Assembly: GCA_020161615.1 (NCBI GenBank)
Contig: JAIUPD010000007.1
Span: 62,001-126,000 of the forward strand
DNA length: 64,000 nt
DNA from: Pseudomonadota bacterium
Lineage (GTDB): Bacteria > Pseudomonadota > Alphaproteobacteria > Rhodobacterales > Rhodobacteraceae
Direction: 5' to 3'
Positions 1-64,000 of this stretch are shown here, in pieces; positions within the stretch are counted from its first letter, which is position 1, and each line of letters begins with the position of its first letter. The translations under genes and the position numbers were made by a program. The notes under the pieces are model-generated. The model saw only the letters and a list, made by a program, of their open reading frames with translations, was not told the origin of the DNA and ran no database searches.

Positions 1-81
1 CGCGGCACTGTCCCGCGCCCAGACCAGATAGGCCTCGCGCTGCGCCTCGGGCACGGGGATCACGAAAGCGGCGATATGCAT
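1..81 (-). CDS. DUF1428-family protein, N-terminal fragment
   Basis: Only the first 27 codons are in the window; the gene runs off the left edge. The start ATG reads leftwards from position 81, and the peptide begins MHIAAFVIPVPEAQREAYL, which resembles the start of small DUF1428 (YbaA-like) proteins, a dimeric alpha/beta-barrel family of about 120 residues with no firmly assigned function. It is divergent from the hydantoinase-like gene, with about 110 bases between the two starts. The family call rests on this short stretch only. Confidence 0.55.
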   Translation of the reverse strand, partial: MHIAAFVIPVPEAQREAYLVWARDSAA

Positions 82-190
82 GACGGGTCCTCCCGCCCCC
101 CGCATCGCGCGCCCTCCCGGTGTCTGTCGAGCCCCCTTCCCTTTCCCCCGCCTCGCCCCTAGCAAAGAGGCAGTCAAATCGGAGGCGGTG

Positions 191-2200
191 ATGTCGGTTT
201 TCCTGGGGGTCGATACGGGCGGGACCTATACCGATGCGGTGCTTCTGGACGATGCGGCCGGGCAGGTGCTGGCCAGCGCCAAGGCCCTGACCTCGCGCCC
301 CGACCTGTCGCTGGGGATCGGCGGCGCCATCGACGCCGTGCTGGCCGATGCGCCGCAGATCGCGCCGGCCGAGATCGGCCTCGTTTCCCTGTCGACGACG
401 CTCGCCACCAACGCCCTGGTCGAGGGCCAGGGCACCCGCGCCGCGCTGGTGGTGATCGGCTTCGCACCGGCCGATATCGCCCGCGCCGGTCTGGCCGAGG
501 CCCTGGGCGACGATCCGCTGATCGCGCTCGCGGGTGGGCATACCCATGCCGGGACCGAGGCCGTGCCCTTCGACTCCGAGGCGCTGGAACGCGCGCTGTC
601 GGCGCTGCCGCCCGGGATCAGCGCGCTGGCCGTGGCCGGTCAGTTCGCCACCCGCAACCCCGCGCATGAGAACGCCGCCCGCGCCCTGATCCGCGCGCGG
701 ACCGGCCTGCCCGTCACCTGCTCGCACGAACTCAGCGCCGGGCTGAACGGTCCCAAACGCGCCCTGACCGCTTTGCTCAACGCCCGCCTTGTCGGCATGA
801 TCGACCGGCTGGTCACCGCCTGCGAGACGCATGTCGCGGCGCGCGGGATCAAGGCACCGCTGATGGTGGTCCGTGGCGATGGGGCGCTGGTCAGCGCGGC
901 TTTGGTGCGCGAACGCCCGATCGAGACCATTCTCAGCGGGCCCGCGGCCTCGATAGCCGGGGCGGCCTGGCTTACCGGGCTCAGCGATGCGCTGGTCTCG
1001 GACATCGGCGGCACCACGACCGATGTGTGCCTGCTGCGCGACGGCCGCCCCGCCATCGACCCCGAGGGGGCGCGCGTCGGCGGCTGGCGCACTATGGTCG
1101 AGGCTGTGGCGATGCGCACCACGGGCCTGGGCGGCGACAGCGAGGTCCGGGTGCAGGAGGGGCTGGAGGGCGGGCTGATCCTCGGTCCCCGGCGGGTGAT
1201 CCCGCTGTCGCTGGCCGCCGTTCATCACCCCGAGCTGGTCCACCGCATGCTGGACGAGGCCCTGGGCCGCGATCCCGCGCCCGAGGAGGGCTGGCGCGTG
1301 GCGCTGCCCCTCTTCACCGCCCTGCCCCCGGGCCTGTCGCCGCGCGACGCCGCCGTCGCCGACCGGTTGCTGGACGGGCCGAAGCGGCTGTCGGAACTCC
1401 TGCGCACCCGGGTCGAGGGGCCGGCGCTGACGCGCCTCGTCCAGGGCGGGCTGGTGATGCTGACCGGGCCCACACCCTCGGACGCGGCGCATGTGCTGGG
1501 ACGGCAGGCAGGCTGGGACGGGGAGGCGGCGGAAAAGGCGCTGATCCTGCTGGCCCGGCGCCGGGGCGGCAATGGCGAGCGTCTGGCGCCCGACGCCGCC
1601 ACCATGGCGCAACGGATCGTCGACCAACTGACCCGACAGACCGTCGATTGCCTGATGGAGGCCGCCTTTGCCGAGGATGGCCGCGATTTCGGCGCCCCGC
1701 CCGAGGCGCTGGCCCGCCAGCCCCTGACCGCCGCCGCGCTGGACCGCGCGCCGGGCCTCCTGCGGCTGGAGGCGCGGCTCGGCGTGCCGGTGATCGGCCT
1801 CGGCGCCTCGGCCGGGTGCTATTACCCGGCCGTGGGCGAGCGCTTGGGCACCCGGATGGTCGTGCCCGAGCACGCGGGCGTGGCCAATGCGGTGGGCGCG
1901 GTGGTCGGCCAGGTCTCGATGCATGCCGAGGGACAGGTCACCGCCCCGGCGCCGGGCCTCTATGTCGCCCATCTCGCCAGCGGTCCCGCCCGGTTCGCCG
2001 AGGCCGAGGCGGCGGTCGCGGCGCTGGCGGCCGATCTCACCGACCAGGCGCGGAATCGCGCCGTGGCGGGCGGCGTGTCCGAACCCCGCCTCGTGACCAG
2101 CCGCGAGGATCTGGGCGCCGAGGTCGAGGGTCAGCCGATGCTGGTCGAGATCCGCCTGCGCGTCACCGCCTCGGGCCGCCCCCGCATCGCCACCGGCTGA
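191..2200 (+). CDS. Hydantoinase/oxoprolinase family protein (HyuA-like)
   Basis: A 669-residue cytoplasmic ATP-dependent enzyme of the hydantoinase A / 5-oxoprolinase superfamily, which hydrolyses cyclic amides such as hydantoins or 5-oxoproline using ATP. Two sugar-kinase/actin-type phosphate motifs are visible: VDTGGTYTDAVLL at residues 6-18 and DIGGTTTD near residue 271. A glycine-rich segment (LGASAGCYYPAVGERL) lies near residue 537. The start at 191 is chosen because GGAGG sits at 181-185 and the protein then begins directly with the first phosphate motif; the longer open frame from 80 adds unlikely residues. No HyuB partner is next to it, so the substrate is unknown. Confidence 0.85.
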   Translation: MSVFLGVDTGGTYTDAVLLDDAAGQVLASAKALTSRPDLSLGIGGAIDAVLADAPQIAPAEIGLVSLSTTLATNALVEGQGTRAALVVIGFAPADIARAGLAEALGDDPLIALAGGHTHAGTEAVPFDSEALERALSALPPGISALAVAGQFATRNPAHENAARALIRARTGLPVTCSHELSAGLNGPKRALTALLNARLVGMIDRLVTACETHVAARGIKAPLMVVRGDGALVSAALVRERPIETILSGPAASIAGAAWLTGLSDALVSDIGGTTTDVCLLRDGRPAIDPEGARVGGWRTMVEAVAMRTTGLGGDSEVRVQEGLEGGLILGPRRVIPLSLAAVHHPELVHRMLDEALGRDPAPEEGWRVALPLFTALPPGLSPRDAAVADRLLDGPKRLSELLRTRVEGPALTRLVQGGLVMLTGPTPSDAAHVLGRQAGWDGEAAEKALILLARRRGGNGERLAPDAATMAQRIVDQLTRQTVDCLMEAAFAEDGRDFGAPPEALARQPLTAAALDRAPGLLRLEARLGVPVIGLGASAGCYYPAVGERLGTRMVVPEHAGVANAVGAVVGQVSMHAEGQVTAPAPGLYVAHLASGPARFAEAEAAVAALAADLTDQARNRAVAGGVSEPRLVTSREDLGAEVEGQPMLVEIRLRVTASGRPRIATG

Positions 2201-2241
2201 CGCTTGCAGGCGCCCGAGCCCGCTTGTAGAAGGCGCAGACC

Positions 2242-2331
2242 GGATGGGTGGCCGAGTGGTTTAAGGCTCTGGTCTTGAAAACCAGCGTGGGGGAGACCCC
2301 ACCGTGGGTTCGAATCCCACCCCATCCGCCA
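2242..2331 (+). tRNA. tRNA-Ser (anticodon TGA)
   Basis: This 90-nt gene with encoded CCA folds as a class II tRNA. The acceptor arms are GGATGGG (2242-2248) and CCCATCC (2321-2327), with discriminator G and CCA at 2329-2331. The anticodon arm CTGGT-CTTGAAA-ACCAG gives anticodon TGA, reading UCA serine codons. The long variable arm GTGGGGGAGACCCCAC is typical of tRNA-Ser, and the T arm GTGGGTTCGAATCCCAC is intact. Confidence 0.97.
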
Positions 2332-2336
2332 TTTCC

Positions 2337-2732
2337 CTATTCCTTGCGCCGGTCGAAGGCATCTCGCGCCGTTTCGACCTGGGCGAGGTGCTGCTCGGCC
2401 CAGAGCCAGACGCCGCAGAAGGCCTCGCCCAGACTTTCGCCCAGGGGGGTCAGCCGGTAATCGACACGGGGCGGGACGGTGGCATGGACGTGGCGCGTCA
2501 GCATGCCGTCGCGCTCCATCTGCCGCAGCGTCTGGGTCAGCATCTTCTGGCTGATGCCCGGCACCTGCCGGGCGATCTGGGTGAAGCGCAGTTCGCCGTG
2601 CTCGTCCAGCACCTCCAGGATGATCATCGTCCATTTGTCGGCGACGCGCCCGATCAGGTCGGTGACCAGAGCCTCGATCTTCGGGTTGCCGGTGGCCGGA
2701 TAGGCCGCGGCCTCGCGGGGTGCCCGGGACAT
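2337..2732 (-). CDS. HxlR-family winged-helix transcriptional regulator
   Basis: A 131-residue DNA-binding regulator of the HxlR/MarR-like class. The family core is present: a helix with ADKWTMIILEVL, then the recognition region RFTQIARQVPGISQKMLTQTLRQMERDGML and the wing VDYRLTPLGESL. It is divergent from a short-chain dehydrogenase, the usual layout where an HxlR protein controls its neighbour in response to a reactive or redox signal. The start at 2732 (MSRAPREA) is preferred over an in-frame codon 63 bases upstream, because the longer form would run through the candidate operator at 2738-2759. The effector is unknown; no conserved redox cysteine is visible. Confidence 0.85.
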   Translation of the reverse strand: MSRAPREAAAYPATGNPKIEALVTDLIGRVADKWTMIILEVLDEHGELRFTQIARQVPGISQKMLTQTLRQMERDGMLTRHVHATVPPRVDYRLTPLGESLGEAFCGVWLWAEQHLAQVETARDAFDRRKE

Positions 2733-2737
2733 GGCTA

Positions 2738-2759
2738 ATACTCTCTTTTTGGTAAGTAT
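2738..2759. promoter_or_regulatory. Candidate HxlR operator in the divergent promoter
   Basis: ATACT and AGTAT form an inverted repeat around a 12-base T-rich core in the gap between the hxlR-type gene (start 2732, minus) and the SDR gene (start 2840, plus). The core contains TTTTTGGTAAGTA, similar to operators described for HxlR-type regulators. A TATAAT hexamer at 2757-2762 could be the -10 box of a rightward promoter and would be covered by a bound regulator. Function is inferred from position and symmetry. Confidence 0.45.
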
Positions 2760-2839
2760 AATTCTTTTCGGTGCCTTCTTTCTATCGGAAAGCAAGGGGC
2801 GCAGATAGGCCCCATCCAGAAACGGAAGGGAGTTTTCCG

Positions 2840-3604
2840 ATGAAACCCATGGGCAACACGATCCTCATCACCGGCGGCGGCTCGGGTATCGGCGCGGCGC
2901 TGGCGCATCGCCTGCATGATCAGGGCAACAGGATCATCGTTACCGGGCGGCGGCCCGAGGCGCTGGCGGCCACCATCGCCGGACGGGCGAACATGGCCGC
3001 CCTGCCCCTCGACGTTGCCGACCCGGCCGCCATCCCGGCCTTTGCCGCCGAGGTCACCGCCCGGCACCCCGACCTCAACGTGGTGATCAACAATGCCGGG
3101 ATCATGCGGACCGAGCGATTGGACCGGCGCCGCGACCTGAGCGATGCCGAGGCGACGATCGCCACCAACCTGCTGGGCCCGATCCGGCTGACCGATGCGC
3201 TGATCGACCACCTGCAAACACGGCCCGATGCGGCCATCGTCAACGTGACCTCAGGCCTGGCCTTCGTGCCGCTGGTCACCAGCCCGACCTATAGCGCGAC
3301 CAAGGCCGCGATCCATTCCTATACCCAATCCCTGCGCGTGGCGCTGGCGGGCAAGGTCGAGGTGATCGAACTGGCGCCGCCCGCGGTGCAGACCGGCCTC
3401 ACCCCGGGGCAGGAAACGCGGCCTGGTTATCAGCCGCTCGATGCTTTCATCGACGAGGTGATGGCGCTCTTCACCCGCCGGCCGACGCCGCCCGAGATCC
3501 TGGTGCAGCGGGTTCATTTCCAGCGCTTCGCCGAGGCCGAAGGCCGGTTCGACGCGGCCCTGGCCACGCTGAGCGCGATGGCCGCCGGACAGCACAGGGG
3601 GTGA
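2840..3604 (+). CDS. Short-chain dehydrogenase/reductase (DltE-like SDR)
   Basis: A 254-residue classical SDR oxidoreductase. The Rossmann dinucleotide motif TGGGSGIG is at residues 11-18, NNAG at 84-87, and the catalytic set is Ser138, Tyr151 and Lys155 (YSATK). It resembles DltE/YciK-type SDRs that reduce small carbonyl compounds; the true substrate is unknown. The start at 2840 has a strong GGAAGGGAG ribosome site; the open frame extends upstream to 2771 without a better start. It is divergent from the HxlR regulator and is probably its target. Confidence 0.88.
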   Translation: MKPMGNTILITGGGSGIGAALAHRLHDQGNRIIVTGRRPEALAATIAGRANMAALPLDVADPAAIPAFAAEVTARHPDLNVVINNAGIMRTERLDRRRDLSDAEATIATNLLGPIRLTDALIDHLQTRPDAAIVNVTSGLAFVPLVTSPTYSATKAAIHSYTQSLRVALAGKVEVIELAPPAVQTGLTPGQETRPGYQPLDAFIDEVMALFTRRPTPPEILVQRVHFQRFAEAEGRFDAALATLSAMAAGQHRG

Positions 3605-3623
3605 GCCGCCGGGAAGGCGCGGA

Positions 3624-3660
3624 GGGCCGGGGCCCGCCCGCCGCCCCTTGCCCCCGGCCC
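3624..3660. terminator. GC-rich hairpin after the SDR gene
   Basis: A 9-bp perfect stem (GGGCCGGGG at 3624-3632 with CCCCGGCCC at 3652-3660) around a 19-base loop lies between the SDR stop (3604) and the thioesterase start (3704). There is no T-run, so a terminator role is only inferred from position. Confidence 0.3.
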
Positions 3661-3703
3661 GGGCATCGGTCACCTTGCCCGCCGGACGACGCAGGAAACA
3701 GAC

Positions 3704-4087
3704 ATGACCGACAAGCCACAGGGCGAACTGACGCTTCAGACCGTGCCGATGCCCGCCGATACCAATGCCAACGGCGATATTTTCGGCGGCTGGGTGCTGA
3801 GCCAGATGGATATCGCGGGCGGGGTCGCCGCGCATCGCCGCTCGGGCGGGCGGACAGCGACGGTGGCGATCAACGCCATGCGCTTTCATGCGCCAGTGCT
3901 GGTGGGAGACCTCTTCACCGTCTACACCTCGATCCTGCGGACCGGCACCACCTCGATGACCATCCATGTCGAGGCCTGGGTCCAGCGCCCTGCCCTGCCC
4001 GCGCCGATTCAGGTGACCGAGGCCGATTTCACCTTCGTCGCCATCGAATCCTCGGGCGTGAAACGGCCGCTGCCGCCCTTGCCCTGA
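3704..4087 (+). CDS. Acyl-CoA thioesterase, hotdog fold (YciA-like)
   Basis: A 127-residue single hotdog-domain protein. The sequence has the YciA/BACH signature: an N-terminal MPADTNANGDIFGGWVLSQMD segment whose Asn/Asp residues line the active site, followed by the long central helix (MDIAGGVAAHRRSG), then TVAINAMRFHAPVLVGDLF. The family hydrolyses medium and long acyl-CoA esters to free acids and CoA, probably to adjust CoA pools or membrane lipid precursors. It is a normal family length. It is transcribed with the downstream ThDP enzyme, 70 bases apart, but no functional link is evident. Confidence 0.88.
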   Translation: MTDKPQGELTLQTVPMPADTNANGDIFGGWVLSQMDIAGGVAAHRRSGGRTATVAINAMRFHAPVLVGDLFTVYTSILRTGTTSMTIHVEAWVQRPALPAPIQVTEADFTFVAIESSGVKRPLPPLP

Positions 4088-4157
4088 CGCGTCACGGGCC
4101 TTGCCCTTTCGCCGGCCCTGCGCCAAGGTCGTTGCAGAAGCGACGAAAGAGGATCCC

Positions 4158-5783
4158 ATGGCCGACACTGCCACCTATGGCTATCAATCCATCGCCCGCG
4201 CGGTGCTGGACCACGAGATCGACACGATGTTCGGCCTGATGGGGGATGCCAATCTCTTCATGGTCGATCATTACGTGCGTCAGGGCGGCGGCACCTTCGT
4301 GCCCGTGGCCTATGAGGGCAGCGCGGTTCTGATGGCGCTGGCCTGGGCGCATGTCTCGGGCAAAGTGGGGGTGGCGACGGTGACGCATGGCCCGGCGCTG
4401 ACCAATTGCGTGACGGCGCTGACCGAAGGCGCGCGGGGCCATATCCCGATGGTGCTGCTGGCGGGCGACACCTCGGTCATGGCGCCGCAGAACCTGCAAA
4501 ACATCGACCAGCGTGAGGTGGTGAAGGTCACGGGCGCGGGTTTCGAGCAGCTCCGCGCGCCCGAGACGGCGGCGCATGACGTGGCCCATGCCCTCTATCG
4601 GGCACGGGTGGAAAAGCGGCCCATCGTGCTGAACATGCCGGCCGATTTCATGTGGCAGGAGGTTGCGCACAAGAAGACCATCTTCCCCGCCTTTGCCGCC
4701 CCAGCCATGGTGCCCGAGGGCGACGATCTGGACGCCGCCATCGGCATGATCGCCTCGGCCCGGCGGCCGATCATCCTGGCGGGCGGCGGGGCGGCGGGGG
4801 CGCGCGACCGGCTGATCCGGCTGGCCGACCGGCTGGAGGCGCCGCTCGCCACCACGCTCAAGGCCAAGGGGCTGTTCAACGGTCATCCCTATAACCTCGA
4901 TATCGTCGGCACGCTCTCGACCCCCGCCACCTACGAGGCCATCGCCAAATCCGATTGCATCGTCTGTTTCGGCGCCTCGTTGCATCATTTCACCACCGAC
5001 AAGGGCAAGCTGATGAAGGGCAAGCGGGTGGTGCAGGTGAACGAAAGCCCGCTGGAGGCGGCGAAGAACTTCCACCCCGATGTGGCGCTGATCGCCGATG
5101 CGGGGCTCACCGCCGACAATATCGTGCATTGGCTGGACGAGGCCGAGATCCCGGCCTCGGGCTTCACGCGTGAGCTGGACATGGACGCGCTGACCCTGCA
5201 CCCGCCGGGCCGCACGGGCGCCAAGCCGGGGACGGTCAACTACGTGCAGGCCTTGCGGCGGCTGGAGGAGGCGCTGCCGAAGAAGCGGATCCTCACCACC
5301 GACGGCGGGCGCTTCATGACCGAGGTCTGGTGCCGCATTTCCGCCCCCGATCCGCAAAGCTTCATCGTCACCGCCAATTTCGGCTCCATCGGACTGGGGC
5401 TGCAAGAGGCGATCGGCGCGGCGCTGGCTGACCGGACGCGCCCGGTGGTGCTGTTCACCGGCGATGGCGGCTTCATGATGGGCGGGGTGAACGAATTCAA
5501 CACCGCGGTTCGGCTGGGGCTGGACCTGATCGTGATCGTCGCCAATGACAGCGCCTATGGGGCGGAACATATCCAGTTCATCGACCGGGCGATGGATCCG
5601 GGGCTGACGGAGTTTGACTGGCCGTCCTTCGCGGCGGTCGCGACCGCCCTGGGGGGTGAGGGGATCGCGGTAGAGTCGGAGGAGGCGCTGGAACAGGCGC
5701 TGGCGGCGATCCCGAATCGGACGCGGCCTTTGCTGATCGAGTTGAAGCTCGATCCCGAGGATGTGCCGAGGATGCGGATCTGA
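4158..5783 (+). CDS. Thiamine-diphosphate-dependent enzyme (acetolactate synthase-like)
   Basis: A 541-residue ThDP enzyme with the three-domain acetolactate synthase/benzoylformate decarboxylase layout. The N-terminal pyrimidine-binding domain contains AYEGSA, whose Glu activates the cofactor, and THGPALTN. A central domain follows (PIILAGGGAAG). The C-terminal pyrophosphate domain has FTGDGGFMM then N about 25-30 residues later in IVANDSAYG, which together chelate Mg-ThDP. There is no small regulatory subunit (ilvH) nearby and the protein is not a typical IlvB, so a catabolic decarboxylase, lyase or synthase is as likely as acetolactate synthesis. The start at 4158 has AGAGGATCCC upstream; the frame is open from 4101. 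Confidence 0.8.
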   Translation: MADTATYGYQSIARAVLDHEIDTMFGLMGDANLFMVDHYVRQGGGTFVPVAYEGSAVLMALAWAHVSGKVGVATVTHGPALTNCVTALTEGARGHIPMVLLAGDTSVMAPQNLQNIDQREVVKVTGAGFEQLRAPETAAHDVAHALYRARVEKRPIVLNMPADFMWQEVAHKKTIFPAFAAPAMVPEGDDLDAAIGMIASARRPIILAGGGAAGARDRLIRLADRLEAPLATTLKAKGLFNGHPYNLDIVGTLSTPATYEAIAKSDCIVCFGASLHHFTTDKGKLMKGKRVVQVNESPLEAAKNFHPDVALIADAGLTADNIVHWLDEAEIPASGFTRELDMDALTLHPPGRTGAKPGTVNYVQALRRLEEALPKKRILTTDGGRFMTEVWCRISAPDPQSFIVTANFGSIGLGLQEAIGAALADRTRPVVLFTGDGGFMMGGVNEFNTAVRLGLDLIVIVANDSAYGAEHIQFIDRAMDPGLTEFDWPSFAAVATALGGEGIAVESEEALEQALAAIPNRTRPLLIELKLDPEDVPRMRI

Positions 5784-5838
5784 TCGGTCTGAGCGGACGG
5801 AAAGTGCGTGCGAGCACGCATCCTATGGGTGGGGTCAT

Positions 5839-5904
5839 GGTGGGATGAAATCCCACCCTACAGATTGCGGCGCTTGACCCTGTAGGGTGGGATTTCATCC
5901 CACC
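5839..5904. repeat. REP-like nested palindromes
   Basis: Two 25-bp arms (5839-5863 and 5880-5904) are exact reverse complements separated by 16 bases. Each arm is itself a small hairpin: GGTGGGAT-GAA-ATCCCACC. The element lies between the convergent ThDP-enzyme gene (stop 5783) and the glutaredoxin-MauE gene (stop 5915). Such GGTGGG-type intergenic palindromes look like REP/BIME units, and this one may also serve as a bidirectional terminator. Confidence 0.7.
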
Positions 5905-5914
5905 TTCCCAAGCG

Positions 5915-6670
5915 TCAAAGAAACACCTTCGCCCCCATCCAGACCCCCATCCCCGCCATCAGCGCGCTTTCCGTGAAGGACACGAGGCCCAGCGGCACCT
6001 TGGACGCCCCGCCGACGCAGGCGCATTTCAGCGCGCGCTTGTCGATCCAGACCGCCTTGGCCACGCTCGCCGCACCGATGAGCCCGATGATCAGCGAGAC
6101 CGGCGCCGCCAGCCAGAGCAGCGCGCCCGCCGTCATCAGAACCCCGGCCAGTGCCTCGAGATACGGATAGACCGAGGCATAGGGCACCCAGCGCCGCGCC
6201 AGCAGGTCGTAGTTCAGGAACATCAGCGAAAACGCCTCCACATCTTGCAGCTTCTGCAAGGCGAGCAGCACCATGGAGAGCGAGACGACCCATTCCGCCG
6301 CCCGGAGCGTCAGCGGGTTGCCGTATTGGTGCCAGGACAGCGCCAGCGCCAGCAGCGCGGCCAGGGCGAAAATCACCAGCACGGGACGATAGGAGGTCTC
6401 GCTCCGCTCCTCCTTCGGCGGGTCGATGCCGAGGTAGACCCGCAGATCCTCGTAGCCGCCGATCCGCGCGCCGCCGATATAGGTCTGGGGCGAGGTTTCG
6501 ACCCCGGCCTGCTCCAGGAAAGCATCGGTCTCGGCCCGGGTCCGCAGCGGGTGGTCGATCACCCGGAAGCCGTGGCGCCGCAGCAGATCCTTCGACTTCA
6601 GTCCATAGGGGCACAGATGCCCGGGGGTTTCCATCCGGTAGAGTTCGGCGGTCTTTTCGGTCTGCGGCAT
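5915..6670 (-). CDS. Glutaredoxin-MauE/DoxX-like membrane redox protein
   Basis: A 251-residue fusion. Residues 1-80 are a glutaredoxin-like domain with CPYG, i.e. only the first of the usual two CPYC cysteines, followed by the glutaredoxin TSPQTYIGGARIGGYEDL segment. The rest is a membrane domain of the MauE/DoxX type with about four hydrophobic helices and a conserved CAC-VGG motif near the C-terminus. MauE proteins are associated with disulfide formation in methylamine dehydrogenase maturation, but no mau genes are here. The start at 6670 follows GGAAGG; a longer frame to 6700 lacks a good ribosome site. It is divergent from glycerate kinase. Confidence 0.75.
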   Translation of the reverse strand: MPQTEKTAELYRMETPGHLCPYGLKSKDLLRRHGFRVIDHPLRTRAETDAFLEQAGVETSPQTYIGGARIGGYEDLRVYLGIDPPKEERSETSYRPVLVIFALAALLALALSWHQYGNPLTLRAAEWVVSLSMVLLALQKLQDVEAFSLMFLNYDLLARRWVPYASVYPYLEALAGVLMTAGALLWLAAPVSLIIGLIGAASVAKAVWIDKRALKCACVGGASKVPLGLVSFTESALMAGMGVWMGAKVFL

Positions 6671-6799
6671 GGTCCTTCCTTCCAGAAAGCCAACCGCCAT
6701 CCGCGCCGGCAGGTTCCCGCACCGCCGCTTTTCCCTGCATTCACGCCCCCTTCCCCCGGCCGCCCCGCCGGTGCATCATCGTCCGACGAAGGAGGCCCG

Positions 6800-8047
6800 A
6801 TGCCTGACCCCGCCCCCCTGCTTCGCGCGCTGTTCGATCGCGCCGTCGCGGTCGCCGATCCGATGCGCTCGCTCGCCGCCGCGCTGCCGCGCAAGCCCGA
6901 GGGCCGGGTCGTGGTCGTCGGCGCGGGCAAGGCCAGCGCCCGCATGGCCGAGGCGGTGGAAGAAGCCTGGGGACCTTGCGAGGGGCTGGTCATCACCCGC
7001 TACGGCTATGCCCGGCCCTGCCGGGGGATCGAGATTGTCGAGGCCGCGCATCCCGTGCCTGACGAAGCCGGGGCCCGGGCTACCGCCCGGATGCTCGACC
7101 TGCTGCAGGGCCTTGGCGAGGACGATTTCGTGCTGGCGCTGATCTCGGGCGGGGCCTCGGCGCTGCTGGTCGCGCCCTGCGCCGGGGTGTCGCTGGAGGA
7201 AAAGAAGGCGGTGAACGCGGCCCTGCTGGCCTCGGGCGCCCCCATCGACCAGATGAACACGGTCCGCAAGCATCTCAGCCGGGTGAAGGGCGGACAACTG
7301 GCCGCCGCCGCCCATCCCGCCCGGATGCTGGCGCTGCTGATTTCCGACGTGCCGGGCGATGACCCGGCCTTCATCGGCTCCGGCCCCACGGTCGGCGATC
7401 CGTCGCGGGCCGAGGACGCCCGTGCCGTCCTCAGCCGCTGGCAGGTCGCCGTCCCGCCCTCGGTCGCCGAGGCGCTGACCCGGCATAGCGGCGTCATCCC
7501 TCCGGGCGATCACCGCCTCTCGCGGGCCGAGACAATGATCTATGCCGCGCCCTCGCAATCCCTTGCCGCCGCCGCCGATCTCGCCCGGGCCGAGGGCTGC
7601 GAGGCCGAGATCCTGGGCGACGCGCTGGAAGGCGAGGCGCGCGAGGTCGCGACCGAGATGGCGAAGTCCGCACTTGCCCGCCAGAAGGCCCTGAAACCGG
7701 GCGACCGGCCGCTGGTGCTGCTGTCCGGCGGGGAACTCACCGTGACGCGGAGGGGGGATGGCATCGGCGGACCGAACGCCGAATTCTGCCTGGCCCTTGC
7801 GCTGGCGCTGAACGGCGCCCCCGGCATCCATGCACTCGCCTGCGACACCGATGGCGTCGATGGCGCGGCCGAGGTGGCCGGCGCGCTGATCGGGCCCGAA
7901 ACCATCGCCGACAGGGCCGAGGCCGAAGCCGCGCTGGCCCGCAACGATTCCCATGGCTATTTCGCAAGACGGGGCGCCCAGATCGTGACCGGCCCCACCC
8001 TGACCAATGTGAACGATTTCCGCGCGCTTCTGATCCTGCCCCGCTGA
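6800..8047 (+). CDS. Glycerate 2-kinase (MOFRL family)
   Basis: A 415-residue cytoplasmic kinase of the GckA/TtuD family that phosphorylates D-glycerate to 2-phosphoglycerate, feeding serine-cycle, tartrate or glyoxylate carbon into glycolysis. Seen in sequence: N-terminal VVVVGAGKASARMAEA, the LISGGASALL segment, the NTVRKHLSRVKGGQLA signature, and the C-terminal MOFRL region with LLSGGELTVT, GGPNAEF and ACDTDGVDG. The start at 6800 has GGAGG at 6791-6795. It stands alone, followed by a hairpin at 8048-8067. Confidence 0.92.
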   Translation: MPDPAPLLRALFDRAVAVADPMRSLAAALPRKPEGRVVVVGAGKASARMAEAVEEAWGPCEGLVITRYGYARPCRGIEIVEAAHPVPDEAGARATARMLDLLQGLGEDDFVLALISGGASALLVAPCAGVSLEEKKAVNAALLASGAPIDQMNTVRKHLSRVKGGQLAAAAHPARMLALLISDVPGDDPAFIGSGPTVGDPSRAEDARAVLSRWQVAVPPSVAEALTRHSGVIPPGDHRLSRAETMIYAAPSQSLAAAADLARAEGCEAEILGDALEGEAREVATEMAKSALARQKALKPGDRPLVLLSGGELTVTRRGDGIGGPNAEFCLALALALNGAPGIHALACDTDGVDGAAEVAGALIGPETIADRAEAEAALARNDSHGYFARRGAQIVTGPTLTNVNDFRALLILPR

Positions 8048-8067
8048 TCTGTTCCGCCGGGAACAGA
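8048..8067 (+). terminator. Hairpin directly after glycerate kinase
   Basis: TCTGTTCC and GGAACAGA pair perfectly around a GCCG loop, beginning immediately after the stop codon. The T-run is absent, so termination efficiency is uncertain. Confidence 0.45.
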
Positions 8068-8164
8068 CAGGGCGGGCCTTGCCTGCCAGCCTTGGTGTTT
8101 TCCCGACCGTCCGATTTCCCAGTTCTTCCCCGGTTTCACACGTCTCTTTCCAGAAAGCGATCCC

Positions 8165-8773
8165 ATGACCCAGCTTTCCCGCCGCCATCTGCTGATCACC
8201 GCCGCCGCTCTGCCCCTCGCCACCGGGCGCGCCCTCGCCGATGCCCGGCTGGGCGAGGTCCTCGAAGCATCGGGCGCGGGCAGCGTCACCCGGGGCGGCA
8301 CGCTGCTGCCGCTCGAACCCGGCCTCGCGCTGATGGAGGGCGATCAGGCCGCAACCGGCGAGGACGGGCTGGCGCTGCTGCTGCTGGACCGCGAGACGCG
8401 GATCAACCTCGGCCTCGGCTCCTCCATCGAACTTGCCAGCTATCTGGGCGAGATCGGCGGGACCATCAATGTCGGCGGCGCCATGGTCTTCGACCGACCC
8501 GAGACGCTGCCGCCCCTGGACCTGCGCTTCGTCACCGCCTTCGGCGAGATCGGCGTGCGCGGCACCCGGTTCTTCGTCGGTCCCTCGCGCGGGGAATATG
8601 CGGTCTTTGTCGAGCGCGGCGAGGTCGCGGTCTCGAACGCGGGCGAGACGCGGGTGCTGATCGCAGGCGACGGCTGCACGCTGCACGAGGGGGCAGCGCC
8701 GGGCGAGCCCGTGCCCTGGGGCGCGGCGCGGATCGACGAGGCCTTCGCCTCGCTCGGCCTGACGCGCAGCTAA
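8165..8773 (+). CDS. Exported FecR-domain protein with Tat-type signal
   Basis: A 202-residue protein. The N-terminus (SRRHLLITAAALPLATGRALA) is a twin-arginine-like signal peptide, so the FecR domain is probably periplasmic. The body matches the FecR barrel: an LLPLEPGLALMEGDQAATGEDGLALLLLDRETRI stretch, then a GTINVGGAMVF/FGEIGVRGTRFFVG segment. In TonB systems FecR relays a signal to a sigma factor, but no sigma factor or receptor is here. The next gene is a Crp/Fnr regulator, with a small hairpin (8787-8803) in the 73-base gap. Similar FecR proteins occur beside Crp regulators and CHASE2 cyclases, and that association is my best guess at its role. Confidence 0.75.
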   Translation: MTQLSRRHLLITAAALPLATGRALADARLGEVLEASGAGSVTRGGTLLPLEPGLALMEGDQAATGEDGLALLLLDRETRINLGLGSSIELASYLGEIGGTINVGGAMVFDRPETLPPLDLRFVTAFGEIGVRGTRFFVGPSRGEYAVFVERGEVAVSNAGETRVLIAGDGCTLHEGAAPGEPVPWGAARIDEAFASLGLTRS

Positions 8774-8846
8774 AGCCGCGTCACAACGGGGCTTTACGCC
8801 CCGCCCAGGGCGCGGCACCATCGCCGCGTCATGGGAAAGGAACAGC

Positions 8847-9536
8847 ATGCCGAGCCGCGGATTCTGGAAATCCTTCGAGATGTTTGCGCCGCTTTCACCG
8901 ACGGCGCTGGATGCGGTGGCCGCAGCGGCCCGGCCGCGCAGCTGGGCGCCGGGCGAGGTATTGTTCCAGCGCGACGATCCGGGCGACTGGCTGCTGGCGA
9001 TCGAGACCGGGCGCATCCGCATCTCGCTGGTGACGCAGGGCGGGCGCGAACTGGTGCTGCGCCACGCCGAGGCGGGCGAGATGCTGGGCGAGATCGCGCT
9101 CTTCGACCGCCAGCCACGCTCGGCCGATGCCACGGCGGTGGGACCAGTCACGGGCTGGATGCTGACGCGGCGGGCCTTCGACACGCTGGCGGGGGGCGAT
9201 CCGGCCTTTTACGAGGCGGCGCTGACGCGGCTGTCGACCCTGCTGCGCACAACCACGCTGCAACTCGAATCGATCGCCCTCTACCAGCTGCGCGCCCGCG
9301 TCGCCCGTTTCCTGCTGATCACGCTGGAACAATTGCACGGCGCGGACATCCCCGAGGATGCCTCGCTGGCTCTGGGGCTGTCGCAAGGGGAACTGGCCTC
9401 GGTCCTGGGCGCGACCCGGCCCAAGGTAAACCGGGTGATCCAGGATTTCCGCGACGAGGGGCTGATCCGGGACGAAACCGGCACCTGGACCTGCGACATC
9501 GCCGGGCTGCGCGCGGAAGCCGGCGGCGAGGGCTGA
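8847..9536 (+). CDS. Crp/Fnr-family transcriptional regulator
   Basis: A 229-residue regulator: a cyclic-nucleotide-binding barrel (residues about 15-120, with GEVLFQRDDPGDWLLAIETGRIRI and GEMLGEIALFDRQPRSADATA, which resembles a cNMP phosphate cassette), a dimer helix, and a winged helix-turn-helix at about 170-215 (LSQGELASVLGATRPKVNRVIQDF). There is no N-terminal cysteine cluster, so it is not an oxygen-sensing Fnr. The phosphate-cassette-like EIALFDRQPRSAD suggests cAMP or cGMP as a possible ligand. It lies downstream of the FecR-domain gene and ends at a good intrinsic terminator. Confidence 0.87.
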   Translation: MPSRGFWKSFEMFAPLSPTALDAVAAAARPRSWAPGEVLFQRDDPGDWLLAIETGRIRISLVTQGGRELVLRHAEAGEMLGEIALFDRQPRSADATAVGPVTGWMLTRRAFDTLAGGDPAFYEAALTRLSTLLRTTTLQLESIALYQLRARVARFLLITLEQLHGADIPEDASLALGLSQGELASVLGATRPKVNRVIQDFRDEGLIRDETGTWTCDIAGLRAEAGGEG

Positions 9537-9589
9537 ACGGGGTGTCGCCCTGGGGCGACCAGCGGCACGGCGAAGCCGCGCCGAAGACA

Positions 9590-9612
9590 GGGGGGCCGTC
9601 TGCCCCCCTTTT
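9590..9612 (+). terminator. Intrinsic terminator of the crp-type gene
   Basis: GGGGGGC (9590-9596) pairs with GCCCCCC (9602-9608) around a 5-base loop and is followed by TTTT. This is one of the clearest rho-independent terminators in the window. Confidence 0.65.
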
Positions 9613-9701
9613 GGCCTGACGGGCTGGTCCGGCCCCATGCTTACGCTCCGGGCGTTCGGGCCTGACGACGCGCCACTGGCGCCTCGTCCGGGCGGCCCTC
9701 A

Positions 9702-9783
9702 CCCCCGAGGATATTTGGAGCGCAAAGAAGGCGGCTTAACGCCCTCTTAACTTACATCTTTGCGCTTCAAATATCCTCGGGGG
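9702..9783. repeat. Long REP-like inverted repeat
   Basis: The arms at 9702-9727 and 9758-9783 are reverse complements over 26 bases with a single mismatch. Each carries CCCCCGAGGATATTTG or its complement, a motif I recognise as common between genes in Rhodobacteraceae. The 30-base spacer is AT-richer (CTCTTAACTTACATC). Confidence 0.7.
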
Positions 9784-9786
9784 TTT

Positions 9787-9840
9787 CTCAAGGGGGTGGA
9801 AAACCCCCTTGAGCGGGGGGTGCGGGGGGCTGGCCCCCCG
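9787..9840. repeat. Two tandem GC hairpins upstream of trmJ
   Basis: CTCAAGGGGG (9787-9796) pairs with CCCCCTTGAG (9804-9813), and CGGGGGGC (9823-9830) pairs with GCCCCCCG (9833-9840). They abut the REP-like repeat and look like part of the same intergenic element. Confidence 0.55.
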
Positions 9841-9890
9841 CCTTGCGCCGCAACGCGGGGAACGGTAAGCGGGCGCTGAAAGGGATCCTC

Positions 9891-10640
9891 ATGCGACCAC
9901 TCGCTACCGACCTTGGCGCCGCGCCGCTGATCGTGCTCACCCGCCCCCAGATGGGCGAGAATATCGGTGCCGCCGCGCGGGCCATGCTGAACTTCGGCCT
10001 CGAGCATATGCGCCTCGTCGCGCCGCGCGACGGCTGGCCCAATCCCGCGGCCACCGCCATGGCCTCGGGCGCGGGCTATGTGCTGGAAAATGCAGGCGTC
10101 TTCCCCGATGTCGCCGCGGCCGTCGCCGATTGCGATTATGTCTATGCGACGACCGCCCGCGGCCGGGGGCTGGTGAAGCCCATCCTCACGCCCGAGGCGG
10201 CGATGGAAGAGGCCCGCGCCATGACCCGCGCCGGCAAGCGCGTCGCGGTCCTCTTCGGGCCGGAACGCGCGGGGCTCGAGAATGACGACATCGCCCATGC
10301 CAATGCCATCATCACCGTCCCGGTGAACCCGGGTTTCTATTCGCTGAACCTCGCGCAATGCGTGCTGCTCACGGCCTATGAATGGATGCGGCAGGGCAGC
10401 GAGACGCCGGGCGTGCGGCTGGAACTCGCGGGCACCGATCTGGCCAGCCAGATCGAGATCGAAAAGCTCGGCGATCATTTCGAGGAAAAGCTCGAGGCGA
10501 CCAATTTCTTCTTCCCGCCCGAGAAGGCGCCGCACATGAAGCTCAACCTGCGCAACATGCTGGGGCGCTGGGGCATGACGCGCTCCGAGGTGCAGACGCT
10601 GCACGGAATCCTGCGGCAACTCGTCCGGCCCCGCAGTTGA
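9891..10640 (+). CDS. trmJ: tRNA 2'-O-ribose methyltransferase (TrmJ-like, SPOUT)
   Basis: A 249-residue SPOUT-class RNA methyltransferase, probably modifying position 32 of tRNAs with SAM as donor. The SpoU motifs are in place: motif 1 RPQMGENIGAAARAMLNFGL, motif 2 VLFGPERAGLENDDI and motif 3 PVNPGFYSLNLAQCVLLTAYEW, which form the trefoil knot and SAM site. A short C-terminal extension (about 90 residues) is as in TrmJ. The start at 9891 follows AAGGGATCC; the upstream frame (from 9843) has no support. Confidence 0.88.
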   Translation: MRPLATDLGAAPLIVLTRPQMGENIGAAARAMLNFGLEHMRLVAPRDGWPNPAATAMASGAGYVLENAGVFPDVAAAVADCDYVYATTARGRGLVKPILTPEAAMEEARAMTRAGKRVAVLFGPERAGLENDDIAHANAIITVPVNPGFYSLNLAQCVLLTAYEWMRQGSETPGVRLELAGTDLASQIEIEKLGDHFEEKLEATNFFFPPEKAPHMKLNLRNMLGRWGMTRSEVQTLHGILRQLVRPRS

Positions 10641-10710
10641 TCCGTCGCGGCTGATCCCCTTGCGGCCCGCCGCCGCCGCCCCTAGCTTGGCGCCAATCAG
10701 GGAGTGACCC

Positions 10711-11853
10711 ATGGCGAAACGCCCCATCTTCGAGGAAGCCACGGCCAGCGAGGCGCCGCGGCCGGCCACCCGCTCGACCATCGAGGCGCCGGTTGGCGCG
10801 CGGCGGGCGATCCGGGTCTGGCTGGGCGTGCTGTTTCTGATGGTTGCGGCGATGATCGCCGTGGGGGGGCTTACCCGGCTCACGGATTCCGGCCTTTCCA
10901 TCACCGAATGGCGGCCCCTCAGCGGCGCGCTGCCGCCGATGAATGACGCCGACTGGCAGGCCGAATTCGACCGCTACCAGCAGATCGACCAGTTCCATCT
11001 GCTGAACGCCGAGATGACGCTGTCGGAATTCAAGACGATCTATTGGTGGGAATGGTCGCATCGCCAGCTGGGCCGCGCCGTGGGGCTGGTCTGGGCCATC
11101 GGTTTCCTGGGCTTCCTGGCCTTTCGCAAGATCCCGCCGGGCTGGCATGTCCGCCTGCTGATTCCCGGGGTCCTGGGCGGCGTCCAGGGCGCCATCGGCT
11201 GGTGGATGGTGTCATCGGGCATCACCGCGGGCGAGGGCGTGACCTCGGTCGCCTCGTACCGGCTGGCGACGCATCTGGGGCTCGCCTTTGTTATCCTGGG
11301 CGTGCTGGCCTGGGACATGTTCCTGCTGGGCCGCCCCGAGGCGCAGCTTCTGCAGGCGCGGCGTGGGCGGGAGGCGAAGCTTTTCTCCCTCTCCACCGGG
11401 TTGATGCATTTCGCCTTCCTGCAGATCTTGCTGGGTGCGCTGGTGGCGGGGATCGACGCGGGCCGGGGCTATACCGATTGGCCGCTGATGGCGGGCGGCA
11501 TCTTCCCGCCCGGTATGTGGGACCTGACGCCCGTCTGGCGCAACCTCTTCGAGAACGACGGCACGGTGCAATTCATCCACCGCGTCTCGGGCTACCTGCT
11601 CTTCTTCTTCGGGATCGTCGTCTGGAACCGCGGCCGGAAATCGAGCTACGCGCCGACGCGCACCGCCTTCCACATGGTTTTCGCGGCGCTCGCCGCGCAG
11701 ATCGTGCTGGGCATCGTCACCGTCATGCAGGGCGCGCCGCTGGCCCTCGGCCTGTCGCACCAACTGTTGGCGGTGCTTCTCTGGGTGCTGATCATCCGCG
11801 CCCGCTATCTGGCCCAGTATCCGCTGGGCGGCACCATCCGGAGGGCGGCATGA
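10711..11853 (+). CDS. ctaA: Heme A synthase (COX15/CtaA)
   Basis: A 380-residue inner-membrane enzyme that oxidises the C8 methyl of heme O to the formyl group of heme A, needed for aa3-type cytochrome oxidase. About eight transmembrane segments are visible. Heme-ligand histidines occur in the typical places: the GLTRLTDSGLSITEW motif, WWEWSHRQLGR, ATHLGLAF, FIHRVSGYLLF and LSHQLLAVLL. Length and motifs match the alphaproteobacterial COX15 class. It overlaps the M32 peptidase by 4 bases (ATGA), so the two are co-transcribed. Other cta genes are not in the window. Confidence 0.95.
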   Translation: MAKRPIFEEATASEAPRPATRSTIEAPVGARRAIRVWLGVLFLMVAAMIAVGGLTRLTDSGLSITEWRPLSGALPPMNDADWQAEFDRYQQIDQFHLLNAEMTLSEFKTIYWWEWSHRQLGRAVGLVWAIGFLGFLAFRKIPPGWHVRLLIPGVLGGVQGAIGWWMVSSGITAGEGVTSVASYRLATHLGLAFVILGVLAWDMFLLGRPEAQLLQARRGREAKLFSLSTGLMHFAFLQILLGALVAGIDAGRGYTDWPLMAGGIFPPGMWDLTPVWRNLFENDGTVQFIHRVSGYLLFFFGIVVWNRGRKSSYAPTRTAFHMVFAALAAQIVLGIVTVMQGAPLALGLSHQLLAVLLWVLIIRARYLAQYPLGGTIRRAA

Positions 11854-13316
11854 ACGCTTTCGAGAAGATCGTCGCGCATGAGCGCACCACCTGGTCGCTG
11901 GCGCAGGTCATGGGCCGTCTGGGCTGGGATCAGGAGACGATGATGCCGCGCGGCGCGGCCGAGCAGCGGGGCGAGGAAATGGCCGCGCTGGAGGAAGTCC
12001 TGCACGCCCGGCGCACCCATCCGAACCTCGGCGAGTGGCTGGAAGCGGCCGAGGCGCCGGACGCCAGGGGCGCGGCGATCCTGCGGCATGTGCGGCGCAA
12101 TTATCAGCGCAACACGCGGGTTCCGGCGGCGCTGGCTGCGGAACTGGCGCGCGTGACCTCGGTCGCGCAAGGCACCTGGGCCGAGGCGCGGGCCCGCGAT
12201 GACGTGGCGCATTTCCTGCCGACGCTGACCCGGGTGATCGCCCTGAAACGCGAGGAAGCGGCGGCGCTGGCGCAGAACGGCGACCTCTATGACGCGCTTC
12301 TGAACGATTACGAGCCCGGCACCAGCGGTGAGCAAATCGGCGCCATGTTCGCCCGGATGCGGCCGCGTCTGGTGGCGCTGCGGGAAAAGGTGCTGGCGGC
12401 CCCTGCCCCGGCGGCCTTGAAGGGCGAATACCGGCGCGAGGGGCAATTGCGCCTCAGCCGCACGCTGGCCGAGGTCTTCGGCTACGATTTCGCCAAGGGG
12501 CGGATCGACCTTGCCATTCATCCCTTCTCGTCCGGGTCGGGCGCCGATGTGCGGATCACCACGCGGGTGGCCGAGGTCGATCCGTTCAACTGCTTCTATT
12601 CCACGATCCACGAGGTCGGCCACGCCTGTTACGAGCAGAACATCGACGAGGGCTATCGCTTCTCGCCGCTGGGCGAAGGCGTCTCGATGGGGGTGCACGA
12701 AAGTCAGAGCCGGATCTACGAGAACCAGCTCGGCCGCTCGCGGGCCTTCACCGGCTGGCTGCACGGGCAGATGGCGCATGAATTCGGCGATCTCGGGATG
12801 GATGCCGAGGGCTTCTACAAGGCCGTGAACCGCGTGCAGCCCGGCTTCATCCGCACCGAAGCGGATGAGGTGCATTACAACCTGCACATCATGATGCGCT
12901 TCGATATCGAACGCGCGCTGATCGCGGGCGACCTGTCCCCGGCCGAGCTGGAGGCCGCCTGGAACGACCGTTTCGCGCAGGATTTCGGCGTGGCTGTGGA
13001 CCGGCCCTCGCACGGGATGTTGCAGGATGTGCATTGGTCGGTGGGGCTGTTCGGCTATTTCCCGACCTACGCGCTGGGCAATGTCTATGCCGGTTGCCTG
13101 ATGAAGGCGCTGCGCCACGAGATCGTCGGCATCGACACCGCCCTGGCCGAGGGCAAGCCGACGGTCGCCACCGCCTGGCTGCGCGAGAAGCTGCAGCAGC
13201 ACGGCGGGTTGCGCGAACCGCGCGAGACCATCGCCCAGGCCTGCGGGTTCGAGCCGGACGAGGGCCCGCTGCTCGATTATCTGGAAGCCAAGTTCGGCGA
13301 TATCTACGGGGTCTGA
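11850..13316 (+). CDS. Carboxypeptidase, M32 family (thermostable carboxypeptidase 1-like)
   Basis: A 488-residue metal-dependent carboxypeptidase that removes C-terminal amino acids from peptides in the cytoplasm. The zinc motif HEVGH is at residues 254-258, followed by the M32 signature GVSMGVHESQSRIYENQLGRS (third metal ligand Glu) and the downstream HYNLHIMMRFDIERALIAGDL segment. Family length is about 500 residues. Its start codon overlaps the ctaA stop, with GGAGGG at 11840-11845. It converges with the spermidine-synthase-like gene, 6 bases between stops. Confidence 0.92.
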   Translation: MNAFEKIVAHERTTWSLAQVMGRLGWDQETMMPRGAAEQRGEEMAALEEVLHARRTHPNLGEWLEAAEAPDARGAAILRHVRRNYQRNTRVPAALAAELARVTSVAQGTWAEARARDDVAHFLPTLTRVIALKREEAAALAQNGDLYDALLNDYEPGTSGEQIGAMFARMRPRLVALREKVLAAPAPAALKGEYRREGQLRLSRTLAEVFGYDFAKGRIDLAIHPFSSGSGADVRITTRVAEVDPFNCFYSTIHEVGHACYEQNIDEGYRFSPLGEGVSMGVHESQSRIYENQLGRSRAFTGWLHGQMAHEFGDLGMDAEGFYKAVNRVQPGFIRTEADEVHYNLHIMMRFDIERALIAGDLSPAELEAAWNDRFAQDFGVAVDRPSHGMLQDVHWSVGLFGYFPTYALGNVYAGCLMKALRHEIVGIDTALAEGKPTVATAWLREKLQQHGGLREPRETIAQACGFEPDEGPLLDYLEAKFGDIYGV

Positions 13317-13322
13317 AGGCGC

Positions 13323-14816
13323 TCAGCCCTCGCCCCGGTCGCCCAAGAGCCGGTCTATCGGCGCGTAATCGTCGGTGAAGACGACATGCGGGCGGCTGGC
13401 CAGAATGTCATCCACTGACGAGGCCGCCACACGGATCGCAGCGCCCCAAGGCGTCGCCAGCTGCGATTGGGCGGTCGGCGCGTCCCCCGCCACCAGCACG
13501 AAGACGCGCCGGTTCTCGGCCGGGTCGTGCTGGCGCTCGGTCCAGACCTCGACACTGGGCCAGACGGCGCGCGCCGTGGCGACTATCGAGGCCAAAACCT
13601 CCAGCCGATCCATATGGTCGATCACGTTCATCAGGTACACGCCGCCGGGGTTCAGGCGGGCGCGCACCGTCTGAAAGAACTCCCGGGTGATCAGGTGCTG
13701 CGGCACGGCGATGTCGGAAAAGGCGTCGCCGATGATCACGTCATAAGTCGTGGCCTCCACCGCCAGCGTCCGGCGGGCATCGGCGTGAATGATGCGGTCG
13801 GCGCCGGGCTCGTACCAGAAATGCTCGATGGCGGCTTGCGTCACGGCCGGATCGACCTCGGCCACCGTGACCGCGACCGGCACCTCCCGCGCATGCCAGG
13901 ACCGCGGCACGGTATAGCTGCCGCCGCCGATCAGGAAGGCGGACCACTGAGCATGGTCCGCCATGCGCAGGCGCGGCAGGCCTTCCAGCATGATCCCGTG
14001 CGGCGTCAGCATTGCCGTGGGGTCAAGCCCGTCGGCCACCCCATGCACCAGATGGTCCAGCACCATGAAGCGCACGGGCGCGCCCGGCCCGCCCTCGTCG
14101 ATCACCCGGATGCAGAAATAATCGCTCTCGACCGTGCAGGGGTCGGGCTGCGACAGGGCCGACAGCGCCAGTGCTGCCGGGGCCAGCAGCGCCGCGCCCC
14201 CCGCGCCGATCCCCGCCTTGCCGCCCGCCGAGACCAGCGAGGCGATGCCGAGCACGGCATAGACCGCCGCGACCACGACCAGCGTGCCGACCGATCCCAG
14301 CCAGGAGATGAAGACGAAGCCTGCCGCCAGCGTGCCCAGGATCGCCCCCCAGGCCCCGGCCGCGAACATGGCGCCGAGCGCGCGGCCCTTGCGGTCGGGG
14401 TGGCGGACGACCGCGATCATCGACAGGATCGGCGCCGGGATCCCGGCGAAGAACGAGGGCGGGAAGAAGACCAGCAGGGTCAGCGCGACGATCGAGGCGA
14501 CCGGATCCTCCAGCGCCGTGACCACCGGCCCGGCGGCGCCCCTCAGCACGAAGACCGCGCCCGCCGTGGTGACCGAGGCCGCCAGCATCGCCCAGCCGTT
14601 CGCCCTGAGCGCCGCCTCGGGCGTGCCCTCTGCCAGCCGTCCGCCGATCCAATGCCCGGCCGAGAACCCGGCCAGCACCACGGCGATGACCGAGGTCCAG
14701 GTGTAAAGCGACATGCCGACATAGGGCGCCAGCATCCGGCCCGCCACGATCTCGACCACCAGGCTTGCCGCCGCCACGCTGGCCTGCACCGCCACCAGCA
14801 CCCAAAGTCGATGCAT
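13323..14816 (-). CDS. Membrane-fused spermidine-synthase-like protein
   Basis: A 497-residue protein. The N-terminal half has about seven hydrophobic segments (VEIVAGRMLAPYVGMSLYTW near the start). The C-terminal half is a Rossmann aminopropyltransferase/methyltransferase-like domain with IGGGSYTVPR, VAEVDPAV and DVIIGDAFS, corresponding to the SAM/dcSAM-binding and acidic substrate motifs of spermidine synthases. Such fusions are widespread, but few have proven polyamine synthase activity. A GTG at 14822 could be used; ATG 14816 with GGAACGGGG upstream is preferred. It lies downstream of the Lrp gene on the same strand. Confidence 0.75.
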   Translation of the reverse strand: MHRLWVLVAVQASVAAASLVVEIVAGRMLAPYVGMSLYTWTSVIAVVLAGFSAGHWIGGRLAEGTPEAALRANGWAMLAASVTTAGAVFVLRGAAGPVVTALEDPVASIVALTLLVFFPPSFFAGIPAPILSMIAVVRHPDRKGRALGAMFAAGAWGAILGTLAAGFVFISWLGSVGTLVVVAAVYAVLGIASLVSAGGKAGIGAGGAALLAPAALALSALSQPDPCTVESDYFCIRVIDEGGPGAPVRFMVLDHLVHGVADGLDPTAMLTPHGIMLEGLPRLRMADHAQWSAFLIGGGSYTVPRSWHAREVPVAVTVAEVDPAVTQAAIEHFWYEPGADRIIHADARRTLAVEATTYDVIIGDAFSDIAVPQHLITREFFQTVRARLNPGGVYLMNVIDHMDRLEVLASIVATARAVWPSVEVWTERQHDPAENRRVFVLVAGDAPTAQSQLATPWGAAIRVAASSVDDILASRPHVVFTDDYAPIDRLLGDRGEG

Positions 14817-14894
14817 GCCCACCCCGTTCCTGCGTTTCTGCCCGGCGCAACCTTAGTCCGTGGCCGACCGGAAAGGCAATTGAGGCCAGCTCCC

Positions 14895-15353
14895 TCAGGG
14901 ACGGGGCAGCACCCGGCGCATCTTGATCGGCCGCAGCACCAGATGGGTCTGCACCTGCGCTATACCCTCGATGCGGAAAAGCCCCTGCTCCATGAAGGCA
15001 TTGAACGAGGCAAGATCGGCGCAGAGCACCCGCAGGTGGTAATCCATCGCCCCGGTGGTCGAGAAGCAATCCAGCACCTCGTCATGGCGCATCACCTCGG
15101 CGGTGAAGCGCTCCACCACCTCGCGGGAATGGCGCGCCAGCGTGATATGGATCAGCGCGTGAAACCCGAGGCCCGCCTTGGCCGCATCGACCTCGGCCCG
15201 GTAGGCGCGGATCACGCCCGCCTCCTCCAGCGCCTTGACCCGCCGCCAGCACGAGGAGGTGGACAATCCCACCCGCTCCGCCATCTCCTGATTGGAGAGC
15301 CGTGCATCCGCCTGCAACAGGTCCAGCAGTTTCCAATCGGTTTCTTCCAGCAT
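14895..15353 (-). CDS. Lrp/AsnC-family transcriptional regulator
   Basis: A 152-residue feast/famine regulator. The N-terminal helix-turn-helix (LLQADARLSNQEMAERVGLSTSSCWRRVKALEEAGVI) is followed by the ligand-binding RAM domain (residues about 65-145, with CFSTTGAMDYHLRVLCADLASF). Members bind amino acids and act as octamers. It is divergent from the indolepyruvate:ferredoxin oxidoreductase gene, so it probably controls that gene in response to an amino acid, perhaps aromatic. The 141-base gap between the starts should hold both promoters. Confidence 0.93.
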   Translation of the reverse strand: MLEETDWKLLDLLQADARLSNQEMAERVGLSTSSCWRRVKALEEAGVIRAYRAEVDAAKAGLGFHALIHITLARHSREVVERFTAEVMRHDEVLDCFSTTGAMDYHLRVLCADLASFNAFMEQGLFRIEGIAQVQTHLVLRPIKMRRVLPRP

Positions 15354-15494
15354 CGCCGCCGCTCATGGCAAGGTTGTTCGTCCGATCTACGTATTCCGAA
15401 ATGCCTGTGAAAGAAAGGCCGCCGGACCGGGCAAATCTGACACCCCTTTCCGCCCGTGCCGGCCTAGACTGCAGGAAAGCACCGGAGGTCCGCC

Positions 15495-18400
15495 ATGAAC
15501 GCCCCTAGCCGCCCCCTTGACGATTACGCCCTCGACGACCGCTATACCCGCCGCGAAGGCCGGGTGTTTCTGACCGGCACGCAGGCGCTGGTCCGCGCGG
15601 CGCTCGATCAGGCGCGGCGCGACCGCGAGGCGGGACTGAAGACCGCGGGCCTGGTCAGCGGCTATCGCGGCTCGCCCCTCGGTGGCGTCGATCTGGAGAT
15701 GTGGCGGCAGAAGAAGCGCCTGACCGAGGCCGGGGTCGATTTCCTGCCGGCGGTCAACGAGGATCTGGCTGCCACCGCCATCCTCGGCAGCCAGCAGGTC
15801 GAAACGGCCGAGGGCAAGCAGGTCGAGGGCGTCTTCGGCCTCTGGTACGGCAAGGGGCCGGGGGTGGACCGGGCGGGCGACGCGCTGAAACACGGCAACG
15901 CCTATGGCTCGTCGCCCCATGGCGGGGTGCTGGTGGTGGCGGGGGATGACCACGGCTGCGTCTCCTCCTCGATGCCGCATCAATCGGACGTGGCCTTCAT
16001 GGCCTGGTTCATGCCCTGCCTGAATCCCGCCTCCGTCGCCGAATTCCTGCCCTTCGCCGAATGGGGCTGGGCCTGTTCGCGCGCGAGCGGCACCTGGGTC
16101 GGGTTCAAGGCGGTCTCGGACGTGGTCGAAAGCGCCATGTCCATCGACCTGCCCGCCGACCGCGTGTTCCGCGCGCCTGAGCTTGAGGACTACCCCGGCG
16201 GCTTGCACTACCGCTGGCCCGACCTGCCCGGCGTGCAGATCGAGGAGCGGATGGAGGCGAAGAAACGCGCCGTCATGGCCTTCGCCGAGGCCAACCCGCT
16301 GGACCGCGCCGAATACGGCCACGCCGCCCGCTTCGGCTTCGTCACCACCGGCAAGGCGCATCTGGACCTGCTGGAGGCCCTGTCGCTGCTGGGTCTGGAC
16401 CGGGCGGCCTGCCAGCGCCTCGGCATCGACCTCTACAAGGTCGGCATGGTCTGGCCGCTGGCCCGCCGCGACGCGCTGCGCTTCGTCGAGGGCAAGGACG
16501 AGGTGATGGTGATCGAGGAAAAGCGCGGCATCATCGAGAGCCAGCTCAAGGAATATTTCTACGACTGGGACGGCGCCAAGCCCCGCCACATGGTCGGCAA
16601 GAACGACGAGAATGGCGCGCGACTGGTGCCCTGGACCGGCGAATTGACGCCGCGCCTGCTGCTGCCGCTGATCGCCCGGCGGCTAGACCGGATCTTCCCG
16701 GGCGAAGGCTTCCCGGCCCGCGCCGCCGCCATCCTCGGCCAGCAGCCCAAGGTCCTGCAGATCCCCGGCGCCACCCGCACGCCCTATTTCTGCTCGGGCT
16801 GCCCGCATAACACCTCGACCAAGGTTCCCGAGGGATCCAAGGCGCTGGCGGGCATCGGCTGCCATTTCATGGCGTCCTGGATGGGGCGCGAGACGAGTTC
16901 GCTGATCCAGATGGGCGGCGAGGGGGTGAACCACGCGGCCAGCAGCCGCTTCACCGGAAAACCCCATGTGTTTCAAAACCTTGGCGAGGGAACCTGGTAT
17001 CACTCGGGCTCCATGGCGATCCGGCAATCCATCGCCGCGGGCGCCAATATCACCTACAAGATTCTTTACAACGACGCCGTCGCCATGACCGGCGGCCAGC
17101 CGGTCGATGGCCCGGTCAGCGTGCAGGCCATCGCCGCGATCTGCCGGGCCGAGGGGGTGGAGCGCATCGCGCTGGTCTCGGACGACATCGGCAAGTTCCA
17201 CAAGTCCGACTTGCCCGCCGGGACCAGTTTCCACGACCGGGCCGAGATGGACGCGGTGCAGCGGGAACTCCGCGAGATCCCCGGCGTCACGGTCCTGATC
17301 TACGAACAGACTTGCGCCACCGAAAAGCGCCGCCGCCGCAAGCGCGGCACCCTGCCTGATCCCTTGAAATTCGCCGTCATCAACCCCGCGGTCTGCGAGG
17401 GCTGCGGCGATTGCTCGGTCGCCTCGAACTGCCTGTCGGTCGAACCCATCGAAACCGACCTCGGCCCGAAGCGGCGGATCAACCTGTCGACCTGCAACAA
17501 GGATTTCTCCTGCCTCGACGGCTTCTGCCCCTCCTTCGTCACCGTCGAGGGCGCCGAACGCCTGAAACCCAGCCCGCAGGCCCGCCCTGACCTTGAGGCC
17601 GCGCTTGCCACCCTGCCCCTGCCCGTCCTGCCGCAGGCAAAGACCTGGGATCTGCTGGTCACCGGCGTCGGCGGCACCGGCGTGGTGACGGTGGGCCAGA
17701 TCACGGCGATGGCCGCGCATCTGGAAGGGCGCGGCGTCTCGGTCCTCGACTTCACCGGCTTCGCGCAGAAATTCGGCCCGGTGCTGTCCTACCTGCGCCT
17801 CGCCCCTCGCCCCGAGGATCTGACCCAGGTCCGCATTGACGCCGCCTCGGCCGATGCGCTGATCGGCTGCGACATCGTGGTCTCGTCCTCGCCCAAGGCC
17901 TCGACCTGCCTGAACCCCGCGACCAGGGCGGTCGTCAACCTGGCCGAGATGCCGACGGGCGACATCGTGCTGAACCGCGACGCCTCGTTGAACGTGCCGG
18001 CGCGGGTCAAGGCGCTGGAAGCGGCGGTGGGCGAACTGGGCGCGCTGAACGCCGGCAAGGTGGCGGAGGAATTGCTGGGCGACACGGTCTTCGCCAATAT
18101 GCTGATGCTGGGCTACGCCTGGCAGAAAGGGTTGGTGCCGGTCGGGCTGGAGGCGCTGCAAAAGGCCATCACACTGAACGGCGTGGCGGTCGCGGCCAAC
18201 ACCCGGGCCTTCGCGCTGGGGCGGCTGGCGGCGGTCGATCCCGCCGCGTTCCGGGCGCCCGAACCGGCCCCGGAGAGCACTGCCGCGCTGGTCGAGCGCC
18301 GCGCCGCGATGCTCACCGCCTATCAGAACGCCGCCTATGCCCGGCGCTTCCGGGCCGCGCTGGCGCCGGTCGCGGGCGACGAGGACCTGACCCGCGCTGC

Positions 18401-18863
18401 CGCCGAGGGGCTTTTCAAGCTGATGGCCTACAAGGACGAATACGAGGTGGCGCGGCTGCACCGTGATCCCGCTTTCGCCGCCCAGATCGCCCGCGACTTC
18501 GGCCCCGGTGCGCGGCTTAACTACCATCTCGCCCCGCCGATGCTGCCCGGCAAGGATGGGCGCGGCCGGCCGAAGAAACGGCGCTTCCCGGGCTGGGCGA
18601 TGGAACCGGGCTTTGCCCTGCTGGCGCGGATGAAGGGGCTGCGGGGGACGGCCTTCGACCCCTTCGGCCGGACAGCGGAACGGCGCATGGAGCGGGCCTT
18701 GATCGGTTGGTACGAGGGGCTGATCGACCGGGCCGCGAGGCTGGAGAAGGCACAGGCGCTGGCCATCCTGATCGCCGTGCGCGGCATCCGCGGCTACGGC
18801 CCGGTCAAGGAGGCCGCCGTCGCCCGGGTCAAGGCCGCGATCGCAGCGGCAGAGGCCCGCTAG
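15495..18863 (+). CDS. Indolepyruvate:ferredoxin oxidoreductase-type 2-oxoacid oxidoreductase, fused alpha/gamma form
   Basis: A 1122-residue enzyme oxidising aryl- or branched-chain 2-oxo acids from amino acid transamination to acyl-CoA with electron transfer to ferredoxin. The order is an N-terminal pyrimidine-binding domain (VSGYRGSPLGGVD), a ThDP pyrophosphate domain with YFCSGCPHN (Cys433, Cys436), a CxxCxxC motif at Cys634, Cys637, Cys640 plus Cys646, a further cysteine-rich stretch (STCNKDFSCLDGFCP), then the gamma domain (LVTGVGGTGVVTVG) and a C-terminal DUF6537-like region. The ribosome site CCGGAGG precedes ATG 15495. The Lrp regulator upstream is divergent. The substrate range is inferred. 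Confidence 0.92.
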   Translation: MNAPSRPLDDYALDDRYTRREGRVFLTGTQALVRAALDQARRDREAGLKTAGLVSGYRGSPLGGVDLEMWRQKKRLTEAGVDFLPAVNEDLAATAILGSQQVETAEGKQVEGVFGLWYGKGPGVDRAGDALKHGNAYGSSPHGGVLVVAGDDHGCVSSSMPHQSDVAFMAWFMPCLNPASVAEFLPFAEWGWACSRASGTWVGFKAVSDVVESAMSIDLPADRVFRAPELEDYPGGLHYRWPDLPGVQIEERMEAKKRAVMAFAEANPLDRAEYGHAARFGFVTTGKAHLDLLEALSLLGLDRAACQRLGIDLYKVGMVWPLARRDALRFVEGKDEVMVIEEKRGIIESQLKEYFYDWDGAKPRHMVGKNDENGARLVPWTGELTPRLLLPLIARRLDRIFPGEGFPARAAAILGQQPKVLQIPGATRTPYFCSGCPHNTSTKVPEGSKALAGIGCHFMASWMGRETSSLIQMGGEGVNHAASSRFTGKPHVFQNLGEGTWYHSGSMAIRQSIAAGANITYKILYNDAVAMTGGQPVDGPVSVQAIAAICRAEGVERIALVSDDIGKFHKSDLPAGTSFHDRAEMDAVQRELREIPGVTVLIYEQTCATEKRRRRKRGTLPDPLKFAVINPAVCEGCGDCSVASNCLSVEPIETDLGPKRRINLSTCNKDFSCLDGFCPSFVTVEGAERLKPSPQARPDLEAALATLPLPVLPQAKTWDLLVTGVGGTGVVTVGQITAMAAHLEGRGVSVLDFTGFAQKFGPVLSYLRLAPRPEDLTQVRIDAASADALIGCDIVVSSSPKASTCLNPATRAVVNLAEMPTGDIVLNRDASLNVPARVKALEAAVGELGALNAGKVAEELLGDTVFANMLMLGYAWQKGLVPVGLEALQKAITLNGVAVAANTRAFALGRLAAVDPAAFRAPEPAPESTAALVERRAAMLTAYQNAAYARRFRAALAPVAGDEDLTRAAAEGLFKLMAYKDEYEVARLHRDPAFAAQIARDFGPGARLNYHLAPPMLPGKDGRGRPKKRRFPGWAMEPGFALLARMKGLRGTAFDPFGRTAERRMERALIGWYEGLIDRAARLEKAQALAILIAVRGIRGYGPVKEAAVARVKAAIAAAEAR

Positions 18864-19339
18864 GCCGGGTTTTTTCCCCAACCCTGCCTGTGTACAAAAA
18901 CCGGGGATCGGGGCTGGCCCCCGGCCCTGAAACGCCCGGCCATCGGGGTGGCGATGTGGCCAAGGCGCCGTTGGCCCCGCCTCGACACCCGGAATGTCTA
19001 CGTGTTAACAGGACGTTGTAACTACATCCTCACAGAGCTGCGCTGCGGCGTTGACTCTTCAGGCAGGCCAATCACGCGCGGTGAGAATTGGCTCTAATTT
19101 GCCTGACATTCAGCGCCCTGTGGATAAGTTCGTGCATAAAGCCCGCCCGGAGCGCGGCCTGACTTCCTGTCTGGACAGGAGCGGCGAGGACTGCCCTCTT
19201 AAAAAGTCAGACAATAAGGGGCGGTTTTTCCGGCGCAATTGCCTGGTCTTCTCGATTGTCAGATATCTCCCGTTAGCGGAAACATTTGCGTTTCGCGGGG
19301 GAATCCCCTAAGCGACACTCACGCTCTTCGAGGTTGCCG
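18864..19339. other. AT-richer intergenic region upstream of eda, with DnaA box
   Basis: These 476 bases are visibly richer in A/T than the rest and carry no convincing gene. Seen: TGTA-AC-TACA at 19017-19026, a perfect DnaA-box complement TGTGGATAA at 19119-19127, a 7-bp hairpin (TCCTGTC/GACAGGA at 19165-19180), AAAAAGTCAG and TTTTTC tracts near 19200-19230, and GACAAT (19210) with ATTGTC (19255) as distant half-sites. It probably contains the promoter of eda and possibly a small RNA. An 86-codon plus-strand frame at 19051-19311 looks non-coding. Confidence 0.5.
19119..19127 (-). promoter_or_regulatory. Single consensus DnaA box
   Basis: The minus strand reads TTATCCACA, the bacterial consensus DnaA-binding 9-mer. 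I found only one perfect copy in this gap, and the flanking genes (IOR, eda) are not typical of an origin, so a regulatory or titration site is more likely than oriC. Confidence 0.4.
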
Positions 19340-19981
19340 ATGACCCCTGCCCTGCAAAGCCACGCCACCCGTCTGCTCTGCGATCTGGCGCCGGTAATTC
19401 CGGTGCTGGTGATCGAGGATCCGGCCCATGCCGCACCGCTCGCCCAGGCGCTGGTCGCGGGCGGGCTGCCGGTGCTGGAGGTGACGCTGCGGACCCCGGC
19501 TGCGCTGGAAGCGATCGCCGCGATGAGCGCGGTGCCTGGCGCCCGGGTCGGTGCCGGTACGGTGCTGAGCGCCCATGACGTGTTGCGCGCCAAATCCGCG
19601 GGCGCCACCTTCGCCGTCTCGCCCGGGGCCACGCCTGGCCTGATCGCCGCCTGTTCGGCCGAGGCGCTGCCGCTGCTGCCGGGGGCGGCGACGGCGTCGG
19701 AGGTGATGGCGCTTCTGGAACAGGGTTACCGGACGATGAAGTTCTTCCCCGCCGGTCCCGCCGGCGGCCCCGCCTATCTGAAGGCGCTGCACGGCCCGCT
19801 GCCGCAGGCGACTTTCTGTCCGACCGGCGGAGTCAGCCCCGGGAACGCCCGCGATTATCTTTCGCTGCCCAATGTCGCCTGTGTCGGGGGCTCCTGGGTC
19901 GCGCCCGCCAATCTGATGGCGGCGGGCGACTGGCCGGGGATCGTGGCGCTGGCGCGCGAAGCGGCGGGCCTGCCGCGCTAG
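19340..19981 (+). CDS. eda: KDPG/KHG aldolase (2-dehydro-3-deoxyphosphogluconate aldolase)
   Basis: A 213-residue class I aldolase splitting KDPG into pyruvate and glyceraldehyde 3-phosphate, the last step of the Entner-Doudoroff pathway, and also acting on 4-hydroxy-2-oxoglutarate. The key Glu lies in [15 protein letters not shown] and the Schiff-base Lys in [22 protein letters not shown] forms the phosphate site. The start at 19340 is preferred over an in-frame ATG at 19286 because the family begins just before this helix. edd is not adjacent. The 3' end overlaps the convergent crotonase gene by 4 bases. Confidence 0.92.
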
Positions 19982-20769
19982 TCGAATCTGCCGCCACGAC
20001 CGGCGCCCGCGGCAAAGCGCGCGGCCCCGGCAGCGCCTTCGGCTACGACCATTCCCGAGCTGATCCACTCGCGCCTGAGCGCCGCAGCCAACGCCGCAGG
20101 CTCCATCCGCGCCGACAGGAAATCCGCGCGCAGGCAGCCTTGCGGAAACCGCGTCAGGCTTTCCGCAAGGTCCAATGCCGTGTTGAGCGCCTCGCCCGGC
20201 GCGACCAGCCGGTCGGCGAGGCCCATGGCCAGCGCCTCCTCAGCCCCGACCGGGCGGCCGGTCAGGATCAGGTCATTCGCCCGTCCCTGCCCCACGATCC
20301 GTGGCAGACGCACCGTTCCGCCGTCGATCAGCGGCACGCCCCAGCGGCGGCAGAAGATCCCGAATTGCGCGTCCGACGCCATCACCCGCAGGTCGCACCA
20401 GAGCGCCAACTCCATCCCGCCCGCCACGGCCGGGCCCTCGATGGCGGCGATGACCGGCTTCGACAGCATCAGGCGCGAGGGGCCCATCGGCCCGGGGATC
20501 GGCTGCGTCAACGGGTCCCAGTCCTCGGGCGGGTCGAGCGTGGCGATCCAGTCGAGCCCCTCGGCACCCGAGGCCGCCTTCAGGTCGAAGCCCGCGCAGA
20601 ACGCGCCGCCGGCGCCGGTCAGAACCGCCACATCGACCGCCGGATCCTGCTCGAAGGCCAGGGCCGCATCGAACAGCGCCCAGGCCAGCGCCGGGTTGAC
20701 GGCGTTGCGTGCCCCGGGCCGGTCGAGGGTCCAGACACGCACCCGGCCGATGGTCTCGATCCGCAGCAT
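19978..20769 (-). CDS. Enoyl-CoA hydratase/isomerase-family (crotonase) protein
   Basis: A 263-residue crotonase-fold protein. The oxyanion-hole segments are visible: [15 protein letters not shown] and [19 protein letters not shown]. In classical enoyl-CoA hydratases two catalytic glutamates follow; here the second segment reads [21 protein letters not shown], with Asp/Gly in place of the second Glu region, as in many non-hydratase crotonases (isomerases, hydrolases, decarboxylases). The exact acyl-CoA substrate is unknown. It sits 1 base downstream of dnaE on the same strand and may be read through from it. Confidence 0.82.
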
Positions 20770-20770
20770 G

Positions 20771-23700
20771 TCAGACCTCCTCGATGGCCAGAACCCCGTC
20801 GACCCGCCGCAGCTGATGGCGCAGCTGAGGCGTCACCCGCACCTGACGGCCGGCGTCGATCTCGATCTCGCCGCCGGTCGTGCGGTCGGGCACCGCAAAG
20901 CGCAGCGGACCGAAGGCCTTGCGCGGCGCCGGGCCGGAATGCTCGTCGAACAGCGCAAGCAGTTCCGAGAGCGCTGCGGCGCTTTCCAACCGCACCTTCA
21001 AACCCGACGCGCCCGCATCGGCCACGACGTCATCGACCGGTTGCGCGCCGCGGGCCAGCAGTTTCAGCGACTCGCCTTCCATCGTCGCCTCGACCGTCAG
21101 CACCACGTTCATGCCGGGGTCGAGGAACTGGCGGCTGGCCTCCAGCGTCTCGGAAAACACCGTGACCTCATAGAGGCCGGTCGAATCCGACAGCGCCACG
21201 AAGGCGAAGCGGTTGCCGCGCGCCGATTTCCGCTCCTGCCGGGCGCTGACCGATCCGGCGATCTTGGCGACCAGCGGGCCGCGCTCGGCCTTGCGGGTCA
21301 ATTCTGCCAGCGTCAGCACATCCTTGCGCTTCAGCGCGCCAGCGTAATCGTCCAGCGGATGCCCCGAAAGATAGAAGCCGACCGCGGCATGTTCGTTGGA
21401 CAGCCGGTCCATCGGCAGCCAGTCGTGACCGGTGGCCAGCCGCGGCGGCGGCAGGTCGTCGCCGCCCGCGAACAGCGAATGCTGGCCCGAAGTCGCGGCC
21501 TCCAGCGAGGCGGCGGAATAGGCGACCAGCGCATCGAGGCTGTCGAGCACCCGCTTGCGCGAAGGTTCCAGTGCGTCGAAAGCGCCGGCGCGGGCCAGCA
21601 TTTCCAGCGGCCGTTTGCCGACCCGCTTGAGGTCGACGCGCCGGGCGAAATCGGTCAGGTCGCGGAAAGCCTGATCGCCCCGCGCCTCGACGATCAGCTT
21701 CATCGCCTCGACGCCCACGTTCTTCAGGGCGCCCAGGGCATAGACCACCTTGCCGTCCATCACGCTGAATGTGGCGAGCGAGCGGTTCACGCAGGGGGCG
21801 ACGATGTCGATCCCCATCCGGTCGATCTCGCGCTTGTAGACGGCCAGCTTGTCGGTCAGGTGGATATCGCAGTTCATCACCGCGGCCATGAATTCGACCG
21901 GGTGATTGGCCTTCAACCAGGCGGTGTAATAGCTGACCACGGCATAGGCCGCGGCATGTGACTTGTTGAAACCATAGTTCGCAAATTTCTCCAGCAGGTC
22001 AAATACTTCGCCCGCCTTCTTCGCGTCGATCCCATGCGTTGCCTTGCAGCCCTCGATGAATTTCGGGCGCTCTTTCGCCATCTCCTCGGCGATCTTCTTG
22101 CCCATGGCGCGGCGCAGCAGGTCGGCCCCGCCGAGCGAGTAGCCGCCCATGACCTGGGCGATCTGCATCACCTGCTCCTGATAGACGATGATGCCCTGCG
22201 TCTCTTTCAGGATATGGTCGATGGTCGGATGGATCGATTCCAGCGGCCGAAGCCCGTGCTTCACCTCGCAATAGGTCGGGATATTCTCCATCGGACCCGG
22301 CCGGTAGAGCGCCACCAGCGCCACGATATCCTCGATACAGGTGGGTTTCATGCGCCGAAGCGCATCCATCATCCCCGACGATTCCACCTGGAACACGGCG
22401 ACCGTCTTGGCCTCGGCGTAGAGCCGATAGGTCTTGGCGTCGTCCAGCGGGATCGCGTTGATCTCGTTCACCGCGCCCTCGGGCGGCTCGTAAAGCGGCG
22501 TCCCGTCCGGGGCGATATGCAGGTCGCGGCCCGAGGTATGGATCAGGTCGATGGCGTTCTGCACCACGGTCAGGGTCTTGAGGCCGAGGAAGTCGAACTT
22601 CACCAATCCGGCCTGTTCCACCCATTTCATGTTGAATTGCGTGGCCGGCATGTCGGACCGAGGGTCGCGATAAAGGGGCACCAGCGCGTCGAGCGGCCGG
22701 TCGCCGATCACCACCCCCGCCGCGTGGGTCGAGGCGTTCCTCAGCAGCCCCTCGATTTTCTCGGCGTAATCCAGAAGGCGCGCGACGACCTCTTCCTTGG
22801 CCGCCTCGCGCAGGCGCGGCTCGTCGGCCAGCGCCTTGGTCACACTGACCGGCTTGACGCCCTCGACCGGGATCATCTTCGACAGCTTGTCGACCTGTCC
22901 GTAGGACATCTGCAACACGCGGCCCACATCGCGCACCGCGGCCTTCGACAAGAGCGCACCGAAAGTGATGATCTGGCCGACCTTCTCGCGCCCGTATTTC
23001 TGCTGAACGTACTGGATCGTTTCCTCGCGCCGGTCCATGCAGAAGTCGATGTCGAAGTCGGGCATCGAGACCCGTTCGGGGTTGAGGAACCGCTCGAACA
23101 GCAGCGAATAGCGCAGCGGGTCCAGGTCGGTGATGGTCAGCGCATAGGCAACCAGGCTGCCCGCGCCCGAGCCCCGGCCCGGCCCCACCGGGATGCGGTT
23201 GTCCTTTGACCATTTGATGAAATCGGCCACGATCAGGAAATAGCCGGGGAAGCCCATCTGCTCGATGATGTTCAGTTCGAACGTCAGCCGGTCCTCGTAT
23301 TCCGAGACCGGCGCGGCATGGGGGATCACGGCGAGCCGGGCGCGCAGCCCGTCCCATGCTTGACGGCGCAGCTCCTCCACCTCGTCATCGGCGAATTTCG
23401 GCAGGATCGGCTTGCGCTTGTAAGCGGCGAAGGCGCAGCGCCTGGCGATCTCGACGGTGTTTTCCAGCGCCTCGGGCAGGTCGGCAAACAGCGCCGCCAT
23501 CTCCTCGGGGCTTTTCAGGTAATGCTGCGGAGTCAGGCGGCGGCGGGGTTCCTGCTGGTCGACATAGGCGCCTTCCTTGATGCACAAGAGCGCGTCATGC
23601 GCCTCGAACATCTTGGCTTCGGGGAAATAGACGTCGTTGGTGGCGACAATCGGCAGGTTCATCGCATAGGCCATTTCCAGGAATGGCCGTTCCGTCGCCT

Positions 23701-24265
23701 GCTCGGCCGGGGTCAGCGCGCCCCCCTCGCCCGGATGGCGCTGGAGTTCGACATAGAGCCGGTCGCCATAGGTCGCGGCCAGGAAATCCATCAGCTCCTG
23801 CGCGCGGGGCATCTGCCCGTCGCGGATCAGCCGCCCGATCAGCCCGTCCGGCCCGCCGGTCAGGCAGATCAGCCCCTCGGCATGCTGCGCCAGCTCATCG
23901 GGCGTGACATGCAGCAGCGAACCGTCGGTGCGCAGATAGAGGCAGGAATTCAGCAGCATCAGGTTTTCGTACCCGCGCTCGTTCTGCGCCAGCAGGACCA
24001 AGGGGGCGCCCGGGCGCGGCCGCTCGCCGGGCTGACGCGCGGGCAATTGCACGTCGATCTGGCAGCCGACGATGGGCTGCACCCCCGCCCCCTTGGCCAC
24101 GACGGAAAATTCCAGCGCCGCGAACAGCGCATTGGTGTCGGTGATGGCGACGGCCGGCATGCCGCGCTTTTCGCAGGTCTTCACCAGCGCTTTCACCGGT
24201 ACCGCGCCTTCCAGCAACGAATATTCGGTGTGCACACGCAGGTGGATGAATCGGGGATTGGCCAT
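20771..24265 (-). CDS. dnaE: DNA polymerase III subunit alpha
   Basis: The 1164-residue catalytic subunit of the replicative polymerase. It has an N-terminal PHP domain ([14 protein letters not shown]), the C-family polymerase core with PDFDIDF at residues 402-408 (Asp403 and Asp405 match the catalytic aspartates of E. coli DnaE), [14 protein letters not shown], a (HhH) and OB-fold region ([34 protein letters not shown]), and a C-terminal domain for tau binding. Length is typical of DnaE1. The start ATG at 24265 is fixed by the conserved [16 protein letters not shown] start. It is divergent from xdhA across 201 bases. Confidence 0.98.
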
Positions 24266-24382
24266 GATCAGAGCTTATCCAGCGTGCAGGGACGTGCAAG
24301 GGTGACGCCATTTTCTACAGAACGGCGAAAATGCTTCTCGCGGATGCGGCAAGTCTGTGCTTGCCTGAAAAGCCCCGCCAAT

Positions 24383-24394
24383 GTTCACTTGAAC
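24383..24394. promoter_or_regulatory. Palindrome upstream of xdhA, candidate operator
   Basis: GTTCA-CT-TGAAC is a perfect 12-bp palindrome 73 bases before the xdhA start, in the dnaE/xdhA divergent gap. The position suits a regulator of the purine operon, but no regulator gene is adjacent and nothing else supports it. Confidence 0.3.
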
Positions 24395-24466
24395 CCAAGA
24401 ACAAGGGGCAACGGAGGCGTCCTAGGCCGCCGCGACCGGAACGACAAGCCCCTTCGGGAGAGACGC

Positions 24467-25831
24467 ATGACCGGCATCCATTTTGTCCTGAACGGCGCAG
24501 CTGTCACGGTGACCGGGCAACCGCCGACCCGCACCCTGCTGGACTGGCTGCGCGAGGATCGCGGGCTCAAGGGCACCAAGGAGGGCTGCAACGAGGGTGA
24601 TTGCGGTGCCTGCACGGTGATGGTCTCGGATGAACGCGGAAGCCGGGCGGTCAATGCCTGCATCCTGTTCCTGCCGCAGCTGCACGGCAAGGTCGTCCAC
24701 ACGGTCGAGGGGCTGAAGGGCCAGCATCCGGTGCAGGCGGCGATGGTGGCCGAACATGGCTCGCAATGCGGGTTCTGCACGCCCGGATTCATCATGTCGA
24801 TGGCAACCGGGCATCTGAACGGGATCACCGATCACGACACGCATCTGGCGGGCAACCTCTGCCGTTGCACTGGCTATGCCCCCATCGTCCGCGCCGCCGA
24901 ATCGGCCGCCGGCCAGCCGGTGCCAGAATGGTTCAAGGCCGAAGCATCCGCCCTGCCCGCGGCTCCCGCTCCCGAGGGTGTCGCCCTGCCCCGTTCCTCG
25001 AACGAGCTCGCCGCCTGGTACACGGCCCATCCCGACGGGCGGCTCATCGCCGGGGCGACCGACGTGGGTCTCTGGGTCACCAAGCAATTGCGCGACCTCG
25101 GCCCGGTGGCCTTCCTCGCCGGGGTCGAGGACATGCGGGGAATCGAGGTGACGGAGGACGCGATCCATATCGGCGCCGTCACCACCATCGCCGAGCTTCT
25201 GCCCGCCATCGCCCCCCATCACCCCGGCTTCGCCGCTATGCTGCGCCGCTATGGCTCGGCCCAGGTGCGCGAGGCCGCGACGATCGGCGGCAACATCGCC
25301 AATGGCTCGCCCATCGGTGACAGCCCGCCTGCGCTGATCACACTGGGGGCGACGCTTTATCTGCGGAAGGGCGACGAACGGCGCGCGATCCCTCTCGAGG
25401 ATTTCTTCCTCGACTACGGGAAACAGGACCGCGGACCCGGAGAGTTCGTCGAGGCGGTCAGCATCCCCCGTCAGCCGGACCGGCTGAAATGCTACAAGAT
25501 TTCCAAACGCTTCGATCAGGACATCTCGGCCCTGCTGGGCTGTTTCAACGTGACGGTCGAGGGGGGCACGGTGCGTGCCGCACGCATTGCCTATGGCGGC
25601 ATGGCGGGCATTCCGAAACGGGCGGCAAGCGTCGAGGCGGCGCTGATCGAGCGACCCTGGACCGAGGCGACGGTGCAGGCCGCGCTGCCCGCCTTCGCCC
25701 GGGATTTCACGCCGATGTCGGACATGCGCGCCTCGGCCGAGTACCGGCTGGAGGCGGCGCAGAACCTGCTCCTGCGCTATTTCCTCGAGGATCAGGGCCT
25801 CGCCACCAATGTGCTGGAGGTCTCGGCATGA
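24467..25831 (+). CDS. xdhA: Xanthine dehydrogenase small subunit (FeS/FAD)
   Basis: A 454-residue subunit carrying electrons from the molybdenum centre to NAD. Domains in order: plant-type [2Fe-2S] ([13 protein letters not shown] with the distal Cys), a second [2Fe-2S] domain ([11 protein letters not shown] ... CRCTGY), then an FAD domain ([29 protein letters not shown]) and the CO-dehydrogenase flavoprotein C-terminal domain. Layout and size match Rhodobacter capsulatus XdhA. The start at 24467 follows GGGAGAG. It overlaps xdhB by 4 bases. Confidence 0.96.
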
Positions 25832-28191
25832 GCGTTCACAAACCCCTGCCCCATGACGCTGCCCCCCTGCATGTCACGGGCGAGGCGCGCTATGTCGACG
25901 ACATCCCGACGCCCGCCGGCACCCTGCATCTGGCCTTCGGCCTTTCCACCGTGGCGCATGGCGAAATCACGGCGATGGACCTCTCGGCCGTCAGGGCCGC
26001 GCCCGGTGTGGTGGCGGTCCTGACCGGCGACGACATCGGCCATGCCGATTGTTCACCCTCGAACAACGACGAGCCGCTGCTGGCGCTGGGAACGGTGCAT
26101 TACGTCGGCCATCCGGTCTTTCTGGTGATCGCCGACAGCCATCTCAATGCCCGCAAGGCGGCGCGGCTGGGCAAGATCAGCTATGCCGAGAAGCCGGCGA
26201 TCCTGACGGTCGATCAGGCCCTCGCCGCCAATTCCCGCTTCGAGGAGGCGCCCCGCATCTGGGCGCGCGGCAACCTGCCCGACGCTTTCGCCAAGGCGGC
26301 GACCGTGATCGAAGGGCGGCTGGAGATGGGCGGGCAGGAGCATTTCTATCTGGAGGGTCAGGCGGCGCTGGTGCAGCCGCAGGAGGGGGGCGACATGCAT
26401 GTCACCTCCTCGACCCAGCACCCCACCGAGATCCAGCACAAGGTCGCTCATGCCCTGCACCTGCCGATGCATGCGGTCAGGGTCGAGACCCGTCGCATGG
26501 GCGGTGGCTTCGGCGGAAAGGAAAGTCAGGGCAATCACTTGGCTGTCGCCTGCGCCCTGGCCGCCCGGCTGACCGGCAAGCCCTGCAAGATGCGTTATGA
26601 TCGCGACGACGACATGGTGGTGACCGGCAAGCGGCACGATTTCCGCATCGACTACAAGGTAGGGGTCGATGCCGAGGGGCGGCTGCTGGCGGTGGATTTC
26701 ATCCATTACACCCGCGCCGGCTGGTCGATGGACCTGACCCTGCCGGTCGCCGACCGCGCCATGCTGCACGCCGACAACGCCTATTGGTTGCCCAACATCC
26801 GCATCGAAAGCCATCGCTTGCGGACCAACATGTGTTCCGCTACCGCCTATCGCGGCTTCGGGGGGCCGCAGGGGATGCTGGGGATCGAGCGGGTGATGGA
26901 TCACGTCGCCAGTACCCTGGGCAAGGACCCGCTGGAGGTCCGCAAGGTCAATTTCTATCGCGCCAGCACCCCGGCCAAGACCGGTCCCGGCACAGGCAAA
27001 CGGTTCAGCGCTGAACATTCACCGAAGACTGCCGTAGCGCCCGGCGTCCAGACCACGCCCTATGGTCAGCAGGTCGAGGATTTCATCCTGCACGAGCTGG
27101 TGGCGCAGTTGGAGAAATCCTCGGATTACGCGGCCCGCAAGGCGCGGATCGCCGAGTGGAACGCGGCCAATCCGGTGCTGAAAAAGGGCATCGCCCTCAC
27201 CCCCGTCAAGTTCGGCATCAGCTTCACGCTGACCCATCTCAATCAGGCGGGGGCGCTGGTGCATGTCTATCAGGATGGCTCCATCCACCTGAACCACGGC
27301 GGGACCGAGATGGGCCAGGGCCTGTTCCAGAAGGTGGCGCAGGTCGCGGCCTCGGCCTTCGGCGTGCCGCTGGAGGCGGTGAAGATCACCGCGACGGATA
27401 CCGCGAAAGTGCCGAACACGTCGGCCACGGCAGCCTCGTCCGGCAGCGATCTCAACGGGATGGCGGTCAAGGCCGCCTGCGACACGATCCGCGACCGGAT
27501 CGCCGAACACCTGGCCGAGCGTCACCAGACCACGGCCGACCAGGTAACCTTTGCCGAAGGCCGGGTCAGCGTCGGCGGGTCGGACATGACCTTCGCCGAG
27601 GCCGCCATGTCGGCCTATACCGCCCGTGTGAGCCTTTCCTCGACCGGCTATTACGCCACGCCCGAACTGGCCTGGGACCGGATCGCCGGTCAGGGGCGGC
27701 CCTTCTATTACTTCGCCTATGGTGCGGCCTGCGCCGAGGTGGTGATTGACACGCTGACCGGCGAGAACCGGATCCTGCGGGTCGATATCCTGCATGACGC
27801 GGGCGCCAGCCTGAACCCGGCCTTGGACAAGGGCCAGGTCGAGGGTGGCTTCGTGCAGGGCGCCGGATGGTTGACCACTGAAGAACTGGTCTGGGACGAC
27901 AAGGGGCGCCTGAGGACCCACGCCCCCAGCACCTACAAGATCCCGGCCTGCGGCGACCGGCCGCGCGTCTTCAACGTCGATCTCTGGGTCGGCGCCAATC
28001 CCGAGGACACGATCCACAAGTCGAAAGCCGTGGGCGAGCCGCCCTTCATGCACGGGATCGCCGTGCTGATGGCGCTGAGCGATGCGGTCGCCGCCTGTGG
28101 GGACGGGTCCAGCTATGTGAACCTCGACGCCCCCGCCACCGCCGAGCGGATTCTGGCCGCGGTTCGCCGTCAGCGGGGCGGCTATGTTTGA
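25828..28191 (+). CDS. xdhB: Xanthine dehydrogenase large subunit (molybdopterin)
   Basis: The 787-residue molybdenum-cofactor subunit that hydroxylates hypoxanthine to xanthine and xanthine to urate. By recall of the R. capsulatus enzyme, the active-site residues are all present: Gln in GGQEHFYLE, Glu in FGGKESQ, Arg in [10 protein letters not shown], and the catalytic base Glu in VGEPPFMHG. The MGQGLFQKV segment contacts the cofactor. Length is close to the 777 residues of the R. capsulatus protein. The start ATGA overlaps the xdhA stop; the 3' end overlaps xdhC by 8 bases. Confidence 0.97.
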
Positions 28192-29128
28192 CCGCGCCGC
28201 CCTCGCCCGCCTGATCGCCGCCCATGGCGCCGTCGCCCGGGTGGTGATCTGCGGGCATCAGGGGTCCTCGCCGCGCGAAGCGGGGACGGCGATGCTGGTC
28301 TGGGCCGAGGGGCAAGCGGGCACGATCGGCGGCGGGGCGCTGGAATACGAGGCCGCGGCCGAGGCGCGGCGGATGTTGGCGGGCGCCCCCCCGAAGGTGC
28401 AGAAGATCGCCCTCGGCCCGGCGCTCGGCCAATGCTGCGGCGGCGCGGTGACGTTGGGGTTCGAAGTCTTCGACGCCCGGGCGTTAACCACGATCCCCCA
28501 GGCCGGCCTCTACACCCGCCCGCTGGCCCGCGACGCCGCGGCCGAGCCCCCCCTCGCCCTGCGCCGGGCCGAGAAAACCGCCCGTGGCGAAGGGGTTGCG
28601 GTGACGCGCTATCTGCAGGGCTGGCTGTCCGAGCCGGTCGCAGCGAAGCCCCGCGACCTTTGGATCTGGGGCGCGGGCCATGTCGGCCGGGCGCTGGTGC
28701 ATACGCTGACGCCCCTGCCCGGCCTGGCGCTGACCTGGATCGACACCAACCGCGCGCGCTTTCCCGAAAGCCTGCCCGAGGGCGTCACGCCCCGCATCGC
28801 CGCGAATCCCGGGACGCTGGTGACCGAAGCGCCGCTGACGGCCGAACACCTGATCCTGACCTTCAGCCACGCGCTGGACCTCGACCTCTGCCACCGCCTG
28901 CTGGACCACGGGTTCCGCGCCTGCGGCCTCATCGGCAGCGCCTCGAAATGGGCGCGGTTCCAGAGCCGGCTCAAGGCGCTGGGCCACGCGTCGCAGGACA
29001 TCGCCCGTATCCGCTGCCCGATCGGCGACCCCGCCCTGGGCAAGCATCCCCAGGCCATCGCCATTTCCGTCGCCGCCGAGATCCTCGCGCGGCCCGCCCT
29101 TGCCCCAGCCAGAGAGGCCGTCCGTTGA
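28184..29128 (+). CDS. xdhC: Xanthine dehydrogenase accessory protein XdhC
   Basis: A 314-residue chaperone that binds molybdenum cofactor, promotes its sulfuration and inserts it into XdhB. The N-terminal XdhC/CoxI domain contains GHQGSSPREAGTAMLV, IGGGALEYEA and LGPALGQCCGG with the cofactor-binding cysteines. The C-terminal Rossmann domain has LWIWGAGHVGRALVHTL and GLIGSASKWARF. It overlaps xdhB (8 bases), and its stop overlaps the ABC ATPase start, so translation is coupled. Confidence 0.95.
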   Translation: MFDRAALARLIAAHGAVARVVICGHQGSSPREAGTAMLVWAEGQAGTIGGGALEYEAAAEARRMLAGAPPKVQKIALGPALGQCCGGAVTLGFEVFDARALTTIPQAGLYTRPLARDAAAEPPLALRRAEKTARGEGVAVTRYLQGWLSEPVAAKPRDLWIWGAGHVGRALVHTLTPLPGLALTWIDTNRARFPESLPEGVTPRIAANPGTLVTEAPLTAEHLILTFSHALDLDLCHRLLDHGFRACGLIGSASKWARFQSRLKALGHASQDIARIRCPIGDPALGKHPQAIAISVAAEILARPALAPAREAVR

Positions 29129-30645
29129 CCACCCCCCTCCTGTCCCTCCAGGGCCTGACCAAGGTCTATCCCGGCGTCGTCGCCAACAAGGATGTCACCT
29201 TCGACATCGGCGAGGGCGAGGTTCATGCGCTTCTCGGCGAGAACGGCGCGGGGAAATCCACGCTGGTCAAGGCCATCTACGGGCTGATCCGGCCGAACGA
29301 GGGCACGATGCTCTGGCGCGGCCAACCCTATGCGCCGAACGCCCCGGCGCAGGCCCGCGCCACCGGCGTCGCCATGGTGTTCCAGCATTTTAGCTTGTTC
29401 GACGCGATGGACGTGGCCGAGAATGTGGCGCTGGGGATGGACAACCCGCCGCCGATCCGGGAACTGGCGGCGCGGATCACCGAAGTGTCGAACAATTACG
29501 GGCTGCCGCTCGACCCCTCGCGCATGGTCGGCGATCTGTCGGCGGGGGAACGACAGCGGGTCGAAATCATCCGCTGCCTGCTGCAGAACCCTCAGCTTCT
29601 GATCATGGACGAACCCACCTCGGTCCTGACCCCGCAGGAGGTGGAGATCCTGTTCCGCACCTTGCGGCAACTCCGGGCCGAGGGGCGGTCGATCCTTTAT
29701 ATTTCGCACAAGCTCGAAGAAATCCGCTCGCTGTGCGAGAATGCGACCGTGCTCAGGCTGGGCAAGGTGGTGGGAAGGGCCGATCCGCGGCAGGAAAGCG
29801 CGCGGTCGCTGGCCGAGATGATGGTGGGGCAAAGCCTGCACACGCCGTCGCGGCCCGCCGCGCAACCGGGCAAGATGCTGCTGCAGGTCACCGACCTGTC
29901 GGTCGCCTCGCCCTCGCAATTCGGGACCTCGCTGAAGGGCGTATCGCTCAGCGTCCGGGCCGGCGAGATCCTGGGGATCGGCGGTGTCGCGGGCAACGGG
30001 CAGGACGAATTGCTGGGCGCCCTCTCGGGCGAAATTCGCGCCCCGGCCGAGGCGGTGCGGATGGCGGGCGAGCCGGTTGGGCATTACGGACCCAACGCGC
30101 GCCGGGCCATGGGCCTGCTGTGTGCACCCGAGGAACGGCTGGGCCATGCCGCGGCGCCCGACATGAGCCTGACGGAAAACGCCCTGCTGACCGGCGCCTG
30201 GCGCGAGAAACTGGTGACCCGGGGCTTCGTCAGCTGGGGCAAGGCCAAGGGCTTCGCCGAAAAGGTCATCGAACGGTTCGACGTGCGCACGCCCGGCCCC
30301 TGGGTTGCGGCGCGGGCACTCTCGGGCGGAAACCTGCAGAAATTCGTCATCGGGCGGGAGATCCTGCAACGGCCCTCGGTCCTGGTGGTGAACCAGCCGA
30401 CCTGGGGCGTCGATGCCTCGGCCGCGGCCTCGATCCGGCAGGCGCTGCTGGATCTGGCGCAGGCCGGGGCTGCGGTCGTCGTCATCAGTCAGGACCTCGA
30501 TGAAATCCTGGAGGTCGCGGACAATTTCGCCGCCCTGAACGGCGGCAGGCTCAGCGCGCCGCGGCCCGTTCAGGGGCTGACCATGGACCAGATCGGCCTG
30601 ATGCTGGGCGGCGCTGAAACGGGAGAGACCGATGTTGCGGCTTGA
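29125..30645 (+). CDS. ABC transporter ATP-binding protein, nucleoside/BMP type
   Basis: A 506-residue double ABC ATPase. The first domain has Walker A GENGAGKST, signature LSAGERQRVEI and Walker B LLIMDEPTS; the second has degenerate Walker A (GVAGNGQDE), signature LSGGNLQKFVIG and VLVVNQPTWG in place of the Walker B DEP. This asymmetry is normal for sugar- and nucleoside-type (CUT2/BmpC-like) importers. The start is TTG at 29125 overlapping the xdhC stop as TTGA, with AGAGAGG upstream; no in-frame ATG exists before the conserved LLSLQGLTKVYPG. Its place after xdhABC suggests purine or purine-nucleoside uptake. Confidence 0.9.
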   Translation: MTTPLLSLQGLTKVYPGVVANKDVTFDIGEGEVHALLGENGAGKSTLVKAIYGLIRPNEGTMLWRGQPYAPNAPAQARATGVAMVFQHFSLFDAMDVAENVALGMDNPPPIRELAARITEVSNNYGLPLDPSRMVGDLSAGERQRVEIIRCLLQNPQLLIMDEPTSVLTPQEVEILFRTLRQLRAEGRSILYISHKLEEIRSLCENATVLRLGKVVGRADPRQESARSLAEMMVGQSLHTPSRPAAQPGKMLLQVTDLSVASPSQFGTSLKGVSLSVRAGEILGIGGVAGNGQDELLGALSGEIRAPAEAVRMAGEPVGHYGPNARRAMGLLCAPEERLGHAAAPDMSLTENALLTGAWREKLVTRGFVSWGKAKGFAEKVIERFDVRTPGPWVAARALSGGNLQKFVIGREILQRPSVLVVNQPTWGVDASAAASIRQALLDLAQAGAAVVVISQDLDEILEVADNFAALNGGRLSAPRPVQGLTMDQIGLMLGGAETGETDVAA

Positions 30646-31732
30646 AAAACGTCCCTCGCCATCGAAGGCATGGAACTATGCCACCCCGGTCGTTGCGGTG
30701 CTACTGACCATGATCGCGGGCGGGATCCTGTTCACCATCCTGGGCAAGAACCCGTTCGAGGCGATCAAGCTGATCTTCTGGGATCCCCTGTTCAGCGAGC
30801 AATTCGCGGCCTATTCGCGCCCGCAACTGCTGGTCAAGGCGGGGCCGCTGATCCTGATCGCCGTGGGCCTCTCCATCGGTTTCCGCGCCGGGATCTGGAA
30901 CATCGGGGCCGAGGGGCAATATATCGTCGGCGCCCTCTGCGCGGCGGCCGTGGCGCTGGCCTTCTACCCCGCGGAATCGGTTCTGGTCTTTCCGCTGATG
31001 ATCCTTGCGGGGGCGCTGGGCGGCTGGGCCTGGGCGATGATCCCGGCCATCCTGCGCACGAAGTTCAACACCAACGAGATCCTCGTGTCGCTGCTTCTGG
31101 TCTATGTGGCCGAGAAGCTGCTGGCCGCCGCCGCGACCGGCTTCATGCGCAACCCGCAGGGCGCGGGCTTTCCGGGATCGCGCAACATCAACCAATATGC
31201 CTCGGCCGCGAACCACGAGATCTTTGCCGGGACCGGCCTGCATTGGGGCGGCGTCGCCGCCTTCATCGCCGTCCTTTTCACCTATGTCATGCTGCAACGC
31301 CATATCCTGGGCTTCCAGGTACAGCTGGCGGGCCAGGCGCCGCGCGCCGCGCGCTTTGCCGGGGTCGCCCCCGCCCGACTGGTCCTGATGTGCATGGGGA
31401 TTTCCGGCGCCTTCGCCGGGATGGCCGGCATGTTCGAACTCGCCGGTCCCGCGCGCCTCATCTCCATCGACTTCAACGCGGGCTATGGCTTCACGGCGAT
31501 CATCGTGGCCTTCCTGGGGCGGCTCAATCCGATCGGGATCGTGCTGGCCGGGCTCTTGCTGGCGCTGACCTATATCGGTGGCGAACTCGCGCAATTCATG
31601 CTGAACCTGCCCGCCGCGGCGATCCAGGTCTTCCAGGGGATGCTGCTGTTCTTCCTGCTGGCGCTGGATGTTCTGTCCAATTACCGCGTCCGGCTGTTCC
31701 TGCCGCAGCGCGCCACCACGGAGAATGTCTGA
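30632..31732 (+). CDS. ABC transporter permease, nucleoside/BMP type (first)
   Basis: A 366-residue inner-membrane permease of the BPD_transp_2 (ribose/branched-chain-type) family with about nine or ten hydrophobic segments. The NIGAEGQYIVGA segment is the family hallmark (YufP/NupP-like), and FNTNEILVSLLLVYVAEKLL is the cytoplasmic coupling region. It overlaps the ATPase gene by 14 bases and the second permease follows at once, making the usual heterodimer. Confidence 0.92.
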   Translation: MLRLEKRPSPSKAWNYATPVVAVLLTMIAGGILFTILGKNPFEAIKLIFWDPLFSEQFAAYSRPQLLVKAGPLILIAVGLSIGFRAGIWNIGAEGQYIVGALCAAAVALAFYPAESVLVFPLMILAGALGGWAWAMIPAILRTKFNTNEILVSLLLVYVAEKLLAAAATGFMRNPQGAGFPGSRNINQYASAANHEIFAGTGLHWGGVAAFIAVLFTYVMLQRHILGFQVQLAGQAPRAARFAGVAPARLVLMCMGISGAFAGMAGMFELAGPARLISIDFNAGYGFTAIIVAFLGRLNPIGIVLAGLLLALTYIGGELAQFMLNLPAAAIQVFQGMLLFFLLALDVLSNYRVRLFLPQRATTENV

Positions 31733-31733
31733 C

Positions 31734-32666
31734 ATGGATTTCGGTTCGATCAATCCCGTCGTCCTGATCGCCTCGCTGATGGTGGCGGCGACGCCTATCC
31801 TGCTGGCGGCCATCGGCGAATTGGTGGTGGAGAAGGCGGGCGTCCTGAACCTGGGCGTCGAGGGCATGATGATCGTCGGCGCGGTCGCGGGATTTGCCGC
31901 GGCGGTGACCACGGGCAGCCCGATCCTGGGCATGCTGGCCGCCATCATCGCGGGGGCGGCGGTGTCGCTGATCTTCGCGCTGCTGACGCAGGTGCTGATG
32001 GCCAATCAGGTCGCCTCGGGCCTGGCGCTCACGCTCTTCGGTCTGGGGTTCTCGGCGCTCCTGGGGCAAAGCTATGTCGGCATCGTCCCGCCCCGGACCG
32101 AGAAGCTGGATTTCGGCCCGCTGAGCGACCTGCCCGTCGTCGGCCGCATCCTCTTTGGCCATGACATCCTGGTCTATGTCTCGCTCTTCGTGGTGGCCGG
32201 GGTCTGGTACTGGCTGAACTACACCCGCGGCGGGCGCGTCCTGCGCGCCGTGGGCGAGAACCACGACAGCGCCCATGCGCTGGGCTACAAGGTCAAGCGC
32301 GTGCGCATCCTCGCCATCCTGTTCGGCGGCGCCTGCGCGGGGCTGGGCGGCGCCTATCTGAGCCTGGTGCGGGTCCCGCAATGGACCGAGGGTATGACCG
32401 CGGGCGCCGGCTGGATCGCCCTGGCTTTGGTCGTTTTTGCATCATGGAAACCCTGGCGGGTCCTGGCCGGTGCCTATCTTTTCGGCGGAATCATGGTGTT
32501 GCAGCTTAATCTGCAAGCCGCTGGCTACCGAATTCCGGTCGAGTATCTTGCCATGAGCCCCTACATCATCACCATCCTCGTGCTGGTCGTGATGTCGTCG
32601 AATCGGACACGCAGAACCCTTGCCGCCCCCGGCTCGCTGGGACGGTCCTTCCACGCCGCCGGATAA
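31734..32666 (+). CDS. ABC transporter permease, nucleoside/BMP type (second)
   Basis: A 310-residue partner permease (YufQ/NupQ-like). LNLGVEGMMIVGAVAGF is the counterpart of the first permease motif, and VRILAILFGGACAGLGGAYLSL is typical of the family. ATG 31734 is preferred because GGAG lies 11 bases upstream; an in-frame ATG at 31725, inside the previous gene, has no spacing for a ribosome site. The C-terminus ends in a short charged tail. Confidence 0.9.
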   Translation: MDFGSINPVVLIASLMVAATPILLAAIGELVVEKAGVLNLGVEGMMIVGAVAGFAAAVTTGSPILGMLAAIIAGAAVSLIFALLTQVLMANQVASGLALTLFGLGFSALLGQSYVGIVPPRTEKLDFGPLSDLPVVGRILFGHDILVYVSLFVVAGVWYWLNYTRGGRVLRAVGENHDSAHALGYKVKRVRILAILFGGACAGLGGAYLSLVRVPQWTEGMTAGAGWIALALVVFASWKPWRVLAGAYLFGGIMVLQLNLQAAGYRIPVEYLAMSPYIITILVLVVMSSNRTRRTLAAPGSLGRSFHAAG

Positions 32667-32714
32667 GCGGTTGACTATGCGGGCGCCCCCGCCCGCCAAC
32701 ACGGAGAGTAGAGT

Positions 32715-33800
32715 ATGAAACGCAGAGAACTCCTCGCGACCTCGGCCGCGGCCCTCGGTCTGGCCGCGACGCTGGGCTCCAAGGCGCGCGCCCAGACGCC
32801 CCTCAAGGTCGGCTTCGTCTATATCGGCCCGCCCGGCGACTTCGGCTGGACCTATGCCCATGACCAGGCCCGCCTGGCGGCGCAGGAGCATTTCGGCGAC
32901 GCGGTCGAAACCTTCTACGTCGACAACGTGCCCGAGGGCCCGGATGCCGAGCGGATCATGACGCAGATGGCGCTTTCGGGCGCGAACATGATCTTCGCGA
33001 CCTCGTTCGGCTATGGCCCCTCGCTCAATGCCGTGGCGCAGCGTTTCCCGAACATCGCCTTCGAACACGCGACGGGCTATCTGCAGGAGGCGCCGAACGT
33101 CTCGCTCTACAACGCCCGCTTCTACGAAGGCCGCGCGGTGATCGGCACCATCGCCGGGCGCATGACCCAGACCAACAAGATCGGCTATATCGCCTCGTTC
33201 CCGATCCCCGAAGTGATCATGGGCATCAACGCGGCCTATATCCACGCCAAGAAAGTGAACCCCGACATCACGTTGAGCGTGGTCTGGGCCTATTCCTGGT
33301 TTGACCCGGCGCAGGAAGCCGCCGCCGCCGAGGCGCTGATCGAACAGGGCTGCGACATCCTGATGCAGCACACCGACTCGACCGCGCCGCTCAGCGTCGC
33401 CCAGCAGCGCGGCGCGCTGGCCTTCGGTCAGGCCTCGGACATGACGCAATTCGCGCCCGACGTTCACCTGACGGCGATCATCGACAACTGGGCGCCCTAT
33501 TACATCAAGCGCATCCAGGAGAAGCTGGACGGCACCTGGGTCGCCGACAACGTCTGGAGCGGCATCCCCGAGGATGAAGTCACCTTCGCCCCCTTCAACG
33601 ACCGCATCCCGGCCGAGGTACAGGACGAGGCCAACGCGCTGATCGAATCGATCCGCGACGGCAGCTATCATCCTTTCACCGGCCCGCTGAACCGGCAGGA
33701 CGGCTCGGCCTGGCTGGCCGAGGGCGAGGTTGCCGATGACGGCACGCTGCTGGGGATGAACTTCTACGTCGAAGGCATCACCGGCGACATTCCGAACTGA
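32715..33800 (+). CDS. BMP-family substrate-binding protein (purine/nucleoside uptake)
   Basis: A 361-residue periplasmic binding protein of the BMP/PnrA family. The N-terminus MKRRELLATSAAALGLAATLGSKARA is a twin-arginine-like signal, with cleavage expected after ARA. The mature part starts LKVGFVYIGPPGDFGWTYAHDQ, the family's first ligand-binding loop, and includes SGANMIFATSFGYG and the QGCDILMQHTDST hinge. There is no lipobox cysteine, so it is soluble rather than lipid-anchored. Known relatives bind purine nucleosides; hypoxanthine, xanthine or nucleoside is the likely ligand here given xdhABC upstream. It ends the operon. Confidence 0.9.
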   Translation: MKRRELLATSAAALGLAATLGSKARAQTPLKVGFVYIGPPGDFGWTYAHDQARLAAQEHFGDAVETFYVDNVPEGPDAERIMTQMALSGANMIFATSFGYGPSLNAVAQRFPNIAFEHATGYLQEAPNVSLYNARFYEGRAVIGTIAGRMTQTNKIGYIASFPIPEVIMGINAAYIHAKKVNPDITLSVVWAYSWFDPAQEAAAAEALIEQGCDILMQHTDSTAPLSVAQQRGALAFGQASDMTQFAPDVHLTAIIDNWAPYYIKRIQEKLDGTWVADNVWSGIPEDEVTFAPFNDRIPAEVQDEANALIESIRDGSYHPFTGPLNRQDGSAWLAEGEVADDGTLLGMNFYVEGITGDIPN

Positions 33801-33839
33801 GGATGACGGGCGCGCCCGCGCGCTGAGACCCGAGACCTG

Positions 33840-33869
33840 AGAGCCCCCGAAGTCCGCTTCGGAGGCTCT
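33840..33869 (+). terminator. Hairpin terminator of the xdh/ABC operon
   Basis: AGAGCCCCCGAAG (33840-33852) pairs with CTTCGGAGGCTCT (33857-33869) with one mismatch around TCCG. It lies 40 bases after the binding-protein stop. Only a short T tract follows. Confidence 0.55.
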
Positions 33870-34035
33870 TCGCATCCTCTGCCCTTGAGCCACGCGCCCG
33901 GCAGTGCTATTTTTCCGGGCATGATGAGCATGTCCGTCTTCTTCCCCCTGACCTGAGCGATTCCGTCGCTGGCGCCCCGGCGCCTCAGGTTGTGCAACGG
34001 CGTCGCCCCGCGACCGCCGACCAGGAAGAGATGAC

Positions 34036-34827
34036 ATGCCCCTTTCCCGAACCCCGGGCCTGACCGCGCGTCAGGTCGACGACTTCATCGCGGACGGTTT
34101 CGTCAAGGTGGAGGACGCCTTCAGCCGCGACCTCGCCCGCGCCTGCCGCGATGCCCTCTGGGCCGAGACCGGCCTCACGCCCGACGATCCCGCTGGCTGG
34201 ACGCAGCCTGTCCTGCGCATCGCCTGGCAATCCGCACCGCAATTCGTCGCGGCGGCCAATACCCCGCGGCTTCATGCCGCCTATGACGCGTTGGCGGGTA
34301 CGGGACGCTGGGTGCCTCCGCAGGGCCTCGGCTCGTTCCCGATCCGCTTTCCCTCATCCGCCGGCGCAGGAGACGAGGGCTGGCATGTCGATGTGAGCTT
34401 CGGGACCGAGAACCCGGATTTCATGGAATGGCGGGTCAACGTCACCAGCCGCGGCCGGGCGCTGCTGATGCTGTTCCTCTTCTCGGATGTCGGGCCGCGC
34501 GACGCCCCGACCCGGCTCCGCAAGGGCTCGCACCGGGTGATCGCCCGCGAATTGCTGCCCGCAGGCGAGGCGGGGCTGAGCCTGCGCGAGCTGTCGGCGG
34601 CGGGCTATGCGTCGAGCGCGGATTGTCCCGAGGCGCTGGCGACCGGCGCGGCGGGGACGGTCTACCTGTGCCACCCGTTCCTGGTCCATGCGGCCCAACG
34701 GCACGAGGGGACCGAACCGCGCTTCATGGCCCAGCCGGCGCTGCTGCCGACCGGGCCTTTCGATCCGGCCGAGCCCCCGTCGCCCGTGCAGATCGCCATC
34801 CGGCGGGCCTGTGGTTTGGTCTTCTAG
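34036..34827 (+). CDS. Phytanoyl-CoA dioxygenase (PhyH) family protein
   Basis: A 263-residue Fe(II)/2-oxoglutarate-dependent oxygenase. The iron-binding facial triad is visible as HVD in EGWHVDVSFG and a distal His in CHPFLVHAAQRH; the following Arg (GTEPRFM) would bind 2-oxoglutarate. PhyH proteins hydroxylate diverse small molecules and lipids; the substrate is unknown. AGGAAGAG lies upstream of ATG 34036. It stands alone between the purine operon and a minus-strand small gene. Confidence 0.8.
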   Translation: MPLSRTPGLTARQVDDFIADGFVKVEDAFSRDLARACRDALWAETGLTPDDPAGWTQPVLRIAWQSAPQFVAAANTPRLHAAYDALAGTGRWVPPQGLGSFPIRFPSSAGAGDEGWHVDVSFGTENPDFMEWRVNVTSRGRALLMLFLFSDVGPRDAPTRLRKGSHRVIARELLPAGEAGLSLRELSAAGYASSADCPEALATGAAGTVYLCHPFLVHAAQRHEGTEPRFMAQPALLPTGPFDPAEPPSPVQIAIRRACGLVF

Positions 34828-34864
34828 AAGGCCAAGGGCCCCGCCCCCCAACCCGGAGGCGGGG

Positions 34865-35089
34865 TCAGCCCAGCGTGATCCCCACGATCACCGCCATGAG
34901 CCCCAGGACCGAGACGAAGAGCGCGGCCATGTTCCAGATGACGCCCTTTTGCAGCGCCTTGCGCAGCGCCGCATCCTCCAGCCCCGCCCGGCGCACCCTG
35001 AGCGCATAGACCACGCAGGCGAAAAGCCCGATCACCCCGGCCAGCGTGACGGCCGCACCGCCCCAGATCAACAGATCGCCCGTGTTCAT
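34865..35089 (-). CDS. Small two-helix membrane protein
   Basis: A 74-residue protein with two hydrophobic segments (residues about 6-28 and 50-72) separated by a charged loop (RVRRAGLEDAALRKALQKG). No family is recognised, but it looks like a conserved small Rhodobacteraceae inner-membrane protein. It is divergent from the gapR-type gene, starts about 120 bases apart, and has GACAGGAGAC upstream of its ATG. Confidence 0.7.
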   Translation of the reverse strand: MNTGDLLIWGGAAVTLAGVIGLFACVVYALRVRRAGLEDAALRKALQKGVIWNMAALFVSVLGLMAVIVGITLG

Positions 35090-35208
35090 GATGTCTCCTG
35101 TCGTTGCGGCCCTCTACCCCGCCGGAACCCGCCGGGCAAGCGCCTTGCTCGACGGGCGCCGCCGCGCTAGGGACGGGGTTTGAGACCCGGACACAGAAGA
35201 GGCCGATC

Positions 35209-35463
35209 ATGAGCAGCACCGATTCCGCCTATGACGTCACCGCCGACGAGCTGCGCTCGTTCGTGGAGCGCTATGAGCATCTCGAGGCCGAGAAGAAGGA
35301 CATCACCGACCAGCAGAAGGAAGTGATGGCCGAAGCCAAGGGGCGCGGCTACGACACCAAGGCGCTGCGCAAGATCATCGCCCTGCGCAAGAAAAAGCCC
35401 GACGAGATCGCCGAGGAAGAAGCGGTGCTCGACCTCTACAAGGCCGCGCTCGGCATGCAATGA
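35209..35463 (+). CDS. gapR: DUF2312 nucleoid-associated protein (GapR-like)
   Basis: An 84-residue, strongly charged, mostly helical protein of the DUF2312 family, whose Caulobacter member GapR encircles overtwisted DNA and supports replication fork progress by stimulating topoisomerases. The N-terminal coiled coil (ELRSFVERYEHLEAEKKDITDQQKEVMAEAKGRG) and basic stretch (KALRKIIALRKKKPDE) match. The start ATG 35209 has AGAGG upstream; earlier in-frame codons add non-conserved residues. It is monocistronic and followed by a strong hairpin. Confidence 0.9.
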   Translation: MSSTDSAYDVTADELRSFVERYEHLEAEKKDITDQQKEVMAEAKGRGYDTKALRKIIALRKKKPDEIAEEEAVLDLYKAALGMQ

Positions 35464-35467
35464 GCGA

Positions 35468-35509
35468 GACGCCGCAGGATGGGCAACATTGCCCATCCTA
35501 CCAGGCGTC
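35468..35509. terminator. Bidirectional hairpin between gapR and the minus-strand gene
   Basis: An inner stem of 11 bp (AGGATGGGCAA/TTGCCCATCCT, 35476-35486 with 35489-35499) is extended by an outer GACGCC/GGCGTC stem (35468-35473 with 35504-35509). It begins just after the gapR stop (35463) and reaches the stop of the convergent gene (35508), so it probably serves both as terminator. Confidence 0.6.
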
Positions 35510-36383
35510 ACGGCTCCAGCAGCGTGACCCCCGGCAGGGCGGCGATCAGGTCCAGATCCTCGTCATAGAGATCGGTAAGCGCATCGACCGTCTCCTCGGT
35601 CCAGCCGGGCGGCAGGGGATCGGTCTCCAGCGCCTCGGGCTTGACGAAGCGCGCCAACAGCGCGGCCAGCATGCGGCGGCGCGTGGCATCGTCCCGGGTC
35701 GGGTTCTGCTCGAACCAGCGGCGCATGGCGGCGTGACCGGCAGGCGTGACCAGCCGGTGATACCAGGCCAGCCAACCCGCCAGATCTATCCCCGCCGCGT
35801 GGCCGGAAACCGCGCGCAGCACCTCGGGCCAGAGGAGCGGCGTATCCTCGTCGGCCCAGACGGTCAGGCTGACCCCCGGCGCAGCCTCCAGGATCTGCGC
35901 CACCGTGGCGGACCAGCGGGTCGCCGCCAGATCCGACTCCTCGATCTGTTTCAGCACAGCGCCGGTCTGATCCTCGGCCGCCAGCGCCGGCAGGAAGGTT
36001 GCCGGGTTGCGCAGGCAGAGGAACAGCTCCAGCCGCGCCTCGGGGAAGAGATGGCGCAGCATCTGCACCCTTTCGCCCGCCGCGTGATAGAGTTGCCCCG
36101 CGTTCAGCGCCCATTTCGACATCGCCAGGAAATTGTCCGACGAGAACACCACACGGTGCACGTTGTCCTCGTCGAGAATCCCGTCGAGCAGCGCCTCCTG
36201 GGTCTGGGCGTTGGTCTCATGTCCGCGCATGTCGAAGGCCAGCTGCCGCAGCTGCTGGCGATAGCGGCCGGGACCGGGCACGGCGATCCCCTGCTTGAGC
36301 AGGGGCGCCCGGTTGCGCATCAGGCAGCGCACCAGATGGTCCTGATCGGTCAGATGCGCGCCGAGGTGAAGGGCGATTTCCAT
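35508..36383 (-). CDS. Sulfotransferase-like protein of unknown function
   Basis: A 291-residue soluble protein. The N-terminus IALHLGAHLTDQDHLVRCL is placed like the HLGAHKTGTT PAPS-binding loop of bacterial sulfotransferases, but the K-T-G-T core has been replaced. Further on, RVVFSSDNFL and LELFLCLRNPATFLPALA resemble the 3'-phosphate-binding SxxN and R-P segments. It may be a degenerate sulfotransferase or a related capsule/surface-polysaccharide protein found in Rhodobacteraceae. It has no signal peptide and stands alone between gapR and tRNA-Thr. Confidence 0.5.
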   Translation of the reverse strand: MEIALHLGAHLTDQDHLVRCLMRNRAPLLKQGIAVPGPGRYRQQLRQLAFDMRGHETNAQTQEALLDGILDEDNVHRVVFSSDNFLAMSKWALNAGQLYHAAGERVQMLRHLFPEARLELFLCLRNPATFLPALAAEDQTGAVLKQIEESDLAATRWSATVAQILEAAPGVSLTVWADEDTPLLWPEVLRAVSGHAAGIDLAGWLAWYHRLVTPAGHAAMRRWFEQNPTRDDATRRRMLAALLARFVKPEALETDPLPPGWTEETVDALTDLYDEDLDLIAALPGVTLLEP

Positions 36384-36520
36384 GAGGGCGATCTAGCCCG
36401 CCGCGCGCCGGGCTGGCAAGGCTGATCGCCGGAAATCCCGCCCGGCGAAAAGCCCGCGCGGGCAAGGTCTTCGCGCGTTCTGCCGCTTGTCCGGCCCCGG
36501 GAATGCCGCTATCACGGCGC

Positions 36521-36599
<79 letters not shown>

Positions 36600-36692
36600 G
36601 ATCCCTTTGCCCCCTGAACCCTGCCGCCCAATTGCCAGCACGGCGCCCGCGTGAAACCATCGCCCCTGTCCCGGAACCGGCGGAAGGCGCGC

Positions 36693-37673
36693 ATGGACAG
36701 TCCCGACGATCTGTCGCTCTGGTCGCTGCATGGCTATTGCCTGGGCGCGCGCGAGACGCCGCATGCCACGGTCCGCCAGGGCGACAACGGGCGCCTGCTT
36801 TTCGCCGCCGAGGACTGGTGCGGGCCCGAGGATCTGGCGCGCCTCGGCCTTTCGCCCCGGCCGGAACAGATCGAGCGGCTGGTCGATTTCGGCCTGATCG
36901 AGCGACAGGGCGAGGCGCTGCGCAGTCTGGTCCCGCGCCTCGGCCCGGCGCTGGCGCTCCCTCTCCGGCAGGCGCTGGCGCCAGTGGCCGCGACCTTTTT
37001 CAGCGCGCAGGCTGGCCGGATCGCCGCGATCACCCGTCTTCTCGCCGCGCGCGGCATGGAAGGCTCGCTCTATGCCTATCTCTTCGGCGCGGTTCTGGAT
37101 GGCACGCTCTGGAATGCGCTGAAAGCGCGGATCGAGATCCCGGAAACCCGGCTCACCCCCGCCGACCGCTGGTGGCGCGGCGTGTTCTGGGCGGTCTATC
37201 CGCCGGTGCCCGGGGCGATCGGCACCAACGAGATCACGCTGGGCGAAACGACCATGACCCTCGTCTGGTCCGCCGCCACCGCCCAGAGCCAGCGCGCGCT
37301 GCGCCAGCAGGACTGGCCGCGCGCCCTGCTGCTTTTCCTCGAGGGCGAGGCGCCCGCTGCGCCCGCCGAGGCCGTGGCGGCCGGGCTGGTCGACGCCGCG
37401 GGGCGACCGGCAGTGCCGCTCCTCGGCTCGCCGGACTTCGCCCTTCTGGAAACCCACGGCAACGCCCTCGCCCAGGCCGCCGCAGCCGATTTCGTGGCCG
37501 CGCTCGACCGGCTGCCCGCCACACCCACCTTCACCGCACCGCAGCGGCATGTGATCCTCGCCCATGACTTTCTCTGGGCGCTGCAAGGGGCCTACCGCCC
37601 GGACGGGGAGCAGGCGGCGGCACCCTCGGCGCTGCGGGCTTCGGTCATCCTGCACCGCCACGCGACCGGTTGA
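36693..37673 (+). CDS. Protein of unknown function upstream of the arabinose-lipid cassette
   Basis: A 326-residue soluble protein that I do not recognise. It starts at ATG 36693 behind GGAAGG; the frame is open from 36651. Seen: an N-terminal region that could be a winged helix (DLARLGLSPRPEQIERLVDFGLIERQ), a Trp-rich middle (DRWWRGVFWAVYPPVPGAIGTNEITLG) and an alanine-rich C-terminus. No signal peptide or transmembrane segment is clear. It is 86 bases upstream of the HAD-UbiA gene on the same strand, so it may share a transcript, but nothing in it suggests a sugar or lipid function. Confidence 0.7.
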   Translation: MDSPDDLSLWSLHGYCLGARETPHATVRQGDNGRLLFAAEDWCGPEDLARLGLSPRPEQIERLVDFGLIERQGEALRSLVPRLGPALALPLRQALAPVAATFFSAQAGRIAAITRLLAARGMEGSLYAYLFGAVLDGTLWNALKARIEIPETRLTPADRWWRGVFWAVYPPVPGAIGTNEITLGETTMTLVWSAATAQSQRALRQQDWPRALLLFLEGEAPAAPAEAVAAGLVDAAGRPAVPLLGSPDFALLETHGNALAQAAAADFVAALDRLPATPTFTAPQRHVILAHDFLWALQGAYRPDGEQAAAPSALRASVILHRHATG

Positions 37674-37759
37674 CGCCCCCCGCCCCCCTTGCGCCGCCTT
37701 CCCGGGCCATGCGAATGTCGGGCGGCCCGCAGACCGGCATGCGCACAGGAACGCCCTCG

Positions 37760-39196
37760 ATGGATCAGGTGAAAGATACCCGGCCGCTTCTGGTCGTGGA
37801 TCTGGATGGAACGCTGGTGCGCTCGGACATGCTGTACGAGAGTTTCTGGTCCGCCTTCTCGCGCGATTGGCGCACGCCCTTGTCGGCGCTGGCGGCGCTG
37901 GCGCGCGGCAAGGCGGCGCTGAAGGCGCGGCTGGCGACGCTGGGCGCGCCCGATCCGGCCACCCTGCCCTATTCGGCCGAGGTGCTGGACGAGATCGGGC
38001 GCTGGCGGGCGAGCGGGGGCCGGGTGGTGCTGGTCACCGCGGCCGATCAATCCATCGCCAATGCCATCGCCAGCCATCTGGGCGTCTTTGACGAGGTGCA
38101 TGGCTCGGACGGCAGCACCAACCTCAAGGGCGAGGCGAAAGCGGCCTTCCTCAGGGCAGAATATGGCGGGGGCGGCTATGTCTATGCGGGCGACAACAGC
38201 GCCGATCTGCCGGTCTGGCGCGACGCGGCAGGGGCGGTCACCGTCGGCGTCTCCCCGGCGCTGCGCGCCCGGGTCGAGGATCTGCACCGCGACGCCCGCC
38301 ATCTCGCACCGCCGCGCTCGCTGCTGCCCGCGGCGCTCAGGGCCATGCGGCCGCACCAATGGTTCAAGAACGCGCTGATCTTCTTCCCGATGATCGCGGC
38401 GCATGATTTCAACGCCGGCGCTCTCTTGCCCAGCCTGCTGGCCGTCGTGGCCTTCAGCCTGGTCGCCTCGTCGGTCTATCTGCTCAACGATCTGCTCGAC
38501 ATCGCCTCGGACCGGGCGCATCCGAGGAAACGGCTGCGGCCGCTGGCCTCGGGCGCGCTGCCGCTTCGCAGCGGGATGCTGATGGTGCCCGCGCTTCTGC
38601 TGGCGGGGATCGGCGTGGCGGTCTTCCTGCCGCCCCTCTTCCTGCTGGTGCTGGGGGCCTATTACATCCTGACCGTCGCCTATTCGCTCTGGTTCAAGCG
38701 CCGGCCGATCCTGGACATCGCGCTTCTGGCCAGCCTCTATACGATGCGGGTGATCGCGGGCGGAGCGGCCTCGGGGATCGACCTCTCGGTCTGGCTGCTG
38801 GCCTTTTCGGCGTTCCTGTTCTTCTCGCTGGCGGCGGTGAAGCGGCAGGCGGAACTTGTGGACATGGCGCAGCGAAATGTGACCGAGGCCGCCGGGCGCG
38901 GCTATCGGGTCAGCGACCTGGCGGTGGTCACGCAGATGGCGACGGCCTCGGGCTTTGTCGCGGTGCTGGTGCTGATGCTCTATCTCAACGAGCCCGAAGT
39001 TCTGATGCTCTACCATCACCCGCTGCTTCTCTGGGCGGCCTGCCTCGTGCTGCTCTATTGGGTGTCGCGCATGGTGCTGGTGGCCAGCCGCGGCCGGATG
39101 AACGACGACCCCACCGTCTTTGCCGCCCGCGATCCGGCGAGCCTCGTCAGCGTGGCGATCATCGGGGCGCTGTTCATCGGCGCGAAGGTGCTGTGA
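37760..39196 (+). CDS. HAD phosphatase-UbiA prenyltransferase fusion (DPPR synthase-like, NoeC-like)
   Basis: A 478-residue fusion. Residues 1-190 are a HAD phosphatase with DLDGT at 14-18 and the third and fourth HAD motifs later (KGEAKAAF, VYAGDNSADLP). The rest is a UbiA prenyltransferase with about eight transmembrane segments: NDLLDIASDRAHP at 243-255 (Asn243, Asp244, Asp247, Asp251) corresponds to the NDVRDVEADREHP site of mycobacterial Rv3806c. That enzyme transfers phosphoribosyl diphosphate to decaprenyl phosphate; the HAD part could then remove the 5-phosphate. Azorhizobium NoeC has a similar fused layout. The stop overlaps gtrA. ATG 37739 is an alternative start. Confidence 0.8.
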   Translation: MDQVKDTRPLLVVDLDGTLVRSDMLYESFWSAFSRDWRTPLSALAALARGKAALKARLATLGAPDPATLPYSAEVLDEIGRWRASGGRVVLVTAADQSIANAIASHLGVFDEVHGSDGSTNLKGEAKAAFLRAEYGGGGYVYAGDNSADLPVWRDAAGAVTVGVSPALRARVEDLHRDARHLAPPRSLLPAALRAMRPHQWFKNALIFFPMIAAHDFNAGALLPSLLAVVAFSLVASSVYLLNDLLDIASDRAHPRKRLRPLASGALPLRSGMLMVPALLLAGIGVAVFLPPLFLLVLGAYYILTVAYSLWFKRRPILDIALLASLYTMRVIAGGAASGIDLSVWLLAFSAFLFFSLAAVKRQAELVDMAQRNVTEAAGRGYRVSDLAVVTQMATASGFVAVLVLMLYLNEPEVLMLYHHPLLLWAACLVLLYWVSRMVLVASRGRMNDDPTVFAARDPASLVSVAIIGALFIGAKVL

Positions 39197-39615
39197 TGGT
39201 CAGCGGCTGGACCCTGCTGTGGCGCTACAGCCTCTTTGCCGTGCTGGCGACCGTCTCGAACCTCGGCGCGCAACGGCTGGTGCTGATGGGCGGCGACCGG
39301 CCGGGGCGCTACCTGCTGGCGGTTCTGGCGGGCACGGCCGTGGGACTGGTGGTGAAATACATCCTCGACAAGCGCTGGATCTTCGGCGACGACGAGACGG
39401 GGCTCAAGGCCCATGGCCGCAAGTTCACCCTCTACACAATCATGGGCGGGGTCACGACAGCGCTGTTCTGGGGGGCCGAAACGGGTTTCTGGCTGTGGTT
39501 CGGCACGCATGAGGCGCGCGAGATCGGCGCACTTCTGGGGCTGATGGTGGGGTATGTGGTGAAATACCAACTCGACCGGCGCATCACCTTCGCGCCCCGA
39601 CCGGAGGGTCCGTGA
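39196..39615 (+). CDS. GtrA-family membrane protein
   Basis: A 139-residue protein with four predicted membrane helices and the GtrA features VLATVSNLGAQR, GLVVKYILDKRWIF and MVGYVVKYQLDRRITF. GtrA proteins are thought to help move polyprenyl-phosphate-linked sugars across the membrane or to anchor transferases; mycobacterial Rv3789 plays such a role next to DprE1. The start overlaps the HAD-UbiA stop (TGATG), and its stop overlaps the next start. Confidence 0.88.
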   Translation: MVSGWTLLWRYSLFAVLATVSNLGAQRLVLMGGDRPGRYLLAVLAGTAVGLVVKYILDKRWIFGDDETGLKAHGRKFTLYTIMGGVTTALFWGAETGFWLWFGTHEAREIGALLGLMVGYVVKYQLDRRITFAPRPEGP

Positions 39616-40934
39616 TGCTTCTGTCCGGCTGGGGCCGCTATCCACGCGCCGAGGGACGGCTGAGCGCCCCCCGCAACGAGGCCGAGGTCGCGGCGCTGGT
39701 GCGCGGCGGCGGCATCACCCCGCGCGGCATGGGGCGGGCCTATGGCGATCCGGCGATCGGGGCGCATGCCGTCTCGACCCGGCACCTCGACCGGATGCTG
39801 GCCTTCGACGAGGCGACGGGGCAGCTGGTCGCCGAGACGGGCGTGACGCTGGGGGAGATCATCAAGGCCTTCCTGCCGCGGGGCTGGTTCCCCTCGGTCA
39901 CACCGGGGACGCAGTTCGTTTCGCTGGGCGGCGCCATCGCCGCCGATGTGCATGGCAAGAACCACCATGCCGAGGGCGCCTTCGGCGCTTTCGTCGACTG
40001 GATCGACCTGATGGGGCCGGAAGGCCAGATCCTCCGCTGTTCGCGCGGGGAGAATGCCGACCTCTTCCACTGGACACTGGGCGGCATGGGGCTGGCCGGA
40101 TTCATCCTGCGCGCGGCAATCCGGCTGAAGCGCGTGGAAAGCGGCTGGATCCGGCAGACGACGCTGGCCGCCCCCAATCTCGAAGCCGCGTTGGAGGCCT
40201 TCGAGGCCACCTATGACGCGACCTATTCCATGGCCTGGATAGATTGTGCCGCGACCGGCGCGCGGATGGGCCGTTCCATCGTCATGAACGGCGAACATGC
40301 CCGGCTGTCGGACCTGCCGCCTGCCCGCCGCGCCCAACCCTTTGCCGCGCGGGGGCATCTGAGCCCCAGGGTGCCCTTCGACTTCCCCGGCTTCGTGCTG
40401 AACCCCTGGACCATTCGCGCCTTCAACGAGCTCTATTACCTGATGGGCAGACGCGGCGCCGGGACCCGCCTCACCGGCTGGGAGCCCTTCTTCTACCCGC
40501 TCGACGCGATCCGCGACTGGAACCGGATCTACGGGCGGCGCGGCTTCATGCAATTCCAATGCGTCGTGCCGCTGGCAACGCGGGCCGAGGGGCTGCGCGC
40601 CATCCTCGACGCCATCACCCGCAGCGGCGCGGGCTCGTTCCTGGCGGTGCTGAAACGCTTCGGCCCGCAGGAGAGCCGCCTCTCCTTCCCGATGGAGGGC
40701 TATACGCTGGCCCTCGACTTCCCCGTCAATCACCGGAGCCTCGATCTGATGCCCGACCTCGACCGCATCACCGCCGATTTCGGCGGCCGCTTCTACCTGG
40801 CCAAGGACAGCCGGATCTCGGCCGAGACGCTGCGCCGGACGGACCCCCGCTGGCAGGCCTTCGCCGCGATGCGCCGGGAAACCGGCCTTGCGCAGGCCTT
40901 CACCTCGGCCCAGGCGTCGAGGTTGGGGCTGTGA
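39615..40934 (+). CDS. dprE1: FAD-dependent decaprenyl-phosphoryl-ribose oxidase-like protein (DprE1-like)
   Basis: A 439-residue FAD oxidase of the VAO/PCMH fold. The first domain shows SGWGRYPRAEG, GRAYGDPAIG, and the region GGAIAADVHGKNHHAEGAFG, which closely matches mycobacterial DprE1; the substrate domain continues FFYPLDAIRDWNRIYGRRGFMQFQ. Lys397 in LAKDSRIS matches catalytic Lys418 of the M. tuberculosis enzyme, whereas the residue equivalent to Cys387 is alanine (Ala366 in YTLALDFP). It would oxidise the C2 hydroxyl of a polyprenyl-phosphoryl-ribose to the keto sugar. A GTG at 39612 could also start it; GGAGG is at 39603. Confidence 0.82.
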   Translation: MLLSGWGRYPRAEGRLSAPRNEAEVAALVRGGGITPRGMGRAYGDPAIGAHAVSTRHLDRMLAFDEATGQLVAETGVTLGEIIKAFLPRGWFPSVTPGTQFVSLGGAIAADVHGKNHHAEGAFGAFVDWIDLMGPEGQILRCSRGENADLFHWTLGGMGLAGFILRAAIRLKRVESGWIRQTTLAAPNLEAALEAFEATYDATYSMAWIDCAATGARMGRSIVMNGEHARLSDLPPARRAQPFAARGHLSPRVPFDFPGFVLNPWTIRAFNELYYLMGRRGAGTRLTGWEPFFYPLDAIRDWNRIYGRRGFMQFQCVVPLATRAEGLRAILDAITRSGAGSFLAVLKRFGPQESRLSFPMEGYTLALDFPVNHRSLDLMPDLDRITADFGGRFYLAKDSRISAETLRRTDPRWQAFAAMRRETGLAQAFTSAQASRLGL

Positions 40935-41665
40935 GCGGCGTCGCCCTGATCCTGGGCGCGACCTCGGACATCGCCCGGGCCTGCGCGCATCGCTATGGCG
41001 CCGAAGGGTACACGCTGCAGCTGGCGGGCCGCGACCCCGAGGCGCTGGAGGCCGACGCGCAGGACCTGCGGCTGCGCCACCGTGTCAAGGTCAGCGTACA
41101 CCGTTTCGACGTGCTGGAAGCCGACGGCTTTGCCCCCTTCCTCGATGCCCTGCCCACCCTGCCCGACACGGCGATCTGCGCCGTGGGCTTCATGGGCAAC
41201 CAGGGCGCCAGCGAAAAGGACCCGCAGGCGGCCGCGCTGATCATGCGCTCGAATTACGAGGGGCCGGCGATGATCCTGGGCCTGCTGGCCGAGCGGATGG
41301 CCCTGCGCGGGCATGGGGTGCTGATCGGCATCTCCTCGGTCGCGGGCGACCGCGGCCGGGCCTCGAACTACATCTATGGCTCGGCCAAGGCCGGATTCAC
41401 CGCCTTTCTCAGCGGTCTCAGAAACCGCTTTCACGGCACCGACCTGCATGTGGTCACCGTGAAGCCCGGGTTCGTCGCCACGCGGATGACCGAGGGCATG
41501 GACCTGAACCCCCGCCTCACCGCGCTGCCGGAACAGGTGGCCGAGGCCATCTGGCAGGCCGAAAAGCACCGCCGCGACGTGATTTACGTGAAGCCCGTCT
41601 GGCGGGTCATCATGCAGATCATCTCGGCCCTGCCCGAATTCCTGTTCAAGCGCACCCGGCTCTAG
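40931..41665 (+). CDS. dprE2: SDR reductase (DprE2-like, decaprenyl-phosphoryl-2-keto-ribose reductase)
   Basis: A 244-residue SDR that would reduce the keto intermediate made by the DprE1-like protein to the arabinose epimer. It begins with GTG at 40931, overlapping the dprE1-like stop (GTGA). The Rossmann motif GATSDIA is at residues 9-15, with Ser136, Tyr149 and Lys153 in ISSVAGDRGRASNYIYGSAKAG, similar to the mycobacterial DprE2 [21 protein letters not shown]. The C-terminus FKRTRL is basic and may touch the membrane. Together with the previous genes it completes the DPA pathway. Confidence 0.82.
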   Translation: MSGVALILGATSDIARACAHRYGAEGYTLQLAGRDPEALEADAQDLRLRHRVKVSVHRFDVLEADGFAPFLDALPTLPDTAICAVGFMGNQGASEKDPQAAALIMRSNYEGPAMILGLLAERMALRGHGVLIGISSVAGDRGRASNYIYGSAKAGFTAFLSGLRNRFHGTDLHVVTVKPGFVATRMTEGMDLNPRLTALPEQVAEAIWQAEKHRRDVIYVKPVWRVIMQIISALPEFLFKRTRL

Positions 41666-42049
41666 CATTCGGACGGGGCCGTGCATCGTCAGGGGGCTGA
41701 CGGTCGGGATGCCGTTGCCGGCCGGGTCCTTTCATGCCCCCTCCTCGAAAGGCAAGTCCGGCAGCCAACCGCCCCGCGCCAACAGGCTGCCGCAGGTCCC
41801 GCGCAGCAGAGTTTACGTCGCAGTAAGGTTAAGCGGGCAATCTGGCAATCGCGCGACTCAGGGCCTTTCGGAGGCGAAAGCGAACCGCCGCGGGGCGCAT
41901 TTCCTTTCGCTTTGCGGCCGCCGGGTTTCGCGGCGACTTTCTGCGCTGCGGCATCGGCAAGGCGCCGCCGATCCCGGGCCGGGCTGTGGATAGATTTATT
42001 GCCGGTTCACGCAAAGGTGGGTAAGCCTGAAGGCATGACGAGGGACAGA
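41666..42049. other. Intergenic region between the dprE2-like gene and the envelope protein gene
   Basis: No gene is seen in these 384 bases. There is a short hairpin CGTCAG/CTGACG (41687-41702) soon after the dprE2-like stop, which may end that operon, and an 8-bp stem CGGCAGCC/GGCTGCCG (41759-41792). An A/T-richer stretch near 41810-41850 and 41980-42010 could hold the promoter of the next gene. Confidence 0.4.
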
Positions 42050-43639
42050 ATGGAACCGCGTGCCGCAAAGGCGCGCCTCTTCGCGAGTGCGGGACAGATC
42101 ACGCTTGCCGCCACCGGCCTGGGGGCTCTGGCGCTGATCGCGGTCGGCGCTCAGGCGTTGTGGCATGCCGAACCCGCCCGCCCGGGTTCGGTGGCGGTGG
42201 CCTCGCTGGGGCCATCGCTGGATCTGGACCGGCGGCAGAGCGCCGGAAGCGAGGGGCCGCGCATCTGGCTCTCCTCGCTGTCCAGCACGGGCGAGAGCCC
42301 CTTTGCCGCGCCCGATTACGCGCTGGACCCGGTGCTGCCGCGCCGCGCCGCCGTGACGCCCGCCGCACCGGTCGCCCCCGCGCGGGAGGCCGCGCCCGTC
42401 GCCGCGCCGCAGGTCGCAGTCGCGACGCCGCCCGAGGTCCCCGCGCCCGCCCCGCAAGCAGAGCCCGTGCCGCAGATCGCCACGCGGGAAGGCCCGCCGC
42501 GCGTGACGCCCCCGCGCCGCCCGACCGTCGCTGCGCCGGAGGTGGCGACCGCGCCCGACGCGCCGGCCGATCCGCTGGCCCTGGCCGCGCTGCATGCCCC
42601 GACGCGCTCGCTGCTGCCGCGGCCCCGCCCGGCCCTTGCCGCGCCTGCGGCCGAGGAACCGGCGCCCGAACAATCGCCCTCGCTCCTTGCCGCCATCGGC
42701 GAGGCCACCGGCCTGATCCGCTCGCGCACGCCGCAACCCCGGCCCGAGGCCGTCACCCGCCTCGCCTCGCTCGATTTGGGCCGCGCCGCGCCGCAGGCCT
42801 CGGCGCCCGTCGCGACCCCCGCCGCCCTTGAAATCCCGGCGCTGACCCGGGGCGCCCGCAGCGCCAGTTGCGATGCCGACCTGACCCGCGCCATCCCCCG
42901 CCGCAGCCGCGGCGCAGGCGACGGCAGCGCTGTCGTCGGCCGGCTGACCAATGCGGGCGGACGCGATCGCGACAATGCCGTCATCGCCGAGGTTCTCGCG
43001 GGCAACGTCCCGGATTTCCTGCGCGATCTGGTGCCGGTCACCTTTTCGGGCGATGGCATGACCATCACCATCTGCGTGATGCCCGATTACCTGGCCGTGG
43101 GATCGAACCGCGATTTCGTCCGCGTGCCGCTGGGCCTGCCCGCCGCCATGCAGGTGGCCGAGCGGTTCGACATGGTGCTGCCCACGACCCGCATGGTCGA
43201 TGCGATCTATCAGCAGGCCAATGTCCGCCTGAGCCCGGCGCCGATGGATCCGACCTCGGCCATGTCCTCGACCAATTACTTCCTGCGCCACAATGCCACC
43301 GTTCAGGGGCAGATGCGGCAATCGGGCGCCCGGCTGGGGCAGCTGGTGTCGGGGCACAAGAAGGATCTGGTGCTGACCAACCGGCTGCAATCGAACCCGG
43401 GCCGCGTGGCGATCTATGGCTGGCACCAGCGCAATGGCCGGGCCATCCAGCCGCTCAGCACCGTGCATGGCGCGCAATACGCCGATTACAGCCACGGCAT
43501 CCGGCTGGTCTCGCGCCGGGCCTATGTCAACGGGCGGGCGGTGGATCTGCGGGACCTTCTCTCAGACAGCCGGATGGCGGGGCTGGTGTCCTCAGAAGGC
43601 ACGATCAGCAACCGCCAGCTTCTGGCGCTCGCCGACTAA
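42050..43639 (+). CDS. Membrane-anchored Pro/Ala-rich protein of unknown function
   Basis: A 529-residue protein. Residues about 10-35 form a single hydrophobic anchor (LFASAGQITLAATGLGALALIAVGAQALW), then about 230 residues of Pro/Ala/Arg-rich low complexity, then a globular C-terminal domain of about 250 residues. The latter contains CDADLTRA, MTITICVMPDYLAVGSNRDFVR, GHKKDLVLTNRL and GRVAIYGWHQ followed by YADYSHGIRLVSRRA, a pattern I recall from conserved unnamed proteins, so the domain is probably periplasmic. No catalytic family is recognised. Start 42050 (GAGGGA upstream) is chosen over ATG 42035, which lacks proper spacing. A hairpin follows the stop. Confidence 0.75.
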   Translation: MEPRAAKARLFASAGQITLAATGLGALALIAVGAQALWHAEPARPGSVAVASLGPSLDLDRRQSAGSEGPRIWLSSLSSTGESPFAAPDYALDPVLPRRAAVTPAAPVAPAREAAPVAAPQVAVATPPEVPAPAPQAEPVPQIATREGPPRVTPPRRPTVAAPEVATAPDAPADPLALAALHAPTRSLLPRPRPALAAPAAEEPAPEQSPSLLAAIGEATGLIRSRTPQPRPEAVTRLASLDLGRAAPQASAPVATPAALEIPALTRGARSASCDADLTRAIPRRSRGAGDGSAVVGRLTNAGGRDRDNAVIAEVLAGNVPDFLRDLVPVTFSGDGMTITICVMPDYLAVGSNRDFVRVPLGLPAAMQVAERFDMVLPTTRMVDAIYQQANVRLSPAPMDPTSAMSSTNYFLRHNATVQGQMRQSGARLGQLVSGHKKDLVLTNRLQSNPGRVAIYGWHQRNGRAIQPLSTVHGAQYADYSHGIRLVSRRAYVNGRAVDLRDLLSDSRMAGLVSSEGTISNRQLLALAD

Positions 43640-43642
43640 GCG

Positions 43643-43664
43643 AAAGGGGCTCGCGGGCCCCTTT
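43643..43664. terminator. Convergent hairpin between the envelope gene and hflX
   Basis: AAAGGGGC pairs with GCCCCTTT around a 6-base loop, lying exactly between the stops at 43639 (plus) and 43666 (minus). It probably ends both transcripts. Confidence 0.6.
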
Positions 43665-43665
43665 G

Positions 43666-44994
43666 TCATTCCTCGTCCAGATCTTCCGGCGGCGGGGGTT
43701 CGAGCAATGTCTCGAACCGGCGCTTCTGCTTGGCGGACCACGAGACGGTCAGCAGGAGGCCGCTCTCCACCGTCTCCTCGCCCTGCACGATCCCTTCGGC
43801 ATAGGCCCAGGCGCGCGCCTTGCCCTCGCCATGGCCGATTTCCACGACCTCGACCCGCCGCTCATCCCCCAGCGCCTTGCCCATCGCCGCAACCAGCTCG
43901 GGCACGCCCTGCCCGGTCAGCGCCGAGACGGCGATCACCTCGTCCCGCCGCGCGGCGGTGTTGAGGCGGGAATCGTCGGGCGGCAGCAGGTCGATCTTGT
44001 TCCAGACCTCGAGCCGCGAGACATCCTTGCCGACGCCCAGCTCGCGCAGGATCGTCTCCACATCCTCGGCCTGCGCCTCGGATTCGGGATGGGCGATGTC
44101 GCGGACGTGCAGGATCAGATCGGCCTCCAGCACCTCTTCCAGCGTGGCGCGGAAGGCGGCGACCAGTTGGGTCGGCAATTCGCTGATGAAACCCACGGTG
44201 TCGGACAGGATCACCGACAAGCCACCCGGCAGCACCACCGCCCGCATGGTCGGGTCGAGCGTGGCGAACAGCATGTCCTTGGCCAGCACCTCGGCGCCGG
44301 TCAGATGGTTGAAAAGCGTGGATTTCCCGGCGTTGGTATAGCCCACCAGCGCAACAATCGGATAGGGTGTGCGCCGCCGCGCCGCCCGGTGCAGCGCGCG
44401 GGTCTTCACCACCTTCTCCAGCTGGCGCCTGAGGCGGATCATCTGTTCGTCGATGGCGCGGCGGTCGGCCTCGATCTGCGTCTCGCCGGGGCCGCCGACG
44501 AAGCCGAGGCCCCCGCGCTGCCGCTCCAGGTGGGTCCAGGCCCGCACCAGCCGGGTTCGCTGATAGCTGAGCGCCGCCAGTTCCACCTGCAGCACGCCCT
44601 CACGCGTGCGGGCCCGGTCGGCGAAGATCTCCAGGATCAGCCCGGTCCGGTCCAGCAGCTTGACGCCCCATTCTTTTTCGAGGTTGCGCTGCTGAACCGG
44701 GCTCACCGGCCCGTCGATCAGGACCAGCTCGACCTCCTCGGCCTCGAAGCGCTCTTTCAGCTCCTGCACCTTGCCCGAGCCGAACAGCATCCCGGGATGG
44801 GCGCGCGGCAGTCGCACGACCATGCCGCCCGCAACCTCGATCCCCGGCAGCGCCAGCGCCAGCGCCAGCCCTTCGGCCAGAAGCGCCTCGGCCGAGCGCG
44901 AGGCGTCGTTGCCGCGGATGTCGGGATGCAGGACAAACGCCTTCTGGCGGCGCCCGCCGCCGGCCCCGCCCAGGTCTTTGACGTCAATGGTCAC
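43666..44994 (-). CDS. hflX: Ribosome-associated GTPase HflX
   Basis: A 442-residue GTPase that splits and rescues stalled 70S ribosomes, for example under heat stress. The N-terminal HflX domain (GKVQELKERFEAEEVELVLIDGPVSPVQQRNLEKEW) and helical linker precede the G domain: G1 GYTNAGKSTLFN, G3 DTVGFI, G4 NKID and a G5-like SALTG. Length is typical. It follows hfq, with a 21-base gap, as in E. coli and other Proteobacteria. Confidence 0.96.
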   Translation of the reverse strand: MTIDVKDLGGAGGGRRQKAFVLHPDIRGNDASRSAEALLAEGLALALALPGIEVAGGMVVRLPRAHPGMLFGSGKVQELKERFEAEEVELVLIDGPVSPVQQRNLEKEWGVKLLDRTGLILEIFADRARTREGVLQVELAALSYQRTRLVRAWTHLERQRGGLGFVGGPGETQIEADRRAIDEQMIRLRRQLEKVVKTRALHRAARRRTPYPIVALVGYTNAGKSTLFNHLTGAEVLAKDMLFATLDPTMRAVVLPGGLSVILSDTVGFISELPTQLVAAFRATLEEVLEADLILHVRDIAHPESEAQAEDVETILRELGVGKDVSRLEVWNKIDLLPPDDSRLNTAARRDEVIAVSALTGQGVPELVAAMGKALGDERRVEVVEIGHGEGKARAWAYAEGIVQGEETVESGLLLTVSWSAKQKRRFETLLEPPPPEDLDEE

Positions 44995-45015
44995 GATTCT
45001 GTCCGGCGTTCGCCG

Positions 45016-45249
45016 TCAGTCCTCGCCGTTGTAAAGCGAGATGGGCTGACCCGGCATGATGGTCGAAATGGCATGTTTGTAGACCAATTGGCTCTGGCCT
45101 TCGCGGCGCAGCAGCACACAGAAATTGTCGAACCAGGTGATTACCCCCAGCAATTTCACACCATTGATGAGGAAAATCGTCACCGGAACCTTGTTCTTGC
45201 GAACATGATTGAGAAAGGCGTCCTGCAAATTCTGTTTGTCTACGGCCAT
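45016..45249 (-). CDS. hfq: RNA chaperone Hfq
   Basis: A 77-residue Sm-like protein forming a hexameric ring that pairs small RNAs with mRNA targets. The two Sm motifs are clear ([35 protein letters not shown] and [11 protein letters not shown]), including the conserved YKHA residues. The short C-terminus (LYNGED) is typical of alphaproteobacteria. Its position between trk and hflX genes is common in this order. Confidence 0.98.
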
Positions 45250-45419
45250 TGTCTTGCCTTCTTGTTATCGGCCTACGCAGCGGTTCTGGCTGTCGCAGTC
45301 TCCCCCTGGGGCGCGAGTATGGCCGCGGAACCGGCAAGTTTCCAGCCCGAAAACTCGCCTTTTCAGCGTATTACGCGGAGATTTCCGCACAGGCCCTGTG
45401 CCGGGCCCCGCCAGGGGCC

Positions 45420-46913
45420 TCAGTTTCTGCGTGAACGGTCCAGGATTGCCGCCAGCAGAACCAGAATTTCCAACCGCCCGAGAATCATTGCAAGCGCCAA
45501 CACGACGCGCGCGGGATCGCCCAGCAGCACCCAATAGAGCGGCAGATCGCCCGCCACCTGCACCAATTGCCCGGTATTGGTCAGTGCGCCCACGCCAAAG
45601 ATCATCGCCGTTTCCAGCGTCATGCCGCTGAAGAGAAGCAGGGCGACCACCGCGACCGAGGTCAGCGCGAAGACCATGGCGAAAAGCCAGGCCGAACGCG
45701 CGGCGGTGGTGGCGAGGAAGCGGTCATGCTCGTTGCCGCCGATGACCATGGAGGGATAGATCATCCGCATCAACTCGAACCGGCTGAGGCGGGCCAGCGA
45801 ATAGAGGCGAAGCAGCTTGATGCCCCCGGCGGTCGTCGCCACCCCGCCCCCCAGCAGCGCCACCGACATCAGCACCAGGCCCGGCGGCGTCAGCCCCGAC
45901 CAGGCCCGCGCCGTGATCCAGTCCTGGTTGACGAACCCGGTGGTGGTCAGGAACGAGAGCGCGGTAAAGGCCGCCCCCCAGGCAGCGCGGCCCATGGCGG
46001 GCAGATTCTCGCCCTCGCGGGCCTCGAAGGCGCCGGCCCAGTGACGCGCCACGACGAACAGCGTCACCATCCCGACCAGCGCCACGGCGGTAAAGATCTC
46101 GGGGTCGCGATGCAGCGGCCGGGGGCGCGACCCATGCCCCGGCATGAAGCGGCGGCTGAGCGCGATGCAGAGAAAGGCAAAGATCGCCATCTCGGCCGGC
46201 AGCCCAATACTCCCCAGCGTTTCCCTTGCCAGAACGCCCGAGGTCGAGAGCGTGGCCATGGCCTGCATCAGCGCCTCGAACCCCGGCACGCCCAGCAGCG
46301 TCAGGATCAGCCAGAGCGCCAGCGTGAAGGCGGAATAGGCGGGCAGAAGCACCAGCGCATGGGCCCTGAGCCGGATGCCCGGCCCGGTCGTCGCCCCGGC
46401 CCGGGGCAGCGTCGGCGGCGTTCGGCGGATCATCTCGTATCCGCCCAGCCGCAGCGGTGCCAGCAGCGCCGTGGCCGCCGCCAGGATGAAGAGCCCGCCC
46501 AGCCAACCCGCCATGCCACGCCACAGATGCACGGCCTCGGGCACCCGGCGCGGCAGGTCGATGAGCGAGGCGCCGGTCGTGGTGAAGGCCGAGATCATCT
46601 CGAACCAGGCATCGGCAAAACGCATGGCGGGCAGGGCCTCGGCCAGCGGCAGCGCCATGACGGCGGGCAGCAGCAGATAGATGGCCGCCAGCAGCGGAAA
46701 CGGCCCCGCGGGCATGCCGCGCCGGAGCTGGCCCGCCATGGCGATGGCCAGCAGGCTGGCGATCAGCAGGCTCAGAACGGACCAGTACAGGAAGATCCGC
46801 GCCAGCGAGGCCTGCCCGTCCAGCGCCGCCTTGCCCGAGGGCACCAGCATCAGCGCCCCCGCGATGGCGATCAGCGCGACGAGGGGCGGCACCCGGGTCA
46901 GGCGCGGCGGCAT
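45420..46913 (-). CDS. trkH: Potassium uptake protein TrkH
   Basis: A 497-residue inner-membrane K+ channel subunit. About ten transmembrane helices are seen, with repeated selectivity-filter-like loops: SAFTTTGASL, ATLSTSGVL, LTTTGFV and ALTNTGQL, each carrying the Thr-Gly pair of Trk/Ktr filters. It works with TrkA, encoded immediately upstream (1 base between genes). A 170-base gap separates it from hfq. Confidence 0.93.
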   Translation of the reverse strand: MPPRLTRVPPLVALIAIAGALMLVPSGKAALDGQASLARIFLYWSVLSLLIASLLAIAMAGQLRRGMPAGPFPLLAAIYLLLPAVMALPLAEALPAMRFADAWFEMISAFTTTGASLIDLPRRVPEAVHLWRGMAGWLGGLFILAAATALLAPLRLGGYEMIRRTPPTLPRAGATTGPGIRLRAHALVLLPAYSAFTLALWLILTLLGVPGFEALMQAMATLSTSGVLARETLGSIGLPAEMAIFAFLCIALSRRFMPGHGSRPRPLHRDPEIFTAVALVGMVTLFVVARHWAGAFEAREGENLPAMGRAAWGAAFTALSFLTTTGFVNQDWITARAWSGLTPPGLVLMSVALLGGGVATTAGGIKLLRLYSLARLSRFELMRMIYPSMVIGGNEHDRFLATTAARSAWLFAMVFALTSVAVVALLLFSGMTLETAMIFGVGALTNTGQLVQVAGDLPLYWVLLGDPARVVLALAMILGRLEILVLLAAILDRSRRN

Positions 46914-46914
46914 C

Positions 46915-48291
46915 TCAGAAATACTCCACCGCCACCTGCAACAGGCGCTCGATGACCGGCACGTCGTTTCTGAGGGCGAAGATGACCAGCAGGTCGCCTT
47001 CCGCCAGTTCGGTCGAGCCGGTGGGCTTGACGAATTCGCCCTGTTTCTTCACCGCGCCGACCAGCGCCCCTTCGGGGAAGCCGATCTGGCCGATGGTCCG
47101 CCCCGCCAAGGGCGAGGTCGACAGAACCTGCGCCTCAATCACCTCGGCCTCGCCGTCGCCGATGGTATAGATCGAGCGCACGCGGCCGAGGCGGACGTGA
47201 CGCAGGATCGAGGAAACGGTGGTGGCGCGCGGGTTGATATGCGCGTCGATGCCCAGATGGTCCATCATCGGCACCAGCGACGGGTCGTTGACCAGCGCGA
47301 TGGTCATCTTGCAGCCCATCGCCTTGGCCCGGACGCAGGCCAGGAGGTTGGTCTTGTCGTCGTCGGTCACGGCCAGCAGCGCATCGGCCGACTCGATGGC
47401 GGCCTCGTTCAGCAATTCGCTGTCCATGCCGTCGCCGTGCAGCACGATGGTCCGTTCCAGCGCATCGGCGGCGGTCTCGGCCCGGGTGCGGTCGCGCTCG
47501 ATCACCTTGACGCGGACCCGCTCGCGCTGCGATTCCAGCGCGCGCGCCACGCCAAGGCCAACATTGCCGGCTCCGATGATGACGATCTTTTCTTGCTTGG
47601 CCAATGGCTTGCCGAAGATGGCCAGGGTTCGCGCCAGATCCGAGCTTTCCGAGACGACATAGATCTGGTCGCCCTCGAACAGCTGGTCCCCGGGCTCGGG
47701 CGCAAACAGCTTGCCGCCCCGCCGGACGCCGACCACGATGGCGCGGAGCGAGGAGAAGAGCTCGGTCAACTGCCGGAGCGGCGTGTTCAGGACCGGGCAA
47801 TCCTCGTCCAGCGCGATGCCGGCCAGCCGGACGGAGCCGTCGAGGAAATCCTGCACGTCGAAGGTCGAGGGCGCGGCGAAACGGCGAAGCGCCGCGCGGG
47901 ACACCTCGCGCTCGGGGTTGATCACCACGTCGATCGGCAGATGGTCGCGGCGGAAAAGGTCGGAATAGACCGGATCCAGATAGGTCTGGGCCCTCAGCCG
48001 CGCGATCTTGCGGGTGACGTTGAACACGGAATGGGCCACCTGGCAGGTGACCATGTTCACCTCGTCCGAATGGGTGGCGGCGATGATCATGTCGGCCTCG
48101 CGCGCGCCCGCCTGTTCCAGCACGTCGGGATGCGAGGCAAAGCCCACCACGCCCTGAACCTCCAGCGTGTCGGTCGCCCGCCGCACCAGGGCCGCGTTGT
48201 TGTCGACGATGGCCACGTCATTGGCCTCGCCCGCCAATTGCCGGGCGATCTGCCAGCCGACCTGACCCGCGCCGCAGATGATGATCTTCAT
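46915..48291 (-). CDS. trkA: Trk potassium system regulatory protein TrkA
   Basis: A 458-residue peripheral regulator with two RCK units. Each has a Rossmann NAD(H)-binding fold: IIICGAGQVGWQIARQL at the N-terminus and VIIGAGNVGLGVARAL near residue 235. RCK_C domains follow each half. It gates TrkH in response to nucleotide. The coupling to trkH behind ntrX is frequent in Rhodobacteraceae and in other alphaproteobacteria. Confidence 0.96.
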   Translation of the reverse strand: MKIIICGAGQVGWQIARQLAGEANDVAIVDNNAALVRRATDTLEVQGVVGFASHPDVLEQAGAREADMIIAATHSDEVNMVTCQVAHSVFNVTRKIARLRAQTYLDPVYSDLFRRDHLPIDVVINPEREVSRAALRRFAAPSTFDVQDFLDGSVRLAGIALDEDCPVLNTPLRQLTELFSSLRAIVVGVRRGGKLFAPEPGDQLFEGDQIYVVSESSDLARTLAIFGKPLAKQEKIVIIGAGNVGLGVARALESQRERVRVKVIERDRTRAETAADALERTIVLHGDGMDSELLNEAAIESADALLAVTDDDKTNLLACVRAKAMGCKMTIALVNDPSLVPMMDHLGIDAHINPRATTVSSILRHVRLGRVRSIYTIGDGEAEVIEAQVLSTSPLAGRTIGQIGFPEGALVGAVKKQGEFVKPTGSTELAEGDLLVIFALRNDVPVIERLLQVAVEYF

Positions 48292-48315
48292 CGCCCGTAC
48301 CCCGTGCGTCCCGGT

Positions 48316-49707
48316 TTAATCGTCGCGCCCGCTGCGCCCGCCGGACAGGGCGGCCGTGTTGACGCCCAGCGACTTCAGCTTGCGATGCAGCGCCGAGCGC
48401 TCCATACCGACAAACGCCGCCGTGCGCGAGATGTTACCGCCGAAGCGGTTGATCTGCGTGAGCAGATATTCGCGCTCGAAAAGTTCCCGCGCCTCGCGCA
48501 GGGGCAGCGTGGCAAGCCCACCGGCCAGGACCACCCTGCCCTCCTCCTCGCCGCCCGCCGCTTCGGCGATCAGGTCGCGGGCCTCGATGGCGCCCTGGCT
48601 GTCGCCCAGGATCAGCGCCCGTTCGATGACATTTCTGAGCTGGCGGATGTTGCCCGGCCAGTTCATCGATTGCAGCTGCGTCTCTGCCTCTTCGCTGAGG
48701 TCGCGCTTGGGCAGGCCCTGGGTCTGCGCCAGAAGCTCGATGAAATGTCGGGCCAGCACCGGAATGTCCTCGCGCCGTTCCGACAGCGAGGGCACGGCGA
48801 TGGGCACCACGTTCAGCCTGTCGTAAAGCTCCTGCCGGAAAGTGCCGGCGCCGATCTCGGCCCTGAGGTCGCGCGTGGTCGAGCTGATCACCCGCAGATC
48901 GACCTTCACGCGGTCCGCCCCGTCGACCCGGGTGAAGGTCTGTTCGGTCAGCACCCGCAGGATCTTGGACTGGGTGCCGATGGGCATATCCGCCACCTCG
49001 TCGAGGTAGAGAATCCCGCCATTGGCCTGTTCCAGCAGCCCGGGGATTACCCCCCGTGCCCCGCTTTCCTGGCCGAAGAGCACGGCTTCCATCTTCTCGG
49101 GTTCGATGGCGGCGCAGGAGACGGTGACGAAGGGCGCCTGCGCCCGGTTCGACTGGGCATGGATGAAACGCGCCGCCACTTCCTTGCCGCTGCCCGAGGG
49201 ACCGGTCAGCATCACCCGCCCGTTCGAGCGCGTGACCTTGCCCAGTTGCGAGCGCAGGAATTTCATCGCCGGCGACTGGCCGATCATCTCGGTCGGGCCG
49301 CTGTCGCGCTTCTTCAGCTTGGTATTCTCGCGGCGCAGGCGCGAGGTTTCCATCGCCCGGCCGATCACCACCAGCAACTGGTCGGTGTTGAAGGGCTTCT
49401 CGATGAAATCGTAGGCGCCCTTCTTGATCGCCTCGACCGCGATCTCGATGTTGCCATGGCCCGAGATGATCACCACCGGGATATGCGGGTATTCGCGCTT
49501 GACCGACATCAGGATGCCGATGCCGTCGAGCTTCGAATCCCTGAGCCACAGGTCCAGGATCATCAGCATCGGCGGGTCGCTGGCCACGGCCGACATGGCC
49601 TCGTCCGAATTCGCTGCGAGGCGGGTGGAATAGCCCTCCTCGCGCAGGATTTCGGCCACCAGTTCACGGATGTCGCGTTCGTCGTCGACGATCAGGATGT
49701 CGCTCAT
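48316..49707 (-). CDS. ntrX: Nitrogen regulation response regulator NtrX
   Basis: A 463-residue response regulator. The receiver (phosphoacceptor Asp in LMILDLWLRDSK) is followed by an AAA+ domain with Walker A GPSGSGKEVAARFIH and Walker B ILYLDEVADMP, and a Fis-type helix-turn-helix at the C-terminus (NISRTAAFVGMERSALHRKLKSLGV). The sigma-54-contacting GAFTGA loop is absent: after FGQESGA comes RGVIPGLLEQANGG. This agrees with NtrX acting through sigma-70 promoters or as a repressor in related bacteria. It overlaps ntrY by 4 bases. Confidence 0.95.
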   Translation of the reverse strand: MSDILIVDDERDIRELVAEILREEGYSTRLAANSDEAMSAVASDPPMLMILDLWLRDSKLDGIGILMSVKREYPHIPVVIISGHGNIEIAVEAIKKGAYDFIEKPFNTDQLLVVIGRAMETSRLRRENTKLKKRDSGPTEMIGQSPAMKFLRSQLGKVTRSNGRVMLTGPSGSGKEVAARFIHAQSNRAQAPFVTVSCAAIEPEKMEAVLFGQESGARGVIPGLLEQANGGILYLDEVADMPIGTQSKILRVLTEQTFTRVDGADRVKVDLRVISSTTRDLRAEIGAGTFRQELYDRLNVVPIAVPSLSERREDIPVLARHFIELLAQTQGLPKRDLSEEAETQLQSMNWPGNIRQLRNVIERALILGDSQGAIEARDLIAEAAGGEEEGRVVLAGGLATLPLREARELFEREYLLTQINRFGGNISRTAAFVGMERSALHRKLKSLGVNTAALSGGRSGRDD

Positions 49708-52004
49708 GCCTCAACCCCTGTTTCATTGCGGCTGCCCCGCGCCGAGCGCAGCAGAGGCAACCGGATTTCCGCCATGGCCCCATGGTGGGTGCAACCCGCC
49801 ATCACCGGCGCGTCGGTCAGCGCCAGCGTGCCGCCATGTTCCTCGATAATCTTCTTCACGATCGGCAGGCCCAGGCCGGTTCCCCGCTCGCGCGTCGTCA
49901 CGTAAGGCTCGAAGAGTCGCGCGCGGTCTTCGGGCAGGCCGATTCCGTTATCGGCGATGGTGATGGTGGCGCGATCCTCGGCCAGGTCCATCCGCACCGC
50001 GATCTGCGGCCGGAAACCGGGGGGCGCGCGGCCTGCCTCGACGAAGCCCTCGATGGCCTCGCCCGCATTCTTCAACAGGTTGGTCAGCGCCTGGGTGATC
50101 ATCGTCGGGTCGATCTCGATCATCAGGGGACCGTCGGGCAGCGTGACGTCAAAGGCGACCTCGGGCTGCCCGGCTTCCTGCAGGGTCGTGGCATCGCGCA
50201 GCACCTGCACCAGGTCGGTCATCCTCCGGTCAGGCTCGGGCATGCGGGCGAAGCGCGAGAATTCGTCGACGATGCGCCGAAGGTCACCGGTCTGACGCAC
50301 GATGACATCGGTGAGGTTGCCCAGACTCTCGGCATCCTCGGCAGTCATCACCTTGGAAAACTTGCGCTTTATGCGTTCCGCTGACAGCTGGATCGGGGTC
50401 AGCGGGTTCTTGATCTCATGCGCGATGCGCCGCGCCACGTCGCCCCAGGCGGCCATCCGCTGGGCCGAGACCAGCTCGGTCACATCGTCGAAGGCCACGA
50501 CATAACCCTCCAGCTGTCCCGCCGCGTTGCGCCGTTCGGCCAGCCGCACCAGCAGGCTTTCCAGACGCCCGCTGCGGCTGATCCGTACCTCGTCCTGCAC
50601 CCGTCCGCCGACGAGCCGCCCCTCGCCCGATTGCAGCCGGCTGAGCAGCGCGCCGAATTCGGGCACCACCTCGGCCAGCGAACGATGGGCGGCTTCCTCG
50701 GCCGAGACCTTGGTCAGGGCCTCGGCCGCGCGGTTCACGAAATCGACATGCCCCTCGGCATCGAGGCCGATCACCCCGGCGGTGACCGATCCCAGCACCG
50801 AATCGAAAAGGCGGCGGCGCTCCTCGATCTGACGGTTGTTGGTCAGCAGCGTCTCGCGCTGGCCCATGAGTTGCCGGGTCATCTGGTTGAACACCCGGCC
50901 CATGGTGGCGATCTCGTCGCTGCCCTTCTCCTCGGGCACCTGGACCTCCAGATCGCCCTTGCCGACGCGTTCGGCCGCCGCCGCCAGCCGTCCGATGGGG
51001 CGCGAGAGCCCTTCCGCGAACCACATCCCCAGCCAGACCGCCGCCAGGATCAGGATCAGCGCGAAGCCGATATAGATCAGCGCGAAATTGAACAGCACCG
51101 TCCCGCGCTCGGCTTCCAGCTGGTTGTAGAGGGCGATGGTCTGCTGGGTATCGTCCAGCAGGCTCAGGATCTCGCCGTCGACGGCCCGGGTGACATAGAG
51201 CAGGCGGTTGGGATAGCCCGGCAGCGGCACCAGCGCCCGGAATTCGCTGCTGGGCCAGTCCTTGACCAGAACCAGTTCGCCGGCCGCGGCGCGGCGCAGA
51301 TCGTCGGGCTCGGGGTTGATGAAGTCGAAAAGATAGGACCGCTCGCCCCTGAGCCTGAGCGCGCCGTCGAAATCGATGATGAAGGCCACGCGCAGCCCGC
51401 GCTGGATCGCCCCCTGCGCCTGGCTGAGAAGCGTGCGCATGTCGCCTTCGCTCAGCGTCGGGCGCTGCTGGCGGGCGCCGACCAGCAGGTTCGCCACTGC
51501 CTGCGCATCCTCGATCAGATTGCGCTCCTGCTCCTGCTGATAGGCTTCGGCCGCGGCGAGCGAGTTGCCGACCACATTCCGCACCCGTTCCGAAAACCAG
51601 CCTTCGAGGCCCAGGTTGATCGTGACCACGGCGAAGGCCGCGACGGTGATCGCGGGCAGAAGCGCGCTGATGGCGAAGAGCGACGAGAGCCGCAGATGCA
51701 GCTGCGACCCGGCCGAGCGTGTGCGGCGCGCGGTGATCAGCCGCCCGATCCTGAGCAGGACCAGCCCCGCCACGACCAGAATGTAAACCAGGTCGGCCAG
51801 CAGCACGAGGCGCAGCGACGGCAGGTTCGACAGGAACGAGAACGGCCCCAGCACCAGGACGGTGGCCACCACCAGCACCGGCGCCAGCACAACCAGAACG
51901 AAGGTCCCCAGCGCCTGCACCCGGCGTTGCATCGGCGAGCGGCGACGCAAAACCCCGGTCGGCGCAGAAACGGAACCCTCGTCAGGGGGCGATGAGGCAA
52001 TCAT
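49704..52004 (-). CDS. ntrY: Nitrogen regulation sensor histidine kinase NtrY
   Basis: A 766-residue membrane kinase. Order: four N-terminal transmembrane segments (about 25-150), a periplasmic-type sensor stretch, another membrane segment (NFALIYIGFALILILAAVWLGMW), HAMP (LSRPIGRLAAAAERVGKGDLEV), a PAS domain (RRRLFDSVLGSVTAGVIGLD), then the kinase core with H-box [19 protein letters not shown], and N, G1 and G2 boxes (LTNLLKNAGEAI, ITIADNGIGLPED, GTGLGLPIVKKII). It phosphorylates NtrX and senses an unclear redox or nitrogen signal. ATG 52004 is preferred to a TTG at 52013. Confidence 0.95.
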   Translation of the reverse strand: MIASSPPDEGSVSAPTGVLRRRSPMQRRVQALGTFVLVVLAPVLVVATVLVLGPFSFLSNLPSLRLVLLADLVYILVVAGLVLLRIGRLITARRTRSAGSQLHLRLSSLFAISALLPAITVAAFAVVTINLGLEGWFSERVRNVVGNSLAAAEAYQQEQERNLIEDAQAVANLLVGARQQRPTLSEGDMRTLLSQAQGAIQRGLRVAFIIDFDGALRLRGERSYLFDFINPEPDDLRRAAAGELVLVKDWPSSEFRALVPLPGYPNRLLYVTRAVDGEILSLLDDTQQTIALYNQLEAERGTVLFNFALIYIGFALILILAAVWLGMWFAEGLSRPIGRLAAAAERVGKGDLEVQVPEEKGSDEIATMGRVFNQMTRQLMGQRETLLTNNRQIEERRRLFDSVLGSVTAGVIGLDAEGHVDFVNRAAEALTKVSAEEAAHRSLAEVVPEFGALLSRLQSGEGRLVGGRVQDEVRISRSGRLESLLVRLAERRNAAGQLEGYVVAFDDVTELVSAQRMAAWGDVARRIAHEIKNPLTPIQLSAERIKRKFSKVMTAEDAESLGNLTDVIVRQTGDLRRIVDEFSRFARMPEPDRRMTDLVQVLRDATTLQEAGQPEVAFDVTLPDGPLMIEIDPTMITQALTNLLKNAGEAIEGFVEAGRAPPGFRPQIAVRMDLAEDRATITIADNGIGLPEDRARLFEPYVTTRERGTGLGLPIVKKIIEEHGGTLALTDAPVMAGCTHHGAMAEIRLPLLRSARGSRNETGVEA

Positions 52005-52085
52005 GGGCGGCAATCAGGCAACACGGGCGATGACGCGGGTTGTTGGCACGAGGTGCGGCAATTGCGCCACGCCCCTGTGGCCTGA

Positions 52086-53489
52086 CTACATCAATTTGCG
52101 CCGCCGTGTCACGCGAATATCGAGTTCGTTGGTCTTCTTGCGCAAAGTATTGCGGTTGATGCCCAGAAGGTCGGCACAGCGCGCCTGATTCCCGCCGGTG
52201 TATTCCAGCGCGATGTCGATCAGGGGCGCCTCGACCTCGCGCAGGATCCGCTGATAGACGCCGGGCGGCGGCAGGTCGGCGCCGTGCAACTCGAAGTAGC
52301 GCCGCACATGGCGCGCGACCGACTCGGCCAGCGTGCCCGCTTCGGCGGCTTCCCCGGGCGGCGAGGCGGCGGGATGGGCGTTCAGCGCCGCTTCCATCTC
52401 GGCCCGGCTGATCTCGGGCTCCTGGCCGGTGATGACCAGACGGCGGATGACGTTCTCCAACTGCCGCACATTGCCCGGCCAGCGGTATTGCCGCACGAGT
52501 TCCAGTGCAGCATTGGACAGCCGCCGCGGATTGCCCCCCTCGCGCGCGGCGCGGGCCAGGAAATGTTCGGCCAGCAGCGGAATATCCTCGATCCGCTCGC
52601 GCAGAGGCGGCACATGCAGGGTGACACCGGAAAGGCGGTAATAGAGGTCATGACGGAAAAGACCGGCCTCGAGCGCGCCGTTCAGGCTGCCGTCGGCGAT
52701 GGCGATGATCCGCGGCCCGTCCGAGGGCAACGCATCGAGCAGGCGCACCAGCCGCGCCTGCGCCGGGCCGTCGAGGTCGCCCAACCCGTCGAGGACCAGC
52801 GAGCCGCCCCGCGCCCGCGCCATCAGCGCCGATCCGCCGCTGCCCTGGTCCGAGCCGAAATCCTGCGCCGAGGCCAGCACGAAGGGCTGCGCGCGGCGGT
52901 CCGAGAAATCGTGCAGTGCCCGGGCGATCAGCGATTTGCCGGTGCCGGATTCGCCGGTGATCAGCGCGGGCAGCTCCGCATTCATCACCCGTGCCACCAG
53001 CCGGTAGAGCGCCTGCATCGACGGCGTGCGCCCGACCAGCGGCAGATCGGTCGCGGCCGCGGCCTCGGGCACCGGGATCGGCGCGGGCTGGGGGGCGGCG
53101 GGCGCAACCCGGGCCCCGCCCCGGCGCGAGCTTTCCATCGCCTTGCCGGCCCGCGACAGCAGGTCGGGCAGGTCGAAGGGCTTCGGCAGGTAATCCCAGG
53201 CCTCGGCTTCGGTCGCCTGGATCGCGGTCATGATCGTATTCTGGGCCGAGATGACGATCACCGGAAGACCGGGCCGCAAGGTCTTGATCCGCGGCAACAT
53301 TTCGATGCCGTTGCCGTCGGGCATCATGACATCGGTGACCACCAGGTCGCCCTTGCCCTCCTCGACCCACCGGAGCAGCGTGGTCAGCGACGAGGTGGCA
53401 TGGACCCTGCACCCGGCGCGAGTCAGCGCCTGGGTCAGCACGGTGCGGATCGTGCGGTCGTCGTCAGCGACAAGGACGGTACCATCCAT
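52086..53489 (-). CDS. ntrC: Nitrogen regulation response regulator NtrC, Rhodobacter-type without GAFTGA
   Basis: A 467-residue receiver-AAA+-Fis protein that activates nitrogen-assimilation genes when phosphorylated by NtrB. The phosphoacceptor Asp is in [13 protein letters not shown]; Walker A is [15 protein letters not shown]; the DNA-binding helix is [19 protein letters not shown]. The GAFTGA loop is missing ([23 protein letters not shown]), as in R. capsulatus NtrC, which works with sigma-70 polymerase instead of sigma-54. The Walker B site reads [10 protein letters not shown], lacking the usual catalytic Glu. It overlaps ntrB by 1 base. A 72-base gap then separates it from ntrY. Confidence 0.95.
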
Positions 53490-54580
53490 CAGCGGGACTC
53501 CTTGGTTGGGGCAGGTGCGACAGGCAGCGACACCTCGAAGACGGTCTGGCCGGGCCGGGATTTCACCTCGATCCAGCCCTCATGGGCGCCGATGATCTTG
53601 GAGACCAGCGCCAGCCCCAGCCCGGTGCCGTTTTCGCGGCCCGAGACGAAGGGTTCGAAAATATTCTCGGCGATGGCCGGGGGCAGGCCCGGCCCATCGT
53701 CGATGATCTGCACATGAATCGGCAGGGCCACGCGGCGGCCGTCGAGGCCCGCGACCTGCAGCCCGCGCTCGAAATAGGTATGGATGCGAATCGTGCCGCC
53801 CTTGGGCTGGGCCTCGGAGGCGTTCTTCAGCAGATTCAGGAATACCTGCTGCAACTGGTCGGGATCGGCCCAGACCTCGGGCAGTGAGGGGTCGTAATCG
53901 TCGGTGATGCGCATATGCGCGCCGAATCCCACCTCGGCCGACCGCCGCGCGCGTTCCAGCACGTCATGGATATTGACCGGCCGACGCTCGGGCGGACGCT
54001 GGTCGCCGAATTGCTCGACCTGATCGAGCAGCTTCACGATGCGCCGCGTCTCGGCCACGATCAGGTCGGTGAGTTCGCGGTCAGCGGCGCTGAGCCCCAT
54101 GGACAACAGCTGCGCGGCCCCGGCGATCCCCGCCAGCGGGTTCTTGATCTCATGCGCCAGCATGTCGGCCATGCCGATCGCCGATTTCGCCGCCCCCTTC
54201 AACACCGAGGTCCGCCCCAGCCGCCCGGCAATGTCGCGCGGTGTGATGAGCAGAAGCAGCGTCTCGGCCTCGTCGTTCATCGGCGCGATCTGCACCGAGC
54301 ACAGGACCGGCGGCCGGTCCCCGGTGCAGACCTCGCAATCGTTGATGAAGATGGGCGCGCGGTTGTTGCGCGCACGGTCCACCGCCTCGTCCATCGGTGC
54401 GTCGATGGCCAGCCGGTCGAAGGCGGGCTCGCCCCTGAGCATCACCGCCGAGGCCGAGCAGAATTGTTCCGCGGCCGAGTTGCAATCGAGGATCCGCTCC
54501 TTGCCGCCGACCGAGCCGGTGGTGAAAGCCGGCATCGGCAGCGCCGCGAAGATGGCGCCGGGGATCGGCGGGCCGCTCAT
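53489..54580 (-). CDS. ntrB: Nitrogen regulation sensor kinase NtrB
   Basis: A 363-residue soluble kinase/phosphatase acting on NtrC under control of the PII protein. The N-terminal PAS-like domain (residues about 1-120) is followed by the H-box [20 protein letters not shown] and the catalytic boxes ([35 protein letters not shown]). The start at 54580 ([15 protein letters not shown]) overlaps the dusB stop by 4 bases, which fixes it over longer open frame. No transmembrane segment is present, as expected. Confidence 0.95.
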
Positions 54581-55566
54581 GCCGCGTCCCGCCAGGGTTC
54601 GAGCGCTTGCGGCAACGCCGCCAGCACCGCCGCGGCATCGCTTTCGCGCATCAGCCGGGCGCGCAGCCCGGGCTCGCCCCCCGCCGCATCGATATACCAG
54701 CCGAGGTGCTTGCGGGCGATGCGAACGCCCAGATCCCGGCCGTAGAAATCGAGCATCCCCTCGTAATGCGCGGCCACCAGATCGACCAGCGCGGCACCTT
54801 CCGGCACCTCGGGCGCGGGCGTGCCGTAAAGCGCGGCGCTGATCTGGGCCAGCAGCCAGGGCCGCCCCTGCGCGGCGCGTCCGACCATCACCCCGGCCCC
54901 GCCAGACTGGGCCAGCGCGGCCCGCGCGGCCTCGGGCCCGTCGATGTCGCCATTGGCCAGCACCGGGACCGAGACGGCCCCAACAACCTCGGCAATCGCC
55001 GCCCAATCGGCGCGGCCGGTGTAGAATTGCGCGCGGGTTCTACCGTGAATGGTGATCATCCGCACACCGGCGCCCTCTGCCTGCTGCGCGATCTTCGCCG
55101 CGTTGAGGCAATCGCCGTCCCAGCCCAGCCGGGTCTTCAACGTCACGGGCACGGAAACCGCGCCCACCACCGCCTCGATCAGGCGCAGCGCCAGATCGGG
55201 CTCCCTCATCAGGGCCGAGCCCGCGGCGCCCCCCACCACCTTCTTGGCCGGGCAGCCCATGTTGATGTCGATGATCGGCGCGCCCTGCCCTTCGGCGATC
55301 CGCGCGGCTTCGGCCATGGCGCCCGCATCGCGGCCGGCCAGCTGCACCGAGGTCGGCACATCGGCGTCCACCTCGGCCCGGGCGCGGCTGGCGGCCCGGC
55401 GCGAGGGCCGTGCGGTGACCATCTCGCCCGAGGCGATCATCTCGCTCACGACGAGGCCCGCGCCGAACGACGCGACGACGCGGCGGAACGGCAGATCGGT
55501 AATCCCGGACATGGGCGCCAGTACAACGGGCGATGTCAGGGGAACGGGAAAGGCGACGGCAGTCAT
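54577..55566 (-). CDS. dusB: tRNA-dihydrouridine synthase (DusB/NifR3)
   Basis: A 329-residue flavoenzyme that reduces uridines to dihydrouridine in tRNA. The TIM-barrel FMN site begins VVLAPMSGITDLPFRR; INMGCPAKKVVGGAAGSALM carries the catalytic Cys; TIHGRTRAQFY and VLANGDI follow, with VMVGRAAQGRPWL near the end. It was first described as nifR3 heading the ntrBC operon in R. capsulatus, and has the same position here. Starting ATG at 55566; divergent from ispDF by 223 bases. Confidence 0.97.
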   Translation of the reverse strand: MTAVAFPVPLTSPVVLAPMSGITDLPFRRVVASFGAGLVVSEMIASGEMVTARPSRRAASRARAEVDADVPTSVQLAGRDAGAMAEAARIAEGQGAPIIDINMGCPAKKVVGGAAGSALMREPDLALRLIEAVVGAVSVPVTLKTRLGWDGDCLNAAKIAQQAEGAGVRMITIHGRTRAQFYTGRADWAAIAEVVGAVSVPVLANGDIDGPEAARAALAQSGGAGVMVGRAAQGRPWLLAQISAALYGTPAPEVPEGAALVDLVAAHYEGMLDFYGRDLGVRIARKHLGWYIDAAGGEPGLRARLMRESDAAAVLAALPQALEPWRDAA

Positions 55567-55789
55567 CAGGCCCTGTCAGTCGGGGTGTGCGGTGGTGCAA
55601 CGGTGCCCATCTAGCGCGCAGATCGGGCAGACGGAAAGGCAGACGGAAAAGATTCTGCCCGCGCTTTCATCAATTGCCCTTTTTGCGCGCAAATCTCAAT
55701 CGACGACGCCTCATTTTCATGCAATGCCCTCTTGGAAGCGACGCAGCAGCAGGCTTGCGGGCCTTCGCGCAACGGCCTAAGTCCCGGAC

Positions 55790-56932
55790 ATGAGCCGCAC
55801 AGACGACATTGCCGTGATCCTCGTCGCCGCCGGGCGGGGCAGTCGCATGGGCGGCGGCCTGCCGAAGCAATGGCGGCTGCTGGCGCGCCGGCCGGTGCTG
55901 GCGCATACCGTCGCGGCCTTCCGGGCGGCGGGGCTGGAGCGGATCCTTCTGGTCATTCACCCCGAGGACCGCGCCCGCGCCGAAGCCCTGGGCCTGCCGC
56001 TGGTCGAGGGCGGCGCCAGCCGCAGCGACTCGGTCCGCGCGGCGCTGACGGCGCTGGCCGCCGATCCCCCGGCCCTTGTCCTGATCCACGACGCCGCCCG
56101 CCCGCTGGTCGAGCCGTCGCTGATCGCCGGTGTCCTCGACGCGCTCGCCTCCCATCCCGCCGCCGCCCCCGCCTTGCCGGTGGTCGATGCCCTCTGGCGG
56201 GGCGAGGCGGGCGCGGTCGCTGGCCTGCAACCCCGCGACGGGCTGTTTCGCGCCCAGACCCCGCAGGGGTTCGATTTCCGGGCCCTCAGCGCCGCCTATG
56301 CCGCCCATCCCGGCGATGCCGCCGATGATGTGGCCGTGGCGATGGCCGCGGGCCTCAAGGTCGCCATCACCCCGGGCAGCGAGCGCAATCTCAAGCTCAC
56401 CTATCCCGAGGATTTCACCCGCGCCGAGCAGATGCTGGCGGAAAGGAGCGCCATGGACATTCGCCTTGGCAACGGTTTCGACGTCCACGCCTTTACCGAA
56501 GGCGATCACGTCTGGCTCTGTGGCGTGAAGGTGCCGCACACGAAGGCGCTGCTGGGTCATTCCGACGCCGATGTCGGCATGCACGCCCTGACCGACGCGC
56601 TCTATGGCGCCATGGCCGAGGGCGATATCGGCCGCCATTTCCCGCCGTCTGACCCGCAGTGGAAGGGCGCGGCGAGCCATATCTTCCTGCGCCACGCCGG
56701 GGAACTGGCCCGCAGCCGGGGCTTCACGATCTCCAATTGCGACGTGACGCTGATCTGCGAACGGCCCAAGGTCGGCCCCCATGCCGGGGCGATGCAGGCG
56801 GCGCTGGCCGAGATCCTGGGGATCGAGGTAGACCGCGTCTCGGTCAAGGCGACCACCTCCGAACGGCTGGGCTTCACCGGCCGCGAGGAAGGCATCGCCG
56901 CCATCGCCACCGCAACCCTGGTGAAAGCATGA
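55790..56932 (+). CDS. ispDF: Bifunctional IspD/IspF isoprenoid enzyme
   Basis: A 380-residue fusion. Residues about 1-220 are IspD (2-C-methyl-D-erythritol 4-phosphate cytidylyltransferase: [41 protein letters not shown]), and the remainder is IspF (2,4-cyclodiphosphate synthase: [32 protein letters not shown] with the metal His/Asp set, [11 protein letters not shown]). The two activities act non-consecutively in the MEP pathway; the fusion is typical of alphaproteobacteria. It overlaps pgpA by 4 bases. Confidence 0.97.
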
Positions 56933-57423
56933 CTCTTTCGCGCCTCGTTTCCATCGGCTTCGGCCTGGGCCTGCTGCGTCCCGCCCCGGGCACCTGGGGT
57001 TCGGCCGGGGCCATTGCCGTGGGGCTGGTCATCGACCGCTACCTCGGCGCACCGGTGCTGGTGCTGGCCGCCATCGTCGCCACCTTCGCCGGGATCTGGG
57101 CCTGTCATGCGGAACTGCGCGACCGGCCCGGCGCCGACCCCTCCGAGATCGTCATCGACGAAGTGGCCGGGCAATGGCTGGCGCTCAGCTTCCCGGCGAT
57201 GGCCTTCTGGTTCCGCGGCTGGGAGACCTGGATGCCTTACCCCGGCTGGGTCGCGGCTTTCCTCTTCTTCCGCCTCTTCGACATCTGGAAACCCTGGCTG
57301 ATCCGCAAGGCCGATGAACGCGCCGACTGGATGGGCGTGATGCTGGACGATCTGCTGGCGGGACTCGCCGCCGGGGTCGCGGTGATCATCGCCGCCGGCA
57401 TCGCTCATGGGGTGCTGATGTGA
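56929..57423 (+). CDS. pgpA: Phosphatidylglycerophosphatase A
   Basis: A 164-residue inner-membrane phosphatase making phosphatidylglycerol from its phosphate. The PgpA features are [17 protein letters not shown] near the N-terminus, [14 protein letters not shown] in the middle and [15 protein letters not shown], with about three hydrophobic segments. The start overlaps the ispDF stop, and the stop overlaps the next gene. Confidence 0.93.
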
Positions 57424-57896
57424 CCGACGCGCTCTCCACCGAGGTTCTGGCGCTGGCCCGCGCCGCCGGACTGATGATTGCCACCGCCGAAAGCTGCACC
57501 GGCGGGCTGGTCGCGGGGGCGCTGACGGCGATCCCGGGATCCTCGGATGTGGTAGACCGCGGCTTCGTCACCTATTCCAACGCCGCCAAGCGCGAGATGC
57601 TGGGTGTCCGGGCCGAGACCCTCGACGCGCAGGGCGCGGTCAGCGAGGCGGTCGCGGCCGAAATGGTGCTGGGGGCGCTGTCCCACAGTGGCGCGGGGCT
57701 GGCCGTGTCGATCACCGGGATCGCCGGTCCCGGCGGGTCCGAATTCAAGCCCGAGGGCCGGGTCTGTTTCGGCATTGCCCGAAAGGGAGGCAGTGCCCGC
57801 ACCGAAACTATCGACTTCGGCCCCCTCGGTCGGGCCGAGGTGCGCGCAGCCTCTGTGCAGCATGCCTTGATTCTGCTCAAGAGCGCCCTGCCTTGA
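57420..57896 (+). CDS. pncC: CinA C-terminal/PncC-type nicotinamide-nucleotide amidase
   Basis: A 158-residue protein equal to the C-terminal domain of CinA, which deamidates nicotinamide mononucleotide to nicotinate mononucleotide in pyridine-nucleotide salvage. Seen: ATAESCTGGLVAGALTAIPGSS, with the catalytic Ser, YSNAAKREMLGV and VSITGIAGPGGS. The start is GTG at 57420, overlapping the pgpA stop as GTGA; no ATG is possible before the conserved start. A hairpin follows at 57913. Confidence 0.9.
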   Translation: MTDALSTEVLALARAAGLMIATAESCTGGLVAGALTAIPGSSDVVDRGFVTYSNAAKREMLGVRAETLDAQGAVSEAVAAEMVLGALSHSGAGLAVSITGIAGPGGSEFKPEGRVCFGIARKGGSARTETIDFGPLGRAEVRAASVQHALILLKSALP

Positions 57897-57912
57897 TTCA
57901 CAAATCGCGCGC

Positions 57913-57935
57913 GAATTGGGCAAGACGCCCAATTC
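57913..57935. terminator. Palindrome downstream of the pncC-type gene
   Basis: GAATTGGGC and GCCCAATTC form a 9-bp stem with a 5-base loop, 16 bases past the stop. It resembles the other intergenic hairpins of the window; there is no T-run. Confidence 0.5.
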
Positions 57936-58056
57936 ATCGCCCTTGACGCCCTCAGTTTCGCAACTGGACGGCGACTGACCGCTTCAATGCGGGATTGCCT
58001 CTTTTCTGGCCAGCCTGGAAACGCGCACAGGATGCGTCACGGCCAAGGAGGGGACA

Positions 58057-59235
58057 ATGAACGCAGCCGATACCGCATTTCTGATCACCGCAACGGCACT
58101 CGTGCTGTTCATGACCCTGCCGGCGCTGGCGCTGTTCTATGGCGGGCTGGTGCGCGCCCGCAACGTGCTCAGCGTCTTCATGCATGTCTTCTCCATCGCC
58201 TGCCTGATGTCGATCCTGTGGCTGGCGCTGGGCTATACCATCGCCTTCGGCGAACCGGGCGGCGTCTGGGGCGGGCTCTCGCGCGCCTTCCTGAACGGCG
58301 TGACCTCCGACAGCCTGACCGGCACCGTGCCCGAGGTCCTGTTCTTCGCCTTCCAGATGACCTTTGCCATCATCACCCCGGCGCTGATCGTCGGCGCCTA
58401 TGTCGAGCGTGTGGGCTTCGGCTTCGTGCTGACCTTCTCGGCCGCCTGGATGCTGCTGGTCTATGCGCCGGTCGTGCACTGGATCTGGGGCGGCGGATTC
58501 ATGGCCGATGGCGGGATCTGGGGCGAGACCGGGACGCGCGATTTCGCGGGTGGCATCGTCGTGCATGAAACCGCGGGTCTGGCGGCGCTGGTCATCGCCT
58601 GGTTCCTGGGTCCCCGCAAGAACCGCACCACCCCGCCCCACCAGCCGGGTCTGGTGATGATCGGCGCGGCGATGCTCTGGGTCGGCTGGTTCGGCTTCAA
58701 CGGCGGCTCGGCGCTGGCGGCGAACGGCCAGGCGGCGATGGCGATCACGGTGACGCATCTGTCGGCCGCCGCCGCCTCGCTCAGCTGGATCCTGTGGGAA
58801 CGCATCAAGTTCGGCCGCGCCTCGATGGTGGGCCTCGTCACCGGCACCATCGCCGGGCTGGCCTCGATCACCCCGGCGGCGGGCTTTGTCGGCCCCATCG
58901 CCGCGCTGGTCATCGGCGCAGTGGCGGGCATTCTCTGCCAGGAGGCGGTCAATCTGGTCCGCAACCGACTGAAGATCGACGACACGCTCGATGTCTTCGC
59001 CGTGCATGGCGTGGGCGGCATCTTCGGCACGATCATGGTCGCGGTGCTGGGTCAGGGCGCCTGGATAGCCCAGCTGGGCGCGCTGGCCCTGGTCGGCGTC
59101 TACACCGTGGTGATGTCGGCAGTGCTGTTGAAACTGGTGGCGATGGTCACGCGCCTGCGGGTCGATGCCGAGACCGAGACCAATGGCCTGGATCTGTCGG
59201 TCCATGGCGAACGCGCCTACGAGCTCAATTCCTGA
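58057..59235 (+). CDS. amt: Ammonium transporter (Amt family)
   Basis: A 392-residue membrane channel with about eleven transmembrane helices. Amt hallmarks: FYGGLVRARNVLSVF, the central AWMLLVYAPVVHWIWGGG segment, twin-histidine helices VHETAGLAALVIAW and VHGVGGIFGTIMV, and FGFNGGSALAANGQAAMAI. It conducts ammonia/ammonium. A glnK gene normally precedes amtB; none fits in the 160 bases upstream, so this is an orphan Amt, close to the ntr cluster. There is no signal peptide. Confidence 0.94.
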   Translation: MNAADTAFLITATALVLFMTLPALALFYGGLVRARNVLSVFMHVFSIACLMSILWLALGYTIAFGEPGGVWGGLSRAFLNGVTSDSLTGTVPEVLFFAFQMTFAIITPALIVGAYVERVGFGFVLTFSAAWMLLVYAPVVHWIWGGGFMADGGIWGETGTRDFAGGIVVHETAGLAALVIAWFLGPRKNRTTPPHQPGLVMIGAAMLWVGWFGFNGGSALAANGQAAMAITVTHLSAAAASLSWILWERIKFGRASMVGLVTGTIAGLASITPAAGFVGPIAALVIGAVAGILCQEAVNLVRNRLKIDDTLDVFAVHGVGGIFGTIMVAVLGQGAWIAQLGALALVGVYTVVMSAVLLKLVAMVTRLRVDAETETNGLDLSVHGERAYELNS

Positions 59236-59244
59236 CCCTGGCCG

Positions 59245-59269
59245 GGCCCGCGTCCTTCCGGCGCGGGCC
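59245..59269. terminator. Convergent hairpin between amt and the START-domain gene
   Basis: GGCCCGCG pairs with CGCGGGCC around a 9-base loop, between stops at 59235 (plus) and 59281 (minus). Confidence 0.55.
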
Positions 59270-59280
59270 ATATCCGGCGC

Positions 59281-59736
59281 TCAGCCGTAGAGCTTGCGCG
59301 CGCGGGTCTCGAAGGCGCCGACGACGCGGCGCATTGCTTCGTCGAACACCAGCCCGATGACCTTCTGCAGGATGGCGTTGCGAAATTCGAAATCGACCTC
59401 GAAGCGGACGCGGCAACCATCGCCTTCGGGTTCGACTTCCCAGAACGAGTGCAGATACTTGAAGGGGCCGTCCAGATACTCGGTCTCGATCCGCCGTTCG
59501 CCCGGTATCAGCACCACGCGCGAGCCGAATTTCTCGCGGAAGACCTTGAAGCTGATCACCAGATCCGCCTCCATCACCTCGGCCCCCTCGCCGCGTTCCG
59601 GCAGCGGCCTGCGCGAGCGGATGCGGGCGGCGGCGGTCCAGGGCAGGAATTCAGGGTAGCGCGCCACATCCGCCACCAGGTCGTAGATCTGTTCCGGCGT
59701 ATAGGGCAGCAGGCGGTTTTCGCTGTGATGGGGCAT
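59281..59736 (-). CDS. COQ10/RatA-type START-domain protein
   Basis: A 151-residue polyketide-cyclase/START-fold protein. The family starts MPHHSENRLLPYTPEQIYDLVADVARYPEFLPW, followed by the beta-sheet of the lipid cavity and the C-terminal helix (FRNAILQKVIGLVFDEAMRRVVGAFE). In eukaryotes COQ10 binds and delivers ubiquinone; bacterial members are also annotated RatA, but a toxin role is not implied here. The start at 59736 is chosen for the GAGG just upstream; ATG 59751 is the alternative. Confidence 0.87.
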   Translation of the reverse strand: MPHHSENRLLPYTPEQIYDLVADVARYPEFLPWTAAARIRSRRPLPERGEGAEVMEADLVISFKVFREKFGSRVVLIPGERRIETEYLDGPFKYLHSFWEVEPEGDGCRVRFEVDFEFRNAILQKVIGLVFDEAMRRVVGAFETRARKLYG

Positions 59737-59815
59737 CCCGACCTCTGGCATGTGCGGGCGTCTTTTCCTAGAGTGGGCCCCGGTTTTCAACCCCTGAAGC
59801 AAGGCCAGCGACGCC

Positions 59816-60352
59816 ATGACCCAGCCGTCCTATGTGATCGACCAGATGATCTCGGCCAAGCGGATCGCCGCCAGGGTCGAGGCGCTGGCCCATGAGATCA
59901 CCGAAGCCTTCAGGGATACCGACAAGCTGGTGGTCGTGGGCCTCCTGCGCGGGTCCTTCGTCTTCATCGCCGATCTGGTGCGCGAGATCGACCTGCCGGT
60001 CGAGGTCGATTTCCTCGAGGCCAGCTCCTATGGCGACTCGATGCAATCCAGCCGCGAGGTGCGGATCCTCAAGGACTTGCGGGGCGAGATTGCCGGGCGC
60101 GACGTGCTGGTGGTCGAGGATATCGTGGATACGGGCTTCACGCTGCACCACGTCAAGCACCTGCTCATGGCCCGCCAGCCCCGGCGCCTGGAAATCTGCG
60201 CCCTGCTGGACAAACCCTCGCGGCGCGAGGTCGATATCAAGGCCACCTGGACCGGGTTCGAAATCCCCGATGAATTCGTCGTGGGCTATGGCATCGACTA
60301 CGCGCAGCGGAACCGCAACCTGCCCTATATCGGCAAGGTGCGTTTCACCTGA
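59816..60352 (+). CDS. hpt: Hypoxanthine phosphoribosyltransferase
   Basis: A 178-residue salvage enzyme converting hypoxanthine (and guanine) with PRPP to nucleotides. The PRPP motif is [14 protein letters not shown], with the [13 protein letters not shown] segment before it and the purine-contacting [21 protein letters not shown] region after. It competes for hypoxanthine with the xanthine dehydrogenase in this window. It is divergent from the START-domain gene. Confidence 0.95.
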
Positions 60353-60358
60353 GGGCCG

Positions 60359-61261
60359 TCACCGGCGATGACCCCGCTTGCGCAGCGTGGCGCAATCGTC
60401 GAACCATTCGACACGCTCCTCCGGGTCGGCCCGGCTCAGCGCCCAGTGGCAGGCCGCGGCGACCTCTTCCGACGAGGCGCGGTCCGTGGCCTGCCCGTCG
60501 AGCAGCCAGGCCAGGTTATAGCCCGCGCGGGCGTATCCGCCCGTCATGGCCTGCCGGTAGAGCACCTCGGCCTGCGCCAGATCGACCGGGCCCCCGGCGC
60601 CGGTTTCCAGCATGTAGCCATAATTGCTTTGCGCCTGGGCCACGCCCCCTGCCGCCGCCTCGCTGAAATACCGGCGGGCGAGGGCCTCGTCCTGCGGGAC
60701 CCCCGTTCCGTTCAGATAGAGATGCGCCAGATATTCCGAAGCCCAGGAATCGCCCGCCGCCTGCCCGATCCGGTAAAGCCGCAGCGCTTCGGACAGATCG
60801 ACGGGACCGCCGATCCCGCGCTCGACCATCCGGCCCAGGGCGGAACTGGCCGGGCCATAGCCGAGATCCGAGGCCGACTGGATCCAGCGCCGCGCCGCCA
60901 CCATATCGACCGCGATCCCCGGCCGACCGTCGCGCAGCAATTGTCCCAGATTGAGCTGGGCGCGGACATCGCCCGCCTCGGCGGCGCGGGTCAGCCAGTA
61001 CCGGGCAGCGACCGGATCGGCGGCATAGACCAGCCCGTCGTCATAGGCCACGCCGACGATGTTCTGCGCCACCGGATCGCCGGCCTCGGCTGCGGGACGC
61101 AGGATCGCCAGCCCCTCGGCGTAGCGCCCTTCGGTAAAGAGGCGCCGCGCCGTGGCCAGATCGGCAGCCACGGCGGCCGGTGTATGCTGCGCGGCAACGG
61201 GTCGCGGCAGCCCCCCGACCGTCAGCACCCCCATCATCACGGCCAGCCAGATCGCCCGCAT
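60359..61261 (-). CDS. Sel1-repeat (TPR-like) secreted protein
   Basis: A 300-residue protein with a signal peptide (MRAIWLAVMMGVLTVGGLPRPVAAQ) and about six Sel1-type helical repeats of 34-38 residues from residue 60 to 270, for example VAARYWLTRAAEAGDVRAQLNLGQLL. Such scaffolds mediate protein-protein contacts in the periplasm. No partner is evident. ATG 61261 with GGAAAGGA upstream is preferred to a TTG at 61279. The 3' end almost meets hpt (6 bases). Confidence 0.85.
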   Translation of the reverse strand: MRAIWLAVMMGVLTVGGLPRPVAAQHTPAAVAADLATARRLFTEGRYAEGLAILRPAAEAGDPVAQNIVGVAYDDGLVYAADPVAARYWLTRAAEAGDVRAQLNLGQLLRDGRPGIAVDMVAARRWIQSASDLGYGPASSALGRMVERGIGGPVDLSEALRLYRIGQAAGDSWASEYLAHLYLNGTGVPQDEALARRYFSEAAAGGVAQAQSNYGYMLETGAGGPVDLAQAEVLYRQAMTGGYARAGYNLAWLLDGQATDRASSEEVAAACHWALSRADPEERVEWFDDCATLRKRGHRR

Positions 61262-61335
61262 TTTCGTCCTTTCCAACAACCAGCCGCAGGATCGCGCGAT
61301 TCGGCGCCCCCGCCTACACCCAAACCGGTTAAGTC

Positions 61336-62037
61336 TCAGGCCTTGCGGTGCAGATAGACCATCTCGGTATCGCGCAGGGCCACCGGCGCCTCGGCCACCG
61401 CCCAGCCCGAGGCCGCCGCCCCCGAGGCGATCGCCTGTCGGTACGGCGCGGGATCACCCCAGGTGGCATAGAGCTTGAAATCGGTATTGGCGAAGGGCTT
61501 CAGCCCGTCGTTCAGCACCGCCTCCCAGGTCGCGGCCATGCAGCCGGGGTTGCCCGCCTTGCGGTAATCGTCGAACACGACAATCCCCCCCTCGCGCAGC
61601 ATCACCCGGGCCGAGGCCGTGTCCCCGCGCACCAGATCGTAGGTATGGCCCGCGTCGATATGCACGAATCGCGCGCTGCCTGGCGCCACATGCCGGGTGA
61701 TGGTCGAGGTCGGCCCCCGCACGATGCGCGGCAGTTCCTTGTGAAAGGACAGATAGACCCGCTCGAACGCCGCCTGTGACACGTCCTTGTCGCGAAAGAA
61801 GCGCTGTTCGCCCGGGGCGGCTTCGGGTGCGGTGGCGATATCCTCGAAGAGGTCGCAGGCGGTGAAGACCTCGCCCGGGCGCAGATGGTTGCCGATCAGC
61901 ACCGCGCTCTTGCCCATGAAGACGCCCAGTTCGACCACGCCGCCGGGCGGCTGGGTGGCGGATTGATGGGCCAGAAGCCAGGCAAAGGCCGCCTGGTCGA
62001 TCGGCATGAACCAGCCGGGGATATCCTTGTAGTCCAT
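61336..62037 (-). CDS. SAM-dependent methyltransferase (class I)
   Basis: A 233-residue Rossmann methyltransferase. The SAM-binding motif is VVELGVFMGKSAVLIG, followed by an acidic segment FTACDLFED; FVHIDAGHTYD and GGIVVFDDYRK are typical of the TylF/Methyltransf_24 group, where the DAGHTY/DD residues bind metal and the substrate hydroxyl. The acceptor is unknown, possibly a sugar or small molecule. It is divergent from the next gene, with 231 bases between. Confidence 0.78.
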   Translation of the reverse strand: MDYKDIPGWFMPIDQAAFAWLLAHQSATQPPGGVVELGVFMGKSAVLIGNHLRPGEVFTACDLFEDIATAPEAAPGEQRFFRDKDVSQAAFERVYLSFHKELPRIVRGPTSTITRHVAPGSARFVHIDAGHTYDLVRGDTASARVMLREGGIVVFDDYRKAGNPGCMAATWEAVLNDGLKPFANTDFKLYATWGDPAPYRQAIASGAAASGWAVAEAPVALRDTEMVYLHRKA

Positions 62038-62268
62038 GCTTCACTCCTGACACCGAGCACTTGCTTCGCAGGCTATGCAAGGCCCGCATTCACCGCAAGC
62101 GGGCCGGTCGTCGCCGCGATGGCAACAATCGGCTCAGTGCGTTTCCGCCTCGGGGTCGGATTCCACAGGATCGCCACAGCTTGCCCGGTTTTCGGCCATG
62201 CCTCTGTGGTGTAAAAAAGGTTAATGTTTTGCTCCCCAAGGGGGCGCTTTCCGACTGCCGGGGGACCC

Positions 62269-63204
62269 ATGACCGACGAATCCATCGAGATGTTCGATGC
62301 CGGAGAGGCGCAATCGGATGCCGATTGGCTGGTCATCATGGACGAGATCGGCGAGGAAGCAGGCTATTTCGAACCCCTCGGGGGCGGGCATTCGGCCTTT
62401 TTCTCGGACCATGGCCCGGTGCTGCTGGTCAGCTTCGAGACGCGGGCGGGCATCCGGGGCGCTGGCGGCGGGCAGATGCCGCTGGGCTATCAGATCGCGG
62501 CGCCGCGCGGCTGGTCCTCGCTGACCCTGATCGCGCATGAGGACAGCTGGTTCCGCGACCCCGCCGTCTATGGCTATTTCGACCGGCTGATCGACGACGC
62601 CTTTTTCGAGGATTTCGACCGCGTGGTCTTCTATGGCGCGGGGATGGGCGGCTATGCCGCTGCCGCCTTCGCCGTAGCCGCCCCCGGCGCGACCGTCCTG
62701 GCGCTGGCGCCGCAGGCCACGCTCGACACCGAACTGGCCGAATGGGACCGCCGCTTCCTGCGGGCGCGCAAGCTCGATTTCAGCAGCCGCTTCGGCTTTG
62801 CGCCCGATATGTGCGAAGGCGCCGACAGCGTCTATCTGGTCTATGACCCGATCCAGCAGGTCGATGCGGTGCATGCGGCGATGTTCCGCGGGCCGCATAT
62901 CCACCGGCTGCGGGCCCGCCATATCGGCCGCGACCCGCAGGCGGAACTGGCCCGGGTGAATGTCCTGCGCCCGCTGATCGACGCGGCCTGCGCGGGCACC
63001 CTGACCCCGCAGCGCTTCTTCCACCTGTGGCGGGCGCGGCGCAGGAACGCGCATTACCTCGGCCGCCTGATCGGCCGGTTGCAAAGCCAGAACCGGCCGG
63101 CGCTTCTGTTGCGCGCGCTCAAGGCCGCCAACGAGCTGGTGGACCACCCGCAACTGCGTCAGGCCCTGCAACGGGCCGAAAGCGGGGCGCCCCCCGCGCG
63201 CTGA
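62269..63204 (+). CDS. Alpha/beta-hydrolase-like protein of unknown function
   Basis: A 311-residue soluble protein of a Rhodobacteraceae family often labelled phosphoadenosine phosphosulfate reductase in databases, although no PAPS-reductase motif is present. The middle part has an alpha/beta-hydrolase-like core: [19 protein letters not shown] at residues about 120-140, at the nucleophile elbow, but with Gly in place of the nucleophile Ser (GAGMG not GxSxG). The C-terminus is Arg-rich helical. Function is unknown. ATG 62269 is used; the longer open frame from 62224 is unlikely. Confidence 0.7.
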
Positions 63205-63242
63205 GGGTTCACAGCCGCCCGGGCGCGCGCTATGGGGTCGGC

Positions 63243-64000
63243 ATGACCCGCCTCACCCTCACCCGCCCCGACGATTTCCACCTCCACCTGCGCGACGGCG
63301 CCATGCTTCAGGGCATCGCCCCCGAATCGGCGCGCGATTTCGCCCGGGCGATCATCATGCCCAACCTGGTGCCGCCGGTCGTCACCGGGGCCGAGGCCGA
63401 GGCCTATCGCCAGCGGATCGCGGCGGCGCTGCCGGGGGTGGATTTCACCCCGCTGATGACGCTCTACCTGACCGAAGAGACGGATCCCGCCGATCTGGTC
63501 GCCGCGCATCGCGCCGGCATCGTCACCGCCGTCAAGCTCTATCCCGCCGGCGCGACCACCAACTCGGCGTCAGGCGTGCGCGACTTCGCCAAGGTGGCCA
63601 AGGTGTTCGAGGCGATGGCCGAAGCGGGCGTGCCGCTTTGCGTCCATGGCGAGGTGACCGCGGCCGAGATCGACATCTTCGACCGCGAGGCGGTGTTCAT
63701 CGAAACGGTGCTGGACCCGATCCGCCGCGCCCATCCCGGCCTCAAGGTGATCATGGAACACGTGACCACCAAGGATGCGGTCGAGTATGTGCGGGCCAAT
63801 CCGCAGGGGCTGGGCGCCACGATCACCACGCATCACCTGATCCTGAACCGCAATTCGCTGCTGGTCGGCGGCATGCGGCCGCATTACTACTGCCTCCCCG
63901 TCGCCAAGCGCGAGATCCACCGCCAGGCGCTGGTCGAGGCCGCGCTTTCGGGCGATCCCCGCTTTTTCCTGGGCACCGATTCCGCGCCGCACAGCGACGA
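63243..64000 (+). CDS. pyrC: Dihydroorotase, N-terminal part (cut by window edge)
   Basis: The first 252 codons are in the window; the gene continues past the right edge. It is the type I homodimeric (E. coli PyrC) form that closes carbamoyl aspartate to dihydroorotate in pyrimidine synthesis. Metal-site motifs are present: [10 protein letters not shown], the carboxylated Lys in [54 protein letters not shown] and GTDSAPHSD. Start at ATG 63243. Confidence 0.94.

Follow-up and report, generated by a model that had tools for sequence, protein, structure and literature searches.

A predicted donor cassette for lipid-linked D-arabinofuranose in a member of the Rhodobacteraceae

The locus described here raises the question of what four overlapping genes make in an alphaproteobacterium of the family Rhodobacteraceae, and what kind of enzyme takes up their product. 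The genes lie in a 64,000-nucleotide stretch (C7:62001-126000, called the window below) of a genome of 4.87 Mb in 26 contigs. The first-pass annotation took them for a complete cassette for decaprenyl-phosphoryl-arabinose (DPA), the D-arabinofuranose donor familiar from the mycobacterial cell wall. Our answer, built on sequence comparison, is that the operon very probably makes and exports polyprenyl-phosphate-linked D-arabinofuranose, which a GT-C enzyme encoded elsewhere would use. The kit is of a known sort and is common in related bacteria. A literature search, mostly without full texts, met no report of the pathway in Rhodobacteraceae.

Organization of the locus

All four genes were found where the first-pass annotation had put them, at 37760-41665 on the + strand, and their domain matches lie well beyond chance expectation. 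The first encodes a HAD-UbiA fusion of 478 aa (37760..39196, + strand). It is followed by genes for a GtrA family membrane protein (39196..39615, + strand), a DprE1-like FAD oxidase (39612..40934, + strand, beginning at a GTG at 39612 or an ATG at 39615) and a DprE2-like SDR reductase with a GTG start (40931..41665, + strand). Stop and start codons overlap at each junction, reading in order TGATG, TGATG and GTGA. A promoter and terminator scan of the cassette region gave no signal exceeding that of shuffled sequence. The nearest named match of the HAD-UbiA protein is in Pararhodobacter aggregans, at 95% amino acid identity. Comparison with this one close relative shows purifying selection on each of the four genes (dN/dS 0.088-0.148, this genome versus P. 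aggregans only).

The HAD-UbiA fusion

The HAD phosphatase domain occupies residues 12-152 (37793..38215, + strand; PF12710, 42.7 bits), and the UbiA domain occupies residues 221-450 (38420..39109, + strand; PF01040, 88.8 bits). The protein matches NF006088, a model that carries only the name "UbiA family prenyltransferase", at 616.6 bits against a cut-off of 351. Its best PDB match is the DPPR synthase (DPPRS) 8j8j (E 3.4e-31), and its PDB matches at E up to 0.001 are exclusively DPPRS. The PRK12324 DPPRS models score 137-178 bits, whereas models of other characterised UbiA families reach no more than 43. Since these scores (177.5, 138.1 and 136.8 bits) do not reach the equivalog cut-offs (207, 234 and 474 bits), we say that the protein works like a DPPRS, an assignment made by motif and structural relatives.

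The motifs are those of Rv3806c of mycobacteria and ORF15 of Citrobacter youngae. The N-D-x-x-D-x-x-x-D motif is present as N243-D244-D247-D251 (38486-38512, + strand) and the R..E motif as R362 and E365 (38843-38854, + strand). N-terminal to these, the HAD domain has its catalytic Asp in a DLDGT motif (37799-37813, + strand), in which D14 is the predicted nucleophile; further HAD residues are D16, T93 and K123. Matched by motif and numbering at a constant offset of four, with the ORF15 sequence itself unaligned, residues D18, N247, D248, D251, D255, R366 and E369, whose importance was demonstrated in ORF15, correspond to window D14, N243, D244, D247, D251, R362 and E365. Of 92 aligned rows, 90 have D14, and the other two, both nod-plasmid copies lacking a HAD domain, have a gap there; the other HAD positions vary more (D16 in 89/92, T93 in 81/92 plus 8 with Ser, K123 in 80/92). 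In the UbiA domain, N243, D244, D247, D251, H254, K257, R260, P261, R362 and E365 are identical in 91/92 rows. The remaining row, from a metagenome contig, is cut short by an in-frame stop codon at residue 26, so that its reading ends before the UbiA residues. We predict that the fusion is a polyprenyl-phosphate 5-phosphoribosyltransferase and 5'-phosphatase. ORF15, which is the same fusion, forms farnesyl-P-ribofuranose from PRPP in vitro (Kelly 2024, PMC11127046).

The oxidase and the reductase

The UbiA protein, oxidase and reductase had been matched to mycobacterial enzymes, and their best solved relatives are indeed DPPR synthase, DprE1 and DprE2. The oxidase has the FAD domain of DprE1, scores 398.3 bits (E 5.6e-119) with the DprE1 model NF053785 and matches DprE1 in the PDB at E about 1e-78, with 37% identity to a 461-aa DprE1 chain of the PDB (162/434 aligned residues). 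The equivalog cut-off of NF053785 is 500 bits, which is reached in 0/120 genomes of the same family and 0/289 genomes drawn from the class; as the window oxidase also misses it, "DprE1-like" is the right name. We take the active-site positions of mycobacterial DprE1 to be Y60, H132, W230, Q334, Q336, K367, K418, Y314, N385 and C387. Equivalents of the first six are found in 73/73 rows, and K418 is found in 72/73 with one gap. Y314, N385 and C387 are replaced in all 73 rows, nod-plasmid oxidases included: position 314 is Phe and 387 is Ala throughout, while 385 is Thr in 71/73 and Ser in 2/73. The window oxidase itself has Phe 314, Thr 385 and Ala 387.

The reductase scores 185.7 bits (E 1.2e-54) with the DprE2 model NF053786 and 341 bits, against a cut-off of 267, with PRK07102, an SDR model without a named function. 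Its best PDB match is DprE2 (21gq_C, E 2.9e-26), with the next at E 3.1e-13. The SDR Ser-Tyr-Lys is present, S134 being found in 71/72 rows and S135, Tyr148 and Lys152 in 72/72. Because the NF053786 cut-off of 250 is missed, "DprE2-like" is the right name here.

The GtrA protein and cassettes beside nod genes

The small membrane protein has a GtrA_DPMS_TM domain, with matches to gtrA_1 at 162.5 bits and PF04138 at 44.8 bits. We predict that it is a flippase for the lipid-linked pentose. Aligned with the GtrA protein encoded in a cassette of Rhizobium sp. IRBG74, whose record name is Agrobacterium pusense, it shows 50% identity over 124 aa. There the order is noeC-noeN-noeH-noeO-noeP. Two rhizobial plasmids carry the window gene order in this way next to nod genes, with the arabinosyltransferase NoeP encoded after it. 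IRBG74 and Sinorhizobium alkalisoli both match the window up to the reductase. The DprE1-like proteins of the two are 58% and 59% identical to that of the window, and the DprE2-like protein of IRBG74 is 58% identical.

The nod-plasmid UbiA protein (387 aa as annotated) lacks the HAD domain to which the window UbiA is fused, and no HAD remnant appears in the fetched nod-plasmid stretches at E below 1. The nod-plasmid cassettes are also accompanied by NoeP and adjoining nod genes, which mark the Nod factor arabinosylation operon, whereas the window has neither. According to passages of the IRBG74 work, deletion of noeP abolishes Nod factor arabinosylation and deletion of noeN reduces it; those passages contain no one-by-one deletions for NoeH and NoeO. 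The authors proposed NoeN as the possible missing phosphatase. By position and sequence, the window GtrA protein is the counterpart of NoeN. Operon order suggests that NoeN is a GtrA protein, which would be a new role for it; the predicted phosphatase of the window cassette is the HAD domain, absent from the nod-plasmid UbiA proteins.

Proposed pathway

By analogy with these relatives, the UbiA domain would transfer ribose-5-phosphate from PRPP to polyprenyl phosphate, and the fused HAD domain would take off the 5'-phosphate. The DprE1-like enzyme would oxidise the ribose at C2, and reduction with inversion by the DprE2-like enzyme would give D-arabinofuranose. GtrA would move the lipid across the inner membrane, and a GT-C arabinosyltransferase elsewhere in the genome would place the sugar onto an envelope glycan or glycoprotein. 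Each reaction, the reaction order and the flipping are carried over from the relatives; family membership, catalytic residues, gene overlaps, selection and co-occurrence are read directly in the genomes. The route from PRPP to polyprenyl-phosphoryl-D-arabinose, which the label DPA implied, is supported by the family assignments, the solved relatives, the catalytic residues, the gene order in the nod regions, co-occurrence and purifying selection. The decaprenol in that label was presumed, but undecaprenol is typical of Gram-negatives (Kelly 2024, PMC11127046).

Distribution in relatives

Such a kit is no rarity among alphaproteobacteria. DprE1 homologues occur in 38/120 genomes of the same family (E up to 1e-40), and of 289 genomes sampled from the class, 33 have the oxidase (E up to 1e-60); both counts include this genome. 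Across the 120 genomes, 36 have both DprE1 and the NF006088 synthase, 2 have DprE1 only, 11 the synthase only and 71 neither (Fisher p 1.7e-18, shared ancestry ignored). The synthase match is to the UbiA part alone in one of the 36 and one of the 11. The oxidase is retained throughout a Pararhodobacter clade of 11 rows, and Cereibacter sphaeroides has a cassette on a plasmid. The proposed pathway predicts envelope D-arabinose in organisms of about a third of the sampled family genera (38/120).

The window arrangement is found in 59/80 close relatives. In the 120-genome sample, the co-directional window order is in the minority, with 8/36 of the genomes that have both genes; 21 have them nearby on opposite strands, 1 has an 18 kb gap and 6 have them on different contigs. 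On this count, family-wide conservation of gene order was rejected.

Candidate arabinosyltransferases and the acceptor

As previously noted for this locus, there is no arabinosyltransferase or nod gene among the domain-scanned window genes, and no lipopolysaccharide gene among the Pfam-scanned neighbours. Outside the cassette, the window genes with at least six predicted helices are TrkH, CtaA, two ABC permeases, an ammonium transporter and one other with a weak spermidine-synthase match; no large membrane protein or GT-C adjoins the cassette. The gene immediately downstream (41681-43639), present in 12/81 loci, was dropped as a partner candidate, having no Pfam match and a poor AlphaFold model (mean pLDDT 49.5).

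Genome searches for GT-C arabinosyltransferases were also empty: for GT87 (PF09594), the AftB-like profile A1 and the NoeP profile A4 (the last without a positive control) at E up to 10; for PMT_2 (PF13231) at E up to 0.1; for one relative's GT87 protein, without a positive control, at E up to 0.01; and for the GT87 profile A2, within the family search, at E up to 1e-6. PF09594 was positive in 6/14 control genomes and PF13231 in 11/14, and profiles A1 and A2 were positive in other genomes of the family.

What is new here comes from the relatives, in which some cassettes adjoin GT-C enzymes that belong to GT87 or resemble AftB. AftB is the sole PDB match of the AftB-like family, which keeps counterparts of D62 and E172 of AftB, the catalytic Asp being among the residues kept. 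The genomes with this family are mostly DprE1-positive (13/15, p 4e-6, shared ancestry ignored). A GT87-DprE1 association was rejected as not significant (3/6 genomes, p 0.38, shared ancestry again ignored). The AftB-like and GT87 proteins of relatives give named candidate partner transferases. We put it at a little short of an even chance that many Rhodobacterales bear D-arabinofuranose envelope glycans made throughout by mycobacterial-type machinery, in which a HAD-UbiA/GtrA/DprE1/DprE2 donor module is combined with an exchangeable GT-C (AftB-like, GT87, PMT_2, NoeP or undescribed). The arabinosyltransferase of the window organism would then belong to an undescribed family, and the Nod factor version would be one offshoot of a wider radiation.

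A protein acceptor, pilin or another surface protein rather than a polysaccharide, would be compatible with the same donor pathway and is unlikely but well worth weighing. Such a route is cited for type IV pili of Pseudomonas aeruginosa and predicted for P. syringae (PMC11127046), and the lack of lipopolysaccharide genes among the scanned neighbours is in its favor. The partner enzymes of relatives, namely AftB-like proteins, GT87 and NoeP, speak instead for glycans, and the genome does have polysaccharide genes, with four Bac_transf sites, one of which shares its locus with a Wzx-like gene. The ten proteins scanned in ten stretches around those sites include no recognisable arabinosyltransferase.

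It is quite improbable that the lipid-linked pentofuranose is other than D-arabinose, with the oxidase-reductase pair working on a different carbon or with the ribose form in use as well, which would give a glycan with ribofuranose or xylofuranose. Ribose and xylose variants of pentofuranose systems are described (Kelly 2024, PMC11127046), and ribose-only use is plausible in relatives because in 16/80 fetched loci the stretch retrieved contains HAD-UbiA but matches neither DprE1 nor DprE2 (11 alone and 5 with GtrA, one of the latter stopping at a contig end). However, the window pair matches DprE1 and DprE2 specifically rather than the lone SDR epimerase on which the xylose system relies, and orthologues of the pair belong to the nod arabinosylation cassette. 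Least probable of all is an orphan relic whose arabinosyltransferase has been lost: the empty transferase searches and the absence of an adjoining large membrane protein would fit, but the low dN/dS of all four genes, the intact catalytic residues and the retention of the oxidase across the Pararhodobacter clade argue against it, and relatives' transferases are so varied that a family outside the search is likely.

Relation to known systems

The three-component pentofuranose system of Citrobacter youngae O1/O2 (ORF15, GT136) has the HAD-UbiA fusion in common with the window. Its flippase is a MATE protein, and the sugar that it adds is ribose, or xylose by way of one SDR (PMC11127046), whereas the window has GtrA, the DprE1/DprE2-like pair and no GT-C linked to the cassette. 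For pilin D-arabinofuranosylation in Pseudomonas aeruginosa PA7, a lipid-linked D-arabinose donor is likewise proposed in a Gram-negative; there, the phosphatase is separate and the acceptor is pilin (Harvey 2011, cited through PMC11127046), while the window phosphatase is fused. The mycobacterial DPA pathway (Rv3806c, Rv3807c, Rv3789, DprE1, DprE2) shares the UbiA synthase, oxidase and reductase with the window, the oxidase differing at the three replaced positions. Rv3789 is a proposed small exporter, a role likewise proposed for the window GtrA. Rv3807c is unrelated to HAD, and the predicted 5'-phosphatase of the window, the HAD domain, is no relative of it. Organisms with the cassette may serve as environmental models for a pathway whose study has centred on mycobacteria.

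Organization and Setting of the Cassette

As the first-pass annotation had described, four genes lie end to end on the forward strand (37760-41665), every start codon after the first overlapping the stop codon before it. In order, their products are a fusion of a HAD phosphatase (residues 12-152) with a UbiA prenyltransferase (residues 221-450), GtrA, a DprE1-like FAD oxidase and a DprE2-like SDR. The identification of this cassette as a lipid-linked D-arabinofuranose donor operon of an already known kind is well supported, and such operons are common in the Rhodobacteraceae. To this picture the analysis usefully adds the fusion of HAD to UbiA, an interpretation of NoeN as GtrA and, in relatives, AftB-like partners. 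The G+C content of the cassette is 0.687 versus 0.684 for the window, and Pararhodobacter aggregans supplies the closest named match to gene 1 (95%). Compared with that species, as a single pair, the four genes all show purifying selection (dN/dS 0.093, 0.100, 0.148 and 0.088), which counts against reading the operon as a relic. A tRNA-Thr gene is located about 1.2 kb upstream of the cassette (36524-36599). The product of the frame at 41681-43639 has a single predicted helix, a strongly conserved C-terminal domain, no Pfam family and a poor AlphaFold model; counting the window with the 80 fetched loci, it occurs close to the cassette in 12 of 81.

Enzyme Identity and Catalytic Residues

Gene 1 matches only DPPR synthase chains in the PDB at E up to 0.001. 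Gene 3 matches DprE1 chains with E values between 1e-78 and 1e-72, beyond which there are only distant flavoproteins, from E 1e-7, and the top match to gene 4 is DprE2 (E 2.9e-26; second match 3.1e-13). However, gene 3 scores 398 bits against a DprE1 equivalog cut-off of 500, gene 4 scores 186 against 250 for DprE2, and gene 1 is below the cut-offs of the PRK12324 DPPR synthase models. Therefore, we use the names DprE1-like and DprE2-like. In 120 same-family genomes, no match scores as high as the DprE1 cut-off. Of the mycobacterial DprE1 active-site residues (numbered from a 461-aa PDB chain), gene 3 retains Y60, H132, W230, Q334, Q336, K367 and K418, while Y314, N385 and C387 are replaced by F, T/S and A in 73/73 oxidase rows. 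The alanine in the Cys387-equivalent column (window 40710-40712) extends to the nod-plasmid oxidases.

The HAD-UbiA fusion ORF15 of Citrobacter youngae makes farnesyl-P-ribofuranose from PRPP (Kelly et al. 2024, PMC11127046). In that study, D18 is required for full phosphatase action, D18A still forming a small amount of product; N247, D248, D251 and D255 are important to the transferase; and R366A and E369A keep activity. Compared by motif and number rather than by alignment, gene 1 has D14, N243/D244/D247/D251, R362 and E365, in every case four below the number of the ORF15 residue. We surveyed these residues in 92 rows (the window, 80 loci and 11 plasmid loci). The UbiA-domain residues are identical in 91, the exception being a metagenome contig frame (L061:10001-11407) with one in-frame stop at residue 26, either a sequencing error or a broken gene. 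D14 is present in 90, and both gaps are nod-plasmid proteins lacking the HAD domain.

Occurrence in Relatives

Gene 1 of the window had 120 confirmed matches, and the 80 fetched loci are the best of these, which biases them toward that gene. The four genes are in the window's order in 59 (60 with the window), HAD-UbiA is joined only by GtrA in 5, and another 5 combine the genes differently, some being truncated at the end of a contig. HAD-UbiA is alone in 11 (L022, L031, L034, L037, L039, L041, L052, L057, L060, L064 and L083), with no GtrA, DprE1 or DprE2 match within the fetched stretch; these are possibly ribofuranose rather than arabinofuranose systems. Thioclava sp. SK-1 (L078:10001-12588) has HAD-UbiA, GtrA and DprE2-like genes and no DprE1 match within the fetched stretch. 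Several cassettes (L081:11052-13804, with similar genes in L012, L037 and L077) have next to them an FGE-sulfatase-like gene, so assigned by Pfam in L081, and an unassigned gene of ~580-620 aa.

In a sample of 120 genomes, one per genus of the family and including the window's, 38 carry DprE1 (at E up to 1e-40) and 47 carry the NF006088 synthase (at E up to 1e-60, with 45 exceeding its cut-off). Both are present in 36, DprE1 alone in 2 and the synthase alone in 11. Matches to only the UbiA part of NF006088 occur in G052 (among the 36), G004 (among the 11) and, as second copies, G070 and G080. The window's co-directional arrangement is seen in 8 of the 36; in 21 the two genes are on opposite strands within ~2 kb, in one they are 18 kb apart, and in 6 they are on different contigs. 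Class-wide, DprE1 is found in 33/289 genomes (E up to 1e-60).

Candidate Partner Transferases and Possible Acceptor

Among the 59 four-gene loci, a rough count of membrane helices picked out 15 in which a membrane protein of 330 aa or more, encoded on the same strand, lies next to or within the cassette; that of L020 proved to be an M50 peptidase, leaving 14. Two further partners (L032 and L059) came from one of two neighbour scans only. The first ten representatives scanned gave one GT87 (L063), two PMT_2 (L031 and L083, each a locus with HAD-UbiA alone) and seven without a Pfam family; later scans added a PMT_2 adjoining four-gene locus L014 and a GT87 at L059. An Exosortase EpsH-type membrane protein (Pfam) is also near the L014 cassette, in Ruegeria sp. 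ANG-R (L014:15056-16690).

The A1 profile was built from seven proteins of six loci, located beside or inside the cassette in L072, L032, L050 and L018 and several kb off in L035 and L029. Its only PDB match is AftB (E 1.7e-12). Two AftB residues, the proposed nucleophile D62 and the sugar-binding E172 (PMC12041299), line up with an Asp and a Glu that are invariant in this AftB-like family. Of the 120 genomes, 15 have an A1 match, and 13 of those 15 also carry DprE1 (Fisher p 4e-6, with independence overstated by shared ancestry); 25 of 38 DprE1-positive genomes lack such a match. GT87 matches occur in 6/120, 3 being DprE1-positive (p 0.38, shared ancestry ignored).

The first-pass annotation had reported no arabinosyltransferase near the cassette, and Pfam likewise finds no GT-C enzyme among the window's other membrane proteins with at least six predicted helices; the one at 13323-14822 has only a weak spermidine-synthase match. 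GT87, PMT_2, AftB-like and NoeP searches across the whole genome, 4.87 Mb in 26 contigs, gave no match. There are four Bac_transf sites in the genome. One, on contig C18, is in a locus that also encodes a hexapeptide transferase, a group-1 glycosyltransferase and a Polysacc_synt_3 protein. The polysaccharide locus on C18 (L090:11335-18481), where a Wzx-like gene and a membrane protein of 403 aa with no Pfam family are found, is a possible source of the acceptor glycan.

Comparison with the Nod Factor Cassettes

Plasmids of IRBG74 (L094) and Sinorhizobium alkalisoli (L098) carry UbiA, GtrA, DprE1-like and DprE2-like genes followed by a gene for a membrane protein of 401 aa, whose two versions are 88% identical, with nodA and nodB nearby. 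In the DprE1 tree (74 rows, with a very long mycobacterial outgroup branch), a supported 16-row clade (100/95) groups both nod copies with 9 Rhodobacterales rows, adjoining two Agrobacterium rows and two metagenome rows from unclassified alphaproteobacteria. The window's oxidase is in an 11-row Pararhodobacter clade (100/100). The two clades share a supported 68-row group (98/94), inside which the order is without resolution.

In the IRBG74 report, the operon is named noeCNHOP, noeP deletion abolishes Nod factor arabinosylation, noeN deletion reduces it, and NoeN was proposed as a possible phosphatase (PMC5080398). Judged by its place in the operon, NoeN is the protein with the GtrA annotation; across 124 aa it shares 50% identity with the GtrA of the window. 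Unlike the window's gene 1, NoeC (L094:7422-9004, L098:4422-6004) lacks the HAD domain, and no HAD remnant is found in the nod-plasmid cassettes at E below 1. Since NoeN is annotated as GtrA and NoeC has no HAD domain, we infer from these sequences that NoeN would be the flippase, with the phosphatase supplied by another enzyme, and the published suggestion that NoeN is the phosphatase appears doubtful.
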